A stretch of 64,000 nucleotides of DNA from Panopea generosa (Eukaryota > Mollusca > Bivalvia > Adapedonta > Hiatellidae): assembly GCA_029582155.1 (NCBI GenBank), contig CM055903.1, forward strand, positions 45,213,769 to 45,277,768. The letters run 5' to 3'. The translations under genes and the position numbers were made by a program. Positions within the stretch are counted from its first letter, which is position 1. The number at the start of each line of letters is the position of its first letter. Of this stretch, positions 1 through 64,000 are shown in pieces. The notes under the pieces are model-generated. The model was not told the origin of the DNA, did no database searches, and saw only the letters and a list, made by a program, of their open reading frames with translations.

Positions 1-99
1 GTACAATCCATTCTTCACCTAACTTTAACATAACTGATTGGAATACACTGGACTTCATAACAAATCTAATTGTAGACTACTTTCCATGACCATTGAAGG

Positions 100-960
100 C
101 ACACACTGGGTCACATCTGGTAAATGCTTGAAAAACTTTCATTATCACTAAGAGAGTTTCCATATATCACTCATATATCGCTGTCTATTCTTTATCCTAC
201 ATCTGATAAATATATGCTCGATCTCCCTCTAAAGTGCCAGACATAGCATAAACACATCTTCTGATTCAATGGCAATAGCGTTAAAGTGTTGACTGGCATG
301 TAGCAGCATTTAGCAGCGTGCGAGTTTCAGTTTTTTCGTGTGAAGATACCGGCTCTTCCGCATGACAAACAGTATCATGCGTTAGTTTATAACATTTGTT
401 TTCTGATGTTGCAAACATCTCTTTGTCACCTGGAACGGCAAAGTAGTATGGGACCTTCCAAGTATCAACAAGAAAATTGGTTAATGCTGTCTTGCCTTCC
501 TAAAAACCTTAGAGGCATCTCTGTTGCTGAATTGGTTGTCCTCTATTGATATTACAGATCCACAATCCACTACCCGAGCTTCTTTTATTCATCTCTGCAT
601 TATAATTTACATCAAATACCACAATAATTCTAAAGCTATTCTTGCATTGCAGTATCAAATGTGTTTTTGGACAGATCTCCAAAACGTTAGGTTCTCAACA
701 CTTACTTTGTTGACAATTATCATAGCATCACTAACACATGCAGGTCTATGTTGGACATGTTCCTTGCAAGTGCAGATTTATTTGTTTTCTTGAGGATACC
801 ATGACAGTTAGCCAATGCCAAGGTTAATGGTCCTGGTGGATTTTGAAGTACTTCCTTCCCAACCAAATGTCAGCTAGATGCTACCAAAACCATGTATCCA
901 AATAACTGGTTATCAACCTCGAGAATGCATTCTTTACAAAATATCTTAATTTGTTTTCTG
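100..960 (-). pseudogene. Decayed protein-coding fragment with ADTR/SEDTDV-like motif
   Basis: Read on the minus strand, this stretch gives short runs of plausible protein in changing frames. One contains a THDTVCHAEEPVSSHEKTETR-like run followed by a leucine/alanine-rich helix; another contains AIAIESEDVF, then MLCLAL. Together these resemble the EEADTR...LLHA...SEDTDVFVLCLAF block of a large uncharacterised protein family common in mollusc and cnidarian genomes, usually in repetitive or transposon-linked loci. Several stops and frame changes interrupt it and no splice model rescues it. The family match is from memory, the boundaries are approximate and the function is unknown. It may belong with the remnant at 5030-5723, which lies on the same strand. 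Confidence 0.4.
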
Positions 961-1740
961 AACGCTACCGAATATAATTAGGCGTTTCCTTCGCAATATA
1001 TTGTAAAACTAAACATATGGATTTTCTTTCAAAAGATTGTATTCTTGATATGTTAAAGCATAAAATTATGTAACTCTTATTTATTCTCTTCCCTTTCCTT
1101 ATCACTTACAAGATCATTACAATGGCAGCAGATATTGCTGTAGCTGTTGATAAAAGAGCACAAGCATTTATTCTCAAGTATATTTCTTGGTCTAAATTGT
1201 CATCCTTTTGAATGAGTTGTGCTTTAAGATCAACATGGATAAGTCTTAAATAAGCTAGTAGTATCGCTTTTTGTCCATACATCTGTCTGTCTGTGCAAAT
1301 GTCCGAATGGGTATTTAAATGCCTATGGTTTAGGTAGGATAAGTCTTTTTTGACAGTTGAAAAACAGATGGAAAAAATATGCAACTGTTTCTAATCACTT
1401 AAAAGATGCTTTGCTATGGCTAAAGATCACTTAAATACCTATTAGCTCGAATATCTGTAAACAACTTCTATAAATCACTCCTCAGATACTGCTCGATAGG
1501 TTTTCACCAAATTTTAAGTGAAGCATTTTTACGCGAAGTCAAATCAAGAACTTGGTGCCAAGACTGGACCCATCCCAGAGGCTTATCAGTTGTTTTCTTA
1601 TTCAAAATTTCAACAATATTATTCTTCGAAAGTGCAATACCTGGCTTTGATTTTTGCAATAAGTATCTCTCTATTAAATAAAGTTTCAATAACCGACCAG
1701 CCAAATTCGTTTTTATTCAGGGTTTCAAGTTTGTTCAAAT
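961..1740. other. AT-rich stretch without recognisable gene
   Basis: Short open frames exist on both strands but none shows a domain, composition or splice context that I can recognise. Nothing else seen. Confidence 0.5.
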
Positions 1741-1744
1741 GAAA

Positions 1745-2335
1745 GGGTCAGGGCTCATTTGGGGCCCCAGAAAGGGGAATTATTTATATCATCTTAAGAG
1801 CTGGATCATTGTTTAATCATAACAATTGGGACGACTGTGTCCTTTAACCCTTATCCTGCTATGGACGTTTGGGTTTATTAGAATAGACACACTGTAGTTA
1901 AGGGATTGAGTGCATATATCTTCACCCTGCTATAAAAAGTGTATTTCTTTAAAAAGCATAATCAATTACCGGTAAATACAGACCAGGGATTGGCTTGCAT
2001 TCAGCAAAATATAACCATCGAAAGTGTTGATATTTTGACATGTTAGTTAGATACCCACGGAGCTGAATGTTTTTCTGATCTATTTTTGGAATTATATCTT
2101 ATTCATCTTGAGAACTCTATTGTTTAGTAATAACAGCTGGAACTGGGTCCTTTAACAGTGATCTTATGATCTCCATAAAATTTCAGCAGGGGTCTAAAAA
2201 GGGATGGAATTGTGGATTTTCAAAAGTATCATCTTCAAATCTTGAGCATTGTTAAGTCATAATAGTTGAGACTTGGTTCTTTAAAGAGGAATAAATATCA
2301 ATAAGGGACCAGCAGGGGCAGAAGAGAAGGGGTTA
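1745..2335. repeat. Degenerate tandem repeat, about three units
   Basis: The phrase 'atcttgag' followed by 'cattgtt(t/a)a(g/a)tcataa', then a 'ggga/gaac...tcctttaa' block and 'cagcaggggc', recurs near 1785-1850, 2100-2190 and 2225-2320. The copies are diverged and of uneven length. This is an old dispersed mollusc-type repeat, and there is no coding signal. Confidence 0.5.
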
Positions 2336-2338
2336 ATG

Positions 2339-2640
2339 TTGTATGGTGTTAAGTGTTCCTTTCAAAATTGTTTCAGTCATATCGAGATGGTGTCTACTTG
2401 AATCAGACAATATTCTAAGCGTTGTCACACTGAAATATCATGTCACAGACATATGGTATGATACCCAATCAGTCACATGATACTGACAACAGGTCGACCA
2501 TACTTATTCTCTAAGTGATGAGCACCAAGTGAGGAAGATTCTAGTACCATTTTTAATCTTTGGTGTGACCCGACAGGGGATCGATCCCATGACCTATCAC
2601 ATGCGAAGCAGAAGATCTATCACTAGAATACCACTTATAT
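2339..2640 (-). mobile_element. tRNA-derived SINE, family B (old copy)
   Basis: On the minus strand the head at about 2570-2640 is tRNA-like (tagtgatagatcttctgct, then a B-box-like gggatcgatcccc region). It is followed by a roughly 230-bp body ending in 'acaccatacaa'. The body matches the much better preserved copy at 28104-28419 along its length, including 'tactgacaacaggtcgacca' against 'tactgacaccgggccgacca'. RNA polymerase III driven retroposon; no coding capacity. Confidence 0.72.
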
Positions 2641-3830
2641 TAGAAAAAATGAAAATGTGAATTTTCAAAAACCTTCAAATCAAGAACGTAGGTCAAATTT
2701 TTTCATATTTCCTATAGAATATCCCTATGATAGACTTTTCTTTATTCTAATAAATGGATTGGGGTCTACCGAGGCCTTGTATTAAAAACACTTCTATAAT
2801 ATATGAGAATGCTATAGGTAAATAAAGCTTTTTTTAAATCTTCTGCAAGTGATATGTTGTATGTCAATTGGTTGATAGTCCTTTATCAAGATTGTTAAAA
2901 CCGGGTTGCTGGGGTCAAATTTAGGGCTTCCACAATGGTTAACTTTTACAAAGTATTAATAAGCACAATGTATGGAGTTTGAATATTTTACATCTAGTAT
3001 TGTCTGGTAGCCCTGTATAAAATTTTATCAATCTGGAACCCTTTTGTCAAATTTAGGGCCTCGACAGGGGTCAATCCTTTACTCAGGTGATCGACTTACA
3101 TGGGCTTCTTGTTTAAAACAAATGTATAAATATTTCAAGTTTGTATTTTCATCAGTTTTTAGTGTTCATGAATTAATTTCGTTAGAAATAAATGTTAAAC
3201 ATGATTAACCAATACATGTATATAAATTATGACTAATTGTCAAATTGTGTAAATATTGTGCGATTTACCCCACCCACTTTGATTTTGCTGTAATTCACAA
3301 AAAAGAGAGTTTAACACCTAATTTTGATAAAATCTATAGTTCCTTTTTAACCCTATATCATATCTGATTAAAATATTAGGACATATACTATCTAACATAT
3401 AAAAAACATAAAATTTATACAATTTCAATGCAAAAATGTGTTCTTGGTGTTGATGTTCTTAGTTTTTATTAACAAAAATCCATTTATTTTTCAACAGAGT
3501 GTGTTTTAATGAAGAACATTACAATTTTCATACATTAAGGTGATAAATAACTTAAAACACATACATTTATGCAGTTAAAATTTGAAATCGGGTGTATATT
3601 ATAGATAATGACATTTTTTAAGAAATTGGCGGCCATTTTGGAAGCCATATTGGAATTGCTCATTTTCAGACATTAAGCTGTGCCCGAGACATGGCCCCCC
3701 AGATTTTTTTTGAAGTACAGATATATATATTTAAAAAAATCATGGGGGGAATTTGCCAGAAAAATGGTACCAATTTTTTGTTTAGCTCACGGCCTATATA
3801 GCGTATATCGACATTTTCCGGTTATATCCT
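2641..3830. other. AT-rich intergenic DNA with a diverged dispersed repeat
   Basis: At 2870-3115 two blocks repeat 'tttgtcaaatttagggc(c/t)tc(g/c)acaggggt'. They end in 'aggtgatcgacttacatgggcttcttgttt', the usual 3' border of a common mollusc repeat also seen at 10240-10272. The rest is AT-rich without gene signals. Confidence 0.45.
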
Positions 3831-4007
3831 CGAGAACATCCGTATTTATTATAGCAGTTTTCAATCTTGAAATGTGGTCCGGCCGACTATTCGGTCAGTT
3901 TCCAATTGTTGGTGAACAGATTTTAACGAGGGTCAATTTTTCACGTGTGGGCGGGTCATTAAATAACGGTCGGGGTCAGTTTTCAATGTTAAAAATAGAT
4001 CACTCAT

Positions 4008-4044
4008 CCGTTGAAATGTGACCCTTGGTGTCATTTTTCAACGG
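4008..4044. repeat. Imperfect hairpin in a GC-richer patch
   Basis: 'ccgttgaaatgtga' at about 4008-4021 pairs with 'tcatttttcaacgg' at 4031-4044 (12 of 14 positions) around a 9-base loop. The surrounding 3830-4060 is richer in 'ggtca...tttcaa' words in both orientations, so this looks like part of an old inverted-repeat element. No gene is seen. Confidence 0.4.
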
Positions 4045-4061
4045 GGTCAAAATTTAATGTT

Positions 4062-4315
4062 ACACCGGTCCCAGTTAACCCATTCGCTAGCACGTCTGAC
4101 TATCAATCCAGGAGTCGTGAGTTTGAATCCCAGACCGGTCACAATCTCAATGATGACAGATAAACGACAATGCGTCTTATTGTCACCGCTGATTCAAATG
4201 GAAAATTTATCAGACTTGCCGATATTCGTGTGCTTGAGTACTTGTTAACTTTCCCTGATCTCAGGAAAGGTAGGTTGGACTAACTGAAATTATGCTCAAT
4301 ATTCAAACAAAATAA
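4062..4315 (+). mobile_element. tRNA-derived SINE, family A
   Basis: The head reads 'ccagttaacccattcgctagc' followed by 'gtctgactatcaatccagg' and a B-box 'gagtttgaatccc'. The body is 'attcaaatgg...gtgcttgagtacttgttaac...tcaggaaagg', with a tail 'atgctcaatattcaaacaaa'. It is colinear with the full copy at 44121-44403 on the opposite strand. Moderately diverged. Confidence 0.8.
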
Positions 4316-5029
4316 GGCAAAAATGGACGAAATGTACATTTGACAGAAAAAGTATTTCTGTGTAGAATAGTAACCCCTGTGGCATAATTACATTCGCCAG
4401 TTTCGTCATCACCATGCAATGCTACCTGTTAAATATCTGGGCATTGAACCTGCAGAGAATTTTTTTGAAACTTTCGCTTAAAATGTGCTTATAAAGTCCT
4501 ATGGTGTGTGTGTGGTGGTATTTGTCTTCGAAACACGCTGGTTCACGAGATATTGTGGTATACAACTTCTGTGAAAGTTTGGTTAAAATATCAATGAAAC
4601 TTGTTACGCTATTGTGTCATTTTCCCTATATAATTCTATATAATACATTAACCTTTGTGGTGAGCCTAAATTTGACCCCAGGGACCCATCTCCAATTTTT
4701 TACCTTTAGGTGACCATACACTGCTACATACAAAATATCTAGGTCTAGGCCTTGAACTTTCAGATAATTATTTTTTAAAGTTTCTATAACAACGTGCTGA
4801 TTAGCCATGTGACGGGCCATTTTTGTCGAGTCATGCCAGTTCAAGAACTCGTCTGGTATCTTGTGGTTATGAGATCTTGTGGTTATGTAACTTCTGTAAA
4901 AGTTTGGTTAAGATTCAGTGAAAATTCAGTGAAAATTGGAGGTTGCTATCGCGTCTACAAGAAAATGTTTAACATATGGTCGACGGACAATTTAACATGA
5001 CATAAACCCAGTTTGCCTTTTGCTAGAAG
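4316..5029. other. No gene seen; weak dispersed repeats
   Basis: Contains phrases such as 'gttcacgagat' and 'aagtttggttaagattcagtgaaaa' that recur in variants (4500-4600, 4830-4930, 55370). This suggests an old repeat shared with 48.6-49.2 kb. No coding evidence. Confidence 0.4.
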
Positions 5030-5723
5030 AGCTAAGAATCATGGACGGAGACCAAATTTGTTCAGCACACTAATGTGAGCACTTGTTAAATGACTCCTTA
5101 TTTCACCATGTATAAGTACATCTGAGAGCTCCATAAATGGTGATACTTTTCTTGCGCAATCAAGTTTAAGATGGAAGTAAGCTGCTTGAGGCTCCCTAGA
5201 TGTTTTCATATTTCCATGGTTGTCTTTATATTTTCGATGGCAATAATTCGTAAGAATAAGATCATTTGGTGCGTTTTTAAATTTATCTTTTAAATTCCTT
5301 GCCGCAACCGTAGCACATTTTTAAGTTACGCACTCGCGTGTATAACACGAGATGAAATGCATTATGTGAGTGGTTAAAATTCTCTTGAGGTCTGTGTTTT
5401 CCTGATTTGGGCACAAATTTTTCTCTTTGGAGGCAAGATCGGCGAATGCTCTTCAAGTTCATTGGCAAATGACACTGCTCTTTTTAAACCACTCTGGTAT
5501 TTCTTGTGTATGCGTTCCTTCTGGCTAGGTCCTTTGCCTCCTGGGGCGATTCTTGAAGCAAAAGAACGCAGTTCAGCGTCTTGTCTAATGGCCAAAACAA
5601 CATCTTCTCTGGCTGTTTCGAGAAGTGACATATATTCCCGGCCCACACTCTATAGCTTCGCATGGTCAATTTCTGCGAATTCACGTGCAAATCATTATTA
5701 GTACGAATTGATACTGGGAACAA
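5030..5723 (-). pseudogene. Decayed gene with CYGCG...YFHL cysteine motif
   Basis: The minus strand first gives a frame reading FAREFAEIDHAKL, a TAG stop, then VGREYMSLLETAREDVVLAI and RQDAELRSFASRIAPGGKG (about 5700-5530). A frame change follows, then MCYGCGKEFKR and, in yet another frame, PNDLILTNYCHRKY with NMKTSREPQAAYFHLKLDCARK (about 5290-5130). The order 'CYGCG ... P.DLIL ... YFHL...C' matches a repeat-associated uncharacterised family in molluscs and cnidarians, probably zinc-binding through the cysteines. At least one stop and two frame shifts make it a pseudogene. Biochemical function unknown. Confidence 0.55.
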
Positions 5724-8387
5724 GTGATAATTCGGGTAAACATCTACCTTTTATTATTAATAAAATTAGGTAGTAAATGTTAGTATTTTCCTGATAAAAT
5801 GTAGTTGAACTAACTTATAGATTAACAGATTAATAATGACAGATGTCACAACCTTCCTGAATTTGACATATACACTCAAAAACAACGCTTATGAAATAAA
5901 ATTAATTTATTTTAATCCCGAAAGAAAAATAGAATTAACAGTCAATAAAATTATTGAAGAACATCATATTACGTTCATTACATTTAAGATAAAATGACAC
6001 AATGTCATGTAAATGCACAAAATCATATATTATAAGAATGTCATGAAAAATTTACAAGGATGTATTTATTTTTACAAGTACGTACTTTAGTAGTTATTAT
6101 ATGGATCTATTATATGGAAGTCCTAAATTGTACATCTTTAAGTCTAAAACGAGTAGTTTTCTAATTAGACGACAACTTAATTGATTTTACATAAAATGAT
6201 GTAAATGTTAATATTTTTAAGATAAATTATATCGTGTTTCTAATGAATTATAGGTCATAATAACATTAGAATTATTACAAACTTTCACTAAACAGAATCA
6301 TTTCTATTTTCAGGGAATTAGAGTGATGTCAGATTTTACACGCTGATTATTATTCATGGATGTGTTTGTAAGACCGTGCCATCATGACTTGGCTGAAAAG
6401 GCTGTTTTATCTAATTGAACTTGGTTACCAGATCACATAAAACATCTAATATCATAAATAAAATGGCAATACATGCATTTGTAACCGTTTTGTGGAGAGG
6501 CATTTTTTTCTTTCACAAAATTCAAAACCTACATTGTTGCTGTAGTTGGATATCTGATCTAATTTCTAATCTTTTGGCAGCTAAAATGTGTCAGCATCAT
6601 AACATGGTATTTTATATTATATATTTATATCTTATTTTTTTACCTTACTTTTAAAAAAAAAACTATTTCGGTTGTCAGAACAGAAAGAAACATAAACAAA
6701 TATTACAAACATTACTAAAAAAACTTTTGTGTTGTGAGGAAGCTAATCAGCGTGTTTACCTTAGGGCGGTGATTCTCACCAGATAACCGCTCGCGTCTAA
6801 AACCTGGGATTTGTCTTCCGTCACAAACAAATGGAAAAGTTGCCATAAAACCGAACGATACATATAAGACAATTCGACTACAGAGAATTTGTTGTTTTAT
6901 GAAGCAATAAAAATAATGTTTTATTTTTATTTTTTTATATACGATGAAAATAGAAAAACAACACTATTTATAATAAACTGATAACACATATATAGTGGTA
7001 ATTATTGATCATTGTGCAGAGGAAGAAAAAAAAAATTAATTTACTTAAAAATATATTTCTAATAATGTTCTATTTTGCCTTTATACTATTTGTCATTGAT
7101 GTAGGATATATATAAAGTGAATATCTTCTTTATAACGTTTAATTTATTCTTCAAAAATATCAAAATCTTGTTGTTTTTTTAATCTGCACGAGTCAGTATA
7201 TTTCTTATAGATCAAGATACATACGAACCTAACATTATCTTATAAAGAATTGATAGGGCCAAACAGTGTATTTGTGAAATTTTCTTTTTGTGTATTTCTT
7301 ATGATATAACATCATAAGAAATATTGAATTTTACTTTAAACAGTCATACGAAAAAGAATAAAAAATATAAAACAAATAGAAAAAAATCAAAATTTGTTTC
7401 CCTTGTGTTAGTAGAAAAGGAAAACAATTCAGTTTCAGTTTCATTAAATCCACATTTATAAAGTTTGTTCCGGGGTATTCGTAAAAAATATTCGATGAAA
7501 AAGTTTGGTCTGTAGTGTCTTACTGTTTTGGGTTTTCCTCAAATATGAAGTTTTGTTTGTATTATATTTTCAAGTTATCTATACTCATGTCTGTATTTAA
7601 AATCTATGTTCAATTTCTTATTAACATTTTGAGGAACTTCCAATTTAAGTTTCAGAAAGAGCGCATAAAGACTTTTATTAACTGCTTAAAGTTTTTTTAA
7701 TTAAATCAACATTGGAATTCGGTGGGTTTTTCTAATCTTTCAAGATTAAAAGAAGAATTACTTGTTTTCAAATAATACGTTACTTAAACTCAACAACGTA
7801 ACCATGAACATTGCAGAGAAAAAAAATGGACATCATTGCAACGCCTTCCTAAATAAATGACTTGTTATATGTTTAAATTAATGGATTTAATAATGTAAAC
7901 AAAATCTCATCAGGGTTTCAAATACATCCTGATATTTTATTGATTTAAAATCTAATTTTTAAAAGGAAAATGTTTTTTGAAAAACATGAAATATATAAAT
8001 TTGATAGTAGAACATATCACGAATATACCTGTTAAGAAGCAGTGATGTAACATAAAAGCAATAATACTGCTAAATTAAACGTAGTTGTTTTAACGTTCAT
8101 TTTACTTGATTGGCGACCAAAATAGACCCAAATCCTAACCATTATTTTGAGAAAATTTAAGGCTGCATCGGTTGTCTTAGTTGGATTCTCTTTTTTATTG
8201 ATGTAAATTTCAGAACGTCGTATGTTGCATTAGCAAATAAAATTGAATTCAAGAAGTCAAATAAACTGTTCAAGGACTAACATCTTAAAGTTTGAAAATT
8301 TCAATAACCGACACTATATATTTGGCAACCAAGTATTTTAAATACAAGTCATTTTAATTAAATTTGGTTAAATTAATTCAATAACTG
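5724..8387. other. Long AT-rich stretch, nothing recognisable
   Basis: Very AT-rich DNA with homopolymer A/T runs and no convincing splice-bounded exon, RNA gene or tandem array. The longest frames have a composition expected of non-coding DNA. Confidence 0.5.
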
Positions 8388-8668
8388 TTACTCGAAATTC
8401 ACTTTTGTTACTCGAAACTCACTTTTGTTACTCGAAACTCACTTTTCTTACTCGTAACTCACTCTCCTTACTCGAAACTCACTTTTCTTACTCGAAACTC
8501 ACTTCACTTTTCTTACTCGAAACTCACTTTCCTTACTTGAAACTCACTTTCTTTACTAAAAACTCACTTTCCTTACTCGAAACTCAACTTCCTTACTGGA
8601 AACTCACTTTTGTAACCCGAAACTCACTTTCCTTACTCGAAACTCACTTTTCTTACTCGATACTCGAC
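8388..8668. repeat. 20-bp minisatellite, about 14 units
   Basis: Units follow 'ttactcgaaactcactttyc' with a 20-base period; one unit carries a 5-base internal duplication (cactt, about 8500-8508). Because 20 is not a multiple of 3, the apparent 89-codon frame across it is a by-product and not a gene. Units differ by 0-4 substitutions. Confidence 0.9.
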
Positions 8669-9555
8669 AAATAGAAACCCTCCAGAACATCTGGCTATAG
8701 GATTGCTCAGGGGAAGGTATTCTAACAACATTATCAGGCATGGTACTAAAAATGATACTACTATACTAAATTGTGTCTATTATCACTGTTACATTGGGCA
8801 TATATTCACATTCCTTGCATAATTCCGATGAGCAGGGCGTAACCTTTATCACTACTCAGAATTCATTTAGGCAGGGCATTATCACTACCCAGAATCCTAA
8901 TTTTGATAACAGCGCCGGACAAGGGTTAATGGCATGGGGGGAAAAGTGTGCATGTGGAAGTTGATAATGGGTGAACAGTGCCTTGTAGTGACAATACAAG
9001 CTGTACTCTAGGTGCAATAATGAACAAAAACATAAAAAGGTATCGTAAGGTCTCCTGTATATTCCAAAAAGTAACATCATAAGTCTGAGTAGAACCTTTC
9101 AGGGGAAATTGGTTAACTTTAATAAATTGTATGTATATAGCTTGACTTGAACCAACAACTTCACATATGACAGGTACCTGATCTTTAACATGGAAGTGCT
9201 CTCAGTAATGGAGGGTTGCGCTCTGGTATCAAAATAAAACAAGTGGGACATGTGTACGCTGTGCTCCTTCTTACTCGCTCAAAATTGCAGCTACTTAAAC
9301 ATTTTATTGCCTCTCAAAGTGTTAACTTTTTATTTTTTCATGATATCTGTCCATTTTTCTTTAAAATACTGAGTCGAGACACAGCAATCAAACATTCTTT
9401 TAGGATGACCTAGCCAACTATGGCAAAATAGCTTGGTCAATCTTGATGATAACAAACAATTGTATTGGTACACATGGTGCGTCGGCATATTATAGTAGTT
9501 GATATAATAGTTATAAAACTTTAATTAATGAGAACTGATTTAAATGCATTCTTTT
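8669..9555. other. No gene seen
   Basis: Two short related phrases, 'gggcgtaacctttatcactactcagaatt' (about 8836) and 'gggcattatcactacccagaatc' (about 8875), form a small tandem duplication. No coding or RNA gene signal. Confidence 0.4.
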
Positions 9556-9560
9556 TTTTT

Positions 9561-9783
9561 AATCGGGTTTAACGCCATTTAACATATTTCAGGTTATATA
9601 TGGCTTATCCAGTTTTGCTGGTGGAGGAAGACCTCAGACTGAGTACAACTACTGTCCTTCCGCAAGTAACTGGAAACTTTCTCACATACAGTTTTTGGAG
9701 CGGGATTCAAACCTACGACATTAGCGGTGAGAAGTAAGTGATCTTGAGAAATCGCCTTATACCACTCGACCACAGAGGACCCT
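9561..9783 (-). mobile_element. tRNA-Ser/Leu-derived SINE, family C
   Basis: On the minus strand the head is class-II-tRNA-like ('tgtggtcgagtggtataaggc', B-box 'aggtttgaatccc'). It is followed by 'cttgcggaaggacag', 'gaggtcttcctcca' and 'aaaactggataagcc', and ends 'ggcgttaaaccc' before a run of A. This intact 3' end is the reference for interpreting the LINE junctions at 29.7 and 36.4 kb. Confidence 0.82.
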
Positions 9784-9835
9784 TTAAATGCATTCAGTCT
9801 ACCATTATGCCCTCAACTTTAATCTCAGTCGGTCT

Positions 9836-10272
9836 TTTTAGGTCACCTTTTTAGGTCTCAATGGACCTTTTGTCCATCATCATGCGTCCGTAAACAATTG
9901 ACTTTTTTGAGTTCTTCTCAAAATCGTAACCGTAATTGTAATGATATATTTTATGCAGCTTTGGTACACACAGGTGAATCAAAATTGTGAAAACGGTCAT
10001 AGTAAGGTAAACTTTGAAAATCTTTTTCTCAATATAGGAGAAGCACTGGGAAACAAAAAGTGAGCATGATTATGTACATATATGGGTAATTTATAAAAAT
10101 TGTGAATTGCATGTCCCTGGGTCACACAGTCTTGCCCTTGGAGTGAGGCCTACTTTACTAAATCTATATAAAAAAAAATTGACAAAAAGTTATTCTTACG
10201 ACTGAATAGATTGCTGTGAATTTTTTTTTTTTTGATAATCAGATGACTGTTAAGGCCCATGGGCCTCTTGTT
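9836..10272 (+). mobile_element. Non-coding mollusc repeat (aggtcacctttt...gggcctcttgttt type)
   Basis: Starts with 'aggtcaccttt...tggaccttttgtccatcatcatgcgtccgtaaacaattgac' and ends 'aaggcccatgggcctcttgttt', the two borders of a very abundant mollusc repeat. The interior is diverged and non-coding. Short MITE- or Helitron-derived elements of this shape are known in bivalves, but the class cannot be fixed from this copy. Confidence 0.55.
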
Positions 10273-10479
10273 TAAAAACACATTATAAATTACGGTTTCA
10301 AACAATGTTTGTATTCATATAATTATATAAATATAAGTCAGTAACTTCCCTGTTAATGTCATGATGTAATTATTTCAATCAGAGAACAGTACTTGTAACA
10401 CACATTTATTGTTTGTTGGCCTTTTGCTTTGTTTTCATAAGAGGTTTGGTAAATACATTGTAAATTCTGACGGAGTTGT

Positions 10480-10990
10480 CTTTGTTACTGTAAACAATTT
10501 TCAAATTGTTTTTAGCTTGACTTTTCAAAGAATAAAGAGAACCATTCTGCTCACCCGGATGTCGGCGTACCACCTTGGTTGTAGTTTTGTGTGCAAGTCC
10601 CAATCTCAATATCCATTGCATGTATTGACTTGAAACTTAACACAACACTTCCCAGTCATCAAACATACTATGATAACTAAGTTAGATAACTCTTGGATTA
10701 ATATAATGCAAATTATTGCCCTTGTTTGACTTAAAAAATCTGGTTAGTTTTGCTTGCAAGTACCATCTTGTCCATACTTCATCAACCACTCAATGTATTT
10801 GATTTGATTTAAACTTAACACAAGACTTCCCAGTCATAAAACATACTACAATGAATAAGTTGGATTACTCTTGCATGAATAAAATGCACATTATTGCCCT
10901 TATCTGACATATTAATATTTTACCCGCAAGTACCATCAATTGAATCTCACAACCCTTGAATTGGCAGTCAGATACATTATAGACTTAACG
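10480..10990. repeat. Diverged tandem repeat, three units of about 170-180 bp
   Basis: 'gcaagt(a/c)cca' recurs near 10592, 10755 and 10928. 'aacttaacacaa(c/g)acttcccagtcat' with 'attattgccctt' recurs near 10635-10720 and 10812-10900. Units are diverged and lack coding signal. Confidence 0.6.
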
Positions 10991-11429
10991 TATAACATGA
11001 ATAAACTCCCAAGGTGCGATTCATTTTACAAAAGGGGGAGGTATTTATTTGGGACCGAGATATCCAAATTTTACCATTTTATAAAGTACATAATTTTATT
11101 TATGTAAAAAATACCATAAAACACACAGCTGATGCTTTAGATGTTTCAACCTGTCTTGAAATCAATACCTGTTATTTCGATTGAAGACTAGCTTCCAGGT
11201 TGTTGGAGCTTTTCCCCCATAAAATAGGAGGAGTCGATCTGATTTTTAATTTCACAAAATGTGATATTATACTACATGTATATAGTATTAGAAAACAAAC
11301 ATGTAGTGCTGTGTTACAAGAGTGCATTTTATTAATAGAAATTTGGGCTATTTTAAATATTAATTTCTATTAATTTACATAATTTGATTTGGTAAATATT
11401 TAAGTCCATTATCTTAGTGCAACATGATA
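10991..11429. other. AT-rich, nothing recognisable
   Basis: No frame, RNA gene or repeat that I can support. Confidence 0.45.
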
Positions 11430-11503
11430 TGCTTCTGTGGTGTAACTGGCAAACACATCTTCACTTTTGTAGAAATTCTGGGTTCGAATCCCAGCAGTTG
11501 CGA
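11430..11503 (+). mobile_element. tRNA-like sequence (SINE head)
   Basis: Has a perfect B-box-like 'gggttcgaatccc' inside a paired arm (ctggg / cccag) and an A-box-like 'gtggtgtaactggc'. The acceptor and anticodon stems do not pair well, so it is a tRNA-derived retroposon head or dead tRNA rather than a functional tRNA. Confidence 0.5.
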
Positions 11504-13055
11504 ACAACATGAAAAGAGATGGCTTAGATATGGTGAAAAAAGAAATGTTTGTTTTATTTTTTAATGAAATTATTCTCTTTTAAAAATGTATATTTCTTTA
11601 TAATGTTTGCTGCTGCATGGACAAAACGCTACTACTTATGCTTACTCTTTCTGACTGCCTTACCTTCGAAAAGTATATTTTCCATGGACTGCAGTTTATA
11701 ATCAAACATGGTCTATATTTTTTGTCTACCGTATATACGGACCTGAAATAAATTATCTAAGCTTGTGTAATTGCTTTATAAACCTTTTATTTCTGAACCA
11801 AGTTTTACAACAAAGGCTTAAAATTAGACAAAGAGCATTTATAACAATATCACAATAATATTAATATATTAAGTATGCTAGACAACGTGTAGATTAGTGC
11901 GCCATGTTTCATCATAAATAACAACAACATTCCGGAAACAAGCAAGTCATTAAATCGTGAAAATAAAAATATGCTGTTTTAAATGTTCATTTTTATAAAT
12001 TCTCAAATATATAATGGTTGCCCGATGGATTTATTACTACTGTTATTAACATGTTTAAGAATAAAATCAGTTCTCGAATTGCGATCTGAATGAATTTGAC
12101 AATCATGGACTATAAAATGCCGGTGGTAGCATACACATCTTCACTGTTTCTTTTTTGCCATGTGCATCATATATAACTGACCAGTCGTGATTGTAAACAA
12201 TACATTGGCAAAGTTATAAAGGATACAAAAGTATCCAGTGATAAATGACATAGCAGTATGATATAGACGGAGCAAAGACACACTTAACAAAATCAGCATC
12301 ACGATAATTAGTAGGCTTCTTCTTAGCCGAATTATAGGGATTCCTGGCTCGATCCAAAAACTAAATTGAAGTAAGTTTACCAGTTATTAACAGAATGACT
12401 GTTGTTCTATTAAGATTCGTTTTGAGATCTTCCTCTATCAATAAAACTAGACATATCATATATATTTGTAATATGTCCTGTGTCGAAAATGGTGTAAAAT
12501 TTCGTTGAAATATTTTGTAAATGAAGGGTGAGAAAGTAAGAAAGGCTTGTTGTTGATTAAGATAAAAATTCCTTTTAAAATCCTTCGTCTGTAAATAAGA
12601 AATACTACTGTATTTTAACATTGTGAGTTAAACAATATAAATTAATTGTTTTGTCAATTTTACATACGGTATTTTGTTTGTCTTGTTTAGTATTACAACC
12701 AGATTGTAGAAGTATCTGGACAAGAACTGAAGGGAACCTATGTCCAGATTGTATATTTCATATAAATTTGGATGTCTCAGCTGCTAATTTGGGAACTTAA
12801 GTAAATGTGTTGGTTTATGTATGCAGTCATGCACAATGCTGTTGTTTTTTCTTGGTACATGGGAAATGGAGGTTCAAATTACTGCTATGACCAGAGACTT
12901 CTCTTAAATTTTAGTATAGTCCTGTGTCCTAGACGTTTCCAACATTTGTCCAGAAATATACATTTGGTTAAATCATATTTTAACATTTAAACTGCAAGAA
13001 CTCCATTTATGCTTGAATACAGTATGAATGTCTGGTGTTTTAAATTATACAAATG
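11504..13055. other. AT-rich, nothing recognisable
   Basis: No supported gene. Short frames at 12361-12990 lack domains and splice context. Confidence 0.45.
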
Positions 13056-13058
13056 GTT

Positions 13059-13245
13059 CCTTCTGTGGCAGAGTTGGCCATAGTGTTGTTGTCAAATAAC
13101 CATTTACTTCTCACCGCCGAAGTTGTCGGATCAATCTTCGCTCCGGTAGTCTACAAACATTTTGTGAGAAATTTAAGGTTACTTACAAAAGGACGGTGGC
13201 TGCACTGTGATTGGTTCCTTTGTCTTCTAAATCTGTTTTGAAATA
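13059..13245 (+). mobile_element. SINE family C, old copy
   Basis: 'ttctgtggcagagttggcca...ttacttctcaccgccgaagttgtcgga' aligns with the family C head on the minus strand at 9783. It is followed by a degraded 'ttacttacaaaaggacggtggctg' in the place of 'ttacttgcggaaggacag'. Confidence 0.5.
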
Positions 13246-13347
13246 GTTTTGAAACCCCAGTAAAAATACATACTGGCTATCTGCTCAGTGTAAACTATAG
13301 TACAGACATGTATTATGTTTATGAATAAGGCAAGAAAAATATGCAGC

Positions 13348-13420
13348 CATTGCAGACTCGAACTTGGGACCTTTCACTTACAGGTCAAGTGCTCTACCGA
13401 CTGAGCTAACCATACCGTTG
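13348..13420 (-). mobile_element. tRNA-like sequence with A and B boxes
   Basis: The minus strand reads 'tggttagctcagtcggtagagcactt...ggtcccaagttcgagtctgca', with a good A-box and B-box. The anticodon region 'gacctgtaagtg' does not form a clean stem and the acceptor arms do not pair, so it is probably a SINE head or tRNA pseudogene. Confidence 0.5.
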
Positions 13421-14476
13421 ACATATGTTTCTCTCCTAACAGTTTAGGTACACCCTGTGACATTTATATTATGCAAGAAACATTTATAACCGAAGAAAAA
13501 CCAACGTCAAAAGGTATTTTGTGACCACCATCCATTTATGTAGCTTGATTAAATAAGGCGTAAATCGACAGCTTCTTTATTATTTCGATATCCTTTCAGC
13601 TGTCCATAACTTGGGAGACGCAAAATAAAAAAAAGACTTTAAAAGGCTCCTAGAGATGTGCAAAATGTCGCACTACCATTAATGATGCTCATAACGTTTG
13701 ATTTTGTTTAGCAAACTAGGGAATTAGAGATATAGTTCCTTGAATAAAGTTTCAATCATATAATAAGTGATTTATTTATGATAAACATAATACATATTAA
13801 ATATATAATGGAAACATCTGCAATGTTATCCTAAACATATAATACATGTACTATAAAGCGTATTTAGTATTTGTTTGTTTACTATACTTATAAAATTGAA
13901 GTTCGACCCCAAGAGAGGCAATGCCTTAGTTCATATTAACTGTTTCATTATTAATTTGCCAACCTATTACAACGTCTAGTCATTTAGTTAAAAATATAAC
14001 CTTTATTATGATAAAATAAAAAATTAAAATAAGTTTACGTCTTCTTGCTTCCTTTTTTAATTTTATAATAGCATATATGATCCTTATATGTTCTATATAA
14101 AAATTACTCAGAACACGTTTTTTGGTCATTTTGTAGGTCTAATAAACCTTAGTTGTGATTATTTGCCCACATATTACAACGTATACGTTTATTGCAAATA
14201 ATTGCATCTTGCTTCCATTTTGATTTGAAAATGAGATAAAATGTATTTCGGATTTATTTTCTGTGTGCTCAATGTACAGCGTATTATTGTACCCAATTAA
14301 ATACAGCATATACAGGTAAAATCTTTTTGTTCCTGTATTGAAAAAAAGTGCATAACTCTTGTGAATGGTTAAAAAACATTATATTTGGCAGATCTTCGAC
14401 AGCAAGTGCAAATCATATATTAATTTCTTAAGTTGTATTGGAATGATGGAACTTATTCCAAGTATATAAAGATGCA
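13421..14476. other. AT-rich, nothing recognisable
   Basis: No coding, RNA or repeat structure that I can defend. Confidence 0.45.
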
Positions 14477-14478
14477 TA

Positions 14479-14712
14479 GAGTAGAACTTCGATGGATCGA
14501 ACCCGACGGGAATGAACAAAATAGTTCGAACGAAGAGTGTCAAAATACAGGTAAATATGTTGGCTGGACCTTATTTCTAGTTCGACTCGGTGTTCTAGCC
14601 ATCGGAGGTAGAATAATAGAATTTAGACAGTATTTCGGCCGGGACCAGATAAGTGTTTCGAGCCATGTGTGGTGTTCCGGCCATCCGTGTTTGAGCCAAC
14701 GAAGGTCTACTG
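14479..14712. mobile_element. 234-bp pogo/Tigger-like MITE with TA duplication
   Basis: The left end 'gagtagaacttcgatggatc' is the imperfect inverse of the right end 'gagccaacgaaggtctactg'. The inverted right end, cagtagaccttcgttggctc, matches the left at about 16 of 20 positions. TA dinucleotides flank both ends (14477-14478 and 14713-14714). Termini beginning CAGTNGAMC are typical of the pogo/Tigger group of Tc1/mariner transposons. It has no transposase, so it is a non-autonomous deletion derivative. Confidence 0.7.
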
Positions 14713-14954
14713 TATATCAAAGTGGTATGCGAAAAATATTAATCTGTTGTAACAATATAATCTTATGATATTATAACACGAAGTACTTAAAAGTTGTTTA
14801 AAAAGGATTTTGGTCAAATACCGTTTTGTTTTAGGCTTTATTAAAAACGCATGCGCTAATATAAAGATATTTGTTTCAAACAAACAACCATAATAATTAT
14901 ATTTTGAAAAACAACAACATGAATTTTCAAATATCATTTGAATATCAGTGCACT

Positions 14955-15090
14955 TATCCCGTTAACTCGGACAGTAATGCGTCCGACTATCAACCCTTGG
15001 GTCTTGAATACGAATCCCCGACGGCACCAGTATCTGTGATGATTGATTTACGGCATTATGTATTATTGTCATTCTGTCTCTTTCAAATAT
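14955..15090 (+). mobile_element. SINE family A, truncated copy
   Basis: 'cccgttaactcggacagtaatgc', 'gtccgactatcaacccttgg' and 'atacgaatccccgacggca' correspond to the family A head and first part of the body. Similarity stops soon after 'ttgtcattctgtct'. Confidence 0.68.
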
Positions 15091-16128
15091 AAGTTTATAT
15101 AATCTAATAACCTTAATAAATTTATTTATTACAGTAGCACAAAATAATCAATCTTTATCTGTTGAATGATAATAAAATAAACTTTATCAAAGTATATTGA
15201 AATTTGTAATTAAAATCATTAATATATGTTATAATTTTTCACATTAAATTTAATCAAATGATTTTAGCGTTTAAGTGAATTTCATTAATTTCTTTTTAAT
15301 ACTTCACATCAAAACCACCAAAACTTGCTTACTAAAACCAAGGACTTATATAAGTCCTTGTCAAAACGAATAGATATATCCCGAGGGCATATAACACGTC
15401 ACGCCTACTTGATCTTAGTGTCAGAGCGGAGCGATACCTGTATATTTTATCACGGTCTAAGGGAAGTAATTGGAGTCATCTCCAATATCATCAAAATGCA
15501 CAGGGGCAATTATCGGATAACTCTTGGGAAATGTCTGAAATAGTCCAGTATGCTCACATTCTTATCCACATCTTGTAACAAACCTTTACATTTAATATGT
15601 GGTCCTGTTATGATTTAACTCATTTTTTAACAAATTTATATAAGAGGAACACTCTTCCGTAACCGCTTTAATTTCTGACAGCAGCAGTCATCATGTTTTG
15701 ACATTTTTTGTCCTTGCATCAGTTTTAAGCAGACGTGGTTGATTGTAGTGATCGAAAAAATGGTTACTGCACCATACAACTCACCTTTTTGTAATCTTGT
15801 ATGTAAACATTTCAATATCAACCTAGATAGAGACCAGTTACCAAATTGAATTTTCTAAGTTATTCGTCCTTAGTGGTCCCGAGTAGGACCCGTTTTAACT
15901 GTTTCAAAATCACAGATTGACAGGTGAATAGATAAAGAGAGAAAGAAGGAAAATACGTTAAATGGAGTGTTACTTGTAAATTGGCAGTAATAATGTAATT
16001 CAGATTTCCTTATTTAGTTTCATGAACTTTTACAAGTACTTTATTGTCTCTGAAAAAATTAGAGGGCTATGATGTTTACACATTCCTTGTGGATTGGGTC
16101 ACAGTATACTAAATGAATAAAGTGTGGA
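15091..16128. other. AT-rich, nothing recognisable
   Basis: No gene or clear repeat. A short inverted pair 'aaggacttatataagtcctt' (15339-15358) makes a small hairpin only. Confidence 0.45.
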
Positions 16129-16275
16129 ACGCATAGTCCAGTGGTAGAACATCAAACCCATTGGCGGAGGGTTGTGGGTTCAATCCTCCGCCACGGCTGT
16201 ATCGTGTCCTTGAGCAACACACTTTTTCCTCTTAGTTCTTAGTACTGAGTCTACCTTGTAAGGCTTTGAGCATGA
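16129..16275 (+). mobile_element. tRNA-derived SINE, family D
   Basis: The head 'gcatagtccagtggtagaac' with B-box 'gtgggttcaatcctccgcca' is followed by 'gtgtccttgagcaacacact'. The same order is found on the minus strand at 26560-26665 ('tggtccagtggtagagcacc', 'gtgttcttgagcaaaacact'). tRNA-Gly/Glu-like head. Confidence 0.68.
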
Positions 16276-16424
16276 TTTGTTTTAAGTTGTTTCTCAATCA
16301 ATGGAAGATAAACAAGAAGTATGTGTTAGGGCAGTTTTTTCATTATTTGGATATATCATCTTTAATCTGCAATGTGTTGAAAGCATTCCAGATTAAAGTA
16401 TAATATAATATGTTGACAGTTGAG

Positions 16425-16625
16425 TGTTAAAACATAACTTTATATTTCATACTTGAATCAGCAATGAGAGACTTATGGCAATGATACACAATGTTGTAAT
16501 CTTGGAGACTGCCGGAGCGGTATTTAAACATGTAGTGTCTTATACTGGCCGAGCGAGGATTCAAACTCACTACCCCTTGATTGATAATCAGATGTGTTAC
16601 CAACTGAGCTAACCTGCCATATTTC
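16425..16625 (-). mobile_element. SINE family A, 3'-truncated copy
   Basis: The minus strand has 'gttagctcagttggtaacac', 'ctgattatcaatcaagggg' and B-box 'gagtttgaatcc', then the body 'ccataagtctctcattgctgattcaagta'. Colinear with family A but lacking its 3' half. Confidence 0.72.
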
Positions 16626-17322
16626 AACTGTTTTAACAAACTGTTTGAGTGATAGTTGCTATGTTCTTTGGGTGTGCATTGCAGAAAATATTTATATTTC
16701 TATTAATTTGTTGTATACTTCTGTAGCTTGGACCATCACGTTTGTAGGTAGCTTAGATGTGGTTATTTTTGACAACTATATCTCATCTTATTTTTATGTA
16801 AATTTATCTTATTAATACAATTACTTACTGTAATAAATTTAATTACTTTCATCCCATCATTGGTTTTATTAACCATGACCTTTGTTCAAAAACACCTTTG
16901 TGCCAGTCAAGTTATGTTAATAGACTTCCAGTCTAAATATTTTTATTTTTATTTGAATGATACACACTCTCCCAAAATACTAAAAATTGCTTATATAAAT
17001 GTTTTTTATTGAATAGTTACCATAAAATATATAGCCTATAAGGTATGTTGAATACTTCCTGTGCATAATCCATTACATTCATGGCGAAATTCGTTGTAGA
17101 GTTACAGATGGTCGAAAAGTTCAGGGTAAACTTTCGATGGAACCTGAAAAATAGAATATAATTGTTTCTATACACTAGTATAACCAGCACCTCTGTTTAA
17201 TACCTTAGAAACTTGGGGGAAAAGTGCAAGCTATATTCAATTTTGTTGGTTTGTAATCTTTTTTAAAAACTAAACAATATAATATTATTATTGTACATTT
17301 AAACCCCCAACTTTTACTTCAG
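16626..17322. other. Upstream intron or flank of the TRRAP exons
   Basis: AT-rich, without an exon that I can recognise. If the gene is complete this is the end of a long intron, because no earlier TRRAP exon is visible in 1-17322. Confidence 0.4.
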
Positions 17323-17538
17323 AAATGCAATAAGCGAGGTATAGAGCATGACGCTCCAATAGCCCGTTATTATGAGCGACTGCTCACTGTGCAGGCTCGA
17401 GGCACGCAAGCGAGCCGCCAGGTTCTACGAGATGTTCTTAAAGAGGTTCAGAACAATATGGTTCCCCATGGTCTTCTCAACAATGGGCCCTGCACACGTT
17501 TCTGGATGCTGCAGATTACTGGATATTTAGAAAAAAAT
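17323..17538 (+). CDS. TRRAP: TRRAP exon a
   Basis: Exon of 216 nt (72 codons, phase 0 to 0) between acceptor 'ttttacttcag' and donor 'gtaagt'. The frame reads KCNKRGIEHDAPIARYYERL and so on to NNMVPHGLLNN. Residues WALHTF and DYWIFRK then appear only in the +1 frame, from about 17484 to the run of seven A at 17531-17537. A missing base near 17482-17485 and an extra A in the A-run would restore the family sequence, and because they cancel, the exon length stays divisible by 3. Confidence 0.8.
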
Positions 17539-20500
17539 GTAAGTTGACGTTTTGCAAGTGTATATTCAAAACTGGCCTTAGTAGACACACGTGCGAGCAA
17601 AGGGAGGACTCAAAACAAATTTTATTTTAAAGACATTGGTTCTCGAAGTGGATTTCATGGGATGCCGAACAACACTGCAGCTGCAGCTGCTGTTGTTAAA
17701 ATAAAAATGCCTTGTATTAAAATAATCACTATGAAAATCAAGATACCAAAATGAACTTTATTTGTTGAACATTCACACGATGTGAACTTACATGCAAGAA
17801 GCAAAGGTCAAACAAGTATTAACCCCAAATAAGTTACTTCGCATGTGATAAATGTAATGTCTGTTTTATGAACATTTAACAAATAGGATGTGTTCCTGGG
17901 CAATTATTATACTGACCTTTGTTTCTGTTTCAGTTCACAGTTCAGCTGGCATTGATGGGTTTTGCAGACGTTGTGTTACACCTGTCACGTATGAATCCAG
18001 ACATGATGTATCTGCACCAGGACTGCGGCTACATCAACATTTCCTACTTTAAATTCGACATTGACGATCAAACTGGTAAATGTTGCTCTTGTTTTTGGAA
18101 TATAATTTGAATATAAAGGGTTTTGATTCATTTGTGTATATATATTAATTTTTGTACAGAAATGCAGTAACAATACAGTAGAAACATTCTGGTGTGTCTT
18201 ATCTCCATAGAGTACATGTAGGTCTGACTATAAATCTACAGGTCGTGAGTTTGAATCCCTGCCCAGCCACAGTCTTCATGGTGATCGATATACAACATTG
18301 GGTCTCATTGTGATTAGTATTTCACCACTGATTCATGTGGGAAAGTTATTACTTTCTTGCAAAGATGGACGTGCTTGAGTACTGGTTAATCTACCAGGAT
18401 CCCAGGAAAGAGAGGTTAGGTAAACGGATCGTCTGTTAGCCCTTGATGGCATAAAAATATTGTTAAATATTCAAACATGGACATATTCATTTTTTGTTTT
18501 GATGATGATTTAGACAAGAGAATGATGTGCATTAAATCCTATATAAAGAAAAACTGCACAAGGAAAGTAACACAGAAGTGTTTAAGGAACCACCTTTTGT
18601 AGTCTATATATCTGATCTGTTTCAATAGTTTAATTTAAATGTTGAACTTGAACTTTTCCAAAATCTTCACAGGTGAGCTAGATGCCAACAGACCTGTATC
18701 ATTCCGGCTGACCCCTAATATTACAGAGTTCCTGACCACAACAGGGGTCACGGGGCCATTGACGGACTCCATGGTGGCATCTGCGAGATATTTTGTGCAG
18801 CCACAGTATAAACTACCAAGCTTCTTCAGGGCAAATCTCCGGGATGAGTATATCACCTGGCATAAAAGGTAAGTGTTATTAGAGTGCCGCTGTCACTGAC
18901 TATTACTATTCTCAAACCTGTGTAAGCGCTCATCTCTGTTAACTTAAGCAGCCACTTGTCTTGAGCATTAAGCAACCTTTGCTATTTCCCACTTCTATGC
19001 TTTCAGTGCATATTTACTTGTAACAACCTGTCTTTAAAGGTCAATTTGTCTCCTTACCTTGACTTGCTGTTTAACTGCATTGTGTAAATATTCATCTGCA
19101 CAACTAAATTGAATGCTGATTGGACGTAAATTAAGTCAGGGGCAGCAAATCAAACTCTCCAAGGCCAACTTGCCAACATGACAGACAAAGGCAAAGACAA
19201 ATGAATTTATCCCTTTCATGAAAAAACTAAAAGATCAGGTTTCTGAAATCATCTTGGGTTGTTATATATAGAATTTCAGCTCAAATTCGCAACACTTATA
19301 ACTACCTGGTATCATAATCTATATATACTAAGAACATAGAATATAAAGACAATATTGGTAATAAATCCAATCTGGTATGTAGAAGCATGTTATTAGAGGA
19401 ACATCAGGGGTCCTTATCAGATTTACATGGACTTCTTCCACCAATAAAACTGGTTGCCATACATACATGTAAACATATAAAATAAACATGTTTAAAAATT
19501 TGGCATAACCCCCCCCCCCCCCCCCCTAATACAAACAAACCAAATATGTAGTAGACTTTAATTGTATGAGTCCTTAAAAGGTTGTATAAGCACATTACCA
19601 CTACTTTCCTGCAATGTCACCAGCTTGTATAACTCTTGTGTGAATCATATGACAACACATTTTTAATTTTATGATTTCTAGAAACATGAGGAGGTAACAC
19701 CAAGTACTGAGCAATCTGAAATGGAAGGGGAACAACTGATCACCATGGTGAACTTAGCTGTCTCTGCAATTACTACTCAACTGCAAAGTAAGTTATTAGT
19801 GAAGTGTTCTGTTGTTCATATACAAATGATGTATGTATAGGGGGTAGTTATTCAACAACTCTTTATAGTATGTATTCAATAGTATCTTACAGTTGGTCTC
19901 ATAATAAACTAGAAATGGTTCTAGCTTTCCCTGTTACAAACCGTTACAAGCCGTGACATTTGAGCATGCTTATTGTTCAGTTGATTCAGGGGAAGGGGAA
20001 TCATGTGACAATTATGTAAAGACATTATAGTGCTATGAATTGTGGGACAAGCAGAGAATTCCATGTTTTTACATTAGTGTATGACAATCTGGTACTTTAA
20101 TATGGAAAGGCCAGATACTTGGGTAAACTAGCCTCAAAGTGAATAATTTGAACTGACTAGGGATTTCACTTGAAGAATTTAATTTTGTCTTAACCATGGA
20201 AGCTAGCGTTGATTTTCCAATGAGTCTTTCATTTTTGGGTAACGTGTTCGGAACCTAGTGCAGATTTTCTAACCAGTCGGTTGCCATGTAGACTAAGTGA
20301 TGAATATTTATTTGTTGTCTTCATTCGTTTATAGATACATTATTACGAATATGATATTTCATTCTTTAAACAAAAATTACGCTTTAGATTTGGGTTTTTG
20401 TTAATAAACGTCCATTAGATTTTTTTGTTGGGAAGTGAATGATCAGAATCCTATTAATAAATTTCTTTCCATTTTTAACACTAACCTTTTCTTGTGTTAC

Positions 20501-20619
20501 AGATTTGGCAACATTTGAGGGAGCAGAGACCAGAGAGCAGAGTAAATACATTAGTTGCAGCAGCTTACAGTCATGATAACCTTTGCAGAATGGACCCAGC
20601 CTGGCACCCCTGGTTGTGA
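17323..20619 (+). CDS. TRRAP: TRRAP, 3' end of gene (five exons, frame-damaged)
   Basis: TRRAP (Tra1 in yeast) is a ~3,800-residue pseudokinase of the PIKK family that scaffolds SAGA and NuA4/TIP60 acetyltransferase complexes in the nucleus. Five exons at 17323-17538, 17934-18075, 18673-18868, 19682-19787 and 20503-20619 encode the end of the pseudokinase domain and the FATC tail. They are joined by canonical GT-AG introns. Recognisable blocks include RYYERLLTVQARGTQASRQV, FTVQLALMGFADVVLHLSRM, LDANRPVSFRLTPNITEFLT and the terminal NLCRMDPAWHPWL, which agrees with what I know of vertebrate TRRAP. Odd: single-base frame breaks in exons 1, 3 and 5 of this set. No in-frame stops occur in the conserved frames and protein conservation is high, which fits sequencing indels at least as well as a pseudogene. 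Earlier exons are absent from the 17 kb upstream. Confidence 0.85.
17934..18075 (+). CDS. TRRAP: TRRAP exon b
   Basis: 142 nt between acceptor 'tttctgtttcag' and donor 'gtaaat'. It begins on a codon boundary and ends with one extra base (phase 1). It encodes FTVQLALMGFADVVLHLSRM and ends ISYFKFDIDDQT, with no frame damage. The split glycine codon is completed by the next exon. Confidence 0.88.
18195..18475 (+). mobile_element. SINE family A inside a TRRAP intron
   Basis: 'ggtctgactataaatctaca', B-box 'gagtttgaatccctg', 'gatcgatatacaacattggg', 'gtgcttgagtactggttaat', 'tcaggaaagagaggttagg' and 'tgttagcccttgatggcata' follow the complete family order. It lies between exons b and c in the same orientation as the gene. 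Confidence 0.85.
18673..18868 (+). CDS. TRRAP: TRRAP exon c
   Basis: 196 nt from acceptor 'aatcttcacag' to donor 'gtaagt'. It encodes GELDANRPVSFRLTPNITEF and then LRDEYITWHK. The exon ends 'cataaaag', two bases into a codon, but the next exon only reads sensibly from a codon boundary. One A too few in the A-run just before the donor (expected 'cataaaaag') explains the mismatch. Confidence 0.82.
18876..19681. other. TRRAP intron with an 18-bp poly-C run
   Basis: Intron between exons c and d. The only distinctive feature is a run of 18 C at 19509-19526, a likely polymerase and sequencing error hotspot. Confidence 0.6.
19682..19787 (+). CDS. TRRAP: TRRAP exon d
   Basis: 106 nt from acceptor 'tgatttctag' to donor 'gtaagt'. 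It encodes KHEEVTPSTEQSEMEGEQLI then TMVNLAVSAITTQLQ and ends in phase 1. This corresponds to the variable linker before the FATC segment. Undamaged. Confidence 0.8.
19788..20502. other. TRRAP intron
   Basis: 715-bp intron bounded by 'gtaagt' and 'cttgtgttacag'. Nothing else is recognised in it. Confidence 0.6.
20503..20619 (+). CDS. TRRAP: TRRAP terminal exon (FATC tail and stop)
   Basis: Begins 'at' to complete an Asn codon (phase 1), then reads LATFEGAE. After 'gcagag' the frame must shift by one base to give ESRVNTLVAAAYSHDNLCRM and DPAWHPWL followed by TGA at 20617-20619. An extra A near 20529 is the simplest explanation. Without the shift a TGA is met at about 20573, which would remove the invariant C-terminus. 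The last 33 bases of this exon form the first unit of the adjoining minisatellite. Confidence 0.82.
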   Translation: MWQHLREQRPESRVNTLVAAAYSHDNLCRMDPAWHPWL

Positions 20620-21165
20620 AATGGCAAGGTCCTATTTATAGAAATGACCCAACATGGCACCCCTGCGGGTAAAATGGTCATGATCTGAGAATATATTTCA
20701 TATATAGAATGGACCCTGCCTGGCATCCCTGGTTGTTAAATGGTCATGATCTGAGAAAATATTCTATATTACAGAATGGACCCAGCCTGGCACCCCTGGT
20801 TGTGAAATGGTCATGATCTGAGAAAATATTCTATATATAGAATGGACCCAGCCTGGCACCCCTGGTTGTGAAATGGCCAGGATCTATATATAGAATGGAC
20901 CCAACATGGCACCCCTGCATGTAAAATGGTCATGATCTGAGAATAGATATTATATATAGAATGGACTAAGCCTGGCACCCCTGGTTGTTAAATGGCCATG
21001 ATCTGAGAAAATATTCTATATTACAGAATGGACCCAGTCTGGCACCTGGTTGTTAAATGGTCATGATCTGAGAAAATATTATATATATAGAATGGACCCA
21101 GCCTGGCACCCCTGGTTGTAAAATGGTCATGATCTGACCAAAGATCTCTAAATAAAGATATCAGT
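20587..21165. repeat. Minisatellite built from the TRRAP coding terminus, with 252-bp higher-order period
   Basis: Nine copies of 'agaatggacccagcctggca' plus its sequel start at 20587, 20640, 20706, 20773, 20839, 20892, 20958, 21025 and 21089. Spacings are 53, 66, 67, 66, then 53, 66, 67, 64, so units 5-8 repeat units 1-4 exactly 252 bp later. Unit 1 is the coding sequence for the last ten TRRAP residues and stop; the others lie in the 3' UTR. More diverged copies follow to about 21440. Confidence 0.93.
21151..21156 (+). promoter_or_regulatory. Candidate TRRAP polyadenylation signal AATAAA
   Basis: The first AATAAA downstream of the TRRAP stop, at the end of the ninth minisatellite unit. If used, the whole array is transcribed as 3' UTR. 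Position alone supports it. Confidence 0.35.
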
Positions 21166-21449
21166 GACCCTAAATGTTTGATCAAATATTCTTAATATGT
21201 AGATTGGCTACTGCCTGCCATGCTTTGCTTCGAATTTGAGTTTATCTAATCAAATATTCTAAATATAGAATAGATGTTGCCGCCTGGAATTTCAGGGTGA
21301 TCTTGATATCATATATTCCAATTATTTGTCACTGACTGGTACCTCAAAATATTTAACTGATATTGTTAATTGGAATTGACAGAATTGAATATTCTCACTA
21401 TGTTCTAAATATAGAATGGATACTGCTTGCGCGTACCTTTTGCCTTGTT

Positions 21450-22789
21450 CTACACGTTTTGTGTAAATATAATATACGGTAGTGTATAGTATTTTTTAGA
21501 TAACCTGCATTGATTAAACGACTTTAACGTATTGTTATTTAATGACAATAATGAATGAATTTCAAAAATATCTCGTGTTCTTTGTATGTTATTATCAGGG
21601 AAAACTTCTCCATATTGGTAAACTTTTGATTTCATTTTTACTTTCATAATAGTGAAGTTTTTGAAATTTTAATTTATGCTGATGGTTATTTATATATTTG
21701 TTTATGAATTTAGTTGCCCAGGGTGAAACATACATGTACATATAAATTTTAATTTTTAAATGTTGACAGATAATTGTGAATATACACGTATATTTAAAGC
21801 ATATATGTAGATGTATATATATATGGATTCAGACTGTGTGCTTTTGTGTAGTTCGAAAACATTCAGAGTTGCTATTTAGTCGTTAAGGAGTTGTGCCAGA
21901 ATGGCATATAGCGCATGGAAAGAATATCTTCATTTGCATCCTAACTCCCTCATTGAAAAAGCCAAAATCCCTCATTGCTTTGCAATGAGATTAATTCACA
22001 TGTACATATACATGAATTGTGAGTGAGTGTAGTTTTTGTTTGTCATTGTTGGTCTCTCTCAAAGCTGGGTCAAAGTTTACAGACTTCATGGGAAGATGTT
22101 AGGATTTCTCAAAATTTGAAAACTGGCTAAACACATTTTTTTCAATATGCCATGCCTGTATATACTCACTGATCCAATATTGCCAAAAAGATATCAATAA
22201 CTTTGACTGCGAGCCTAGGTAAGGCTAAAATAAATTTCTTAACAACATAAGACAACATATTTCTTGACGTATAAAATGTGTCGCGTGATTTCATTTTGAT
22301 TTCAAGTTGATCTGTTATACAGGTTTAGGTATAGTACCCCCATTGGGAAAGGAAATGCTTCCGTGGGGTAGTCGCATAATGTCAGTTATTAAAAATCCTT
22401 GTTGTATTTTCCATATTTTAATACTCATTTTTTTATTTGAATGTCATTATTGATGTATTTTGAAAGTACTGTCATGTTTTAGTTGCAAATTTAGAAAAAA
22501 AAATTGATGCTTGGAAATTACCTGCCTTACAAGACGGTAGCCAGATTTTGGTTAAAAATGCATAAAATGTCATATTTCTTTGTGCATATGGGAACATTGG
22601 AACATTTTCATGATTTTTGCAAAGTTTGGATGACATTGGGAACTGTTTGATGATGCTATAATAGTTTAAAGATGCGTAGTGATACACTGCAACACTTGGG
22701 CAGAATTTTCAAAAATGAAGGGGTGCCATCAAACTATCGAAATTGTGAAAAAGCAACCTGGTCAACCCCATGTTTTTTTCTGCATAATT
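21450..22789. other. No gene seen; diverged dispersed repeat near 22080-22350
   Basis: 22080-22350 shares ordered phrases with 40500-40760 ('atttctttcaaaactttaaaa/atttctcaaaatttgaaaa', 'atgccatgcctgtatata', 'gatgtcattttgattgcaa/gtgatttcattttgatttcaa'), so it is part of a dispersed family. The rest is AT-rich and featureless. Confidence 0.45.
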
Positions 22790-24870
22790 AGCTCACATGA
22801 GCCAAAGGCTCACAGGTGAGCTTTTGTGATCGCCTGGTGTCCGTCGTTTGTCGTCCGTCGGCCGTCGTCTATCGTCCGTCGTTATCTTCTAACAACTTCT
22901 CCTCTGAAACCACTGGGCCAATTTTTAAATAACTTCACAGAAATGTGTTGAAGTTTGTTCAAGTCATCTTGATTCGTCAGAATACATGGCTGCCAGGGGG
23001 CGGGGCAAGTTTAATTAGTAAAAACTTAAAAGATCTTCTTGTCAGAAACTACTGGCTCGATTTTAAAATAATTTCACAGAAATGTTCCTTGGAGGACCCT
23101 TCACCAAGTTTGTTCAAACTGTAGTGATTTGTCTAAAACATGGCGGCCAGAAAAATTTTGATATAACTTCACAGAAATGTTCCTTCGGTGACCCTCTACC
23201 AAGTTTGTTCAAGTCATCTTGATTTGTCAAAAAACATGGCCACCAGGGGTCGGGGTTAGTTTAATTAGTAAAAACTTAAAGAATCTTCTTGTCAGAAGCT
23301 ACTTGCGTGATTTTAAAACAAATTAAAGAAATGTTCCTTGGGTGACCATCTACCAAGTTTGTTCAAACCGTAGTGATTCGTAAAAAACATAGCGGCCAGG
23401 GGTGGGGTTAGTTTACTATATAAGATATAGTAAAAACTTAAAAAATCTTCTTGTCAGAAACCACTGGGCCAATTTTGATATACATTCACAGAAATGTTCC
23501 TTTGGTGACCCTCTACCAAGTTTGTTCAAGCCATCTTGATTCGTCAAAAAACATGGCCACCAGGGGGCGTGGCAAGTTTAATTAGTAAAAACTTTAAAAG
23601 AAATCTTCTTGTCAGAACCTACTGGCTCGATTTTAAAATAATTTCACAGATATGTTCCTTGGAGGACCCTTCACCAAGTTTGTTTAAACCGTAGTGATTC
23701 GTCAAAAAACATGGCGGCGAAGGGGTGGGGATAGTTTACGATATAAGCTATAGTAAAAATATAAAAAATCTTCTTGTCAGAAACCACTAAGCCAATTTTG
23801 ATATAACTTCACAGAAATGTTCCTTTGGTGACCCTCTATCAAGTTTGTTCAAGCCATCTAGGTTCGTCAAAAAACATGGCCGCCAGGGGGCGCGTGGCAA
23901 GTTTAATTAGTAAAAACTTAAAAAATCTTCCTGTCAGAAACTACTGGCTCGATTTTAAAATAATTTCACAGAAATGTTCCTTGGATGACACTTCACCAAG
24001 TTTGTTCAACCCGTAGTGATTTGTCTAAAACATGGCGGCCAGGGGTTGGGGATAGTTTACAATATAAGCTATAGTAAAAACTTAAAAAATCTCCTGATCA
24101 GAAACTACTGGCTCGATTTTAAAATAATTTCACTGAAATGTTCCTTGGGTGACCCTCTACCAAGTTTGTTCAAGCCATCTTGATTCGTCATAAAACATGG
24201 CCGATATGGGGCAGGGCAAGTTTGATAAGTAAAAACTTAAAAAATCTTCTTGTCAGAAACTACTGGCTCGATTTAAAATAAACTTACAGAAATATTCCTT
24301 GGAGGACCTTTCACCTAGCTTGTTCAAACCGTAGTGATTCGGCAAAAATCATGGCCGCCAGGTGTGGGGTTAGTTTACTATATAAGCTATAGTAAAAATT
24401 TAAAAAATCCTCTTGTCAGAAACAATTGGCTCGATTTTAAAATAACATCATAGAAATGTTACTTGGGTGACCCCTCACCAAGTATGTTCAAACCGTAGTG
24501 ATTCTTCAAAAAATGTGGTGGCCAGGGGGTGGGGTTAATTTACTATATAAGCTATAGTAAAAACATAAAAAATCTTCTTGTCAGAAACCACTGGGCCAAT
24601 TTTGATATAACTTCACAGAAATGTTCCTTCGGTGACCCTCTACCAAGTTTGTTCAAGTCATCTTGATTTGTCAAAAATGATGGCCACCAGGGGTCGGGGT
24701 AAGTTTAATTAGTAAAAACTTAAAAAAATATTCTTGTCAGAAGCTACTTGCGTGATTTTCAAACAAATTAAAGGAATGTTCCTTGGAGGACCCTCTACCA
24801 AGTTTGTTCAAACCGTAGTGATTCGTAAAAAAACATAGCGGTCAGGGGTCGGGGTTAGTTTACTATATAA
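22790..24870. mobile_element. Hairpin-headed element with dimeric ~160-bp tandem array
   Basis: The left end is a hairpin (agctcac-a-tgagcc / ggctca-cag-gtgagct, 22790-22822). It is followed by a 'ccgtcgtttgtcgtccgtcgg' patch and about 13 tandem units marked by 'cagaaac(t/c)ac...tcacagaaatgttcctt...caagtttgttcaa'. Unit starts are near 23291, 23453, 23611, 23777, 23932, 24097, 24252, 24415, 24578 and 24737. Two unit types alternate ('gtagtgattcg...ataagctatag' and 'catcttgattcg...aagtttaattag'), giving a ~320-bp dimer. Tandem-cored non-coding elements of about 160 bp, including the 'pearl' type related to Helitrons, are known in bivalves. Membership is inferred. Confidence 0.7.
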
Positions 24871-25082
24871 GATCTCTCATCAAAGACCTTTCTCTGGATT
24901 TTCGAGCTAAATCTGAGTCTAATCAATAAAGTGTATATTTGCATTTTTTGCAGTGGAAAAAGTCTGCTTATTACGATTTCTAACGGAAAGACATCGTTCG
25001 TTACTAGTACATGTTGAAAAAAACGTCATTCACAATCGATGTAAAATAAATTTGAAAGAGATTTTTTATTTGAATTGGGTTT

Positions 25083-25385
25083 ATCGGCCCGGTCCGTTAA
25101 CGCAGTGCAGGTGATATTGGGTCGCTCCCAGAGAGAGAGGGAGACATGAAATATCCGTGCTTACCCTACTTATCGAAAATATTCCCCTTGGTCATCTTAC
25201 CTGCACTAAGGATGTACAGATCTATACACCGGAGCGCCCGGTTTACGTCCCCATCCGACGGACGAAGCAATTAAAGCTAGAGAGTTGCATAAGGTCACGC
25301 CTGACATGCCCCGGTGGGATTCGAACCCACAACCCCTAAGTCATGAGTCCGAGGACTTAACTGCTCGATTAAACAGTCGGTTCTT
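25083..25385 (-). mobile_element. tRNA-derived SINE, family E
   Basis: On the minus strand a tRNA-like head ('gagcagttaagtcctcggac', 'gtgggttcgaatcccaccgg') is followed by about 220 bp of body. The body ends 'ctctctctgggagcgaccca' and 'ctgcgttaacggaccgggcc'. The sharp B-box and clean paired T-arm suggest a fairly young copy. It is the only copy of this family in the window. Confidence 0.65.
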
Positions 25386-26330
25386 TGGTATTATAATGAT
25401 ATGTTACCTTTCTAAACCATTTTTTCATTGTTTAAAGCACGGGGCATTTCGTGAAATATATTTAGATAATCTTGAAAATACATATAATTTCTTCAAGAAT
25501 GCATTGAGGTCTTCATTATTTATACACACACACACCACTGTATTAAAGTATTTGTCCCTTACATATGAAATGAAAGTGAGAACAGATAGAAAATACCCAC
25601 CTCGTGTTCGTCCGCCATTAGATGATCTGTGTCGTTTTCCCGCATCTTTTTTTTTGTTTGTTTTTGTTTTGTTTTTTTTCACGTGGTAAACAAGCATTTA
25701 ATTATAAATGCTCTGATGTGTGAGAGTGGGTGCGTTATGTATCGATTAGTCTGTGTAGAATTGAATCCGAGGATTGATTGATTGATTGATTATTTTATTA
25801 AAGTAATTACAGGTATTTGCATGTTTGATAGATACATTTATCGATACCGGATATGTTTGTCTGATAGTGTGCATATGTATTGCAGATTTGCCACTTGGTA
25901 TAATCTTGGACAGCCACTTGACAAAATCCGGGGTCCTAGGCCACTTGGTTCTGACTTTGTTTTCATTTAGTGTCTATTACAATAAAAAGGAGGTTATAAT
26001 TTATGGTAGCAAATATGCTTTTGATATGAAGACTTATTTAAACAAATGTCAATAATATACAGCATCTGAGTCCAAAGGCCACTCGGTATGGGCTATATAT
26101 TTTATCATTTAATTATATAAGAATGTTACAATTAATAGTTGTTATTGATATCAAATGAAAAGACTCACATATATATGCAGTGCTGCCATGATTCTTAACT
26201 TCCGTGATATAGTATTATTGTAAAGCATGTGCATGCATGGATGCGTGATACTTGAATGTGAATTGCAATGTCAACAAGCTTATCTGACTTCTTTTCATAT
26301 TCCCTAATACTTTAGAAACGGATTTGATGA
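25386..26330. other. No gene seen; small GATT microsatellite
   Basis: (GATT)5 at 25772-25791 and T-rich runs near 25647-25680. The frame at 25285-25689 is an artefact of the SINE and low-complexity sequence. Confidence 0.5.
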
Positions 26331-26331
26331 A

Positions 26332-26413
26332 AACATCCAGTTTTTATAGATAAAAACATCCTGTTTTATAGATGAAACATCCTGTTTTATAGATGAAACA
26401 TCCTGTTTTTAGA
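26332..26413. repeat. Short tandem repeat of about 21 bp, four units
   Basis: 'aaacatcctgttttatagatg' repeats with small variations four times. Confidence 0.8.
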
Positions 26414-26559
26414 TAGGTGTAATAATTTATAATGAGAATATTTTCCATATATATACAACACGTGCAGATTTAACTTATTTTTTTTACTTCAAGTTCTTAC
26501 AATTTATACAAATCACGCTCGAAATATTCCTGTGTATAACCTGTTCTAAGCATATGCGG

Positions 26560-26665
26560 AAAAAAGTGTTTTGCTCAAGAACACCACACATGGCCGTGGG
26601 GAGGATCGAACCCACGTCCCTCCGATCCTGGGATTGGTGCTCTACCACTGGACCACGCGCCTTAA
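26560..26665 (-). mobile_element. tRNA-derived SINE, family D
   Basis: The minus strand reads 'cgcgtggtccagtggtagag', 'gtgggttcgatcctccccac' and 'tgtggtgttcttgagcaaaa', the same order as 16129-16275. The head could fold as a tRNA, but the acceptor arm is imperfect and the SINE body follows it. Confidence 0.68.
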
Positions 26666-28103
26666 CGTTTCTAAAAGAAGATATATGGTGATAGATTTTC
26701 ACTTAAAAGAATAAGTAAATATTCAGTTTGCGAAGTAATACGATCTTGGACTTTTTCCGTTGATGTGCTGGCCTTGCAATCATGTAAGCATCTGCACCTG
26801 TTAACAGTTATACAATATTTGTCTTGATTTACTATGTGAATTTACAGTGCATATTGGTGGTAGACTGGTCTTTCATCTTCTAAATGAAAGTGTTTCTTTT
26901 TATTCTGCAACTCCTTATCAATATTGAATTTTAGCCATAATCTACCACCACAACCATTACCACTACAATCACCACTACCACTACCACTACCATTGCTATT
27001 ATAAATACCATTTACAATTATATTAGACAACCACTGCCACTGTCACTTCTTCAACCACCATCACAACAACTGCAAGTTAAACTGCCACGACCAATGACAT
27101 TGTCACTACCACTAAAGAATTAACCCATTCATTTGGCATGAAGAATGTATCATTTAGAACTAAGAAATAGAAAGTTAGAATAAAACAGTATATAAATTAT
27201 ATACAACGATAATCAAGTATTTAGAATCAGGCATTTGGCATGAATGTTGGAACAAATCATTTAGATTTAAGAAATTGAAATAAAAAAATGAACATTAAGC
27301 ATATTCGATTGAACATTTGGATTTTATCATCATAATACATTTAGTAAAAATACTAAATATGACTATATGAACTATTGCTGTGCTTGTATGCCTTTGATAA
27401 CATCAATAATCTAATGTTCAACTAATAATTAGCAAATTGTCACAATTTATTATCAGATAGACGTTGGTGAATGCTTAGTCTAATACTTACATGTTTTGAA
27501 TTTCAGCCTCAAAGAATTGATTTTAAGACTTATGCTACATACTTGTTCAATTTAGATTTTTGTGAATCCATGTGCATGAACGCACATTGCATTACATTTG
27601 CATACATGTATCAACTCATTTTATTTGCTAAATAATATGTTGAGAGTATAGATCTAATAAATTAGATATATTTGTGCTTTTTTTATTTGTTGTCCTTTGG
27701 TTATTATTTGTAAAACCCCAGTTTTTTTGGACTTGATATTAAAAAAAGTATACAGAATCAATACCTCCGAATGGGCAAAATAGGTTCTGAAATGTAGGGA
27801 TCGCAAGAAATGGCATCATCGCCCAATACTTTTCTGGGCGAGCATGCCCTCAAACCCTCTCCCCAACCCCTAGAATCGGCCTCCCTGCTTTTAAGGTCTA
27901 GTTACGGGCCAGCGATATGTCTCTGATAAAATTGATAAAATTGGGTACTTTTTCCGGACAATATCCCTAGATCTCTAAAATTAGGCCTTTGATCCCTGAT
28001 GATCCCTGATAATAACGGCCATTGTTCCCCCCCAGATCTCTGAAAATAACTGGCCATGTTCTACAGATCTCCAAAACCCCTGGGAGGGCCTCTATGATGA
28101 GAT
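26666..28103. other. AT-rich DNA with an ACC-rich low-complexity patch
   Basis: 26945-27115 is an impure run of 'accact' and 'accatt' units; the minus-strand frame there (Gly/Ser-rich) is a by-product. The remainder shows no gene. Confidence 0.5.
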
Positions 28104-28419
28104 TTTGTTGTTGTATGGTGTTTAACGTCACTTTCAACAATTGTTCAGTCATATCGCGACGGGGTCTACTTGAGACAGTATTCTGAGCGCTGTCACACTG
28201 GAGTATCAAGCCGCAGACACATGGTATGTGTACCCCACCCAGTCACATTATACTGACACCGGGCCGACCAGACCTAGAACTCTCCTCTAAATGCTGAGCG
28301 TCAAGCGAGGAAGCTTTTAGTACTATTTTTAAAGTCTTTGGTATGACCCGGCCGGGGATTGAACCCACGACCTTCCGCATGCGAGGCGGACGCTCTACCA
28401 CTAGACCACGCCGCGGTCT
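28104..28419 (-). mobile_element. tRNA-derived SINE, family B (well preserved)
   Basis: The minus strand starts 'gaccgcggcgtggtctagtg gtagagcgtccgcctcgcat', with good A-box, an anticodon arm ccgc/gcgg around ctcgcat (CGC, alanine-like) and B-box 'gtgggttcaatccccggcc'. It has a ~230-bp body ending 'cgttaaacaccatacaaca'. The body is shared with 2339-2640. Being much better preserved, it is the younger of the two. Confidence 0.82.
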
Positions 28420-28730
28420 CTCAATGATGAGACCAAGTAAAAAGTCGATTACCTCAGTCAAGGTGGGCAGAGTTGAAGGAATGGGCCCGTATCATACAGT
28501 CATGTGTGATAATGTAAGTTATATTTCATTTTGCCAATCTTGCGGTTGTGAGTGACTGGATGTCAAATTACGTAACTGATATGACTGCAATAAATTACCT
28601 TTTATGAAACATCTGAAGTTTAGGGTGCTGGACCTTTTTTTCTCGACTGGAGCCGCTTGAGCATGCGTTGCTGTCGTGAATAGTGGTGACACATTATTTA
28701 CACAATAACAAAGCAATTGTATTGGTTACA
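28420..28730. other. Left flank of the LINE block, nothing recognisable
   Basis: Mixed sequence without supported genes. The last bases, ending 'attggttaca', show no evident duplication with the right flank after 36437. Confidence 0.45.
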
Positions 28731-28806
28731 GTCACGGCTCTCTTGGCACACGTTCTACTTACTTGCTTATACTTTCGTTTATTTCCCAGAGATCATTTGG
28801 GGGGAT

Positions 28807-28998
28807 TTACCGCCATACACCAGGATATTCATGCAGAATCAGCGTAGTTGCTGCAGACGACAAAATACATAATACAATAGAGATAATAGTGAATATTTCC
28901 TTGTAATTAAAGAGCAGCCGCGGTACAATGTTAACACGTTTATAGCACGTAGATGCGGATGTACTTGATAAATGCGTAGGACATACTTGACAAGACAT
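28807..28998 (-). other. Possible small first exon with signal anchor (duplicated in both repeats)
   Basis: On the minus strand an ATG-initiated frame of about 63 codons contains KEIFTIISIVLCILSSAATT, a good hydrophobic signal or anchor segment. It then reads EYPGVWR and runs straight into 'gtaaatcc', a plausible splice donor at about 28809. The same frame is intact at 35517-35708. Nothing downstream on the minus strand could be recognised as its next exon, so this is only a possibility. Confidence 0.22.
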
Positions 28999-29530
28999 GT
29001 TTACTTCATCGCATTGTTAGACCTTTCCCAGCAGTCTATATAGATGGCATGGATAAATATTACAGTATACAAACACACTGTTTCATAACCATTCAAACGA
29101 TATACATTTATACCATGACAGTATTTAGTATATACATGTAAATAAAGAGCCAATCGCCTACTCTAGATTTTATCACATGACCTTACAATAATTAGAAGCT
29201 TATATTTTATATTGTACAATTCGAAATTTAAGATGGCGATTTAAATAAAACGAATACACTTAATAGAAATTTCAATGATACAAACGAATAACCGACAACA
29301 TGTCGCGCATTTATATGCGGATGAAATTTCTTGTTTAAGGACATTATTTATCGTGAATATTGATATATCTACCATGTCGGTACCAGCACGTTTAATTATG
29401 TTTACTTTCAGGTTTCCTCAACTTACCAGAGTCATTAAATTCAATACGATTTCCTTTACTTATTGGAGTGATAGAGTTCGTTCTATACGGTCGTCAGTTT
29501 GCGTTGTCAGGAAATCAACTTAATTAATAA

Positions 29531-29727
29531 TCGATGTCCGAGTGGTCTAAGGCTCCGTCTCAAAGTCACTTACCTCACACGCTTAGGTTGTAGGTTCGAG
29601 TCAAAAACTTTTTTGTGAGTAAGTTATTTGCGGAAGGACAGAGGTTGTATTCAAATTCATTCTGAGGTCTTCCTCCATCAAGAAAACTGGAAATGCCATA
29701 TACAAACTAAAATGTGTAGATTTTGGC
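29531..29727 (+). mobile_element. SINE family C, 3' end replaced by the LINE
   Basis: The head 'gatgtccgagtggtctaagg' and B-box-like 'aggttcgagtc' are followed by 'tttgcggaaggacagaggtt', 'gaggtcttcctccatc' and 'aaaactggaaatgccatata'. The order is that of the copy at 9561-9783. The natural end (ggcg(g/t)taaaccc) is missing here because the LINE-side sequence begins after 'ggc' at 29727. Confidence 0.82.
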
Positions 29728-29774
29728 AAGAAAACTGGAAATGCCATATACAAACTAAAATGTGTAGATTTTGG
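29680..29774 (+). repeat. 48-bp tandem duplication at the LINE 5' junction
   Basis: The SINE tail segment 'aagaaaactggaaatgccat' through 'agattttgg' occurs at 29680-29727 and again at 29728-29774. It occurs once in the right-hand repeat. The second copy runs into the start of ORF1. Confidence 0.93.
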
Positions 29775-29782
29775 ACTTTTGT

Positions 29783-31180
29783 ATGATAAAAGACCTTATC
29801 AGCACGTCGAAGAAAAACAACAGGAGATTTTCTGTCGTGGCAACACCGCCGGCACCAGTTGCGACAAATAAGTGCCATTGCAAGGTGGAAATCAACCAAT
29901 TAAAAGAAACAGTGTCGTCACTTCAAGCAGACGTGCTACTGATCAAACAGAGACATACAGCGTCAGAAAACATACATTGTGACGATATGAAGTCGGTATC
30001 AAACTCTATTGTGGAGCTAAAGTCTGATGTAACCATAAAACAAGACACTTTGCAGAAATGTATGGACCAATTTAAAACGTGTTTTTCTTCATTTCAAACA
30101 ACTATACTGAATAATGTACAGTCATGTAACAGTAATATACATAAAAATGCATGCTATGTAGAACAAGTGCAGGACAATTTACTGAGTGTTTCTTTCGCAT
30201 TAGCTCACTTAAAAGCATGTGTAGAAGAAATTAATACGAAGCTAGGATTACCCCATACGGACAGAGAAACTGATGCCACGACTTTAACCCCAAAATCTCC
30301 CATTAATACTCGGACTGATATCGCTGCCTCCGACGTAGGTACACTTATTGATATGCTTCAGACGACAAGCACCCCTCCTGATAGTCACATTTACACAGCC
30401 AAGCCCATTTATCCAAAAGTTATAACAGACGACATGGAAACCGACTCCTCCTTCGGGGGTCTACCCATCCCACGCATTATAACGACACGAAAGCCCAACA
30501 CCACAAATACTCTAAAAAAGAAATCGGTCTCCTTTACTGACATTAATAAAAAACTAAAATATGACACGGACCGGGCCGTATCTCCGAGACGTTCAAATCC
30601 CAAGAACATTTTAACGCTACCAGTCAACCAAAACACTAGGTTCGGGACTAAACAAAGTAGTCCCAGCGTAGCAGTAACATCTCCGGACGGAACATATGTG
30701 TCACATGTGTCGACAAATAAACCCTCCGGATTTGATGATGATGATGATGATTTTACACAGTATGTGCGACGTCGCACAAAGCGCTTTTATGTAGGTGGTT
30801 TCCGACCAACGATAACTGAAGCCAAAATAGCAAATTTTGTTCGGGACAAGGGACCGACTGTAACAAAAATTTCTATATTTCGAAATAAGAAATATAGGAC
30901 CACAGTTGTTCGCCTTAATGTTGAAGACGACAACAACGCTGACCTACTTAACAGTGACCCATATTTCTGGCCCAGGGGGATAACATGTAGACCTTGGTTA
31001 TCTTACAACTATTACAAAAACCGCAGTGTTGGTGATACTTCCAATCACAAATCGCTCACAAATGAAAATCACGAATACCCGAATGACTCGTGGAATCATG
31101 TTAACAGGCGTGATCGATACAATCATGCTAATTACCATGATTATAATCCGTATTGTTCATTAGACGTTGACGTCGAATAG
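29783..31180 (+). CDS. LINE ORF1 protein (coiled coil plus RRM-like C-terminal region)
   Basis: 465 codons from the first ATG at 29783; a TTG 12 bases earlier is in frame but has no support. Residues about 30-155 are heptad-rich (QLKETVSSLQADVLLIKQRH, SIVELKSDVTIKQDTLQKCM) and likely form a trimerising coiled coil. A basic Ser/Thr/Pro-rich linker follows, then an acidic DDDDDD run. Next is KRFYVGGFRPTITEAKIANF, FVRDKGPTVTKISIFRNKKY and a region ending FWPRGITCRPW, which has the pattern of an RNA-recognition fold. The tail is rich in Asn, His and Tyr. Such ORF1 proteins bind LINE RNA and form the retrotransposition particle. The frame is intact, and ORF2 starts 14 bases after its stop in a different frame. 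Confidence 0.85.
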   Translation: MIKDLISTSKKNNRRFSVVATPPAPVATNKCHCKVEINQLKETVSSLQADVLLIKQRHTASENIHCDDMKSVSNSIVELKSDVTIKQDTLQKCMDQFKTCFSSFQTTILNNVQSCNSNIHKNACYVEQVQDNLLSVSFALAHLKACVEEINTKLGLPHTDRETDATTLTPKSPINTRTDIAASDVGTLIDMLQTTSTPPDSHIYTAKPIYPKVITDDMETDSSFGGLPIPRIITTRKPNTTNTLKKKSVSFTDINKKLKYDTDRAVSPRRSNPKNILTLPVNQNTRFGTKQSSPSVAVTSPDGTYVSHVSTNKPSGFDDDDDDFTQYVRRRTKRFYVGGFRPTITEAKIANFVRDKGPTVTKISIFRNKKYRTTVVRLNVEDDNNADLLNSDPYFWPRGITCRPWLSYNYYKNRSVGDTSNHKSLTNENHEYPNDSWNHVNRRDRYNHANYHDYNPYCSLDVDVE

Positions 31181-31194
31181 AAATCTCGTAAACA

Positions 31195-34100
31195 ATGAAA
31201 GTGTTCTCAGATACAGGTAAACTTAATATTGCTACATGGAATGCAACAGGCATTATGTCTAGTGCTAGCTATCTGGCTGACTTTCTAAATAAATATAAAA
31301 TAGATGTTTGTGGAATATCAGAACACTGGCTCTTTAGAAAAGATCTCCGCTTTTTGGATAGTATAAACACTGACTACAGTAGTTATGCTTTATCTGACCC
31401 TGATCTAGACATCGTATCGGGTAGAAAAGTCGGTAAAGGTGGTCTCGCTTTATTATGGCATAGAGATTTGAACCCTATTGTGACCCCTTTAGACCTTAAC
31501 TGTGATACTTTTATTGGCATTCAAATCATGACAGCTCCCGGTCGTTACACATATATAGTTCAAGTATACTTGCCATGTAAAAACCACCCTATGCGGTTGT
31601 ATAATCAATACCTTGAAGAATTAGAAAATATCATTTGTACATATCAAGATAAGGGTTCTCTGTTTGTTATAGGTGATTACAATACTGAACTTAAATCTAA
31701 ACGCATAGCAACAAACTTTAATTTAGATTCAAGAGGTAAATTACTATTACAGCTTACAAACAAATTTGATCTTAAATCAGTTAATACACTTGCCTTATGC
31801 AGAGGATCGAAGTTCAGTAATGTTCCCTATAACAGTGACAGAGAAACACTTATAGATCATATTTTTGTGCAGGAGCTGCTATTACCAAATATTACTGACT
31901 GTCAAATATTTGATGACAATGCATTGAATGTATCCACACACCGCCCCATTGTTTGCACGTATTCTGTAAAAACTGTTACAGAAACGGAAACATTAAATAC
32001 CCGTATTATAAACTGGCGAAATGTGAAAAAGGTACAGTTAGATTCTTATAAACAATTCTTAGAAAATAGTGATGTGTTAAAATGCGCAAAAAAACTTGAT
32101 ATATGTGATACTAGAGAAATTGACGATTTGTACTCGGCCATTGTGCTAATAGTTAACCTAGCAACAGACTTATATATTCCAAAGGTACGTTTTAAACCAT
32201 ACATAAAACCATATTGGAATAACGAACTGACGTACCTACATAATGAAATGAAAGCAAAACGCTGCACATGGTTAAACGAAAATAAGCCAAATGACACCAA
32301 TTCACTTTCATATCAAAATTATAAAAAGTCAAAATGTTCTTTTCGACGTTTCCACAGAGAAGCAGTGTTAATGTTTTTAGAGAGCCAGGATGCAGAAATT
32401 GATTCTGCAGCAGAATGTGACAACAATGAATTCTGGAAGCTTATAAATAATCGTCGGAACAAAAAGTCATATGCCTCGGGTTTCGAAATGAATTTTAACG
32501 GTACTATCCTAAAAGAGCCGAAGCTAATTAACACGGGTTGGAAAAACTATTTTAGTGAGCTTTACTCACCTAGTCAAGACGCATCATTCAATCCAACTTA
32601 CAAATCGGAAGTGGAATGCGAACTTACTAAGCTAAAAGAAAATTTATCTCATAAATATGGTAGACAACATATTATTGACGAGAAAATGACTTTAAATGCA
32701 TTGAGTAACTGTAAAAAACTTAAAGCCTGCGGGAACGATAAAGTATTTTACGAAAATATCATACATGGCGGTGTTTTACTGCAGCAGGTGATAATTAAAC
32801 TGTTTAACTGTATGCTTGCTTTTTCACATACGCCCGCAGAAATGAAAAAAGGTATAATTATAACACTATTTAAAGGCGGAAACAAAAAGAAAAATGACCC
32901 AAATAGCTATAGAGCCATCTCATTGTGTTCATGCATATTAAAACTTTATGAAAAAATCCTAATTCAGCTGATTGAAAAGGATGGAAAATTGAGCTTTAAT
33001 CCCTCGCAAGGAGGTTTTCAGAAAAATGTCAACTGTCTCATGACATCATATATGTTACGTGAATGTATAAACTATGCAGAGGAGAACAATTCACAAATCT
33101 ACACCTGTTTCTTAGACGCAAAACAAGCGTTCGATCGGGCATGGATTTCCCTGTTGCTACTTAAATTATTTAAAACTGGCATCGATATTTCACTTTTCAA
33201 GTCGATTGCATCATTTTTCGTAGAATGCTCTAGTTGTGTAAAGTCACAAGGCTATACATCGGACTGGTTCCCCATATTACAAGGAACCCGCAAGGGCCAG
33301 TGTCTTAGTCCCTACCTCTATCTCGTATTCATTAATCACCTGATGTACGAAATTGAAAAAAGTGAATATTGTTTTAAGATATATGATATACATTGTGGAT
33401 GTCCAACTTCAGCAGATGACATGGTAGTTATTTCAAACGTCAAACGCGGACTAGACAGCCTCCTCAAGTTGTGTTATGTGAATTCACAAAACGAACGATA
33501 CATATACAATGCCAGTAAATGCAAAGTCGTTGTTTTTAATGAAAAAGTGCACACACAACGCAAATGGAAACTAGGCAATGATGAAGTTGCAGAAACGGAT
33601 AGCTATCTACATCTAGGGGTACCATGTCACAAATCCCTATCATTAAATGAAAACATAAAAGAAAGTTGTACTAAATTAAGAAAAACATTTTTCAGTATTG
33701 CTGACTGTGGAATTTATAGAAATGGAGTACACGCCCTAACAGCAAAGCGTATATATGAATCGGTTGTTCTTCCCAAAGCACTATATGGGAGTGAACTGTG
33801 GAATGATCTCACAGACAATCAGTTATGTCCCCTAGAACGGGCTCATCGACAGTGCGTTAAGCGTATTCAAAATATACCGACAGGATCAAGAACAGATATT
33901 GCCTTAAGCTGTCTGGGTATTTACCCTATTAAACATATTATTGACAAGAGAAAAATTACTGTTACTTGGGCAATTGTGTCGGCTCAACTCAAAATTCAAA
34001 ATAAAACAAGTATTTTCCCGTAGACTTACATCATACTTTTCCATACCCTTAAAAATGAAAGGATTCATGCCTGATATATAGATATAGATTATTAGGTCGG

Positions 34101-34649
34101 TACAGCTTAACCAAGTATCTAACAGACTATTCAAAAACCGGAGAATTCCCTTCTCAAAATATATGGAAAAAATCGATAAAAATCGCAATCCATAAAACGG
34201 TAGAGTTTGACTGGAGAAACAGACTCTTATGCGACGCTACCTTAAGCCAATTTTTGCTTGTTCATTCAAAATACGAACCATGTACTCTGTGGAAATTTAG
34301 TCAAGAATTTAAAATATGCAAAATACAATGCTCTACAGCATTCATACTGTTTTCTAAATTCTTTTCTAAAAAATATGAAGAAATATGTAAAACTTGTAAC
34401 CTAGCAACTGAAAATATTGCACTTCATATAATTTTGTTTTGCAATCATAAAGACTATATACGGTCTAAGTTATGGGTTAACCTGTCACGATTGTTGGGCC
34501 CGGAAAATTATGCAAAATTGTGTGCTTATACACCGGAATTACAACTACTCGAAATGTTCAGTGGGTTTGTCTCCTTTAACATAGATGATAAAACTAGGGT
34601 GCAATGCTTCAAAACTTTCTTGAAGACGGTCCACAATATTATGACATAA
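31195..34649 (+). pseudogene. LINE ORF2: endonuclease and reverse transcriptase, frameshifted near the C-terminus
   Basis: Intact from ATG 31195 to a stop at 34021 (942 codons). Residues 1-235 form the APE-like endonuclease: NIATWNATGI, ISEHWL, IGDYNTE, DHIFVQ and STHRPI (usually SDH). The reverse transcriptase follows: NSYRAISLCSCILKLYEKIL, then FLDAKQAFDRAW near residue 639 with the first catalytic Asp. Next come QGTRKGQCLSPYLYLVFINH and SADDMVVIS near residue 739, carrying the Asp pair where Tyr or Phe normally precedes ADD. Two frame changes (near 34015-34021 and 34059-34080) separate the rest. The rest resumes with an open frame to 34649 containing CKTCNLATENIALHIILFC, a C-x2-C-x9-H-x4-C zinc-knuckle-like motif. 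Probably inactive as assembled. Confidence 0.87.
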
Positions 34650-34825
34650 TATGTATTAATTTCCTAGGATACAAGAGGATATAGAATGAAAATGAAATCA
34701 TGTAAACATAAATTGTTGCAAGGGTGCTGTAATTAACATATTCATTATTTGATATATATCTATATAATTATTGCATATGTGTTTTTACATGTATGTGTAT
34801 GTATTTGTGTGTATATACATTTATA

Positions 34826-34830
<5 letters not shown>

Positions 34831-34869
<39 letters not shown>

Positions 34870-34924
34870 CGCGTGTCTGTCTGTCTGTCTGTCTGTCTGT
34901 ATGTCTGTCTGTCTGTCTGTCTGT

Positions 34925-34959
<35 letters not shown>
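34831..34959 (+). repeat. Compound microsatellite in LINE 3' region
   Basis: (TG)15 at 34831-34860, then (GC)7, then (CTGT) about 13 with one TATG interruption, then (GGCT) about 8 to 34959. The overlapping frames here are low-complexity artefacts. Confidence 0.95.
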
Positions 34960-35440
34960 TCTGTGTGTCCGTGCGATCATGTGTGCGTGCGAACGAGAGA
35001 CTTGTGAGCTCATCTTAGTTGTCTTGATGTTTCGTTTCGATTAAGGCTGTCTAATATGATGTGCTTAGTATGTATTATCAATGTGAATTTTAATAAACAA
35101 TAAGACATGTAAATATGTTTCTCTAACAATATATAACTATGACTATTATCCTTATCATATATGTAAGTCAAATATGTTTGTGTTGTTGTTGTCATTAATG
35201 TAAATAGCTATCGTACAATCATTTCTTACCTGCTTCATTTTTCATATGGTCCTTAACTAGTTCTATATATGAAATCAACATGTTGAAATGAAAATACTGA
35301 TTGTTAGACAATATTGATATTGTAACTACATGTATTTATAAATCTTTTCAAATAATTGCCACTATATCATGTTTGCATAATATGTATTATCTCTTCATAT
35401 ATGGAGGAAATAAAGATTATATATATATATATATATATAA

Positions 35441-36437
35441 GTCACGGCTCTCTTGGCACACGTTCTACTTACTTGCTTATACTTTCGTTTATTTCCCAGA
35501 GATCATTTGGGGGGATTTACCGCCATACACCAGGATATTCATGCAGAATCAGCGTAGTTGCTGCAGACGACAAAATACATAATACAATAGAGATAATAGT
35601 GAATATTTCCTTGTAATTAAAGAGCAGCCGCGGTACAATGTTAACACGTTTATAGCACGTAGATGCGGATGTACTTGATAAATGCGTAGGACAAACTTGA
35701 CAAGACATGTTTACTTCATCGCATTGTTAGACCTTTCCCAGCAGTCTATATAGATGGCATGGATAAATATTACAGTATACAAACACACTGTTTCATAACC
35801 ATTCAAACGATATACATTTATACCATGACAGTATTTAGTATATACATGTAAATAAAGAGCCAATCGCCTACTCTAGATTTTACCACATGACCTTACAATA
35901 ATTAGAAGCTTATATTTTATATTGTACAATTCGAAATTTAAGATGGCGATTTAAATAAAACGAATACACTTAATAGAAATTTCAATGATACAAACGAATA
36001 ACCGACAACATGTCGCGCATTTATATGCGGATGAAATTTCTTGTTTAAGGACATTATTTATCGTGAATATTGATATATCTACCATGTCGGTACCAGCACG
36101 TTTAATTATGTTTACTTTCAGGTTTCCTCAACTTACCAGAGTCATTAAATTCAATACGATTTCCTTTACTTATTGGAGTGATAGAGTTCGTTCTATACGG
36201 TCGTCAGTTTGCGTTGTCAGGAAATCAACTTAATTAATAATCGATGTCCGAGTGGTCTAAGGCTCCGTCTCAAAGTCACTTACCTCACACGCTTAGGTTG
36301 TAGGTTCGAGTCAAAAACTTTTTTGTGAGTAAGTTATTTGCGGAAGGACAGAGGTTGTATTCAAATTCATTCTGAGGTCTTCCTCCATCAAGAAAACTGG
36401 AAATGCCATATACAAACTAAAATGTGTAGATTTTGGC
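35441..36437 (+). repeat. Right 997-bp direct repeat flanking the LINE
   Basis: Same sequence as 28731-29727 apart from two substitutions. It begins directly after the LINE's (AT)n tail, with the same first base ('gtcacggctc'). Confidence 0.97.
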
Positions 36438-36455
36438 GGTAAACCCCTTTCTAAA
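36241..36455 (+). mobile_element. SINE family C, complete including 3' end
   Basis: Same head and body as 29531-29727, but it continues past 36437 as 'ggcggtaaacccctttctaaaaa'. This matches the natural SINE end seen at 9561-9576 (ggcgttaaaccc plus A-run). It therefore looks like the empty, uninterrupted form of the site that the LINE occupies at 29727. Confidence 0.78.
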
Positions 36456-36758
36456 AATATAATAATCAACATATCAACTCACCATCCTCCGGGCAATGCG
36501 TGAGCACCTGGTATGCGCCGATCCTTCGGACAATGGTAGCATCTAGATGTCGGCTACCCAGTAGGAAGCGGTGCCACGGCTTATATGGATATGTAGTGGA
36601 GGGTTTATTTATATTTGTACATCTCCCCTGATATTAAGATCGTCTAAGCACAACAAAGTATGCCAGCTGGCCTGTGTGATCACGTGTTTCAACGACCATG
36701 CTGGTTATTGTGCTTGGGAGAAAGACTACCAGAGGTTGCCCACTGCACGGAGGATAAA
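36456..36758. other. No gene seen
   Basis: GC-richer than its surroundings but without a domain, tRNA or repeat that I recognise. Confidence 0.4.
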
Positions 36759-36759
36759 A

Positions 36760-37215
36760 TCTTAAGCATCTGTTCTTGTATCGTAAGAAGGATTACCTTA
36801 CACATCGTACCAAGAAACCCCTGGTCGAGTCTTTGAATCAATGTCACTACGACTATGCTCGATATGGTATTATGATCTGACTCAGGTTATAAAAAATTAA
36901 CTACAGATAACTCAGAATAAATTGCTAAGATTTGTACTAGACATGGATCCTAGAGTACATATTGAATCGGAACAGTTTCAGTCTATTTACTGGTTACCAA
37001 TTAACACACGTGTTCATCAGATTGTCTGTTGTTATGTTTAAAAAAACGGGTCAGCCCCTGGTTATATGGGAGAACACATTACTCCACAGAACGCTATTCA
37101 TTCTCACAGGACAACATAAAGTCACACGGGTGCTTATGCTGATTCTAGCGTTAAAAGGTTCGGATCTAAGTCCTTCTACTACAGATGGTAACATATTTAT
37201 AGGCTACTATTAATT
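36760..37215 (+). mobile_element. LINE fragment (reverse-transcriptase C-terminal region)
   Basis: Broken frames give FLYRKKDYLTHRTKKPL, then NKLLRFVLDMDPRVHIESEQ, FQSIYWLPINTRVHQIVCCY and MGEHITPQN. This is the run that follows the reverse-transcriptase domain in CR1/RTE-like elements ('FLYRKK...QNK..RF......H......WLP...RV.Q'). Stops and frame changes show it is dead. It lacks both the catalytic domain and a clear 3' end. Confidence 0.65.
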
Positions 37216-37284
37216 TCACAGCTCTATCATCGGGTGACTGTAGCTGTATGCAATGTTTCATAATATGTTTGTCGTTTATGTTAA

Positions 37285-37570
37285 GTCTGTCTGTCTGTCT
37301 GTCTGCCTGCCTGCCTGCCTGCCGGCCTGCCTGTCGTTTGTCTATCTGTCTGTCTGTTTGTCTGTCTATCTGTCTGTCGGTCGGTCTGTCCTGTCGGTCT
37401 GCCTGTCTGCCTGCCTGCCTGCCTGCCTGCCTGCTTTGCCTGCCTGCCTGCCTGCCTGTCTGCCAACATACTTACCTACCTACAAACCTATCTACCTACC
37501 TTCCTGCCTGTCTGCCTGCCTGCCTACCTGCCTACCCACATACTTGTACCTTCCTACCTACAAACATACT
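37285..37570 (+). repeat. CTGT/CTGC/CTAC tetranucleotide microsatellite
   Basis: About 285 bp of impure 4-bp units that grade from CTGT to CTGC to CTAC. The Cys/Leu/Pro-rich and Gln/Arg/Thr-rich frames on both strands are artefacts. Confidence 0.95.
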
Positions 37571-38005
37571 GCCAAGTAATGGTTTGTTATTGGGAGTCGG
37601 GTTTGTTTTTTTATAGTTTTTTTTTGTTTTGTTGTGTTTGTGTACTTATGATATTCAATATTTGTATTACATCCAATAAAGCGCGTGTTTTAGTAAAACG
37701 CAATACTTCTATCTCAACAAGGAATCAACATAATTGTATAATGTTTCTTTTTGCGTTTGTAACCGCAGGCAAGTGGCCAACACTTCTAAGTATTTTCGGT
37801 AATTTATTTTTTATTCCTGGTCACGTGATACCTATTTGTCGTCTGCTTGGTCATTTGAAAACAACCAGACAGCGGAGAAGGAATACTCGGAGTATATGTA
37901 GCTGAAGTGTTGCGTGGAATTTTGTTTATTAAAACATTTGCTAGTTCACCAGCGTCAGTTAATATTACCAGTGTTTTATCAGCTTAAGTGTTGGATGACA
38001 TCAAA
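37571..38005 (+). other. Putative 5' flank and 5' UTR of the VWDE-like gene
   Basis: Lies directly upstream of the signal-peptide ATG. No TATA box or start-site element can be assigned with confidence. The bases before the ATG ('gacatcaaaatg') are a reasonable eukaryotic start context. Confidence 0.35.
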
Positions 38006-38105
38006 ATGCATTGCATGAAGACACATGCGTTTATTTATATACTGGTGATTTGTCTAGTATTAGATGAAGTGTATACATTGGATCATCCACCATCCACACT
38101 GGGCA
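38006..38105 (+). CDS. VWDE-like exon 1 (signal peptide)
   Basis: The ATG at 38006 opens MHCMKTHAFIYILVICLVLD and then EVYTLDHPPSTLG, a typical secretory signal with hydrophobic core AFIYILVICLVL. The donor 'gtaagt' leaves one base (phase 1), which pairs with the phase of exon 2. Confidence 0.62.
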
Positions 38106-41100
38106 GTAAGTGGTTATGTTTAGATTTATAATTCCATACGTATGAGCATGAATATTTATATATATTTTATATTATTATCATTTTTGAGATGAAATTTCAT
38201 GTCAATTAAATTCCGATTAACAAATACAATCATGGATATTTTATTAGTACAAATTATAGATTATAGATAATTTATTCTTAATGCGTTAGCATGTCAATAA
38301 GTGACCTATGACTTATAGTTTATACATTTTTTAACCAATGACAAACTAGGGATTTTCAAAACTACTTATTAAATACCTCTTAACGATTAAGTCACTTTGG
38401 GTCAATTGAGTGCAGTTTGTAAATATTATGACAATAATTTGATATTTTTTTTGAAAATACCTCGCTTGTCATTTGTTAAATAATGTTTGAATTCATACTG
38501 TGTGTCCAAAGTGTTCGTAGACATATTTTTTAAAAACAATCAAACGCAGTTATTAAGATGATACATTGCCGGACTCAGACATCTTTTTTCTTTAAATAGG
38601 CAATAAATTATCAAAATACAATTAAACTGAATGAGTTTATACATAAAAATACATACAACGACTAATCACCTAGCGGCACACGTCATGGCTTAACTTTCAG
38701 TATGTCTTAAAGATTCTCAAAGTAATATCCACCGTTTTTTATGTTATGATTTGTGGATTTGTAGATTTATTTCCAAAATGTTGAGTCTCATCAAACTTTC
38801 TTGAATGTTTTACTTCATGGTGATGAGATCATTCTTTCTTTTTTTTTTTTTTACTGCAAGATATCCCATCCAAAGTGCGTTTATTTCTGCCTGTAATTCT
38901 TTATACAACTTAAAATAACTGCTTCTTAAGAAAGTGTCACAATATTGTTGATATGAAACATGTTGCTAACTATTGTATTCATGTTCTATCATTCATCCAT
39001 ATTTTATTAATCAAATCAAAATAGAACAGTTGAGATAAAAAAATTCGTATCAGCTGTCCTTGTCCGGACGTATTGATATATACGAGGGGTTATCCAGAAG
39101 TTCGTGGACAAATTTAATAAAATCTATATTTATGCAAGTACATAGCTATATTTTTCACAACTTAAGTATTGGTGTATTTGTCATCGGTGTACGGTGTTTT
39201 AGAATATTTCTTATGCCAGTAATTATGTTATGGTATCCATAGCAACATACATATAAGATAAGTTGAACAATTCTGGAGATAAATATGTGAATAATAACAA
39301 TCATATTCCCGTAACACTCGCTTATCATATATTATTGAGGACACGGCATCAATGTCTGCATGACAATGTCATTCCAGCATTAAATAAACTTCTATTGAAA
39401 ATGTAGATGCATTCATATGCAAAACGTACTTCTGATGAAAAGGTGAAACAACGAGCAGTAATACAGTTTATGTCAATATTAGCAAAACACTGATTCAGAC
39501 GATAGCTATGCATAGTAAAGCTCCTAGAAAGTTATTTGTAGTGCATTTTGTAGTCAACAGATGACACAAACGGTACAGTGAGGAACGAGAAACAATAATG
39601 GATGAAAACATATGTGGTCGCCCTGTGTCAAAATCGCGTCAATGTCACGTTAACGTGGTAAAAACTGCCTCAATAAGGATTGCCGTAATACAATTCATGA
39701 ACGATGCTGCGAACTAAGTTTAGGTTACAATACAGTGCACACGATAATTAAGCAAAAATAGCATACATTTAAGTGCTCGCTGGGTTCCCCAGTTGCTAAG
39801 CGAGTAACAATGGAGCAACGAGTAAGAGTAGGAAAATTACTTGTAAAATAAATTGACGTCGCAACGACGTAACGTAAATCTGGCCTGCGGCAGATAGGCG
39901 TACATGACATGTTTGAAATACATGTTTCTGTTTTATTTGAATATATATTTTCTTCATACTTTGCATACAGTTTGCAGACAGATTAAATATAATACATGTA
40001 AAACTCCAAATAAATCAGACATGTCATGTTCATATTATGAGATTTGTCCACGAACTTCTTGATAACCCCTCGAATAAGACTCGTTATTTACAAAAAGAAT
40101 CACGTGAAAAGACATGATTTAATGAATTCAGTAACAGTCATGAATTGTTAAAAATCACACAAAAATCACCGATATCTGACTTACTGAATTGAGTTGGTCT
40201 TATAACTGCAACAGTGTATGAAGTTTTAATCCAATACATGCAGTGGTTGCTGAGATTTAAACTTCAACTATAAGTTTTAAGTAATACACGTGCCGTAATT
40301 TGTATTATATCTTCGAAAGAATTATCTTACTTAGTTACAGTAGTAGCTTAGATGAATGAGAATGAATGAATGAATGAATGAATGAATGAATGAATGGTGT
40401 TTTACGACACATCGACATGAGATGAATGAGAAGTACTGGGCGAAGTTTCAATCAAATGCATAATGAAGTCACTTAGTGGTTGATGATATATGGGCTTGAT
40501 GGTACTTGCATGTAAAACTTAGGGAATACATCAGATTTCTTTCAAAACTTTAAAATTGGTTAAATAAAATTCTCCAGATATAGCATGCCTATATATGCTA
40601 ACTGTCCCCGTAGTTCTAAAAGGATATCTATTTAAACATTCGAAAATAATACATGTATGTTGAAAAGGGATTTCTTAACATTGGCTACACGCCAGGGTTA
40701 GACTTATCAAATGAGTGATGTCATTTTGATTGCAATATTTGATCCGCCATACAGGTGCAAACGGAGTAAAAAAATAAAAATTGTTTTATCTTAGAAAGAG
40801 TCTGGATGACGTTGCAAAGGTCGTCAAGTATAAACATAAAACTGAGGTATGATAAAATTAAGCTATGATTATTACATAATGCTTGTCTGTTACAAATAAA
40901 TTAGCAAAATAATTCAACAACAATGTTTATTTTCATTATCAACAGTGTTTATTTTTTTGAAAATAACAAAGTGAATGAAGAGCTCCTATTGCCTTAATAT
41001 TATTTAAGTAAGCATTAAGTTACATTTATCTTTCAAACTTTAACATTTCGTTGAAAATGCATTAACCATTGCTGACAAATAACCCGATAAGTGTGCTAAT

Positions 41101-44100
41101 ACATAACTTCAGGCACACCGTGTACGTATAGTAACTTTAAATACTACAATTGCATGACTAGAATAATATTATTGGGCAAGAAATATTAAATAATTTAAAA
41201 ATCACCTGAAATGATTCCAGCTAAAATTTAAAATTTAGTGTTACCTATAGTTGAGATGATCTTATCAACGTTTCACATATGCTATATATGCACTACCTTC
41301 AAACCATATGGCAATATATCAGTTCTTGTCTTTATGAGTTTCCTAGATGATTTTGAACACACATTTGAAGCTTTTTTCATGTTCAATGAAAGGTTGATGA
41401 AATGCGTACCAATTCAAAACATTTAACACATTATTCAAAAGTGCCATAATTCTATCATAATGCAACCTAGAGTTATGGTTCTTGTGTCTGTGCGTTCTGT
41501 TGATGATGCTGAACACATATGTTAAGTTTCATTTAAATCCAATAAATGGTTGCCTGATATGAAGTATCTCCCATTTTACGCCTTAACCAGATTAAGGAGT
41601 TAAACATAGAAATATATATTTATATGAATTAAAGATACGAAAGGACATAACTCTCCTCAAACTGGTCAGAAAGTTCTCTCCTGGGTCCCAATAAACGTGT
41701 GTTTCTTTATTTGAACAAACTTGAAACGCCTACTCATCTACACCAAATATGAACAATTTTGGAAATAAAAGATATTTAGAAATTCACATTTTCACCGTGG
41801 GAATAGTATTACGATCGATGATTTTCCGTAACTTCAGGTTAGAAAAATGTTTATATCCTAATACTGAACCGATTTGCTTGTGACCAAGTGCAGATACTCC
41901 GCCTAATTGAATCAATTCTAACAGTGTGATCCGATTCCTTGAGATCTGCATAGTATGGAAGGAGAATGAATGAAAAGTGTTGTTTCACCGCAACTAATGG
42001 TGAGTTTATTGATTGATACATTTAGTTCTAAGTTCTAATAGATAACCGTCATTGCTTAGTGTTTCATTTTAAAATTTTGTTATAAAGAAAGCAAAAAATC
42101 GTTGTAAAGCTAACTGATATGGTGTACACCGAATATGCAGTAGAACGATACCGCGGGTCGTATTCACCAACCGTTCTTGAAAATTTTCTTAGACTTGAGC
42201 TTGAAAATTCAAATTTCAACCTGAGATATCTAATTTCCCATGACAGATAGAATAAATTTGAGAGTTTATTTGACTATATGTTAGGTGTCCCAATGTGCTT
42301 GCAAATTTTGACCTCAAACAATGGTCTCTAAGTGTGTTTTTCAAATTTCATTCTTGAGTTCAAGTCTTAGAATATTCTTACGAATGGTTGGTGAATACCA
42401 CCCCAGGCTTGTTATTATAAAGCGGTATAAGCGACAAAAGACGCTTACGAACATTTCTTGAAGTTTTATACATGTTTTATAACTCTTATCAAATTTTGAA
42501 TTATAAAATATGTACAGATATAATAAAAACCATAGCCGTAGCCCATGTATTTAATGAGAACATCAGTGACTAGAAATATTAATATAATTGATTATTGTCA
42601 TATTTAACTTGGGGACGAAATCATAACGGTATTAACTGGCCATTATACGTAAGAAATAACACAATAACAGGCAAATATATTTACTTAGCTTTTGTAGTAT
42701 CTTCCAGCACTGACTTTAAGAGGGCAGATACTGTTGTTAATGCAAATCCGTGCTTATATTCAATGTGTGTGCGTGATGACAATTAACATAATAAAGAAGG
42801 CCTATATCTGAAAAGTATTTTTTTTTTTTAATAAACCAAAACTTATACATGGTACTTACACCAATACTATAGACCTGTACTTATTTGTAAATCTTACTTG
42901 TAAAGCTTACTTGCAACGCTTACTTATAAAGCTTATTTGTAAAGCTTAATTGTAAATATTACTTGTAAAGCTTATTTGTAAAGCTTACTTATAAAGCTTA
43001 CTTGTAAAGTTTATTGTAAAGCTTAGTTGTAAAGCTAACTTGTAAAGCTTACTTGCAACACTAACTTATAAAGCTTATTTGTAAAGCTAACTTGTAAATA
43101 TTACTTGTAAAGCTTATTTGTAAAGCTTACTTATAAAGCTTACTTGTAAAGTTTATTTGTAAAGCTTATTTGTAAAGCTTACTTGTAAAACTTACTTGAA
43201 AAGCTTACTTGTAAAGTTTATTTGTAAAGCTTACTTGTAAAGCTTACTTGTAAAGGTTACCTATTAAGCTCAATTCCGTACCCATGTAATTATTAGTTCC
43301 GAATGAATAACTTTAAATAATATTTATAATTGAACGGTTGCTGCAAAATCGATATAGATCAGCAGTGTGCTTATAGTTTGGTAATTTAACACATCCTAAA
43401 TGAAAGCAACAGTATTTTAAGAATAGGGAAAAAAGTAGTTGTAGTTAAAGTAGTAATCTGCACATGGTCCATAAGCGTATCCGAAATATTGTGTTAGGGT
43501 TTCATAAAGTATATGCTAAGTATTCCTTCCGATTGTTTGAATAAAGATCGAACAAATGTTCTTTGTTTGTGTGACCAGGGCTTGTTTTTGGCCACATTAG
43601 GTATTTTAAATTAAGTTGAGAGCCTCCTGGTCACAAGTACTCTGGCGTGTGTAAAAAGATCTATAGTCCGTTTCAATTGTTTGTGTTGTGGTGTCAGTGT
43701 ATCTGTTTGTATACATGTATATTTTGCACGAAGTAATTGAGTGAATGAGTGAGCGATGAGTGAGCGATTTTATTGCATGATTGGTAAATATTGCATGATG
43801 GGTAAATTAACAATTTCCAATTCCCGCCAAACTAACTATCTAGGCACTTTCCTTCTGACAGTTGAACGATAAGGACATATAGAAAATCTTCACTTCACAG
43901 ATTTTCTAATATAAATATTTGTCTTGTTTCGCTACTTACTAAATAAGTCTGGTAAGCAATTATTTGTAATTTCATTCTCATTTAAAATCGTATTTGTATT
44001 ATGTAAAATGTGTGAATTATGTATCGCGTGAAATTGTTTGAAGTTTGTCGTAATCGTTGTTTTCATGTCTTGTAATTTTTGTATCGTACTGTGTCGTTGC

Positions 44101-47100
44101 AGATTTTTGTTTATAGTGTATTGATTGATTGAATATTTAGCGTCATTTTATGCCATCGAGGGCTAACAGACGATCAGTTAACCTAACCACTGTTTCCTGG
44201 GATTAACCAGTACTCAAGCACACCTCGTCTCCGCAAGTAACTGATAACTTTCCCACTTGAATCAGTGGTGAGAGACGAATGATAACGAGACGCAATGTCG
44301 TATATCAATCATCACGGAGACTGTTGCCGGGCGGGGGATTCGAACTCACGACCCCTGGATTGATAGTCAGACGCGTAACCGACTGAGCTAATCGGGCCCG
44401 GCTGTTTATAGTGTAAACAGCGTACATGTATAAGAATTGCATTAACCCCCCCTCCCCCCCCCCCCCCCTCCGACACACAAAAACAAAAACAAAAAAACCT
44501 CACCGATCTTAGTTCTTGATATAACCACCTTCTGTCACATTTGTTTGTTTTTTTGTGTTTTTTTTCAATTTAAAATAGTGTTAACGGGCACATGGAAAGG
44601 TTAGACAAATTCAATTACACAGTTTTAATAGAAGGGACAATGGGACAATTCCTCTAATATGGTGACTTTCTATTAACACTACACCAGAAATAAGAACATA
44701 TTCAAGAAAACGAGACAGACAAACAAAAGCTATACGGACGCAAAAAAACAGAAGACTGGACAAAATACAGACATTTTAGAAATAAGGTTAATAACTAAAA
44801 AAATATGCCAAGGAGCAATATTTTGGTAATATGGAAGAAATGATTGTAGACAGTAGTAAGACTAATCCTAAATTATATTGGAAATTACTTAAACAGTTAA
44901 TAAGAGCAAATAAAAATTGTGAAACTATTCCTCCATTGAAATATACATTAGATAACGACGAAGAAAAATACTATTTTGACGATATCGACAAAGCCAATAG
45001 TTTAAACAATTATTTTGTATCAATTTCATCAATAAGTCATGAGTAAAACAATACTTTACTACCAACTTGTTCTCTTAAAACAAACAATACTCTAACAAAT
45101 ATCAAGATAACTGAAAATGAAATTAAGGATATTATAGATACATTAAATCCCAACAAATCAGTTGGAGAAGATAAAATCAGTCATAAACTTTTAAAATTAA
45201 CAAAAAACTGTATTTCTAAACCACTGGTTATGCTTTATAATAAATCACTAGAAGAATGTAAATTTCCAGAGTTATGGAAACATAGTTTAATAATGCCACT
45301 ATTCAAAAAAGGAAATACGAATACATTGTCTAATTATAGGCCAATAACACTCTTAAGTTGTGTGGGTAAATTAATGGAAAGAGTTGTTTACAAACATATC
45401 TATAATTTTTTTGTTGCAAATAACTTGATATACAAGTTACAGTCAGGATTTTTAAAAGGTCACTCAACTGTTCATCAGTTAATCGACATCTACTATCAAG
45501 TTTGTCTGGGTATCGATGCAGGTCAATTTACATGCATGGTTTTCTGCGACGTTTCCAAAGCATTTGGTCGTGTGTGGATAAAAGGTGTTCTATTAAAGCT
45601 AAAACAGAACGGTGTTAACGGTGATATCCTAAAATGGGCGGAAAGTTATTTAATCGGACGTCAACAAAATGTCTTTGTAGGTTCAAGTTTGTCCGACAGT
45701 CAGGCAACATCTGCTGGAGTTCCTCAAGGTTCTGTCCTAGGGCCATTATTCTTTTTAATTTATATTAATGATATTGCCGAACATTTATTAAGTATTACTA
45801 GAATATTTGCCGATGATACATCTCTTGCATTCACGGCATGTAATATAACAGGTATTGAAGGCATTTTAAACCATGATCTAAGTATGATTTCAGATTGGTC
45901 AAAACAATGGTTGGTTAATTTTAACCCAAACAAAACAGAAGCAAAACTTATTTACTCTAAAAAAATATCATGTATCCTTCTTTGACTTTTAATATTCAAG
46001 TGTCAAGTTTGTAGATCATCATAAACATTTAAGACTCACATTAAGTAACGATGGGAAATGGCATGAACATATACAAAATATTTTACACTCTGCATCAAAG
46101 GTTTTAGGTATGATCAGAAAAATCAAGTTTACAGTTAACAGAACAGCTTTAAATCAAATTTATATGTCATTTCTTCGACCTATTCTAGAATATGGATCTG
46201 TAGTGTGGGGTGGGTGTACCCAATATGAAAAAGAAAATCTTGAAAAAATTCAACACGAAGCGGCTCGTATTATATCCGGTTTAACTCGGTCTACTTCTCT
46301 TCGTAACTTATACAAAGAACTAGGTTGGCTTTCTTTAGAAGAAAGAAGATTATACCAAAAATTAATTGTTGCTTATAAAGTAAAAAAAGGGTTAACTCCA
46401 GAATATTTAAACAATATTTTTCCTGAAACTGTAGGAATAACTACACCATATAATCTAAGAAATAATAGTAATTATTCTTTATTAAATACAAGAACACAAT
46501 TATTTAGAAATTCTTTTATTCCATCATGTATTTATTCTTGGAATAATCTTCCGGAACACTTACGCAATTCTGAAACTCTACCATCATTTAAACGCCAGCT
46601 TATGAATCATTTGTTTAAACCCACCAAAATACCATGTTTTTATTTAACAGGTCCTCGCAAATTATCTATTTTTTATGCACGTTTAAGAAATGGTTGCTGT
46701 AACCTTAATTATGATTTATTTGTCAACAAACTAAAATTATATTCAACTTGTGAAAAATGTGGGCATGAAAAAAAGGATGCCGAACACTATTTCATGCAAT
46801 GTCCTTCTTTTTTAAGCGATCGACTTCGTCTCTTTCATGCTACACGTCACCTTCATCCTTTAAGTGTTAAAACCCTGTTACACGGGAGAGATGATATTTC
46901 AGACGATGAAAATATTGCTGTATTTAAAAATGTCCAAACTTATATTAAAGACACTTAACGTTTTGATAAAGAATAGATCTTATTAATTTTAGTATTTACC
47001 TCACAATGGAGCCCCTCATTCAAGGTCAGCATCGGAAGCATATATTTAAACAATGTATCCTATTTCATTTTTTCTTCTTGCTTCATATATGAATATGTTT

Positions 47101-49836
47101 TACTGCTATCTTGATTGTTTTTTGTAAATAATTTGTTGTTGGGAAGGGCCGATTTTAACGTTGGATAACTTGTGGCCCAACCCTTTTGCTAGTACATGTA
47201 TATAAAAAAGCAATAAAATATGTTTAAAGTAACACTACACCGTTTCTTGATATACCGGATATTACGTGGATGAGCGTTTCCCGATCCTTTTTGCACTCAG
47301 TTCAGAGAAAGCTTAATGCCTATGACTAAACCATGTGCTGCTCAAAATCCGCAATTTCATTATATTGATTCGGTCTCTCGTGCAATCTCGTCACAAGTAT
47401 ACGTCACGAAACCTACTCTCGTTAATAATACGGAGAGTTATTTTTATTAGTGAATTTATTAAAATTACTTAATAATATTTTTTTTTTATATTTATGATTC
47501 GACGCTTCCGTGCAATTAATCAGCTGGAGCATATGTAGAGAATTTAATAGATATTTTTTTAACTACATCGCCGCTTTTGATATGTCTAAAAGCATGTCCA
47601 TATACACTATAAGCACATCCCCATGCGTTTATCATATATGATGTATTGACTGTATGGATATATTATATCAAATACACCTACAAATACTAAGGCCCGATTG
47701 GTCCAGGTAATCAAGAAACCTATGCATTTCTGGAGAGATCGGATCACCTTGTTAAAACTGACTCATTTAGACGAAGTATCTGCACACTGACGCATGTAAA
47801 TCGATCCAGTATTAAGGAAGATATTAATATTTCTTATACCTATTAAAAAAGTGACGGCAAATCGCCGAATTTGTGTGTGGGCCCTATCATAATTCAAAGT
47901 ACTTTAAAGTAATAATGAACGGGCGTTAATAAATATTAATACGCCTTCCTTAATTGATTAGTTGTATTGTACAGTTTGTAATACGCCTTCCTTAATTGAT
48001 TAGTTGTATTGTACAGTTTTGTTTATTTTATGCAACAGTGTTTCTTTAAAAATTACATAATACAATGTCCGCTATACATTTTTATTGTATGCTTTGTTTC
48101 TGCTTACTTATATTGAATACATGAAAAATGAAATTCGAGGAAATAAAAAGTAGTTCATATCGCGTATGATCATTTTGGCGGTGATTAACTCTGCAAAGCT
48201 TGATCACAGCGACATAGGCAGAGCTATTTCGGATGACTTGAGTTTAAAAAATATACACCCCTGCCCTACCCACTCCCATTGGAACCACCCCGGTTATGTA
48301 CTAATAGAAATAGTTTGTTATAATACAAGTTGTTGTCTGGATTGTAAATGACCTAATTGCTGTTGAATGTTTTGATAAAACGGTGTCATATAGTTTGGTT
48401 TTAGTGTTAGTGTTACCTGTAATAATCTTCACACAACCTCAATCATAACAATGGTACATATAAAGTACAATATACATGAATAAAAGAGCGACAACAGTGG
48501 TGGTTCCGAATTTGACCCTAGCGATCCGTATCCAAATAAATTCAGATGACCTTTATGCAAAACTACATCTTAACTATCTAAGATCTGGGCCTTGAAATTT
48601 CAGAGAAAACTTTTATTAAAATGTCGCTTAAAATGTGATTATAAGCCCTGTGGCGTGGGCTTCAATAGTGAACTCAGGCTGGTTCAAGAACTTGTCTGAA
48701 ATTTTCTGTTTTTTCAAAATATGTCAAGTGGTTAAGGAAATGGGGAGCGGACATAACATTCTTAACGTATTTCAAAACTTGAACCTCCAAGTGGTAGCAT
48801 TGACCTTTGAGCTACGGACCTGAGCCTATCGCAAGGCACATCGTCTGATTAAGGTGAATAATTGTGTCATGTTATTTCGAAATGTATGAAGTGTTTGACA
48901 AGATATGGAGCGGACTCATAATTTTGAAGATACTTCTGACCTTAACATCTAAGTGTAACCTTAACCTTTAAGTTACGGACCCAGGTCTTGAACGCAACAC
49001 AAGACCCATCGTCTGATTATGTTGAACGTTGTTACTATATTATTTTGAAATATGTCAAGTGGTTTACAGTATAATTATGGAGCGGACACGAAATTGTGTA
49101 CATATTATAAACTTTTAAACTCTAAGACTTCTAAGTATTACCTAGACCTTTAAGACAGGGTACTGCATACCGTCTATTCATGGTGAACTTTGAATTTTGT
49201 GCAAAGTTGTTAAAAAGTCCTTCAATTAATAAGAAATTGATAGCCCTGACAACATCGGACGCACGGACACACACCGAATCGCCATTGTGACGGCGGCTAT
49301 GTCGAGCTCACTGCAAGCCGGCTGGACAAAAATAAATATAAAGAAATAAACATCTAAATGATAATCTTTTGAAATACTATGGAAATCTGTGAGGCAGTCC
49401 GATTGTTTGAATTCACCAATCAAAAGCTTCATCAAGTCACAGATGATAAAAACTATATGTGTACACATTTTCGTTTTATTTCAGTTGCATACTAAACGTT
49501 TTGAATGTCATTCGCACATTCACTTCCGTTTTTGAAGGTCATAAAACAATATGATTTTTTCAAATATTGAAGGCACTTAGCCAGGGGAAAACGGGAAGTT
49601 CAACGTCAAGACTATCAGTGAGAAAGAAAGCAAACTTTTCAGTCACGATGATAGTATATTTTATATGGTGAAATATGTCGGAGAGAATATGTTACAAATA
49701 GTACTACTACCTTTGACTCCCTGCATCCGTTAAATAGGAATGAAAAGGGAATTTGTGTTTTTGTATTGAAACTATGTTTATAGAGTTTCAGAGAGTAGCA
49801 TGTGAAGTATTTTAAAATAAAAATCATTTTTCGATC

Positions 49837-49890
<54 letters not shown>

Positions 49891-52800
49891 GGGTTGGGGT
49901 GGGTGTGTGTGTGTTGTTTAATATCTATTTCACTCCGACATCTGGTTTTAAGGTAAATTAATTTATGATTTGTATTTTTTTTATTTAAGCCAAACATAAT
50001 ATAAATTATATCTCGGTAAGTGTTTGCTTTTGAAATTGTTTTGATAGAGCCATCGGACTTCGAATTAAAACATTTCTTCATATGAAAGATCTAATGATAT
50101 AATCGATTTCAAATGTTTGAAATTCTTGTTGGAGTTTCAAGGGACATAACAATATATTAAATTATGAACCCCTGTAGAGTAGTCTGCATATTTCAAATGC
50201 TTTATAGCGCGGGCTGTAGTGTAATGAATAAAGTTGGCCGCTCACGTCAGAAGTTGCGGGTTCGATCACCAGATCGACCCAATGCCTCTCATAAAACACC
50301 CAGTGAGCGGACTCTAGAGCGGTTCATATAAGTTTTGAGCTTTCATCGCAATCGAGCTTAAATAAATTAGTATAAAAGCATGGAAAACAAATTAACTAGA
50401 ATGTCAGTAGGGCTAGTAAACGTTACCGAATACTTGCCTGAAGGGGAGTATCTCAAAACGTTTTTCATTAAGACTGCAAGAGTTCTTATTTAGAAAAAAA
50501 AACACTAATAAATTGCATGTTGGATGGGGTTGTGTAATATTCATATATTTTAAAAGAACCGATGTGATTCTTACTGCAGTAAAACGTGGACTTATTTGCA
50601 ACTTGGAGTTTTAGTACTGATCTACAGTTATAAGGTTTTGAAACAAAGATGTGTGTTAGTTCTCGAACTTATGAAATGTAGATGTTATAACTACCATAGA
50701 AGGATGTTTTTATGTTCCACTTGTTTGGAAATGTATAACAATACCTGTAAAATGTAATCTTCAATTGAACTTAATTAAAAACTGAGCTTACATGGACCAG
50801 AGATTTTGTTAATAAGACTTTATTTTAGCTTAAGTTCAGCACTTACATGAATCACTCTAGAAAATGTTTACTAAGTAGAACCGAAGTGAGTGTGCTCTTT
50901 GAGATGCTGACTGGTTGACTTATAACTTCTGGCGTGAGGGGTCAACACTGTATGCTCGGCTCTCCTACTTCTGTCATTAAGCAGAACCCGGTTAGCTCAG
51001 TTGATACCGCATCTATCAATCCAGGATTCATGAGTTAAAATCTCCGCCCGGCCACAGATTCCATGACGATAAGTAGATGACATTTCTTCACAGTGTCATT
51101 CGTCTCTCATTGTTAATTCAAGTGGGTATGTTACCAATAACTTGCGAAGATGGGCGTGCTTGAGTACTGGTTAACCTTCCAGGATCCCAGGAATGAGTAG
51201 TTAAGTTAACATATCGTCTAGTAGACATCGATAGCATAAAAGGATGCCTAATATTCAAAATAAATATCTTATTCGCATTAGGAGCAATTAAAACAGGAAA
51301 TTCAGTAAATCATGTATGTTTTATAACTTATTACCTGGCAGGTTGACACTTGATGACAGATTTGAAGATAGGGTTTTTTATGATATGTATAATTATATAT
51401 GTTGCAAATACGCTACAAATATGTTTTTAATTCATCCATTTAAAAGATAGTACTTGTCTTCCTTCATAAATCGACTCTTAATGTATACAACTGCATCTCT
51501 TTTTACAGAATGTATATGTGCATGCTATATATTAGACAATGTGAAATAAATGTGTTTCTTAGTAAGACTATATAATCTAGTGCATACGTTAAAGCATGTT
51601 AAGTACATTCCCGTTTCGTGTGTAGGTCTTGAATATGTAGGTTAACGGATAATAGGCGCTACTATTTAAGAGAGTCATCTAAGAAAGGCATGTAACATGT
51701 TTCTTATCAAATCAACTTTTTAATATTCCGCCGTCGGCTAAAATGTATAATTAGACACTGAGAAATTTAACAATAATTACATCAGAGGAATGGATGCCAA
51801 ACGGGTCTCGCATAACTTCAATAGATTTCAGTAATTGGGGGTATTCTGAGAAAGTCGTATAAAGAGAAAGAAGTTGTCAGCTCGAGCGTTGCAGGATGAG
51901 TGGAAACACTGAACAGTTTGTTATCAATGTGACTTAGAAGCTATCCTGATAAAGGCTAGAGGAGAAAACAAACGTTCCGTCTTATCCTACGATACTCTGT
52001 TTATAATTGTACACTGCAGACGATATACCGACAGGAACAACATCGACAGGCACCTAACCGATGGTCACGTCTGCGGCACGTACATAGGATGTTCAAGGTT
52101 TATCAAACAAACTTTCGGACAATGATTTTTTAAATTTTATTAACAACTACGATGTGCTATTATTGTGTTAAATTGTCTATTTATTTGATACTTTTTGCTA
52201 ATGACTTAGCTCTATTTACGACTGATCCACATAGTAACAGCTTGATAATATTTTCCAATATTCAGCTAAATGGGGTTTAAAAATCACTATAAACAAAACA
52301 AAAGTATGCATATTTGAGAAAAGAAAACAATTACATCACTACGAATGGTTTATCAATATTGAGAAACTATAAATAGTAAATACATTTTGTTATTTAGGAA
52401 TACGTTTTTCATATACCGGTAATATGACAAATGCAGTAATAGCTTTACAAGAGCAAGCACTTAAAGCGTATAAGTGTTTGCTGCTAGTGTTAAGTAGAAT
52501 CAAAGTAAACATTAAAACGAAGTTACAACTTTTTGATTCAATGGTTTTAACTATACAGTAACTTTTATATGGTTCGGAAATTTTGGGAATATATGAATTT
52601 AAAGAATTAGATAAATTACACATTAAATTTTGAAAAACATATTTTACGAGTAAAACATCAAACTCCGAACATAGCCGTTTCAGGTGAACTAGGTAGATTT
52701 CCTATATCTGTGATTTCTAAAGAGCGTTCCATTATGTACTGGACTAAGATCATGAAGCAACCGAATTCAGAATTGTAAAACATCTTTTAATGAACAATGT

Positions 52801-55800
52801 AACTTTAAAAATAATAAATGTTGGGCCAAATGTATGTAATCGTTCTTAAAAAACCTAGGATTTGGAGGCATTTGGCAAAATTTCAACCCAAATAAATTAC
52901 TCTATCTTATTTAAACAAAGAATTAGAGACCAATACATGCAAACTTGGACTGCATTTTTTTCAGACTATGCAAAAAGTACAATATTATGACAAGTTTAAA
53001 ATAGATTTTAAATATGAAGATTACTTAGATTTTATTTCAAATGAAAAGAATCGCAAAAATCTGACACGTTTATGTTTTAGTGCCCATACTTTAGAAATAG
53101 GTTCAGACAGATATAATAATGTAGAAAGAGAAAATCGAATTTGTAAATTATGTTCCTTAAATGTTGTTGAATCAGATTATCATTTTCTGTTATGTTGTCC
53201 CAAATATAGATTAATAAGAATCTATTTTCATCTACAAATAAACGACACGTGCGTAATACATCAAAATACATTACTAAGGTTTTTACGCTAAGAAACAGTA
53301 TCTTGAATACACTGACTGCTTCTTAACTATATTCACTTAATTGAATTACTGAAATATAATGTTTAGATTTGATATCTTACAATATTTGACTGTTTGTTTG
53401 TAATGTTCTACTTATGCTTATATAGCGTGTCTCTATGCCATATTTGTTTAAATATTCTTTGTAAATGGCCATAGGCAATTGTGTATTATCGTTATGCCAA
53501 TAAAACTGAAACTGAAACTTAACGATGTAGACTGATTTACGATTTCCATTGGTTCCTACATTAAATAGGTATTGCAGTAACAACAAACAGGGAAATAGTT
53601 TGTACTATATTCAAAAGTGTGGCAAACTTTATCTCATATTATTTGATAGTCCGTAACATAATACAAACTGGTTTATATTATTTAGTTCATAATTTATTTT
53701 ACGTGTTCAAGGTGATGACCCTTGTAAAAAGGCGAAACAGTTAGGATTTTTGAACCAGAGAACCGTCGGATATAAGTTGGAACCGCCAGAAACACCGTTG
53801 TGCGACTATTATCTAGCTGATGGTTGGTATTCCATGGGAAACTACACTTTAGCTTCATCGAATGCTCGTTGTGGTACGATACAAAACTGGTATATGAAAG
53901 GTATGTGTCACATGTGCTTGTTTCCCTAGCTTGCAAACATGTGTGTCAATATATATACATGTTAGGTTATTTATGTCTTCAAATAGGGAATAGATGTATA
54001 CATGGAATTGATTTTATTTAGAAATTTCCTTTCCGAACGTAGCTTACCGCAAACACCTGAGAACATTTTTTTTCTATAAATGGGCCATCTGTTTCATTTA
54101 AAAAAAATCCAATTGATGGTTTTATAAAACAGACTAATTGATTAATCTTGATCGTAACCCGTTTTTCTGTTTAAAAATCGAATTTCGGTGACGATCAAAA
54201 CTATCCATTACAACAAAACAACAACAACAACAACCACCACCAACACCACCACCACCACCACCACCACCACAACAACAACAACAACAACAACAGCAGCAGC
54301 AGCAGCAACAACAACAACAACAACTTTAATTCAGCATAAAGCAAATGTGCAATGCTTGTAGCCTATACAGATAATTTATGATATGTACATGGAATAAGAG
54401 TTATTAACGTCAATTAAGAGAAGCTTATTAATGTTTGCAATATGTTAACATTGGTAAATATTGTTTTTATCTTTTGATAATTATTATTAAATATTACAAA
54501 GATTATTCGAGTTCTTGTATTATTGCATTCGAAAGATAAATGAGCTTTGGTACTGTAGGTCTATAATGTCTTTCTTTTTATTGGAAAGCATTAAAATATC
54601 AGAAGTACATAACACACTCGCCACAATATCAACACACTTAAGTCGCGTTACACAGGTTTTGACCGTGAATATGTGTTTTTGTTGCTGTATCTTGGTCAAC
54701 TATTTTCAAATTAAAACAAATAAAACTTAAAGTATATAGATCATTACGCAACAAGCAATTGAGCAGTTGGAATGTTTTTTGTTGCAGTAAAGTGTAACTA
54801 TCTGTCATCTTTTAAAAGCTGCTCTGCAAATTTATTGTTTATTTCATATAACATGTTTCAGCAGCCATCACGAAGTCTAGATCGTTGTGTATTCACACTT
54901 GAATAGACCAATTATATTTTATCAGAACGACGGTATTTGTCAGTGTAAATAATGTATTTGATACGATTATATATTAGCGAGTATGTATTTAGTGTACAAA
55001 TATAATCAGTGAAATTAATTGTGTATTTTTAATTCCGATACTCTCAGGATGTTGTTAAAGGGAATATATCAGGAAAACCGCTACAAATATCTTCAAGAAA
55101 ACATTATTAAAACGGATAAGAAGCGTCTCATTATCATTCATAAATAAAATCCGAATTGTCAATTCCATTGTAATTCGCTATTGATCACCTATGACGTGGC
55201 GCCCTTACGAAATAAATTATTATTTTATAATTCAAGGGTCACTAAACAATCATAACTTATTAAGTTAAACAGCTAAACTATCTAATAATTTATGACATAG
55301 CAACAGTGACATGCTTTTCAGATTAATTTGGCTAGTTCACAACTTCGTGTAAAAGTGTATGGATATGCAACTTCTGTGAATGTTTGGTAAGTGTTAGGTG
55401 AATAGTCAACGATCAAAGTGGGAACTAGAGAGAACACATCTATTCTTAAAGAGTACTTATGTGTGGTAAGCCACAGAAAACGGACGACGTAATAATGCAT
55501 ATATTAAATACAGTCGTTTATACACTTTTACATGGCTACATATATTTACACATCCTGATAAACGTAAAGACTCAATCCGGAATTAAACGAAGTTAAATAT
55601 AGACTTGGCTCAGTAAAGTTATGTACAAGTCAAAGTGACCTCAAAGTTCAACAGAATAAAGATAAACGATTTTGAAACAAACGGAATGAATCTCCGTTGT
55701 TTATGATACATCTTACATGTAACATCACCTTTTTCTCGTATTTGTTCAACCCATTGCCCTATGGTCAAAATTGGTCGCCATTGGGGCTTATCTTAACAAT

Positions 55801-58800
55801 AACAATATGACGTTTAAAAATTTGATTAAAATAATGGGGGAAGATATAGATGTTTCCACTAAGAGGGAAACATCTGGGAACTTCCTGTCAATAACCATTC
55901 GCAATCAATAAAATTAAAATAAAAAAATCTATAATTTATCACAAAACAGTAATTTTATATATATATATTTTTATACACAAATATAAATCCCATTATCATG
56001 TATTGTAGATAAATTGCCAACAACACCTGCTATATCTGATATCGTCATGTGTCGGAACTATGGAGCCGAAGACAAATGTTCTGAAGAAAAAACAATCCAA
56101 TGGAGTAAATGTGACGATGGTACCTATGTGTTTAACCTAGTCAGCCTTGATGAATGTGATGACGCTTATTGTATTGGTAAGATTTTTAATGATATTTAAA
56201 GGCATTATATAAGGAACAAATGCTATAGATGTCTTGAAAAATAAAATTATTTTAAAATAGATAAGAAGCATACCACTGTCATTAAGAAATAAAATCCAAA
56301 TGGTTTGTATGTCAAATTCACCAAAACGTGATATAATCGACATATAAATTTGAGTGGTAAACTTGAAACGAAATCCATTTTCTTAAAATAGGCAGCTTTT
56401 AAATACTGCTTGACGTAATTTGGACTCTTTTTTAGATGAAACAATTTTACTACGTGTAAACCTGTATCAATGATCTACTCTTTAAACAACCGGCGTTCGC
56501 CTTTACCCCATGCCTCCCTAAACTCCAATATTTGATTAAAAGTCTCTATATTTCTACTGAAAAACATGTGTGCCCGTTCAGATATTTTGTTGCGACCCTC
56601 TAAATCCGCTCCTGTTTATAACGGATAAAATTGAAATCAAATTGAAATCACGTGACTCATTAATACGTCATAAAAGATATTGCACTTTTAAGCGGGAAAT
56701 CGATTTCTGACTAACCTAAGTGAGTAATTCCCTTTTTAATATATAACTTTGTCAAGTTTAAATAGATATCGTTTTTTGTAATACGGAGTCAGTAAGTATT
56801 TAGGCATGTTGTATTGGAATAAAAGTTTTTAGCTAATTTTAATATTTTAAAAAAAATCCAAATATATTCCCTTTTAAGTTGAAATATGTTTAATTTGACT
56901 TGACATTACATAATGTGTTCCCTTAACTGTATACGTTTATATAATATTATCTTGATCAAACCTAAAATATTCAGATTCGTTTTTAAGATAAAACTACATG
57001 ATAAGCTCGTTCAATGTACTGAACGGAAACTAACAAAACAGTAGAAATGGTTCAATTTTCTGTTGAACATAAATATTATTGTATGACAATGTACACAGTT
57101 AGTGAAGTTATATACTAGTAAGCTTTAATGTATTAGTTAACAAAACGAACACCTTCATAACTCTTTCGGGATACTGTGAAGTTGCAAATCCCTGTTTCAG
57201 TCTATCGTCATAAGGGCAAATATTTCGGATTCTTTGCCATGTTCAGAATATTAGTTACGATGCCAGTTATTTAAATAACGAATCATAATCAAACTACGTA
57301 TTTAAGATCGGAAATAATGTTTTCTTACCGTTAAAATTTCTTTTTGACATTTACTAAAAATATGAAATGTACAACCATTCTACAATTATAAAATCGTTAC
57401 ACCTTAATATTAATTATACATAACATTTCTTCCCTTAAATTAAACACATTTGGACTGTAGGGACAATTTACGAACATGTACTAATATAATATTTTATTAT
57501 GAGTACGATCCAGTTCAGTTTAAGTTAAATGCTCACATGATATAAAATGAGCAGACATGGAAGATAATTGAAATCGCAACACGATATTTCAAATATGGTA
57601 ATAGCTAGCGTACGATATTTCATGAGGCATATATTAACTTAAAAACATGGACTATTCTTAGAAAATATTACCCTTTATACATTTCGGCAAAAATATAAAA
57701 TATAAACATCTTTTCATTATTTCAGAATCCTTAGTTCCTACACGTCGTAAGTATCTTTCTGTTGTTTGTCTGACACGACCTGAAAGGCATGAAACGGAAC
57801 GAAATGTTTGCCTCAGGTCATGTACTTAAAGTTCAAACAATAATTGAAACAATGCTAGCTTACAGTTCATGTAGTTACCAGAGTCAAGGATATTTTATCA
57901 CTATATTCTGGGTTTTTAATGAAATAACAATTTCCTTTCAAAGCAGCAACATCATTTTGATGATGATCTTAATTTTATTTCTTTATATATAACACGGATA
58001 GTTACTTTTGGAAGACAAAATTGTTTCAACTGATATTAGATTGAAGAAGAATGGCTCGAAAGAAACTGGAATTATACAAAACTACTCAATGAATTTGTAA
58101 AAGGTGACAATATCTGAAAAGTAAAAAGAATGTGGCGGTTTTTATATTGGATTTATTGTATACTGATTATAAAGACAGGTTTAAACAAACACGTGTATGT
58201 TTAAACAGTTAGTGAAAGGGTCTGGAAACGTTTTACCAAGACACATTTATCTTAATTAAATTAAAATCATATTTGCATTAAGTAAGACAATAACAGTAAA
58301 ATTATTATATAGTGTTATAATTACTATATGTCAAAATAAATAACTGTCACTGTTCTATTGTACACATCACATATCGTGTTTACATTTTAATCTAAATGTA
58401 GCCGGATCAACAAAGCTCAATCGGTCTGTATAACTCTACTCTCTCATATAAATGCCAAGAAAATGCATTTTTTGATCGAACATTTATATGCTTTCAATAA
58501 AGAACTGTTAATCACTCTTCTCACGTTGACGAAATGCAATGAATGACGATCACAAAATTTTAATTTTATTTACCCTTTTCGCAAAAGTGATACAATGCTC
58601 AGCAGATAGCATTTATTTTATTGATAAAATTATCACAAAATGATAATTGAAAGAAAAAATAAAAGTCAAAACAAAATGCTATTTATAGCCTCCACTGTGC
58701 CCAGCATATCATTCACGCCAACTGTGGAAGCAACTGTTCTCCGGGTGGATGACAAGAGTGGAAACAAGCAAAATGTCTTAACATTTTACTGTGATTTCAC

Positions 58801-58981
58801 ACCTCCGTCTGATACAGACTACTTCTATGAAGTTGAATGAGGATTATCAACTGGATTGTCTTGGACTACAAGTATCCACGTGTCAGATACTTTACAATTG
58901 ACCAGCAAAGATGAATTTAGGAACAGAACGTCTTTAAACGAGAAAGACTTAGAGAGTAAAGGACTTAAAATCGGAATAACA
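38006..58981 (+). CDS. VWDE-like secreted protein, 5' five exons
   Basis: Exons at 38006-38105, 53712-53900, 56009-56176, 57726-57746 and 58689-58981 join in phases 1,1,1,1. Together they encode a signal peptide, a complete eight-cysteine D8C domain (as in uromodulin, GP2, OIT3 and VWDE), a 7-residue linker, and a segment resembling the region before the VWD domain of VWDE ('TFYCDF...FYEVE...LSWTTSIHV'). Later exons (VWD, EGF repeats) are not seen before 64000. Such proteins are extracellular; the function of the bivalve members is not established. Exon 5 contains an in-frame TGA where the family tends to have Trp, so this copy may be a null allele or pseudogene. The link of exon 1 to exon 2 across 15.6 kb rests on phase and order only. 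Confidence 0.6.
38106..39082. other. Intron 1, first part
   Basis: AT-rich and without recognisable features up to the mariner remnant. Confidence 0.5.
39083..40072 (+). mobile_element. Decayed mariner-type transposon with terminal inverted repeats
   Basis: The left end 'cgaggggttatccagaagtt cgtggacaaat' (39083-39113) is the inverse of 'atttgtccacgaacttctt gataacccctcg' (40042-40072), with one mismatch. Broken frames inside give EKVKQRAVIQFMSILAK, GTVRNEK and SARWVPQLL, then TMEQRVRVGKLLVK. This matches the N-terminal order of mariner transposases. Stops and frame changes are frequent, so it is inactive. About 990 bp, shorter than a full ~1.3-kb mariner. Confidence 0.8.
40073..41810. other. 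Intron 1, middle: GAAT microsatellite and dispersed repeats
   Basis: (GAAT)n at about 40360-40395; 40500-40760 shares a repeat with 22080-22350. Around 41250-41580 are phrases of the common 'gaacacatatgttaagtttcatttaaatccaataaatgg' repeat type. No exon is seen. Confidence 0.5.
41815..41960 (-). repeat. Dispersed repeat, inverted relative to 47715-47855
   Basis: The reverse complement contains 'gaatcggatcacactgttag', 'ggagtatctgcactt' and 'aaatcggttcagtattagga'. These align in order with 'gatcggatcaccttgttaaa', 'gaagtatctgcacac' and 'aaatcgatccagtattaagg' at 47735-47825. Confidence 0.65.
42155..42404. mobile_element. 250-bp MITE with long inverted termini
   Basis: The left end 'gggtcgtattcaccaaccgt tcttgaaaa...ttcttagacttgagctt' is the imperfect inverse of 'caagtcttagaatattcttacgaatggttggtgaataccacccc' at 42361-42404. 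No coding capacity. 'tattcaccaacc' termini are common in short animal MITEs; the superfamily is not assigned and no clear target duplication is seen. Confidence 0.7.
42405..42888. other. No gene seen
   Basis: AT-rich intron sequence with a T-run at about 42822-42830. Confidence 0.45.
42890..43260. repeat. 13-bp satellite ('acttgtaaagctt') with 11-mer higher-order repeat
   Basis: About 28 units, many carrying AAGCTT. Variant order ('ttgcaac(g/a)c...aattgtaaatatt...' ) recurs about 142-143 bp apart (for example 'aaatatt' at 42954 and 43096). This equals 11 units of 13 bp, so a block of 11 was duplicated. Confidence 0.92.
43261..44120. other. No gene seen
   Basis: AT-rich intron sequence. A small 'gagtgaatgagtgagcgatg' repeat lies near 43738-43768. 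Confidence 0.45.
44121..44403 (-). mobile_element. SINE family A, complete copy
   Basis: On the minus strand: head 'cccgattagctcagtcggtt' (A-box), 'gtctgactatcaatccaggg' and B-box 'gagttcgaatcccccgcccg'. The body is 'gattcaagtgggaaagttatc', 'gtgcttgagtactggttaat', 'ggaaacagtggttaggttaa' and 'tgttagccctcgatggcata', with tail 'aatattcaatcaatcaa'. This is the best copy in the window and the reference for the family. Confidence 0.92.
44445..44500. repeat. Poly-C and A-rich low-complexity tract
   Basis: A C/T-rich run (about 26 bases, mostly C) is followed by 'aaaacaaaaacaaaaaaac'. A likely sequencing hotspot. Confidence 0.85.
44674..44685 (+). repeat. 12-bp target-site duplication, left
   Basis: 'taacactacacc' precedes the LINE and is repeated exactly at 47230-47241. 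Confidence 0.88.
44686..47229 (+). mobile_element. 5'-truncated LINE (CR1/Jockey-like) with exact target duplication
   Basis: 2,544 bp bounded by a perfect 12-bp direct repeat. It begins inside ORF2 (no endonuclease), runs through the reverse transcriptase, zinc-knuckle-like tail and a ~270-bp 3' UTR, and ends 'agcaataaaatatgtttaaag'. 5' truncation with a short target duplication is the classic product of target-primed reverse transcription. It sits in intron 1 of the VWDE-like gene in the same orientation. Confidence 0.9.
44705..46958 (+). pseudogene. LINE reverse transcriptase remnant
   Basis: The frame is open from 44831 to 45985 except for a TAA at 45044-45046. It holds NYRPITLLSCVGKLMERVVY, the motif A FCDVSKAFGRVW (second Asp of the usual AFDRVW replaced by Gly), [20 protein letters not shown] and FADDTS with the catalytic Asp pair. 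Two frame changes (about 45970 and 46010) lead into 46110-46958. That frame holds LRPILEYGSVVWG, the WLSLEERRLYQKLI block, and CEKCGHEKKDAEHYFMQC, a C-x2-C-x8-H-x4-C motif. Inactive. Confidence 0.87.
47230..47241 (+). repeat. 12-bp target-site duplication, right
   Basis: Exact copy of 44674-44685; the flanking bases differ on both sides. Confidence 0.88.
47242..48500. repeat. Intron 1: dispersed repeat and a 42-bp tandem duplication
   Basis: 47715-47855 is the inverted partner of 41815-41960. At 47941-48024 a 42-bp unit ('acgccttccttaattgatta' and following) occurs twice in tandem, virtually identical, so the duplication is recent. No exon is seen. Confidence 0.65.
48501..49330. repeat. Diverged tandem repeat of about 190 bp with GC-rich end
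   Basis: 'atgtcaagtggtt' / 'gtatgaagtgtttgac', 'tatggagcgga', 'ctaagtgtaacctt' and 'cctttaagttacggac' recur in order near 48715-48830, 48885-49000 and 49050-49170. The end 'acatcggacgcacggacaca' to 'gctcactgcaagccggctgg' looks like the GC-rich border of a non-coding bivalve element. Confidence 0.6.
49331..49838. other. No gene seen
   Basis: AT-rich intron sequence. Confidence 0.45.
49840..49887. repeat. (TG)24 microsatellite
   Basis: Uninterrupted TG dinucleotides, followed by a short 'ggggttggggtgggtgtgtg' stretch. Confidence 0.95.
50205..50285 (+). mobile_element. tRNA-like SINE head
   Basis: 'cgggctgtagtgtaatgaat' resembles an A-box region and 'gcgggttcgatcacc' a B-box, at the normal spacing. 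Acceptor pairing is poor, so it is probably a retroposon. Confidence 0.4.
50286..50984. other. No gene seen
   Basis: AT-rich intron sequence. Confidence 0.45.
50985..51265 (+). mobile_element. SINE family A, complete but diverged
   Basis: 'cccggttagctcagttgata', 'catctatcaatccaggattc', 'gtgtcattcgtctctcattg', 'gtgcttgagtactggttaac', 'ggaatgagtagttaagttaa' and 'tattcaaaataaat' follow the family order. The B-box is mutated (gagttaaaatctc). Confidence 0.82.
51266..52115. other. No gene seen
   Basis: Intron sequence. The GC-richer patch at 51780-52090 may be part of an unrecognised repeat. Confidence 0.4.
52120..53520 (+). mobile_element. Old LINE remnant (reverse-transcriptase C-half)
   Basis: Starts with a degraded motif C, FANDLALFTT (52196-52225), with Asn in place of the first catalytic Asp. 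FCYLGIRFSYTGNMTNAVIA, LKAYKCLLLVLSRIKVNIKT and LLYGSEILGIYEFKELDKLH follow in shifting frames. The open frame 52968-53291 contains CKLCSLNVVESDYHFLLCC, a C-x2-C-x9-H-C zinc-knuckle-like motif. The 3' end is 'ccaataaaactgaaactgaaact', a short-repeat tail typical of this LINE type. Multiple stops; inactive. Same strand as the host gene. Confidence 0.78.
53712..53900 (+). CDS. VWDE-like exon 2 (D8C domain, first half)
   Basis: 189 nt from acceptor 'acgtgttcaag' to donor 'gtatgt', phase 1 to 1. It encodes DDPCKKAKQLGFLNQRTVGY, LCDYYLADGWYSMGNYTL and ARCGTIQNWYMKG. The spacing C ... C-x7-GWY ... C-GT ... W is the D8C signature, giving three of the eight cysteines. Confidence 0.8.
53901..56008. other. 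Intron 2 with trinucleotide microsatellite
   Basis: 54211-54324 is a (CAA)/(CAC)/(CAG) compound repeat. The rest is AT-rich. Confidence 0.6.
54211..54324 (+). repeat. CAA/CAC/CAG compound microsatellite
   Basis: Runs of CAA, then CAC, CAA, CAG (about 6) and CAA again. It is intronic, so not a polyglutamine tract. Confidence 0.93.
56009..56176 (+). CDS. VWDE-like exon 3 (D8C domain, second half)
   Basis: 168 nt from acceptor 'catgtattgtag' to donor 'gtaaga', phase 1 to 1. It encodes DKLPTTPAISDIVMCRNYGA, DKCSEEKTIQWSKCDDGTYV and LDECDDAYCIG. It contributes five cysteines and the 'C..G.YV..L....C..AYC' ending of D8C domains, completing the set of eight. Confidence 0.82.
56177..57725. other. 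Intron 3, AT-rich
   Basis: No exon, RNA gene or recognisable repeat. Confidence 0.5.
57726..57746 (+). CDS. VWDE-like exon 4 (21-nt micro-exon)
   Basis: Between 'tcattatttcag' and 'gtaagt'. Completing the phase-1 codon from exon 3 it encodes ESLVPTR plus one base, a Pro/Thr linker in the position of the linkers after D8C domains. Both phases fit. Because it is so short, chance is possible. Confidence 0.45.
57747..58688. other. Intron 4, AT-rich
   Basis: No recognisable feature. Confidence 0.5.
58689..58981 (+). CDS. VWDE-like exon 5, with in-frame TGA
   Basis: 293 nt from acceptor 'gctatttatag' to donor 'gtaagt', phase 1 to 0. It encodes PSTVPSISFTPTVEATVLRV, NVLTFYCDFTPPSDTDYFYE and VE, then TGA at 58838-58840. 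After that it continues GLSTGLSWTTSIHVSDTLQL and so on to KGLKIGIT. The 48 codons after the stop keep the family pattern and the exon ends in a good donor. The stop is therefore probably a point change (TGG to TGA fits) rather than the true end. Confidence 0.68.
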
Positions 58982-59414
58982 GTAAGTTTTATTTAAGGGC
59001 ATTTGTTTGTGTTGAGGCTATAGCAATAACAGCTTTTGTGTTTATATGTTTTGTATTATATTTTAATCTTGGTATCTAAGAATTTTCATACAATTATAAA
59101 TGAAATCAGTTACTACAAACAGACCTGTCTCAAGCTGTCAGTTAAGTGAAGAACAAAAGCATTTTAAGATAGGTTGTCGTTTAATGCAGGTTAATTTGCT
59201 CTGAAAATATATAAATGGAAATAACAAATGCGACTGCTTAAGACAAGCGGTTGCTTAATAGAGGTATTTTCACTGACATGCATATACGTTGTGTTAATCA
59301 CGGACAATACTATACATCTGGCATGGACGGTCTTTTATTTTCGAGCAACACTGATCGAGTTCTGCGATTGCAATCGTTCAAAAAATAAAAACAATGAGAC
59401 TCGATGTACAGGAG
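58982..59414. other. Intron 5 start; nothing recognisable
   Basis: AT-rich. No acceptor-exon pair continuing the VWDE-like frame was found from here to 64000. Confidence 0.45.
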
Positions 59415-60480
59415 GGCCTTCTTATCCCCCAACCGAAGGCGAAGGGGGGTATGGTAATCGTCTCCGTCCGTCCGTGCGTGCATAACTACCAAAACATTTC
59501 GAGCGATTTTGTTGAATCTTCACACAATGATAAAGGGCATTGAGAGGAAGTGCAGTTTACGAGAACTACATATCTACCTTGCTTCTTTTTTTAATTATGT
59601 CCCTTTATTGAATTTACTTGTGCGGAGCATAACTACAAAACTATTCAAGCGATTTTTTTATTTTTCACTATCTTAATTTATAATGACAGAGGACTTTAAG
59701 AGGAAGTGCAGTGTACACAAACAATAAATCTACATTGCTTACTTTTTTAATTATCTCCCTTTATTAATTTACTCTTTTGTCCGGCGCAAAACTCTAAAAC
59801 TATCCAAGGTATTTTGTTGAGTCTTAACACTATTGACTGAGGACATTGAGAGGAAGTGCAGTGTACAAGAACCTTAAACCTACCTTGCTAACTTTTTGAA
59901 TGATCTTCCCATATTAAATGTATACTTTTGGTCGGAGCATTACTCCAAAACTATTCAAGGGTTTTTGTTGAATCTTCACACACTGACTGCGAACATTGAA
60001 AGGAAGTGTAGTGTACAACAATCATAACTCTACCTTGCCCTCCTTTTGAATTATCTTATTTTATTAAATTTACTTGCCTTAGGCATAACTCTAAAAGTGC
60101 TGAATGGATTTTATTCAAACTGCATACAACGACAGACGACATTAAGAGGAAGAGCAGTGTCCAACAATTATCCCTATTTATCACTTTTAGTATTCTTGTC
60201 ATAATGATAACTCAAGGGATTTTGTTCATATTCCACACAATTATAAAGAACATTGAGACGAAGTGCATTATCTAGTGCATAATATTTTGTGCTTGACCAG
60301 AACAGAAACCAAAAAGTGTTCAAGGGATTTAGTTGATATTTCACACAATTATAGAGGAGATTGAGAGGAATTGCAGTGTGCAGAACTCTTTCTTCTGTCT
60401 TTACATAATTATCCCCTTTGCTATTATATTTTATAATGCTAGTCCTGAACAGAACTCAAAAGGTGTTTAAAGACGTTTCT
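59415..60480. repeat. Element with CCGTCCGT head and ~150-bp degenerate tandem repeats
   Basis: A GC-rich start ('cccccaaccgaaggcgaagg', 'ctccgtccgtccgtgcgtgc') leads into about seven units. These are marked by 'gaggaagtgcagt' or variants near 59544, 59700, 59849, 59999, 60148, 60259 and 60373, with 'attatctccctttatt' and 'cataactc' between. Same design as the element at 22790-24870 but a different repeat sequence. Confidence 0.72.
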
Positions 60481-61575
60481 TCGAGTAATTTCTAGCGCGG
60501 AGATTCTTTTTAAATTTTGCACACAAGTACTTTGAAGTAAGACAAGTTTAAAACACTAAAAAAAATATAGGTCCCCATGCTTGTTTTTTTGCTATGACTA
60601 TTTATAAACTACACCGTTTTACATTTTTTAAAGAAAAAAAACAGCAAATTGGTGTAAGTTATAAATCTTGTTTAATTTACTAACAAGGTGATATATTTCA
60701 ACAAAATATTGTTGTCACTCATGTAACAAAAGATAAAGTATCTAAAACAGAAAAAGTCATGATGCTCTTTTGAGTTTCACATTTCATACAGTAATTTTCA
60801 TAAATTTCTAGGATTATAGAATTGGCCGTTAACGATGTATTTTTACACTAATTTAAAAATAAAAAATGTTCTAACGCGGAGAATTGTTTCATTTTTTCTA
60901 CAAAGAGGCACCATAACAAACTTTATCAGAAAATAAAATAAAAAATATATGTCCCCATGCTTGTTACTAAGTTACAGTGCTTAATGTTACCTCCCTTTAC
61001 ATAAAATGGCCGTAAACTATGCATTTTAACACTAATTCAATTTAAATAAAAAAAAATTCTAATGCAGAGTATTGTTTCATTCTTTCTACAAAGAGGCACT
61101 TTAACAAACTTTATCAGAAAATAAAATAAAAAACATATGTTACCTTACTTGTTACTAACTTACATTGCTAAATATTACCTCCCTTTTTCATAAAATGGCC
61201 GCAAACGATGCATTTTTACACTAATTCAATAATAAAAAAAGTTGTAACGCCGAAAATTGTTTCATTCTTTCTACAAAGAGGCACTAAACCAAACTATATC
61301 AGAAAATAAAACAAAAAATATATGTCCCCATTCTTGTTACTAAGTTACAGAGCTAAATGTTACCTCCCTTTTCATAAAATGGCCGTAAATGATGCATTTT
61401 GACACTAATTCAATAATAAAAAAAGTTCTAATGTGGAGAATTGTTTCATTCTTTCTACAAAGAGGCATTATTACAAACTATATCAGAAAATAAAATAAAA
61501 AATACAGGTCACCTTGCTTGTTACCAAGCTACAGTGCTAAATGTTAACTTCCCTTTTCATAAAATGGCCTAAAAT
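60481..61575. repeat. ~186-bp tandem array, about five units
   Basis: 'tctacaaagaggca' at 60901, 61089, 61274 and 61458 (spacings 188, 185, 184), with an older unit near 60500-60720. Shared blocks are 'aaaatggccgtaaac(g/t)atgca', 'ggagaattgtttcatt', 'tatcagaaaataaaataaaa' and 'gttacctccctttt'. Non-coding. It directly abuts the preceding array. Confidence 0.88.
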
Positions 61576-62440
61576 TGTCAAAATTGTGAAAATTATCTGT
61601 TGTAATTTTTATAAATGAAGTTTCATTGCAGAAGTAACTTTCATATTTCTAAATGATGCACTAAATAGCAATTATAATATTTGTAATTTATAATGTAATT
61701 ACTATTAAATTGCTTTTATACATTTCATATATACTGGGTAATTGATGAACATCAATAGTTGTAAAAGTTTGAAATGTTAGAGGCCTAGTGGTAAAACCAT
61801 GTACTGTCAATCAAGGTTGGATCACCAGTGACCTGCTACTCAACATAATATCTTCAGAGTTTTATCTACAGTCCATTCAAGTCATTTTTCTGTTATTTAT
61901 CTTGGCTATAGTAGTCGCACTGTCATCCATTATTATTACATAAACTTGAAATTTTTATTCCTGTACTGGGCTACTTCCAACTTTAATCTTTGAATTGTCA
62001 TTAAAATTTTAGAACACTGCCTGGTGAACTGGTAGTGATTGTTCTTAATTTTTCATTATATGTGCATTTCCTAGTCTTCTGGAAAAACATCATATGTTTT
62101 TCAAATACTTTTTGTTAACATGGTCCCAGTATCTGATTTACTGTCACAATCCATTCTTCTGGCAACAAATATTGTAATAAATTGGCCTGGTCCTGGTATA
62201 CTACTTGACTGACTTCATCACTGAAAATTAAAGGAAGCTTATATGAGATAAAGAAATAAATGACAATGTTTGTTTGTATGTAAGCTTAATTTGCATCATC
62301 ACCAGTTTCCCATTTGGGTGATGCACTCAGAAGAGTAAACAGTTTAGACTTTTTAGATTTGTGGGGGATAGTGCAGGAAACAAATATCATAGAAACCTAA
62401 TTATATGTTTCACCTGATTCTTTTGCTTGGTGTATAGCAC
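61576..62440. other. No gene seen; weak tRNA-like patch
   Basis: 61778-61840 contains 'gaggcctagtggtaaaacca' and 'aggttggatcacca', a very diverged tRNA-like pattern. Otherwise nothing. Confidence 0.4.
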
Positions 62441-62454
62441 CATCATAAAAGTCC

Positions 62455-62578
62455 TCAGTTCAAAGTCCCATCTGAATGACAGTTAGCACTGTAAGTTAGC
62501 CAGCCTCAGGTATCAAACTCTCAACCCTGAGCTAGAAGTATCGTGCTCTACTGACTAAGCTCATCGGTCTGGCTAAAA
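62455..62578 (-). mobile_element. tRNA-derived SINE fragment
   Basis: The minus strand reads 'agaccgatgagcttagtcag tagagcac' (A-box) and 'agggttgagagtttgatacctgagg' (B-box-like). It is followed by body sequence to about 62455. The family was not matched to A-E with confidence. Confidence 0.5.
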
Positions 62579-62759
62579 AAAACGACAATGTATTTAAATA
62601 AAATAGCACAATATATGGGTATAGATTGACAACTCAAGGGCTATAACTGAGCAGCAATTCCTGTTATGATATCTATGTTCAAACCATTGACCAAAATCTT
62701 ATGGTTATAAACTTGCATACACGTATGTGGACATTTTTTTACTGAATGAAACTGTTATG

Positions 62760-62925
62760 TTATGTAACAAGCAGTCAAGGGGTTGCAAGCTCAAATCCCC
62801 ACTTTGCAAGTCTCGGTGATGATTTAAATATATGCAAATTCCAACATTGTGTCTCATGTTCATTCATCTTTAATCACTGATTCAAGTGGGAAAGTTGTCA
62901 GTTATTTGCACGGATATTGGGTGTG
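62760..62925 (+). mobile_element. SINE family A, diverged fragment
   Basis: 'aaggggttgcaagctcaaatcccc', 'cattgtgtctcatgttcattc', 'actgattcaagtgggaaagtt' and 'cagttatttgcacgg' follow the family A body. Both ends are degraded. Confidence 0.7.
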
Positions 62926-63317
62926 CCAAACAAGTAGTCACAGGTTTGAACCCCCTCAGATCATCTGTTGTGCTTATGATTATTTTGTTGTAATCCATAG
63001 TAGAAATAAGCTGAAACGGTTAAATTACATTAATAATTACCATTGGCCCCTTTCGATGATTGTCACTCTTTCATTTAGTGTTTCTGTACACATTGTCTAT
63101 GTCACGATATTGATTGTCTCTTCATAGTTAATGAAGCCACTACAGGTATTTAAAGCACCGACATCTCAATCCATCTGTAACCTGAGCCTCTGTTTAGCCT
63201 TCCTGAAATGTGTTGAATAGTTTCTTATTTTCATAATTCATGTAACAATTTTCTGTTTAACAGGAAACACAGAACATGACGGTGTATAAATTTATTTTTA
63301 ACATTTACTCAATGTAA
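62926..63317. other. No gene seen
   Basis: Unremarkable sequence between two SINE copies. Confidence 0.45.
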
Positions 63318-63552
63318 GAATACTGTTCGAATCCCCGCCTGGCAACAGTCTCCAGGATGATAGATATACAGCATTGTGTCTCTTTATCAATCGTCTCTCA
63401 CCGCTGATTCAAGTGGGAATATTCAAGTGGCTATCAGTTACTTGCGGAGATGGGGTGTGCTCAAATACTGGTTAATTCCAGGAAACAGTGGTTAGGTGAT
63501 CGTCTGTTAGCCCTCGATGGCATGAAAATGATGTAAATGTTCAACCAATGAA
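63318..63552 (+). mobile_element. SINE family A, head-truncated but well preserved
   Basis: Begins near the B-box ('tgttcgaatccccgcctggc') and continues 'acagtctccaggatgataga', 'tctcaccgctgattcaagtg', 'cagttacttgcggagatggg', 'ggaaacagtggttagg' and 'tgttagccctcgatggcatg'. It ends at about 'tgttcaaccaatgaatc'. Very close to the 44-kb copy. Confidence 0.85.
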
Positions 63553-64000
63553 TCACTTTTTATAGTTGTTCATCTCTAGAAATCATAAAGTAAGTTATCA
63601 TTTTATGTGATACATTAATATTGATCAGTGAGTTATGATAAAGCATCAACTAACCTTATACTCAATTGCTTTGTGTTGATGTCAAATGATATTGGACTTT
63701 TCCTGTTTAATCGATGTGTCTTGTTTGTGTCCACTGTTCTTATACTTCCACATATACAGTTAATGTATAACGTTGACCCATATATATAAGTGTCTTCCAT
63801 AGTGTCCTTCAATACCAAACTTTTACATGCATCAGGTCAGCTAAATGTCAAAATTCAAGATTTATTCTTCCTTGTCTCCATCCCGGTATGAATAATATTG
63901 TTTCAGGTAAATTCATTATGTATTCAGCGCTTTGGAACAAATTCACAAATGATCCATATCCGAAAAATGAGTTATCCGAAATGTTACCACTACGAGTATT
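63553..64000. other. No gene seen
   Basis: No supported feature up to the window end. Confidence 0.45.

Follow-up and report, generated by a model that had tools for sequence, protein, structure and literature searches.

The locus and its features

The window, by which we mean the whole stretch of 64,000 nucleotides of Panopea generosa DNA that was analysed, contains a LINE lying between two long direct repeats. Alignment of 28731–29727 with 35441–36437 covers 997 bp with two substitutions (28984 T/35694 A and 29173 T/35883 C) and no indels, which bears out the description of the pair in the initial annotation. One further base is common to both copies, namely an A at 28730 and at 35440. This A may belong to the LINE tail, and the C at 29727 is a chance match, leaving 996 bp without it. 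The following features, all on the plus strand, make up the locus:

28731–29726, left-hand target copy of 996 bp (997 bp with the chance C at 29727)
29533–29726, SINE-like dispersed repeat of which the LINE leaves only the 5' part here (from alignment to related copies)
29727–29774, the final 48 bp of the target once more, without mismatch, next to the 5' end of the LINE
29774–35440, APE-type LINE, 5'-truncated inside ORF1
29774–31180, ORF1 without its N-terminal part, about 171 codons missing compared with four sister copies
31192–34640, ORF2 with APE endonuclease, reverse transcriptase and C-terminal region, two frameshifts near 33957 and 34078
35409–35440, AATAAA signal followed by the (AT)n 3' tail of the family
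35441–36437, right copy of the duplicated target
36243–36459, the same SINE-like repeat, complete, crossing the right end of the duplication

A 5'-truncated LINE of the APE type

ORF2 carries both an APE endonuclease and a reverse transcriptase (PF03372 and PF00078), and copies of the family have a common 3' end together with variable 5' truncation, as is found in APE-type non-LTR retrotransposons. Target duplications of 10–20 bp are usual for the non-LTR group without being strictly defining (PMC6895275), and the duplication here measures 996 bp. Of the proteins with solved structures, human L1 ORF2 gave the best match to the ORF2 profile (profile positions 3–817, E 9.1e-55) and counts only as the closest solved relative. 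The three best relatives of ORF2 have 1,152–1,163 aa, and in genome_contigs and viral_contigs no ORF2 relatives were found. L1-Tx1 elements are described as widespread in molluscs (PMC10294476).

Two lines of comparison showed that the LINE is truncated inside ORF1. Among nine aligned ORF1 relatives, the five with full coverage begin exactly at nt 29774 and leave 50–168 residues unmatched, while one of the other four begins at 29768 and three begin further inside; one ORF1 relative, P0068, is annotated in Mya arenaria. Searches with the N-terminal parts of the relatives gave nothing better than E 0.48 in the rest of the window. The one significant match, with P0065, was due to a query cut that extended into the shared part. 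In the same genome, sister copies with 98–99% identity extend upstream of the 5' end of the window LINE. Four of five fetched sisters reach a common 5' terminus about 770 bp further upstream, and the fifth runs along with them over 456 bp. The two-ORF LINE had initially been placed at 29728–35440, and its start has to be moved to about 29774, since 29727–29774 is the extra 48-bp copy. Both ORFs are present, with the correction that ORF1 is N-terminally truncated and that the frame of ORF2 is broken near 33957 and 34078.

The repeat is local target DNA and not part of the element

The length of the pair is far outside what base composition yields, the longest exact repeats in five of five mononucleotide shuffles of the window being 15–17 bp. 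In a megablast comparison of the window plus 200 kb upstream (at least 100 bp, at least 95% identity, gap below 30 kb), the 997-bp pair was the sole non-tandem direct repeat listed. Genome-wide (1.474 Gb), full-length matches to the repeat were found only at its own two places among the matches listed (best 40 of 3,883 candidates). The other 41 matches listed in that comparison are partial, and 38 of these 41 cover the last ~190 bp, which are SINE-like; counts for such short parts are lower bounds, 40 of 3,883 first-look candidates having been scored, best first.

Penelope-like elements with their pseudo-LTRs and LTR retrotransposons carry direct repeats around an element encoding reverse transcriptase, and in outline the locus resembles them. 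On this resemblance rested the proposal of a head-to-tail tandem in which the repeat would be the 5' UTR of the LINE. A check of the sequence at the sisters' ends, which the initial annotation had called for, was carried out: ORF1 N-terminal sequence lies upstream in all five fetched sisters and the 997-bp repeat was matched there in none, so that the repeat is not the LINE's 5' UTR. Together with the genome-wide result, in which no other full-length match was listed among the best 40 of 3,883 candidates, with the truncation inside ORF1 and with the continuation of the right copy into the SINE-like repeat, this refutes the proposal and leaves it with virtually no probability. An LTR retrotransposon was rejected on the first two of these counts, terminal repeats not being common to the copies, and a Penelope-like element was rejected as well, in that the endonuclease is of the APE type and the repeat, unlike the terminal repeats of either group, is not element sequence.

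That the local DNA runs on into the right flank is shown by the SINE-like repeat, which crosses the right edge of the duplication. A related copy in the window (9548–9768, minus strand), bounded by a 13-bp direct repeat that was read by eye, aligns with the right repeat and past its edge to 36463. All six fetched copies, which represent about three independent insertions as judged by common flanks, likewise align past the right edge, to 36456–36482. In the left repeat the match to these copies overruns 29726 in three of six alignments, to 29732 or to 29771, in both cases into the extra 48-bp copy. Because the SINE-like repeat is unbroken in the right copy and cut in the left, the duplication ends on the right in native sequence and the SINE-like repeat has been interrupted by the LINE; on the left, the edge at 28730 was presumed to be native. 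These observations show that the direct repeat is local target DNA and not LINE sequence.

As to the SINE-like repeat itself, a candidate 8-bp target duplication of its own (TAATAATC at 36235 and 36460) was equalled in 254 of 5000 shuffles and is only weakly suggestive. By our own reading of A- and B-box-like stretches the repeat looks tRNA-derived, and neither ARAGORN nor Rfam called a tRNA in it.

The (AT)n tract and the question of an assembly join

A further proposal was that the assembly had joined a LINE-free and a LINE-bearing haplotype in series, and the position of the junction at an (AT)n tract had made this a serious rival. Such an artefact would suit a large, nearly identical repeat in a presumably diploid animal, and an unmerged overlap could likewise account for the 48-bp tandem at the junction. 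The (AT)n tract itself no longer points to a join: 39 other LINE 3' ends were scored among 326 first-look candidates, with 97–100% identity, and all 39 match from query position 1 to 443–460 of 461 and end within the (AT)n tail, which is therefore the family's own 3' tail and not the mark of a join. The concern is weakened further by the recurrence of the same target–LINE–target anatomy at other loci, where a join would be needed at the LINE ends each time, at one of them (C25:1542829) within 5–8 nt of the true 5' terminus of the LINE. The 1.474-Gb assembly is made up of 39 contigs, and the 264 kb examined contain no N. Heterozygosity in bivalves is usually about 1% or more, and the 2 differences in 997 positions without indels fall below it. 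We therefore consider an assembly artefact improbable.

Target outcomes at sister insertions

In total 32 loci were scored for sister copies of the family (559 first-look candidates), of which 10 were left out of the duplication test as their matches were broken or split or they were not chosen. Sixteen 5'-truncated sister copies were picked before their flanks had been seen, and both flanks were fetched; of 20 short 3'-end stretches fetched, two were used (L041, L044). A repeat between the flanks of the same locus was counted at 90 bp or more and 95% identity. Long repeats of this kind were found at three of 16 sisters (four of 17 with the window locus), compared with none in 272 pairings of mismatched loci.

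The three sister duplications differ in length. At C25:1542829 about 2,145 bp are duplicated (98.8% over the 407 columns seen) and both ends were located, the duplication lying 5–8 nt from the authentic 5' terminus of the LINE. At C6:73000210 the duplication measures about 1,696 bp (99.7% over 910), again with both ends located, and at C4:36658072 it measures about 336 bp, its right copy being broken by ~510 bp that presumably arrived later than the duplication. The four long duplications start with C/AGT in three cases and T/TACC in one. The A could equally belong to the LINE tail, and with four sites no motif can be claimed.

The remaining sisters had other outcomes, and large duplications are a minority among them. 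C14:66.49M carries a duplication of the ordinary length of 15 bp with one mismatch, C1:6.60M an ambiguous short duplication inside a tandem repeat, and 11 of 16 sisters are without a clear duplication. At C6:52.3M about 147 bp of target are apparently lost by comparison with one related repeat copy, on the assumption that this copy represents the empty site; at C6:83.7M the empty-site comparison gave no 5' match. For six of the 11 sisters without a clear duplication, the whole genome was searched with 861–871 bases of 3' flank (for four of the six, the best 40 of 108, 988, 330 and 1,293 candidates were scored), and among the matches listed no distant second copy was found that starts from the LINE end and lies upstream of the same LINE. 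C5:14.0M has partial matches of 76–89% on its own contig, both downstream and, on the opposite strand, 95 kb upstream, which do not begin at the flank start. The other five were tested within their 1.3-kb flanks. In the five copies reaching the 5' end of the window LINE, comparison of 100–150 nt of 3' flank with the upstream sequence gave nothing above chance. Kilobase-scale duplication is thus recurrent in this LINE family and not a one-off at the window locus.

The recurrence bears also on the reading that the LINE came later and inserted at the junction of a tandem or ectopic duplication that was already there and had nothing to do with it. Segmental duplications do exist, and at four loci the repeat edges coincide with the LINE ends, which makes this sequence of events very improbable. 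The explanation that accounts best for the locus, and which we hold with considerable confidence, is that a 5'-truncated LINE with an APE endonuclease inserted once and in doing so duplicated ~996 bp of target. The option of an exceptional target-site duplication of about 1 kb, which the initial annotation had put forward among several, is accordingly supported by the local origin of the repeat, the truncation of the LINE and three sisters with the same anatomy.

Proposed course of the insertion

We infer that the insertion may have proceeded by target-primed reverse transcription in which the end for the second strand was supplied by a distant, unrelated break. A nick made by the LINE endonuclease in the bottom strand, near 28730/28731, would prime reverse transcription, and the second end, on the top strand, would be supplied by a break ~1 kb further downstream that is unrelated to the nick and lies either in the same duplex or in a sister chromatid. 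Both sides would thereby retain the stretch between the two breaks. With the top-strand break downstream of the bottom-strand nick, the right copy is expected at the 3' end of the LINE and the left copy at its 5' end. The spacing at the loci compared, from an apparent −147 to +2,145 bp, speaks against a fixed distance for the cut that yields the second end.

A tentative version of this explanation, which we judge rather doubtful, is a LINE-bridged tandem duplication in which the cDNA would join breaks ~1 kb apart on sister chromatids. Such bridging has been proposed for L1 in human tumours (PMC7058536), and sizes between an apparent loss of ~147 bp and a gain of ~2.1 kb would suit unrelated breaks. 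The sequence fits the single-duplex version equally well, however, and among the matches listed for the six copies searched genome-wide no much larger duplication appeared.

Under the insertion by a distant second break, the 48-bp copy at the 5' junction is best read as the probable product of a template jump. Its right edge is the border of the LINE, and a later tandem duplication arising by chance would not be expected to end there. Where a sister LINE reads GAGGAC, the window reads TTTTGG/AC, with a 2-nt GG microhomology at the junction. The reverse transcriptase may have left its RNA early, jumped by means of the GG microhomology onto the free 3' end of the top strand and copied 48 nt of that end before being joined there. 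The 5' junctions of R2, which contain duplicated target bases, offer a precedent for the extra 48 bp (PMC2718515), although the authors of that paper favour annealing over template jumping for R2.

Relation to known systems and significance

Kilobase target duplications are known for engineered human L1, chiefly in repair-deficient cells; the present ones belong to a natural LINE family of an animal. In NER-deficient cells the target duplications of L1 spanned 5 bp to 5.3 kb with a median of 1,495 bp, whereas in complemented cells they spanned 2 bp to 1.6 kb with a median of 14 bp, and the authors proposed that insertion is completed by means of an unrelated nick lying more distally (PMC5223499). 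The same source gives duplications above 100 bp in HeLa cells as never exceeding 10% of L1 events, and three of 16 sisters are too few for claiming a rate above that of HeLa. For CSA-deficient cells, lengths between 1 bp and 29,902 bp are reported, with medians of 12–13 bp (PMC5717806). The present locus shares with the engineered L1 the kilobase target duplications that flank the LINE and differs from it in that these, frequent there upon loss of XPD, XPA or XPC in cultured human cells, are found here at natural insertions in another animal, with a different LINE and a 48-bp junction copy (PMC5223499).

Partial likenesses to other systems can also be drawn. As in L1-mediated duplications of human cancer, a LINE lies at the breakpoint of a direct duplication, but those are megabase-sized and somatic, whereas the duplications here measure 0.3–2.1 kb and are resolved in sequence (PMC7058536). 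In rotifers the element R9, also of the non-LTR type, makes a target duplication of unusual length as well, although it is specific to rDNA and is given a 126-bp stagger, in contrast to the variable lengths and dispersed sites seen here (cited in PMC6895275). R2 5' junctions also contain extra target sequence, and microhomology at truncated junctions; the extra piece here is 48 bp long and lies at the end of a ~1-kb duplication (PMC2718515). Among the literature matches listed in a search of limited reach, no natural kilobase LINE duplication was recognised.

It is possible, with a chance that we put just short of even, that cleavage of the second strand is uncoupled from that of the first in this LINE family or in the host germ line, such that a random distant break would be borrowed each time, no characteristic duplication length would exist, and recurrent host duplications of 0.3–2 kb as well as target deletions would result. 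How LINEs obtain their second cut is an old open question, and a natural family with at least 40 near-identical copies, a common 3' end and target outcomes between an apparent deletion and a 2.1-kb duplication supplies numerous junctions for testing the distant-break model that was put forward from repair-deficient human cells. LINE insertion makes small segmental duplications in an animal genome, in this case of ~800 bp together with most of a SINE-like repeat.

Rearranged sister copies of the LINE

In the whole genome assembly of the same animal (G000), the sister copy L052 (C25:1542780-1548402) carries a 5' internal deletion, in that a piece of ~40 nt from the LINE's authentic 5' end directly abuts LINE position ~114 in the window numbering. 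At a further sister copy, L073, an insertion of ~510 bp lies within the right copy of the ~336-bp target duplication (C4:36661439-36662282), and at C16:3756358-3764829 an insertion of ~2.9 kb apparently divides one LINE copy into two pieces.

Other repeats in the window

The dispersed repeat at 28109-28416, which includes a tRNA call, matches window 2337-2627 at 78%. Another reverse-transcriptase element with a broken frame, related only distantly to the LINE, occupies 44705-46958, and the window also contains three tandem arrays.

Features of the window
23155-24871, tandem array, unit 165/321 bp
28345-28416, minus strand, tRNA-Ala (CGC) call, inside the dispersed repeat
42880-43260, tandem array, unit 13 bp
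45047-45985, RVT_1 domain, in the second reverse-transcriptase element
45993-46958, zf-RVT domain, score under its cut-off, in the same element
60823-61573, tandem array, unit 184/373 bp

About 1 kb past the second reverse-transcriptase element, a perfect 42-bp tandem duplication is found at 47937-48019, which is alike in kind to the 48-bp tandem at the LINE junction.
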